This document shows, piece by piece, positions 1 to 12,369 of a DNA stretch of 12,369 nt. The DNA is from Rickettsia typhi (lineage in GTDB: Bacteria > Pseudomonadota > Alphaproteobacteria > Rickettsiales > UBA1997). Under the pieces are notes generated by a model. It made no database searches. It was given only the letters and a program-made list of their open reading frames with translations, and was not told the origin of the DNA. The stretch is from positions 1 to 12,369 of the forward strand of contig CAMDGT010000018.1 of the NCBI GenBank assembly GCA_945898025.1, written 5' to 3'. Each line of letters starts with the position of its first letter. The stretch's first letter is position 1. Both the position numbers and the translations under genes were made by a program.

Positions 1-1121
1 TCTCTATTTTGAACCTTGATATTAGATAATATTTTTGTAAAATATTCAAAATGTTGTTTTGCAAGAATTGTGGTGGGTGCAATAATACAGCATTGTTGAC
101 CTCTTGCAATATTTATTAAACAGCAATAAACGGCAATAATTGTTTTTCCGCTACCGACATCTCCTTGCAGTAGTCTCAACATTTGTTGTGGATTATTGAT
201 ATTTTTGGCAATAATTTTGCAAATTTCTAATTGTGAATTAGTGAGTTTAAAGGGTATGGATTTTAGAAAATCTTGATTTATTGCTTTAATTTGTTCAACT
301 GATAGCGTTTTTTTGTTAACAGTTTTATTTCTAATAATTTTATTTGCATAATTTTTGGCAATCAAGAAACCCAATTGCCAAGCCAGCAACTCATCAAATG
401 CAAGCCTTGTTCGCGACTTATAAAAGTTGCTATTTTGATTGCTTAAACATTCTTGTGAATTAGGGTTATGCAAATTAATTATTGATTGCAAGAAATTTGG
501 CATTCTTTGTTGGTGCAATATTTCTTGATTATGCCATTCTAGAGCTTCAATGTTATTAAAATCTTTTTTTATTTTTGAGATTAGCCATTTTATTTTGTCA
601 TTAATAAAAATATTGCTAATTCCAGCTGTAAGCGGGTAAATTAAATTATTTTCCAGTGATTGTTTTTTTAAAATTTCATTATTATTTTTTTCATCATCGT
701 CAATAGGAATAATTTGTTTTGGATGAATTATTTGGTTTTCCTTAAAATTATTAGTGAAATTTCCTAAAATTAAGAAATGTTTACCAATAACTAATTTACT
801 AACTTGACTGGGAAATATTTTAAAAAATACTAAAGAAATATATCCAGTCGGAGTGTAGCATAAAATTTTATAAGGCTTGCCCTCTTTTTCTGGCTTTGTA
901 TGCGATTCAACTTTAACTTTAATGGTTACCAGCTGATTGTTTTTTAACTCAAATAAACGGGGCAAAACAGTTATTTTCTCAATTTCAACAGGGCTGTGAA
1001 GCAATAAATGAAAAATCTTATCGCTATTAGTTAGGCGAGAAAAATTTTTACTAATTGCAGTGCCCACTCCTTTGATTGCAGTAAAAGGGGAGTTAAGAAA
1101 TTCTAATAATTGATGTTCCAT
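1..1121 (-). CDS. recG: ATP-dependent DNA helicase RecG, N-terminal part (runs off the left edge)
   Basis: RecG is a superfamily 2 helicase that remodels stalled replication forks and Holliday junctions. The first 373 residues are visible; full-length RecG is usually about 680-700, so the rest of the helicase core lies beyond position 1. Early residues contain a helix-hairpin-helix-like GVGTAISKNFSRL (18-30), typical of the RecG N-terminus. An OB-fold wedge region follows at about 60-140. RLAFDELLAWQLGFL (239-253) is the conserved RecG segment just before the motor. Walker A is GDVGSGKT at 320-327 (bases about 141-164), followed by motif Ia, APTTILAKQH (347-356). The ATG at 1119-1121 is chosen because the protein then begins as RecG normally does. 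No Shine-Dalgarno sequence is visible. It lies 16 bases downstream of smpB on the same strand, so the two are probably co-transcribed. Identification is firm; only the edge truncation limits it. Confidence 0.95.
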   Translation of the reverse strand, partial: MEHQLLEFLNSPFTAIKGVGTAISKNFSRLTNSDKIFHLLLHSPVEIEKITVLPRLFELKNNQLVTIKVKVESHTKPEKEGKPYKILCYTPTGYISLVFFKIFPSQVSKLVIGKHFLILGNFTNNFKENQIIHPKQIIPIDDDEKNNNEILKKQSLENNLIYPLTAGISNIFINDKIKWLISKIKKDFNNIEALEWHNQEILHQQRMPNFLQSIINLHNPNSQECLSNQNSNFYKSRTRLAFDELLAWQLGFLIAKNYANKIIRNKTVNKKTLSVEQIKAINQDFLKSIPFKLTNSQLEICKIIAKNINNPQQMLRLLQGDVGSGKTIIAVYCCLINIARGQQCCIIAPTTILAKQHFEYFTKILSNIKVQNR

Positions 1122-1137
1122 TGATTTGATATTTAAT

Positions 1138-1572
1138 CTACTCTTCCCCTCTTGACATTCTTCTTTTTATGTCTCTTTCCTTAATAGATTCTCTTTTATC
1201 ATAAAGCTTTTTGCCTTTTGCTATTCCCATTAAAACCTTCGCCATTCCTCTTTTATTAAAATGTATTTGTAGAGGTATTAAAGAAAGGCCTGCGACATTA
1301 ATTTTGCCAACAATTTGATTAATTTGTTTTTTGTTGAATAATAGCTTTCTGGCTCTTTTTGGTTCGTGATTAAATCGATTTGCACCTTTATATTCACTGA
1401 TATTAGCATTTATAAGGAAAATTTCACCCTTACTTTCTGCTCCATAAGCCTCAGAGATATTTACTTTTCCTTGACGCATTGATTTCACTTCACTGCCCAT
1501 CAAAACAATTCCTGCCTCAATTTCTTCGATGATTTGATAGTTAAAACGAGCTTTACGATTTATAATTTGCAT
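1138..1572 (-). CDS. smpB: SsrA(tmRNA)-binding protein SmpB
   Basis: SmpB binds tmRNA and delivers it to ribosomes stalled on broken messages. The 144-residue product has the normal family length and is recognisable throughout: NRKARFNYQI near the start, EAGIVLMGSEVKSMRQGKVN (19-38), NRFNHEPKRARKLL around residues 66-79, and GKKLYDKRESIKERD near 120-134. These are the OB-barrel landmarks and the basic C-terminal tail that enters the decoding centre. It is the first gene of a leftward unit, with recG 16 bases downstream. The upstream 353 bases contain a TATAAT-like -10 on this strand. The ssrA gene is not nearby: no GC-richer RNA-like segment is present. Identification is secure. Confidence 0.97.
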   Translation of the reverse strand: MQIINRKARFNYQIIEEIEAGIVLMGSEVKSMRQGKVNISEAYGAESKGEIFLINANISEYKGANRFNHEPKRARKLLFNKKQINQIVGKINVAGLSLIPLQIHFNKRGMAKVLMGIAKGKKLYDKRESIKERDIKRRMSRGEE

Positions 1573-1614
1573 TATGCAAAAATGTTGATTTTAAAAAAAT
1601 TAATTAAAAATAAA

Positions 1615-1620
1615 ATTATA
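1615..1620 (-). promoter_or_regulatory. Candidate -10 element for smpB-recG
   Basis: On the minus strand the sequence reads TATAAT, a perfect consensus -10, about 43 bases before the smpB ATG. No good TTGACA-like -35 lies 16-18 bases upstream; the best is a weak TTAAGT-like hexamer near 1642-1647. In such AT-rich DNA a chance match is quite possible. Confidence 0.28.
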
Positions 1621-1812
1621 TATTGCAATTTAAAAAAAAATACTTAAATTTTTTGCTCTTTTTAAATTTATTAGAAGTTTTGTGTTTTGTTTAGTGCTTT
1701 GAAAACTGCATTTAAACAATATTACTAATTAAAGTTAGCTACAAAATTTTACTTAAGTTTTTAAAAATTGTTATCAAATTTAAAAGCTAAAATATTCTTA
1801 TATTAGTTGAAA

Positions 1813-1841
1813 TTGTCAAAATAATTTTTGAAAATTGAAAT
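1813..1841 (+). promoter_or_regulatory. Candidate promoter for rpsF-rpsR-rplI
   Basis: TTGTCA at 1813-1818 is followed after 17 bases by TGAAAT at 1836-1841, 84 bases before rpsF. A competing pair is TTGAAA (1828-1833) with TAAAGT (1851-1856), also 17 bases apart. Either would give a leader of roughly 60-80 bases. Base composition makes both uncertain. Confidence 0.22.
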
Positions 1842-1925
1842 AATACTGAATAAAGTTAATTAATTAAGCAATAATTATAAGCAAAATTTTTAATAATAAA
1901 TTTATAAACCTTAAATTACAATACA

Positions 1926-2333
1926 ATGCCTCTTTACGAGACCGTTTTTATTACTAGACAAGATCTTACCGTCGAAGATGTAGACAACTTGACTACCAAG
2001 CTTTGCAAAATTATTACCGATGGTAATGGCAAGATTGTTTCAAAAGAATATTGGGGGCTTAGAAATTTAGCCTATATTATTAAAAAAAATACTCGTGGTC
2101 ATTATGTTTTAATTAACATTGATGCTCAATATCCAGCGGTTCAAGAGCTAAAAAGGGTTATAAAGTACAACGAAAACATAATTCGTAGTGTTTTATTTAA
2201 TGTAGAATCTCACTCTGCCGAATCTCTTCTTTTTGTTTCTAGTGATGCAAAAGATTACAAAAATGCTAAACAAACAAAAAGAGAGCCTTCAAAAATAGAT
2301 CTTATTTTAGATCAAGTGCAATTTGAATTCTAA
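1926..2333 (+). CDS. rpsF: 30S ribosomal protein S6
   Basis: S6 pairs with S18 on the platform of the small subunit. The 135-residue product begins MPLYETVFITRQDLT, the usual S6 start. It carries GKIVSKEYWGLRNLAYIIKK (35-54) and GHYVLINIDA, the hallmark strands of its ferredoxin-like fold, then IKYNENIIRSVLF. Residues from about 95 onward form a charged tail common in alphaproteobacterial S6 (DAKDYKNAKQTKREPSK and beyond). The ATG at 1926 is fixed by the family N-terminus; no Shine-Dalgarno sequence precedes it, only ATTACAATAC. It is first in the operon, with rpsR 21 bases downstream. Confidence 0.96.
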   Translation: MPLYETVFITRQDLTVEDVDNLTTKLCKIITDGNGKIVSKEYWGLRNLAYIIKKNTRGHYVLINIDAQYPAVQELKRVIKYNENIIRSVLFNVESHSAESLLFVSSDAKDYKNAKQTKREPSKIDLILDQVQFEF

Positions 2334-2354
2334 ATAACACAATAAATCAAGAAA

Positions 2355-2714
2355 ATGAAGTACAAATCAAAAGAAGCTCCAAAAGAGCAAAAAGAATCAA
2401 AGCCAAATAGTAGCACAGACTCAGTAATTCAAGCTCCTCAACAAGAAGAAAGTTACCTAAAGATTTCCTTAGTTAATCAAGGTGTATTCTTTCGTAGAAA
2501 AAAGACTTGCCCTTTAAAAAACATAGATATTAGTGAAATTAACTATAAAAATCTCAACTTGCTAAATAAATTTATTTCAGAAAGAGGTAAAATTGCCCCT
2601 AGAAGAATTACCAATATATCTTTGCAAAAACAAAGAGCAATTAGCAATGCCATTAAGAAAGCTCGTCAGCTATCTCTAATTTCTGCAATTGGTAAAGAAG
2701 CAACTCAAAATTAA
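2355..2714 (+). CDS. rpsR: 30S ribosomal protein S18 with N-terminal extension
   Basis: S18 binds S6 in the small-subunit platform. The conserved part runs from FFRRKKTCPL (45-54) through EINYKNLNLLNKFISERGKI (61-80), APRRITNISLQKQRAISNAI (81-100) and KKARQLSLI. Bacterial S18 is usually about 70-95 residues; this one has 119. The excess is a polar N-terminus (1-40) rich in Lys, Glu, Gln and Ser with no similarity I recognise. No internal ATG lies between residue 1 and the core, so the extension looks genuinely translated unless a GTG/TTG start is used. An AAGAAA just before the ATG is the nearest thing to a Shine-Dalgarno sequence in the operon. rplI starts 10 bases after the stop. Confidence 0.94.
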   Translation: MKYKSKEAPKEQKESKPNSSTDSVIQAPQQEESYLKISLVNQGVFFRRKKTCPLKNIDISEINYKNLNLLNKFISERGKIAPRRITNISLQKQRAISNAIKKARQLSLISAIGKEATQN

Positions 2715-2724
2715 TAAAAATAAA

Positions 2725-3330
2725 ATGCAAGTTATTCTCGTTTCAAATATAGCAAGTCTTGGTAAAATCGGCGATATAGTCGAAGTAAAAAATGGCTATG
2801 CTAGAAATTTTCTTATTCCAACCAAAAAAGTCATATCTTTTAATCAAAATAATCAAAAACTTTTTGACGATAGAAAAAACGATTTTGAGATTGAAAATCA
2901 AAAATCTCTTGATATTGCCAAAGATATCAAGCAAAAAATCAGCGGTAAAGACATCATAATAATTGAAAATGCTTCTGATGATGGTAGACTTTATGGCTCG
3001 GTTAGTTCAGTTAATATTGCTACAAAAATTAATGAAATTATTGGCTCTAAAAAACTTTCTCGTGCTAATGTTTTTTTAAATAAACCAATAAAAGAAATAG
3101 GTCTTTATCAGGTTTCTTTAAATCTTCATCCAGAACTCTCTTTTGAAGTTAGGGCAATAGTTAGTAGAAGCCAATCTGAGGTTGACCAGTTAATCAAAAC
3201 TCATAAGAAAAATCAAAATAAACAAGAAGATTCCTCTTTCACTAATCAAGAAGCTTCAGATAGTAATCAAAATGAAGATAAAGAAGACGATATTTTAAAA
3301 AATAAAATGTCAAGAAAAAAAGACAAATAA
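2725..3330 (+). CDS. rplI: 50S ribosomal protein L9 with charged C-terminal tail
   Basis: L9 is an elongated large-subunit protein with two globular domains joined by a long helix. The start is placed at the ATG at 2725, giving MQVILVSNIASLGKIGDIVE (1-20) and VKNGYARNFLIP, the canonical L9 N-terminal domain. An in-frame ATG at 2689 would add 12 residues and overlap rpsR, and it lacks family support. The connecting helix covers about 41-75. The C-terminal domain includes DDGRLYGSVSSVNIATKI (85-102) and ends near residue 150. Residues 157-201 are an extra hydrophilic tail rich in Lys, Asn, Asp, Glu and Ser. Length is 201 against about 150 in E. coli; longer tails are common in alphaproteobacteria. 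It is the last gene before a strong terminator. Confidence 0.95.
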   Translation: MQVILVSNIASLGKIGDIVEVKNGYARNFLIPTKKVISFNQNNQKLFDDRKNDFEIENQKSLDIAKDIKQKISGKDIIIIENASDDGRLYGSVSSVNIATKINEIIGSKKLSRANVFLNKPIKEIGLYQVSLNLHPELSFEVRAIVSRSQSEVDQLIKTHKKNQNKQEDSSFTNQEASDSNQNEDKEDDILKNKMSRKKDK

Positions 3331-3350
3331 ACAAATCGTCATCTTTATAC

Positions 3351-3393
3351 AATAAAGCCCTGAATTATCTATTTGATTCAGGGCTTTGTTTTA
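3351..3393 (+). terminator. Intrinsic terminator after rplI
   Basis: AAAGCCCTGAAT (3354-3365) pairs perfectly with ATTCAGGGCTTT (3376-3387) around a 10-base loop, extendable by a few A-U/G-U pairs at its base. The run GTTTTAAC follows. This 12-bp stem with a GC-rich core is by far the most stable hairpin seen in the window, and it sits 20 bases after the rplI stop. Confidence 0.9.
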
Positions 3394-3408
3394 ACTTATT
3401 AAAAATTT

Positions 3409-4212
3409 ATGACTAACTACCTAAGTTATTTCGATTTATCATTTGTTGTTTTTACATTAATCTCAGTATTAATAGGTTTTTCAAGGGGTTTTGTAAAAGA
3501 AATTGTCTCTTTAATAATTTTGGTTTTATCTCTTTATCTCTCTTGTATTGCCTCTCCATTCTTAATCAAAATATTAGAGCCAAAATATTTCGCCAATAAT
3601 AAAATAGCAGGAACTCTAATAATTGTATTTGCCGTATTCTTTACTTCTACCGTTACATTAAAAATAATTACCGCTCCATTAGTAGTTAAAATATCTAATT
3701 TATTGAAAAGTGGATATTTTCCAGATAGATCGCTTGGATTTTTATTTGGAGCTTTGAAATCTATTATATATTTTAGTTTGTTTTACTCGATGTTGATTTA
3801 TGGATATAATTTAAAGCATAAAATTACCGCTAAATCTTCTCTTCTTTCCAGTAATAAGAGGCAAGAAGTAGAAATAAAAATAGCAAAAATTAAAGATATT
3901 GATGTTGATATTGATGTCAAAAATCAGAATATAAAACTTCCAGAATGGCTTATTGATTCAAAATTTATCGGCTTATTGCAAATATCCTCAAAAGCAATTG
4001 AACCTATTGCAAAAATAATATTCGATAAAATTAAAGCAGAGTTGCTCGTTATGGTTAATAGTTTAGGGGATGTCACAGCTAAAGATATAATAAATATTCG
4101 CGACCAAAATGATTTAAATAATAAGATTAACAATATTAACAACAAAAATAGTCAATCAAATAATGATCTTGAGCAAAAAATTGATAAAATTATTGAAAAT
4201 CAAGATATTTAA
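3409..4212 (+). CDS. cvpA: CvpA family membrane protein
   Basis: The family is named after E. coli CvpA, linked to colicin V production; its molecular role is not settled. The N-terminal half fits: YFDLSFVVFTLISVLIGFSR (7-26) then GFVKEIVSLI, the typical first hairpin with its GFxRG-like turn. Hydrophobic segments are at about 9-24, 30-48, 67-88 and 110-131, and DRSLGFLFGALKSII (106-120) is the second family signature. Beyond residue 135 the protein is hydrophilic and low in complexity, ending in Asn/Lys/Ile-rich sequence; the 267-residue length exceeds many homologues (about 160-200). Only 15-16 bases separate the ATG from the rplI terminator region, and no Shine-Dalgarno sequence is present. 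Its TAA shares bases with the TAA of convergent ybeY. Family is confident; function is unknown. Confidence 0.85.
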   Translation: MTNYLSYFDLSFVVFTLISVLIGFSRGFVKEIVSLIILVLSLYLSCIASPFLIKILEPKYFANNKIAGTLIIVFAVFFTSTVTLKIITAPLVVKISNLLKSGYFPDRSLGFLFGALKSIIYFSLFYSMLIYGYNLKHKITAKSSLLSSNKRQEVEIKIAKIKDIDVDIDVKNQNIKLPEWLIDSKFIGLLQISSKAIEPIAKIIFDKIKAELLVMVNSLGDVTAKDIINIRDQNDLNNKINNINNKNSQSNNDLEQKIDKIIENQDI

Positions 4213-4760
4213 TTTTGTTGATAAGGGTTTCTAATATCTAAACTGTTTAATATCCTTATCTCCATTGACTCCATTGCCTCTGCCTCTTGTTCATTTTTAT
4301 GATCGAATCCAATAATATGAAGTATGCTGTGTAGAATTAAATGAGTTAAATGATTCTCAAATGATTTTTTTTCTTTAATTGTTTCGCTTTTTATTTTCTC
4401 GAATGCAAAAAAGATGTCGCCTAAAAAATGATAGTTGTTGTTTTTAAGGATCGCATTTAGGTTTGAGTTGCGAATTAACTTTTCATCTAAATACCCAAAT
4501 GTCAATACATTGGTGGGTTTATTGATATTTCTAAATTCTTGGTTGATTTTTTTAATTTGTTGGTTGGAAACTAAGAAAATCGATATTTCTGCTTGATTAT
4601 TTTGATTTTTGAGAAATGTTTTTAAATCCGTTTGGAGAGAAAGTAAATTAATTCTATATTCAAAGAAAGATGCAAGATTTTTATATTTTACGGGTTTAAA
4701 ATCTAGCCATTTTTTAGTTTTTGTTTCAATATTAATAATAAAATTGTTATTTTTAATCAT
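4209..4760 (-). CDS. ybeY: Endoribonuclease YbeY (rRNA maturation/quality control)
   Basis: YbeY is a zinc metalloprotein needed for rRNA 3'-end maturation and ribosome quality control. The zinc-binding signature H-x3-H-x5-H is seen as HSILHIIGFDH with H144, H148 and H154. Upstream are FRNINKPTNVLTFGY (76-90), matching the family's R-x5-PTDVLSF block, and LGDIFFA (113-119). The 183-residue length is slightly above the usual 150-170. The ATG at 4758-4760 overlaps the end of hemH by eight bases (ATGATTAA), indicating translational coupling; residues 1-55 are poorly conserved in the family, so the start is plausible but not proven. It is the last gene of the leftward block. No terminator is visible before cvpA, whose stop overlaps in TTAA (4209-4212). 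Confidence 0.93.
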   Translation of the reverse strand: MIKNNNFIINIETKTKKWLDFKPVKYKNLASFFEYRINLLSLQTDLKTFLKNQNNQAEISIFLVSNQQIKKINQEFRNINKPTNVLTFGYLDEKLIRNSNLNAILKNNNYHFLGDIFFAFEKIKSETIKEKKSFENHLTHLILHSILHIIGFDHKNEQEAEAMESMEIRILNSLDIRNPYQQN

Positions 4761-5904
4761 TAATTTTTAAATCAAAGTTAGGGCATTTAGTAAAATGAGA
4801 CGGGCAAATTCTTGCCGAGCAGTTATTCTTAATATTTTCTAAATCTATTGCTGAATTGAAGCTAAAGCATTTCTTAGCACTTGAAAAATCTGTTGCTAAA
4901 CAAATTTTTGTTAGTGATTCAATAAAAAATTGATTAAAATTTAAAGAGTCAACTCTTATATAATCAGTTGCTCCAAGCTCCTTTGCTTTATTTCTATAGT
5001 CAATATCAAGCTCAACTAATGTTTCTGAATGATCTGAAACAAAGCTTACTGGAATTATTGCGGGAATTTTTTTATCATCAATCGCTCTCTTTATTTCGCT
5101 ATCTAGGCTTGGAGAAGTCCATTTTTTAGGCCCCACTTTTGATTGATAGCACAGCTGATAATCTAATTCACTGATATTGATATTAAGTTTTTTGGCAAGA
5201 TTATCAATTATTACTTCAGTTGTTTTTTGTGCTTGAAAAGAGTAAGGGTCCCCTTTGTCGATTATGTCTTGAGGAAGGCCGTGAGCAGAAAATAAAAAAC
5301 GAATTTGACTAATTTCATTTGTTTTGCTTTCAAGATTTTTATCAATTGCTTTTTTAATTAATTGGCTATGAGCCTCAATAAATTCAGGTTGCAAAGGGTA
5401 GCAACATACAGCCTTAATTTTAGCATTAAGTTTATTTTTATATTTTTTAAATTCTTGATAAAAATCATTGATTGATGATTCGCTGGTAGTTGTTGAAAAT
5501 TGAGGATATAAAGGCAGTAATATTATTTTGTTTGGTTGATATTGATTAACTTTTTCCATTATTTCTTTTGAAAATGGGTGCCAATATCGCATTGCAACAA
5601 AAACCTTAAACTTGCCGTGATTGTTTAGTTCGGCTTCAATTAAACTTGCCTGTTTTGTTGTTATTTCAAGAAGCGGAGATTTATTATCAATTTGACGATA
5701 AATATTTTGTGATTTTTTGTTTCTTAAGGTGCTAATTAATGTTGCAATTAGAAATCTGAATGGTTGGGGTAGGTTAATAATCGCTTTATCATTGAATAAG
5801 TTGAATAAAAATTTTTGAACCGATGATAATTTATCTGGTCCACCAAGATTGAATAATACTACAGCTGTTTTATCTTCTTTATTTAATTCTGAAAATTTTA
5901 TCAT
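4753..5904 (-). CDS. hemH: Ferrochelatase
   Basis: Ferrochelatase inserts Fe2+ into protoporphyrin IX, the last step of haem synthesis. Landmarks in order: TAVVLFNLGGPDKLSSVQKF (13-32), VAMRYWHPF (103-111), ILLPLYPQFSTTTS (128-141), LFSAHGLP (204-211) with the active-site H208, YQLCYQSKVGPKKWTSPS (249-266), and PVSFVSDHSETLVELDIDY (285-303) with the catalytic E294. The protein has 383 residues, some 40-60 more than E. coli-type enzymes. The excess is a C-terminal tail with cysteines at 346, 362, 367 and 374 (C-x4-C-x6-C). Some ferrochelatases, including an alphaproteobacterial one, carry a [2Fe-2S] cluster on C-terminal cysteines; that it applies here is inference. The ATG overlaps the leuS TGA as ATGA. 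Haem synthesis argues that the organism respires. Confidence 0.96.
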   Translation of the reverse strand: MIKFSELNKEDKTAVVLFNLGGPDKLSSVQKFLFNLFNDKAIINLPQPFRFLIATLISTLRNKKSQNIYRQIDNKSPLLEITTKQASLIEAELNNHGKFKVFVAMRYWHPFSKEIMEKVNQYQPNKIILLPLYPQFSTTTSESSINDFYQEFKKYKNKLNAKIKAVCCYPLQPEFIEAHSQLIKKAIDKNLESKTNEISQIRFLFSAHGLPQDIIDKGDPYSFQAQKTTEVIIDNLAKKLNINISELDYQLCYQSKVGPKKWTSPSLDSEIKRAIDDKKIPAIIPVSFVSDHSETLVELDIDYRNKAKELGATDYIRVDSLNFNQFFIESLTKICLATDFSSAKKCFSFNSAIDLENIKNNCSARICPSHFTKCPNFDLKIND

Positions 5905-8900
5905 AATACAAAATTTATTAATTTGTTGGGCACGATTATTATTTTTTTAATTATATTGTTGCCAATAAATTTTTTTACATTCTCGCATTCTAGAGCTTGT
6001 TTTTTAAGAGTTTCATCATCAAGATCTTGCTTTACTTTGATTAAACTTCTTAATTTACTTGCAACTTGTATTGCTATAGTCACCTCGTTATTGCTGATTA
6101 ATTCTTTATCAAACTTAGGAATATCTGCTTCGGAAATTAAATTTTTATTACCTAATTTTTCCCACAATTCTTCACTTAAATGAGGGGTTATAGGAGAAAT
6201 CAGCAATAATAAATTTTTAAAACTAAGTAATATGGTTCGTTGATATTCAATATTTTGTTGTGATTTTGATTCATTTATCAATTTTTCAGTGGCATTAGAA
6301 AGCTCGCGAATTTTTGCAATTGCTCTATTGAAACCATTATTTTGATATTCGTTAATTACCGCTTCAATTGTTTGGTGATTGAGGTGGATAAGTTCTTGTT
6401 CTGATTGATTGCAGTTGATAAAGTTTGGCTCTTGTGAATTTTTAATTAATTCTTTGTCGAATTCAAAATAAGAAATCATTCTCCATATTCTGTTTATATA
6501 TCGCCAACATCCATCTATACCGCTTTCTGACCATTCTAGGTCTCTTGCGGGTGGGCTATCGGAAAGCATGAATAAGCGGGCAGTGTCGGCTCCATAATTT
6601 TCAATAATTGAAGCTGGTTCAACAACATTCTTCTTTGATTTACTCATCTTTTCACTTCTACCAACCGAAACTTCTTCTTTGGTTTCTTGATGAATAAATC
6701 GATTTTCATCTATTTTTATAACTTCTTGAGGGTGAACCCATTTTCCATTCTTATTTTTGTAGGTTTGATGGCATACCATTCCTTGAGTAAGTAGATTCTT
6801 AAAAGGCTCCTCGCAATTAAGATATCCACATTTTTTTAGTGCTTTAACAAAAAATCTAGCATAAAGTAAATGCAATACTGCATGTTCTACCCCGCCAATA
6901 TATTGATCTACGGGCATAATTTTGTTGACTATATCTTGTTCAAAAGCTTTATCTTTTGGTTGAGATATGTAGCGAAGAAAATACCAAGAACTTTCAAAAA
7001 AAGTATCAAAACTATCTGTTTCGCGAATCGCCTTCATTCCATTGTAAGTAGTGTGTTTCCAAGTTGGATGATTGTCTAGGGGGTTTCCAGAGCCTTTAAA
7101 TTGAACATCTTTTGGCAAAGTAACGGGTAGTTCTTCTTCTGGTACAGGAACAACTGATCCATCTTCGAGGTATAATATTGGGATTGGACAGCCCCAATAT
7201 CTTTGTCTAGAGATTCCCCAGTCTCTGAGGCGATAATTTATTTTTCTCTCTGCAATATTTTCATTGATAAGTTTTTCAGAAATTTCATTTTTTGCAGTTT
7301 GATTGTCAAGACCGTTTAAAAAATGAGAATTTATCATCACTCCATCTTCGGTAAATGGTTGCGAGATATTGATTTCATTGTTTTGAAATAGCTTATCAAG
7401 AAGTTCTTGATTATTTTTACTTTCTTGATGCAGTTTGATTGTTTTAGGGGTTATTGAGCTGTAAATGCCGAGATTGTTTATTTCCCCTAGTTTTTCATCT
7501 GCCTGATAGGCCAAAACTTCTTGTTCAATTGAAAAATCAGCATTAACTTCTGCAGGTTTGTTGCCTCTTACATCAAGGCGGATCCATTTTTTAAGTTTCT
7601 TAATGTAAACTACATTAAGTGTGTGAATAATTTTTTTTGACGATTGATCGTCTAGTAAAAGCAGTTGATCAGAGAAACCGCAGGGAATTTTTAAACCTCT
7701 TAAAATTGCTGTAAATAGGGTTGATTTTCCAAAGCAAAAACCTAATTGATTTTTTAAGACATCGCTTGCAATGATTTGAGGTATTTCATTGATGTATTCA
7801 CTGCTATCCATTACATGATTTATTTCATCTCTTACGAAGTGGTAACAGGCTCTAATGATTTCTATTTCATCATCTAAATTTATTATTTTAGATTTAATTT
7901 GCTCAATAGTTTTTTTAATTTCTGGGTGAGAAAAGTTGATAATAATGGTTTCCTCAAGGAAATCATCAAGATTAGCAACGACCTTTTTAATTGGTAGTTG
8001 ATATTTTTTAGCAAATTCAAAATCTCTTTCATCGTGAGCAGGGCAGGCGAATATTGCTCCCGTGCCATAATCCATTAATACAAAATTAGCAATATAAATT
8101 GGAATTTGTTGAGTTTTATCAGTGGGGTGGAAGGCTCTTAAACCTGTATCAATACCAATTTTTTCTTGTTTTTCAATGGTTTGTTCATCAATTGCATTTA
8201 AATTGCATTTAGCAATGAAATCTTTAATTTCAGCATTGTTTTTAGCCATTTCTTGGGCTAATTGATGATAAGGAGATATGCCAATAAACGATGCTCCAAA
8301 GAGAGTTTCTGGGCGAGTAGTGTAGATTTTTATTGAGTCGATATCATTGATTTTGCCATTAATTTTAAAATCAACGACAAGCCCTTCGCTTTTGCCAATC
8401 CATTTTTCTTGCATTGATAAAACTCTATCATTCCAGCCTGCAAGATTTTTTAGTTCTTTTAAAAGTTCTTCAGAAAAATCTGAAACTTTTAGAAACCATT
8501 GTTTTAACTTTCTCTTCTCAACTAATGCTCCACTTCTCCACCCCTTTCCATCTATAACCTGTTCATTGGCAAGAACGGTTTGGTCGATTGGATCCCAATT
8601 GACGAATGATTCTTTTTGATAAGCAAGGCCATTTTTTAGAAAATCAAGAAAGATCTTTTGTTCGTGTTTGTAATATTCTGGTAAACAGGTTACAACTTCC
8701 CGTTCCCAATCTATTGATATACCAATAGATTTTAACTCTTGACGCATCTGCGCTACATTTTTAAGAGTCCATTCTTCAGGATGTATTTTATGTTCGAGTG
8801 CGGCATTTTCTGCAGGCAATCCAAATGAATCAAAGCCCATTGGGTGCAAAACATTAAAACCTTGCATTCTGCGAAATCTTGCAATAACATCGCCAATTGC

Positions 8901-9077
8901 ATAATTTCTAAGATGTCCCATGTGTATCCTTCCAGAAGGGTAAGGAAACATTTCTAAAACATAATATTTTTCTTTTTTGGAATCGTTGTCGAATTTAAAG
9001 ATTTGTTTTTCTTCCCAGATCTTTTGCCATTTTTTTTCGCTATTGCGGTGATTGTAATTTGAATTATTGCTCTTCAT
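5901..9077 (-). CDS. leuS: Leucyl-tRNA synthetase with a transglutaminase-like domain inserted in the editing domain
   Basis: LeuRS charges tRNA-Leu and removes misactivated amino acids in its CP1 editing domain. The class I signatures are HMGH (52-55) and KMSKS (810-814). The editing core is present: TTRPETLFGASF (253-264, with T258 matching E. coli T252) and PAHDERDFEF (346-355, with D352 matching D345). YRLRDWGISRQRYWG (615-629) marks the return to the catalytic core. FDTFFESSWYF (690-700), ARDLEWSESGIDG (844-856) and the anticodon-binding and C-terminal domains (about 880-1058) follow normally. The protein has 1058 residues against the usual 820-880; residues 371-562 are an extra domain described separately. 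Without them about 866 residues remain, close to E. coli. The frame is open across both junctions. The start lies 14 bases after virB9, and the stop overlaps the hemH start. LeuRS identity is certain; the role of the insert is unknown. Confidence 0.97.
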   Translation of the reverse strand: MKSNNSNYNHRNSEKKWQKIWEEKQIFKFDNDSKKEKYYVLEMFPYPSGRIHMGHLRNYAIGDVIARFRRMQGFNVLHPMGFDSFGLPAENAALEHKIHPEEWTLKNVAQMRQELKSIGISIDWEREVVTCLPEYYKHEQKIFLDFLKNGLAYQKESFVNWDPIDQTVLANEQVIDGKGWRSGALVEKRKLKQWFLKVSDFSEELLKELKNLAGWNDRVLSMQEKWIGKSEGLVVDFKINGKINDIDSIKIYTTRPETLFGASFIGISPYHQLAQEMAKNNAEIKDFIAKCNLNAIDEQTIEKQEKIGIDTGLRAFHPTDKTQQIPIYIANFVLMDYGTGAIFACPAHDERDFEFAKKYQLPIKKVVANLDDFLEETIIINFSHPEIKKTIEQIKSKIINLDDEIEIIRACYHFVRDEINHVMDSSEYINEIPQIIASDVLKNQLGFCFGKSTLFTAILRGLKIPCGFSDQLLLLDDQSSKKIIHTLNVVYIKKLKKWIRLDVRGNKPAEVNADFSIEQEVLAYQADEKLGEINNLGIYSSITPKTIKLHQESKNNQELLDKLFQNNEINISQPFTEDGVMINSHFLNGLDNQTAKNEISEKLINENIAERKINYRLRDWGISRQRYWGCPIPILYLEDGSVVPVPEEELPVTLPKDVQFKGSGNPLDNHPTWKHTTYNGMKAIRETDSFDTFFESSWYFLRYISQPKDKAFEQDIVNKIMPVDQYIGGVEHAVLHLLYARFFVKALKKCGYLNCEEPFKNLLTQGMVCHQTYKNKNGKWVHPQEVIKIDENRFIHQETKEEVSVGRSEKMSKSKKNVVEPASIIENYGADTARLFMLSDSPPARDLEWSESGIDGCWRYINRIWRMISYFEFDKELIKNSQEPNFINCNQSEQELIHLNHQTIEAVINEYQNNGFNRAIAKIRELSNATEKLINESKSQQNIEYQRTILLSFKNLLLLISPITPHLSEELWEKLGNKNLISEADIPKFDKELISNNEVTIAIQVASKLRSLIKVKQDLDDETLKKQALECENVKKFIGNNIIKKIIIVPNKLINFVL
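7392..7967 (-). other. Transglutaminase-like domain inserted in LeuRS (residues about 371-562)
   Basis: This segment of leuS has no counterpart in standard LeuRS, which has only a short connector between the IKPVI-like strand and the block that here reads ISQPFTEDGVMINS (571-584). It resembles a whole bacterial transglutaminase-like protein. FLEETIIINFSHPEI (373-387) is the usual N-terminus of such proteins. CYHFVRDEINHVMD (411-424) follows. ASDVLKNQLGFCFGKSTLF (437-455) carries the nucleophile C448, and GLKIPCGFSDQ (461-471) comes next. IHTLNVVYI (484-492) carries H485, and WIRLDVRGNKP (498-508) carries D502. The end, IYSSITPKTIKLHQ (538-551), also matches the free-standing family's tail. 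The Cys-His-Asp triad looks complete, so catalytic competence (amidase, protease or acyl transfer type) is possible, but the substrate is unknown. Family assignment is from recalled motif order, not a search. Confidence 0.85.
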
Positions 9078-9091
9078 TTTAGATTTATTTT

Positions 9092-10096
9092 TTAATTAGG
9101 TAGCATCATCATTTTATTATTAGCTTGGCTTTCATTTTGAATTAATGCTGGTGAAGGATTTATCATCGTCATGTTGTTATCAATAATGGGAGTTCTGCCT
9201 TGATTTTTTTGCAAAGTAATATTTTTATTTTTATTATTGACAGATTTAACATTGTAACTTTGATTTAGTTGTCTAGTTGAGTTGTTTTTATTTTGGTCAT
9301 TAGAGTTGCTGGTAGAGTTTTTAGTACTGTAAAGCCTTGAATTATAAACGCACACAATATCTTGACCGCTTCTTAGAGTGAATTGTGGTGCCATTTGCTC
9401 TACAACAATGTAGTCTCCAACTGATCTAAAATTAACTAAAGATTCGAAGCCACTGGAATCAACGGTAAAAATAGCTGGAATTTCAGCATTTTTTCTTGCA
9501 AATTGAAAGTAAGTGAATAGTTGATCGTCAAATACCTTGAGCGGACTAATGCTATTTTCTCCGACATATTGATAGTCAAAATTATATATGCTTAAATCGC
9601 TCATATCTGGCTCATCTGATTTTTCTGATTTATTAAATTCAAGAATATTTTTATCTTCACCTTCTGGATATAAAAATTTAGCAACAAAGACAAGATCTTG
9701 ATCGTTGATTCCCTTCGCTTCTTTTGCTGCGAGTTCAAAATGATAAATTCTTTTATTGGTGATTATGGTCATATTGGTTTCTGAATTATCTTCACCTACT
9801 GGTTTTAAAAATAAACGATTCTCTAAATGTTCAAACATCCATAATGTAGGATTGCCCATTGAAATCGTGCTAATTGATTCTCCTTCGTCAAACTCTATAA
9901 AGCCTTGATAGGTATAATGCCCAATGTAGCGATAAACTTCATTAGGATTATATATATAGCTACGAAATTTTTTTTCACTTCCGAGAAATCTTGGCGTTTG
10001 CGATGCTGAAACGTTATTTGTAGCTAGAGTTGCAAGTAATGCAAATATTAGAAATATTGCTGAAATATTTTTTTTGTTAATAATAAAATTAAACAT
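9092..10096 (-). CDS. virB9: Type IV secretion outer-membrane complex protein VirB9 (VirB9/TrbG/CagX family)
   Basis: VirB9 forms the periplasmic/outer-membrane core complex of type IV secretion systems together with VirB7 and VirB10. Residues 1-31 are a signal peptide: basic start, hydrophobic core ISAIFLIFALLATLA (11-25), probable cleavage after VSA. The N-terminal domain shows YIYNPNEVYRYIGHYTYQGF (47-66), IEFDEGESISTISMG (67-81), then WMFEHLENRLFLKPVGED and NMTIITNKRIYHFEL (108-122). The C-terminal domain spans about 170-251, with YQYVGENSISPLKVFDDQLF (175-194), PAIFTVDSSGFESLVNFR (207-224), VVEQMAPQFTLRSGQ and VCVYN. Thus both VirB9 domains are present. Residues 252-334 are an unusual Asn/Gln/Ser-rich tail. 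The start codon follows the virB8 stop with no gap, and leuS begins 14 bases after the stop. Rickettsiales rvh systems duplicate virB8 and virB9; which copy this is cannot be told here. Confidence 0.9.
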   Translation of the reverse strand: MFNFIINKKNISAIFLIFALLATLATNNVSASQTPRFLGSEKKFRSYIYNPNEVYRYIGHYTYQGFIEFDEGESISTISMGNPTLWMFEHLENRLFLKPVGEDNSETNMTIITNKRIYHFELAAKEAKGINDQDLVFVAKFLYPEGEDKNILEFNKSEKSDEPDMSDLSIYNFDYQYVGENSISPLKVFDDQLFTYFQFARKNAEIPAIFTVDSSGFESLVNFRSVGDYIVVEQMAPQFTLRSGQDIVCVYNSRLYSTKNSTSNSNDQNKNNSTRQLNQSYNVKSVNNKNKNITLQKNQGRTPIIDNNMTMINPSPALIQNESQANNKMMMLPN

Positions 10097-11065
10097 TTAT
10101 TTTTTTACTTTTAGTAATTGATAATCGGTTACAATGAATTTAACTTCTCTATCTTTATCATTTATTGCTTGATGTGATTTATTTTTTTTATAAGAAAATT
10201 TTTCAGTGTCTTTTGTGCCACTAAATTCAAACTTTAATTTGGCGATATAATTTTCTGAGATATCTCTATAGCCTTCTTCGTCAACGATTTTTGTTATTGT
10301 TGTAAAATCAACTTCAGCTTGATTTGGTATTTCTTCTTCAAGGAAAAAGTTTTTTGCTTTTTTTAAGACTTCTTGCGAAGATTTTTTTGTTATCGATGCT
10401 GAGTTGATTATAATTTTTCTCTGAATGTCTTTGCCGATAAAATTTACGGGGCTATTAGGATTATCTGAGCTCATCATATTCTGAAAGTCGCTATAAATTT
10501 TTTTTGATGATAAGTTTCTGATTTTATTAAATCTTTCATTTACTTTGTCAAAAGAAGTTTCTCTATAATCGTAGCTCTCAAATTCTTTAACATAGTAACT
10601 AGCTAGTTTTTTTGCCACTGCCTCATTAAGATTAGTTATTCTAGGGTCGTATTTTTCTTTATCAATTGCTGATTTTGGATGTGGCTTAAGATTTTGTAGA
10701 TAAAAGTGATAGTTTGCTTCATCGATTGAACGAATAAAAATAGGCTTCTTTTCAATTAGAGGAAATATATAGCTCAACATTGAGTATAGACAATATACTA
10801 TTAGAGCCGATACTAAACTTGCAATTAACAGTAAGCTTCTTTCATTGATTGGATTTATATATCGAAAAATATACCAATTAATGGCATCTTTAAAATATTC
10901 GCGATTAGAAACCGATTCTTTAATAAAAGAATCGTATTCTTCATATTCTTGATGCTTATTAAGTGGTATTGCTTTTGAGACCCTATAAATTCTGCCTTGA
11001 TTTGGCGAATTATCTGATTTTATTGGTGAGTTTGAAGGTTTTTGTTCTAAATTTTTGTGCTCCAT
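10097..11065 (-). CDS. virB8: Type IV secretion inner-membrane protein VirB8
   Basis: VirB8 is a bitopic inner-membrane assembly factor with a periplasmic NTF2-like domain. The visible order fits: a cytoplasmic N-terminus of about 76 polar residues; one membrane span at about 77-103 (LLLIASLVSALIVYCLYSML and onward); then a periplasmic domain containing LNEAVAKKLASYYVKEFESY (146-165), a helix typical of VirB8. Further on are IQRKIIINSASI (214-225), QAEVDFTTITK (249-259), YIAKLKFEFSG (273-283) and a terminal VKFIVTDYQLLKVKK, matching the family's final strand. Length is 322 residues against about 230-240 for Agrobacterium VirB8; the excess lies mainly in the N-terminus and loops. Adjacency to virB9 with no gap strongly supports the call. 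It is the first gene of the virB8-virB9-leuS-hemH-ybeY block and has a good promoter upstream. Confidence 0.86.
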   Translation of the reverse strand: MEHKNLEQKPSNSPIKSDNSPNQGRIYRVSKAIPLNKHQEYEEYDSFIKESVSNREYFKDAINWYIFRYINPINERSLLLIASLVSALIVYCLYSMLSYIFPLIEKKPIFIRSIDEANYHFYLQNLKPHPKSAIDKEKYDPRITNLNEAVAKKLASYYVKEFESYDYRETSFDKVNERFNKIRNLSSKKIYSDFQNMMSSDNPNSPVNFIGKDIQRKIIINSASITKKSSQEVLKKAKNFFLEEEIPNQAEVDFTTITKIVDEEGYRDISENYIAKLKFEFSGTKDTEKFSYKKNKSHQAINDKDREVKFIVTDYQLLKVKK

Positions 11066-11174
11066 TTATTAAGCTATTTGCAATTTTTATTTATATTATC
11101 TTGAAGCATAAAACTATATTTTGTTATTTTAGGCAATTTTTAACTTAGGTTTTTAAAGCTAATTGGCTTTTAAG

Positions 11175-11197
11175 AAAAAAAGCATATTTCTTTTTTT
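11175..11197 (-). terminator. Possible weak hairpin between dusB and virB8
   Basis: AAAAAAAG and CTTTTTTT form an 8-bp inverted repeat around a 7-base loop (stems 11175-11182 and 11190-11197). Read leftward it ends in a U run and could serve as a weak terminator for dusB. It would also lie at the very start of a transcript from the virB8 promoter. Being almost all A-U, it may be chance in this composition. Confidence 0.22.
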
Positions 11198-11207
11198 AAA
11201 CCTTTTT

Positions 11208-11236
11208 AATTTAGTTTGTTAATAAAATATTGTCAA
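11208..11236 (-). promoter_or_regulatory. Candidate sigma70 promoter for the virB8-virB9-leuS-hemH-ybeY block
   Basis: On the minus strand a perfect TTGACA -35 (11231-11236) is followed after exactly 17 bases by TAAATT (11208-11213, four of six matching TATAAT). Initiation would fall near 11200, giving a leader of about 135 bases before virB8. The -35 lies three bases past the end of dusB. This is the best promoter match I found in the window. The remainder of the 173-base gap (11066-11238) holds only AT-rich sequence and the weak hairpin. Confidence 0.5.
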
Positions 11237-11238
11237 TA

Positions 11239-12210
11239 TTAACTACTTGATTGTTGATAGAAATTTTCAATTTTTCTAATTATTTCTGAATATTCTTTAG
11301 TTATGTTTATATCTGCTCTAAAAGATGCTCCATTTTTGAAGCCAGAACTATACCAACCAATGTGTTTTCTTGCTAATGGTATTGCAATTTGCTCGTCATA
11401 ATAATCTACCATTCCTTGAAAATGCTGAATAACTATTGTTTTTTGTTCTTCAATAGTTGGAGGTAAGATTTGTAATTGATGATTTAATTCCTTCTCAATT
11501 TGATTAATTAACCAAGGTCTTCCATAGCAGGCTCTGCCAATCATTACCCCATCTGCATTTGATTGAGATAAAGCATTTTTTGCATCTTGCGATGTTTTGA
11601 TATCTCCATTAGCAATTACTGGAATAGAGACCGCATTTTTTACTTGCGCAATCATTTCCCAATTTGCATTGCCATTATACATTTGACAACGAGTTCTTCC
11701 ATGAACTACTAGCATTTTTATCCCGCAATCTTCTGCTTTTTTTGCAAGGGATGGGGCATTTATATTTTCGTAACTCCAGCCTAATCTCATTTTCATTGTC
11801 ACGGGAATTTTAACTGCCTTTACTACCGCCTCCATAATTTTTGTTGCCAAATCTTCGTCTTTCATTAATGCACTACCAGCAAATCCATTAACTACTTTTT
11901 TTACAGGACAGCCAAAATTTATATCAATTATATCGGCACCCATATCTTGATTTAATTTAGCAGCTTCCGCCATTATAAAAGGATCGCAACCAGCAAGCTG
12001 AACCGACATTGGGTATTGAGATTCATCTTTTTCGCATTTTTTAAGTGATTCTTTCGTTTGTAAAATCATTGCTCTAGATGCTATCATTTCTGAAATTAAT
12101 AAAGGAGCTCCAAATTTTTTTACTAATTTGCGAAATGGCAGATCTGTTACTCCCGACATTGGAGCAAGCAAAACATTGCTTTCAAGTAAAATATTATCAA
12201 TTTTTATCAT
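11239..12210 (-). CDS. dusB: tRNA-dihydrouridine synthase, DusB type
   Basis: Dus enzymes use FMN and NADPH to reduce uridines in tRNA. The 323-residue product has normal length and all family landmarks: LLAPMSGVTDLPFRKL (14-29), PMSVQLAGCDP (67-77), IIDINFGCPVKKVVNG (94-109) with the catalytic C101, and GSALMKDED (112-120). MKMRLGW (139-145), VVHGRTRCQMYNG (168-180) and the flavin phosphate-binding IPVIANGDI (196-204) with GVMIGRACYGRPWL (221-234) follow. RKHIGWYSSGF (281-291) is the usual DusB tail motif. Subfamily DusB (NifR3-like) is favoured over DusA/C by these motifs. It starts 7 bases after the stop of an upstream transporter gene on the same strand, so the two are likely co-transcribed. 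No Shine-Dalgarno sequence is visible. Confidence 0.94.
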   Translation of the reverse strand: MIKIDNILLESNVLLAPMSGVTDLPFRKLVKKFGAPLLISEMIASRAMILQTKESLKKCEKDESQYPMSVQLAGCDPFIMAEAAKLNQDMGADIIDINFGCPVKKVVNGFAGSALMKDEDLATKIMEAVVKAVKIPVTMKMRLGWSYENINAPSLAKKAEDCGIKMLVVHGRTRCQMYNGNANWEMIAQVKNAVSIPVIANGDIKTSQDAKNALSQSNADGVMIGRACYGRPWLINQIEKELNHQLQILPPTIEEQKTIVIQHFQGMVDYYDEQIAIPLARKHIGWYSSGFKNGASFRADINITKEYSEIIRKIENFYQQSSS

Positions 12211-12217
12211 TTGTTGC

Positions 12218-12369
12218 TTAAATATTATGTTTTAACGATTTTGGAGTATAAAAGAACTCAATCGCAATTGCAGAGATGATCATCAAAATTCCAATAACAC
12301 TAACGAGATTAAGTTTTAAATTTTCTAAAAACATCGATGTAATAATTGCAATAATTGGATATATTAATG
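12218..12369 (-). CDS. C-terminal end of an EamA/DMT-type transporter (enters from the right edge)
   Basis: The last 49 codons of a gene on the minus strand are visible, ending at TAA 12218-12220. The peptide contains LIYPIIAIITSMFLENLKLN (1-20) and VSVIGILMIISAIAIEFFY (22-40). This is two hydrophobic helices separated by a short polar turn, the pattern of the final hairpin of EamA-domain (drug/metabolite transporter superfamily) permeases, where P-x-A-x3-S...E and a following IG-x-L-I-I-x-G-like helix recur. A short hydrophilic tail (TPKSLKHNI) ends it. The start and substrate cannot be judged from this fragment. dusB follows after 7 bases. Being short, the family call is moderately supported. 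Confidence 0.65.
   Translation of the reverse strand, partial: LIYPIIAIITSMFLENLKLNLVSVIGILMIISAIAIEFFYTPKSLKHNI

Follow-up and report, generated by a model that had tools for sequence, protein, structure and literature searches.

A transglutaminase-like protein lodged in the CP1 editing domain of a Rickettsiales leucyl-tRNA synthetase

Results

A leucyl-tRNA synthetase gene with an insert in its editing domain

The window (the whole stretch of DNA that we analyzed, 12,369 nucleotides) carries on its minus strand, like all features given below with window coordinates, a leuS gene (5901..9077) encoding a leucyl-tRNA synthetase (LeuRS) of 1058 amino acids. The gene was identified by ORF calling, Pfam and the full-length bacterial LeuRS profile TIGR00396 of NCBIfam (1036 bits, with a cut-off of 548). 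Judging from the translations, leuS stands between hemH-like and virB9/virB8-like genes, the latter being two adjoining ORFs (9092–11065) upstream on the same strand that resemble the VirB9 and VirB8 proteins of type IV secretion. Pfam placed three matches in order along the LeuRS: tRNA-synt_1_2 (PF13603; residues 225–373, 7959..8405, E 5.6e-62), which is the part of the CP1 editing domain ahead of the insert; Transglut_core (PF01841; residues 400–502, 7572..7880); and then LeuRS again. Past the insert, the end of CP1 lies at approximately residues 579–610 (7248..7343), as judged by alignment to the E. coli LeuRS chain 3zgz_A and to relatives lacking the insert. The initial annotation had placed the extra segment within CP1, and indeed the PF13603 domain is interrupted, with PF01841 inside it.

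Alignment to 3zgz_A bore out the claim that the LeuRS is otherwise ordinary: residues 7–371 matched positions 24–384 of the chain and residues 572–1057 matched 392–878, leaving 200 residues where the E. coli chain has 7 (between positions 384 and 392). Because the 3zgz_A chain has 880 residues and native E. coli LeuRS has 860, its first 20 residues may be a tag, which would put the insertion site at native positions 364–372, some 20 residues past the editing residue Asp345. In relatives of the same clade that lack the insert, 9–40 residues (mostly 13–20) occupy this slot, and measured against them the insert spans approximately residues 370–568 (7374..7970). Of the borders first annotated, residues 371–562, the N-terminal one thus holds and the C-terminal one falls a few residues too early.

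Like other bacterial LeuRSs (TIGR00396, class Ia), the protein has HMGH and KMSKS motifs, T-rich and HDxRD editing motifs, an anticodon domain and the usual domain order, but unlike them it has a 200-residue domain in CP1. In a LeuRS alignment of 39 rows, H52, G54 and H55 of the HIGH motif (HMGH), K810–S814 of KMSKS and the editing residues Thr253, Thr254 and Asp352 were invariant; Asp352 corresponds to the conserved editing residue Asp345 of the E. coli enzyme. These motifs suggest that the window's LeuRS would leucylate tRNA-Leu, and a search of its genome (79% complete, 170 contigs) found no second LeuRS.

The insert corresponds to an entire transglutaminase-like protein

The claim that the insert is transglutaminase-like (TGL) was upheld by Pfam, in which Transglut_core scored 35.7 bits (E 1.2e-8) in the whole protein and 39.4 bits (E 8.1e-10) on the insert alone, against a cut-off of 23. 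NCBIfam had no family for the insert, and a phmmer search of PDB sequences returned no real match (best E 0.62); we therefore turned to fold comparison. AlphaFold2 modeled the insert as a well-folded papain/transglutaminase-like unit (pLDDT 94.8; pTM of the whole-protein model 0.55), which, together with the fold comparison, agrees with the earlier suggestion of an independent papain-like domain and predicts that it folds autonomously. Because Transglut_core was also present at E 0.01 in 36 of the 36 members of an alignment of inserted and free-standing forms, the Pfam scores, this recurrence and the predicted fold together rule out a chance profile match.

Compared with solved transglutaminase-like folds (the putative cysteine protease 3isr of Cytophaga, TglA of S. 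pyogenes (9crn) and human TGM2, TGM3 and FXIII), the insert is only 11–16% identical, and their functions are not transferable to it. Activities among PF01841 members are diverse (PMC10318531) and point to no particular substrate for the insert.

Much closer are free-standing PF01841 proteins of ~200 amino acids from Bacillota, Chloroflexota, Spirochaetota and others, to which the insert aligned nearly end to end with 33–50% identity and with which it shares a Cys-His-Asp triad. One of them, P0041 (214 amino acids), spans 98% of the insert, from near its own N terminus to near its C terminus, and has both the N-terminal FLE-like and the C-terminal IY segments to which the initial annotation had drawn attention, in keeping with its view that a whole protein rather than a fragment had been inserted. 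By alignment, the putative catalytic residues are Cys448 (7734..7736), immediately ahead of a predicted helix (449–461), His485 (7623..7625) and Asp502 (7572..7574). Unlike the insert, the free proteins are encoded by separate ORFs (190–347 amino acids in the 29 that we examined). Apart from the TGL, no cluster of ORFs recurred in more than 6 of 70 free-standing loci (L060–L129, with flanks of up to 3.5 kb), and no common tRNA-related neighbor was found in the loci examined. A viral origin was also considered and rejected, as none of 14 pattern matches in viral contigs was a relative.

A separate 298-amino-acid TGL ORF in one genome of the order (locus L046, on contig G025:C135) runs on into GNAT-like sequence, adjoins ORFs that by eye resemble an epimerase and an aminopeptidase, and groups with the free forms in the TGL tree; its contig is possibly a contaminant.

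The fusion recurs within one family

Using the insert region of the whole protein as query, we found 40 LeuRS-related proteins (clusters), 38 of which had both PF13603 and PF01841 listed; this pairing was one that the initial annotation had proposed looking for. Of the remaining two, P0026, a 668-amino-acid fragment, combined other LeuRS domains with PF01841; P0039 had no PF01841 listed. Among 49 genomes of relatives (the window's own included), the insert matched five, four of them inside LeuRS. Across the order it matched 15 of 343 genomes, and in 13 the match lay inside LeuRS, all in the window's family (in four of its genera), which confines the insert to part of one family when Rickettsiales LeuRSs are compared. 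The other two matches were the separate ORF of G025 and a weak match in G153. One fused leuS lies on a contig of 766,990 bases.

These counts overlap, as the 40 protein clusters come partly from the same genomes as the 13 with the fusion: the first ten fused loci match genomes of our set, G301 and P0002 are identical, as are G307 and P0028, and G302 and P0017 have the same TGL. Ten named records with the fusion were labeled Rickettsiales or Rickettsiaceae (4), Rickettsia typhi (2), Alphaproteobacteria (2), Pelagibacterales (1) and Rhizobium (1); they match genomes of the window's family, so the odd labels among them are probably wrong.

A LeuRS match was present in 57 of the 61 genomes of the window's family. 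No second LeuRS was seen in the 13 fused genomes, several of which are incomplete, and the extra LeuRS rows of G001, G013, G291 and G293 were pieces of one gene. Elsewhere in the family, contig G020:C26 has a second, more divergent LeuRS-like frame (L181, 803 amino acids) besides the copy on C3, which is either a paralog or contamination.

In the class Alphaproteobacteria, 126 of 142 genomes (the window's included) had a LeuRS match at E 1e-120. By eye, the rows in this table that spanned the 824-amino-acid LeuRS query from end to end were no longer than ~2.66 kb, and therefore lacked an insert of TGL size. Four partial rows of this search were inspected: in G354 and G416 the first slot has brief runs of low complexity, in G357 the TGL slot has a loop of ~65 residues that by eye was unlike TGL, and the row of G428, in which the first slot alone was viewed, spans 1,863 bases for 581 query residues.

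One capture and several losses

In a tree of TGL sequences, the 48 fused copies separated fully from 32 free ones, a sample of the best matches, with support of 100/99 (the bootstrap not being fully settled). Because the fused copies form this single clade, a single capture is indicated. Distances among 47 fused rows were correlated between TGL and LeuRS core (Mantel r 0.72, 0 of 2000). In a LeuRS tree built without the slot columns, all 47 TGL-bearing rows fell within one clade of 71 rows (starred, 99), and the character changed state 9 times, with 8 of the changes forced by starred branches. This count does not distinguish gain from loss, and the number of losses is approximate, the tree having been built quickly and having long branches and weakly supported forks. 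Of its TGL-bearing rows, 12 were genomes and 35 were proteins to which the insert had led us, whereas the 24 TGL-less rows of the clade were all genomes. As duplicates or fragments, P0001, P0004, P0018, P0026 and P0031 do not figure in the trees, the LeuRS tree omits G291, and the partial rows of G021, G283, G300 and G304, among the 57 family genomes, were unused. Among clade genomes that had not been selected for the insert, TGL was present in 13 of 37 (counting G291) and absent from 24.

The simplest reading of these trees is one capture of TGL, largely vertical descent and several losses. Similar loops in separate loss lineages (for example, G296, G303, G306 and G015) would also be compatible with an exchange of alleles with or without TGL. 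Separate trees of the N-terminal, CP1-flank and C-terminal parts (73 rows, poorly resolved) gave 14, 12 and 12 label changes, respectively, with the TGL label not specially clustered next to the insert.

Two genomes (L042 in G023, L188 in G290) have low-complexity stretches, PSPLPSRERG / PSPLRGEGWGEG, at the slot where their sisters have TGL; these are possibly repeat elements that landed after TGL loss.

The insert is conserved at its putative active site

Across the fused copies the triad was kept almost without exception (Cys in 47 of 48, His in 48 of 48 and Asp in 48 of 48). The sole exception, P0039, has Gly in place of the catalytic Cys and has kept the domain. In the five pairs with usable values, dN/dS was low, at ~0.18, 0.09, 0.07, 0.10 and 0.10 for TGL and ~0.08, 0.08, 0.07, 0.06 and 0.07 for the rest of leuS; the TGL value of the pair G301–G302 and two pairs with saturated dS were not included. 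Mean p-distance was 0.40 for the insert versus 0.25 for the LeuRS core.

We next defined a column as fused-specific if a residue was present in at least 90% of fused and at most 20% of free sequences. This yielded 23 columns, 22 of them at insert positions consistently changed from the free proteins (for example, Tyr470 to Asp, Ala450 to Gly and Trp423 to Met), and 32 columns were common to fused and free forms. Some of the fused-specific residues adjoin the catalytic Cys and His in sequence, which may point to a changed substrate; a single clade also inherits such differences. In the LeuRS itself, differences between TGL-bearing and TGL-less rows, with kinship ignored, were highest in the CP1 tail beside the insert (mean 0.257 versus 0.10–0.20 elsewhere), and residues 364 and 588 were among the 18 most different columns.

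Other domains occupy CP1 loops in the same family

The family contains other LeuRSs with whole small domains in CP1 loops, which resemble the TGL fusion in this respect but have folds unrelated to TGL and occur in few genomes each. At a slot near query residue 243, three genomes (L038 in G011, identified by Pfam, and L039 in G025 and L178 in G287, by sequence) have an in-frame DUF559/Vsr-like endonuclease with flanking TPLTKGGKG-type repeats, an arrangement reminiscent of a mobile nuclease element that sits within an essential gene. Shorter stretches at CP1 in G288 and G021 resemble remnants. ASCH domains occur near residue 243 in L040 (G016) and L041 (G017) and in the TGL slot itself in L044 (G019), with Pfam scores of 21.3, 23.7 and 20.9, the third just below the cut-off of 21.2. 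The presence of these domains, alike by eye, in two CP1 slots suggests either two insertions or movement between slots. Together, the ASCH and DUF559 inserts of sister genera point to the CP1 loops as likely landing sites in the window's family.

Discussion

Our searches of the open-licence PMC literature turned up no report of a LeuRS–TGL architecture, which agrees with the initial annotation's statement that it knew of none. Unusual domain fusions of P. falciparum synthetases have been published (PMC2813244).

Extra domains of synthetases usually extend one end of the protein or, if inserted, are small. Rickettsia palindromic elements likewise add in-frame sequence to rickettsial coding genes, but those are short repeats, whereas the insert described here is a whole enzyme domain. 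Nested as it is in an essential gene, within the editing domain, a whole and apparently active enzyme amounts to a natural experiment in domain capture, and relatives with and without TGL would let its effect on charging, editing and growth be measured directly.

Our preferred explanation, which we consider probable, is that TGL was captured once and is now an active, re-specialized cysteine amidohydrolase or transamidase, tethered to a working LeuRS and dispensable. From sequences and trees, a free-standing TGL protein would have entered a CP1 loop of leuS in frame in an ancestor within the Rickettsiales family, its predicted fold with a Cys-His-Asp triad being autonomous and its ends re-joining the loop. 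Aminoacylation and editing would continue despite the insert, given the conserved motifs. TGL would most likely remain a catalyst acting on a protein or small-molecule amide, with a substrate preference probably shifted from that of its free relatives, and LeuRS may serve as a constantly expressed carrier that brings it near translation. TGL would be useful in some lineages and dispensable in others of the clade, which have a short loop instead. It is not essential, because most clade genomes lack it, and among order genomes without it in LeuRS the insert matched only G025 and, weakly, G153.

Alternatively, TGL may be a passive passenger whose own catalysis is irrelevant, tolerated in a CP1 loop and kept folded since misfolding would wreck an essential enzyme. 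The unrelated domains (DUF559 nuclease, ASCH) and repeats in two CP1 slots of the family fit this idea, as do the faster evolution of the insert than of the core and the loss of the Cys in P0039, which provides a natural test case. The absence of TGL from 24 of 37 unselected clade genomes led us to shift some weight toward it from the active-enzyme explanation. However, retention of the triad exceeds what folding alone would demand, some fused-specific residues are sequence neighbors of the catalytic Cys and His, and TGL can seemingly be lost cleanly, judging from the short loops of sister lineages, which leaves its retention elsewhere in need of a reason. On balance we regard a passive passenger as rather unlikely.

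A bolder reading is a bifunctional LeuRS, in which the captured and re-tuned cysteine transamidase/amidohydrolase would work at or beside charged tRNA, with the CP1 loops as a standing docking site for TGL, ASCH and DUF559. We judge this distinctly unlikely; if true, the editing domain of a synthetase would house a new activity, of modification or of proofreading, that is coupled to translation.

It is quite improbable that TGL acts in cis on LeuRS chemistry, either aiding proofreading by cleaving misacylated tRNA or aminoacyl esters or modifying LeuRS or tRNA-bound substrates. Its position inside the editing domain, its conserved putative catalytic residues and the divergence of the CP1 tail, including residues 364 and 588 (kinship ignored), would suit such a role. 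Nevertheless, the canonical editing residues are conserved where the insert is present and rows without it retain, by eye, the RD of HDxRD, so no replacement is needed, and the free relatives share no tRNA-related neighbor.

We give very little credence to autoprocessing, by which the inserted cysteine enzyme would cut its own linkers to yield a two-piece LeuRS or a free TGL: the fold family does include proteases and the C-side linker is variable, but by eye the junctions have no common cleavage motif, and CP1 of an essential enzyme would be broken. An artefact of assembly or binning at 7392/7967, the junctions of the insert, which the initial annotation had named among the results that would overturn it and which the fragmented genome of the window might invite, is negligible and was rejected, as the same architecture recurs in 13 genomes (once on the 766,990-base contig) and in 40 protein clusters, within a single fused clade with congruent TGL and LeuRS distances.
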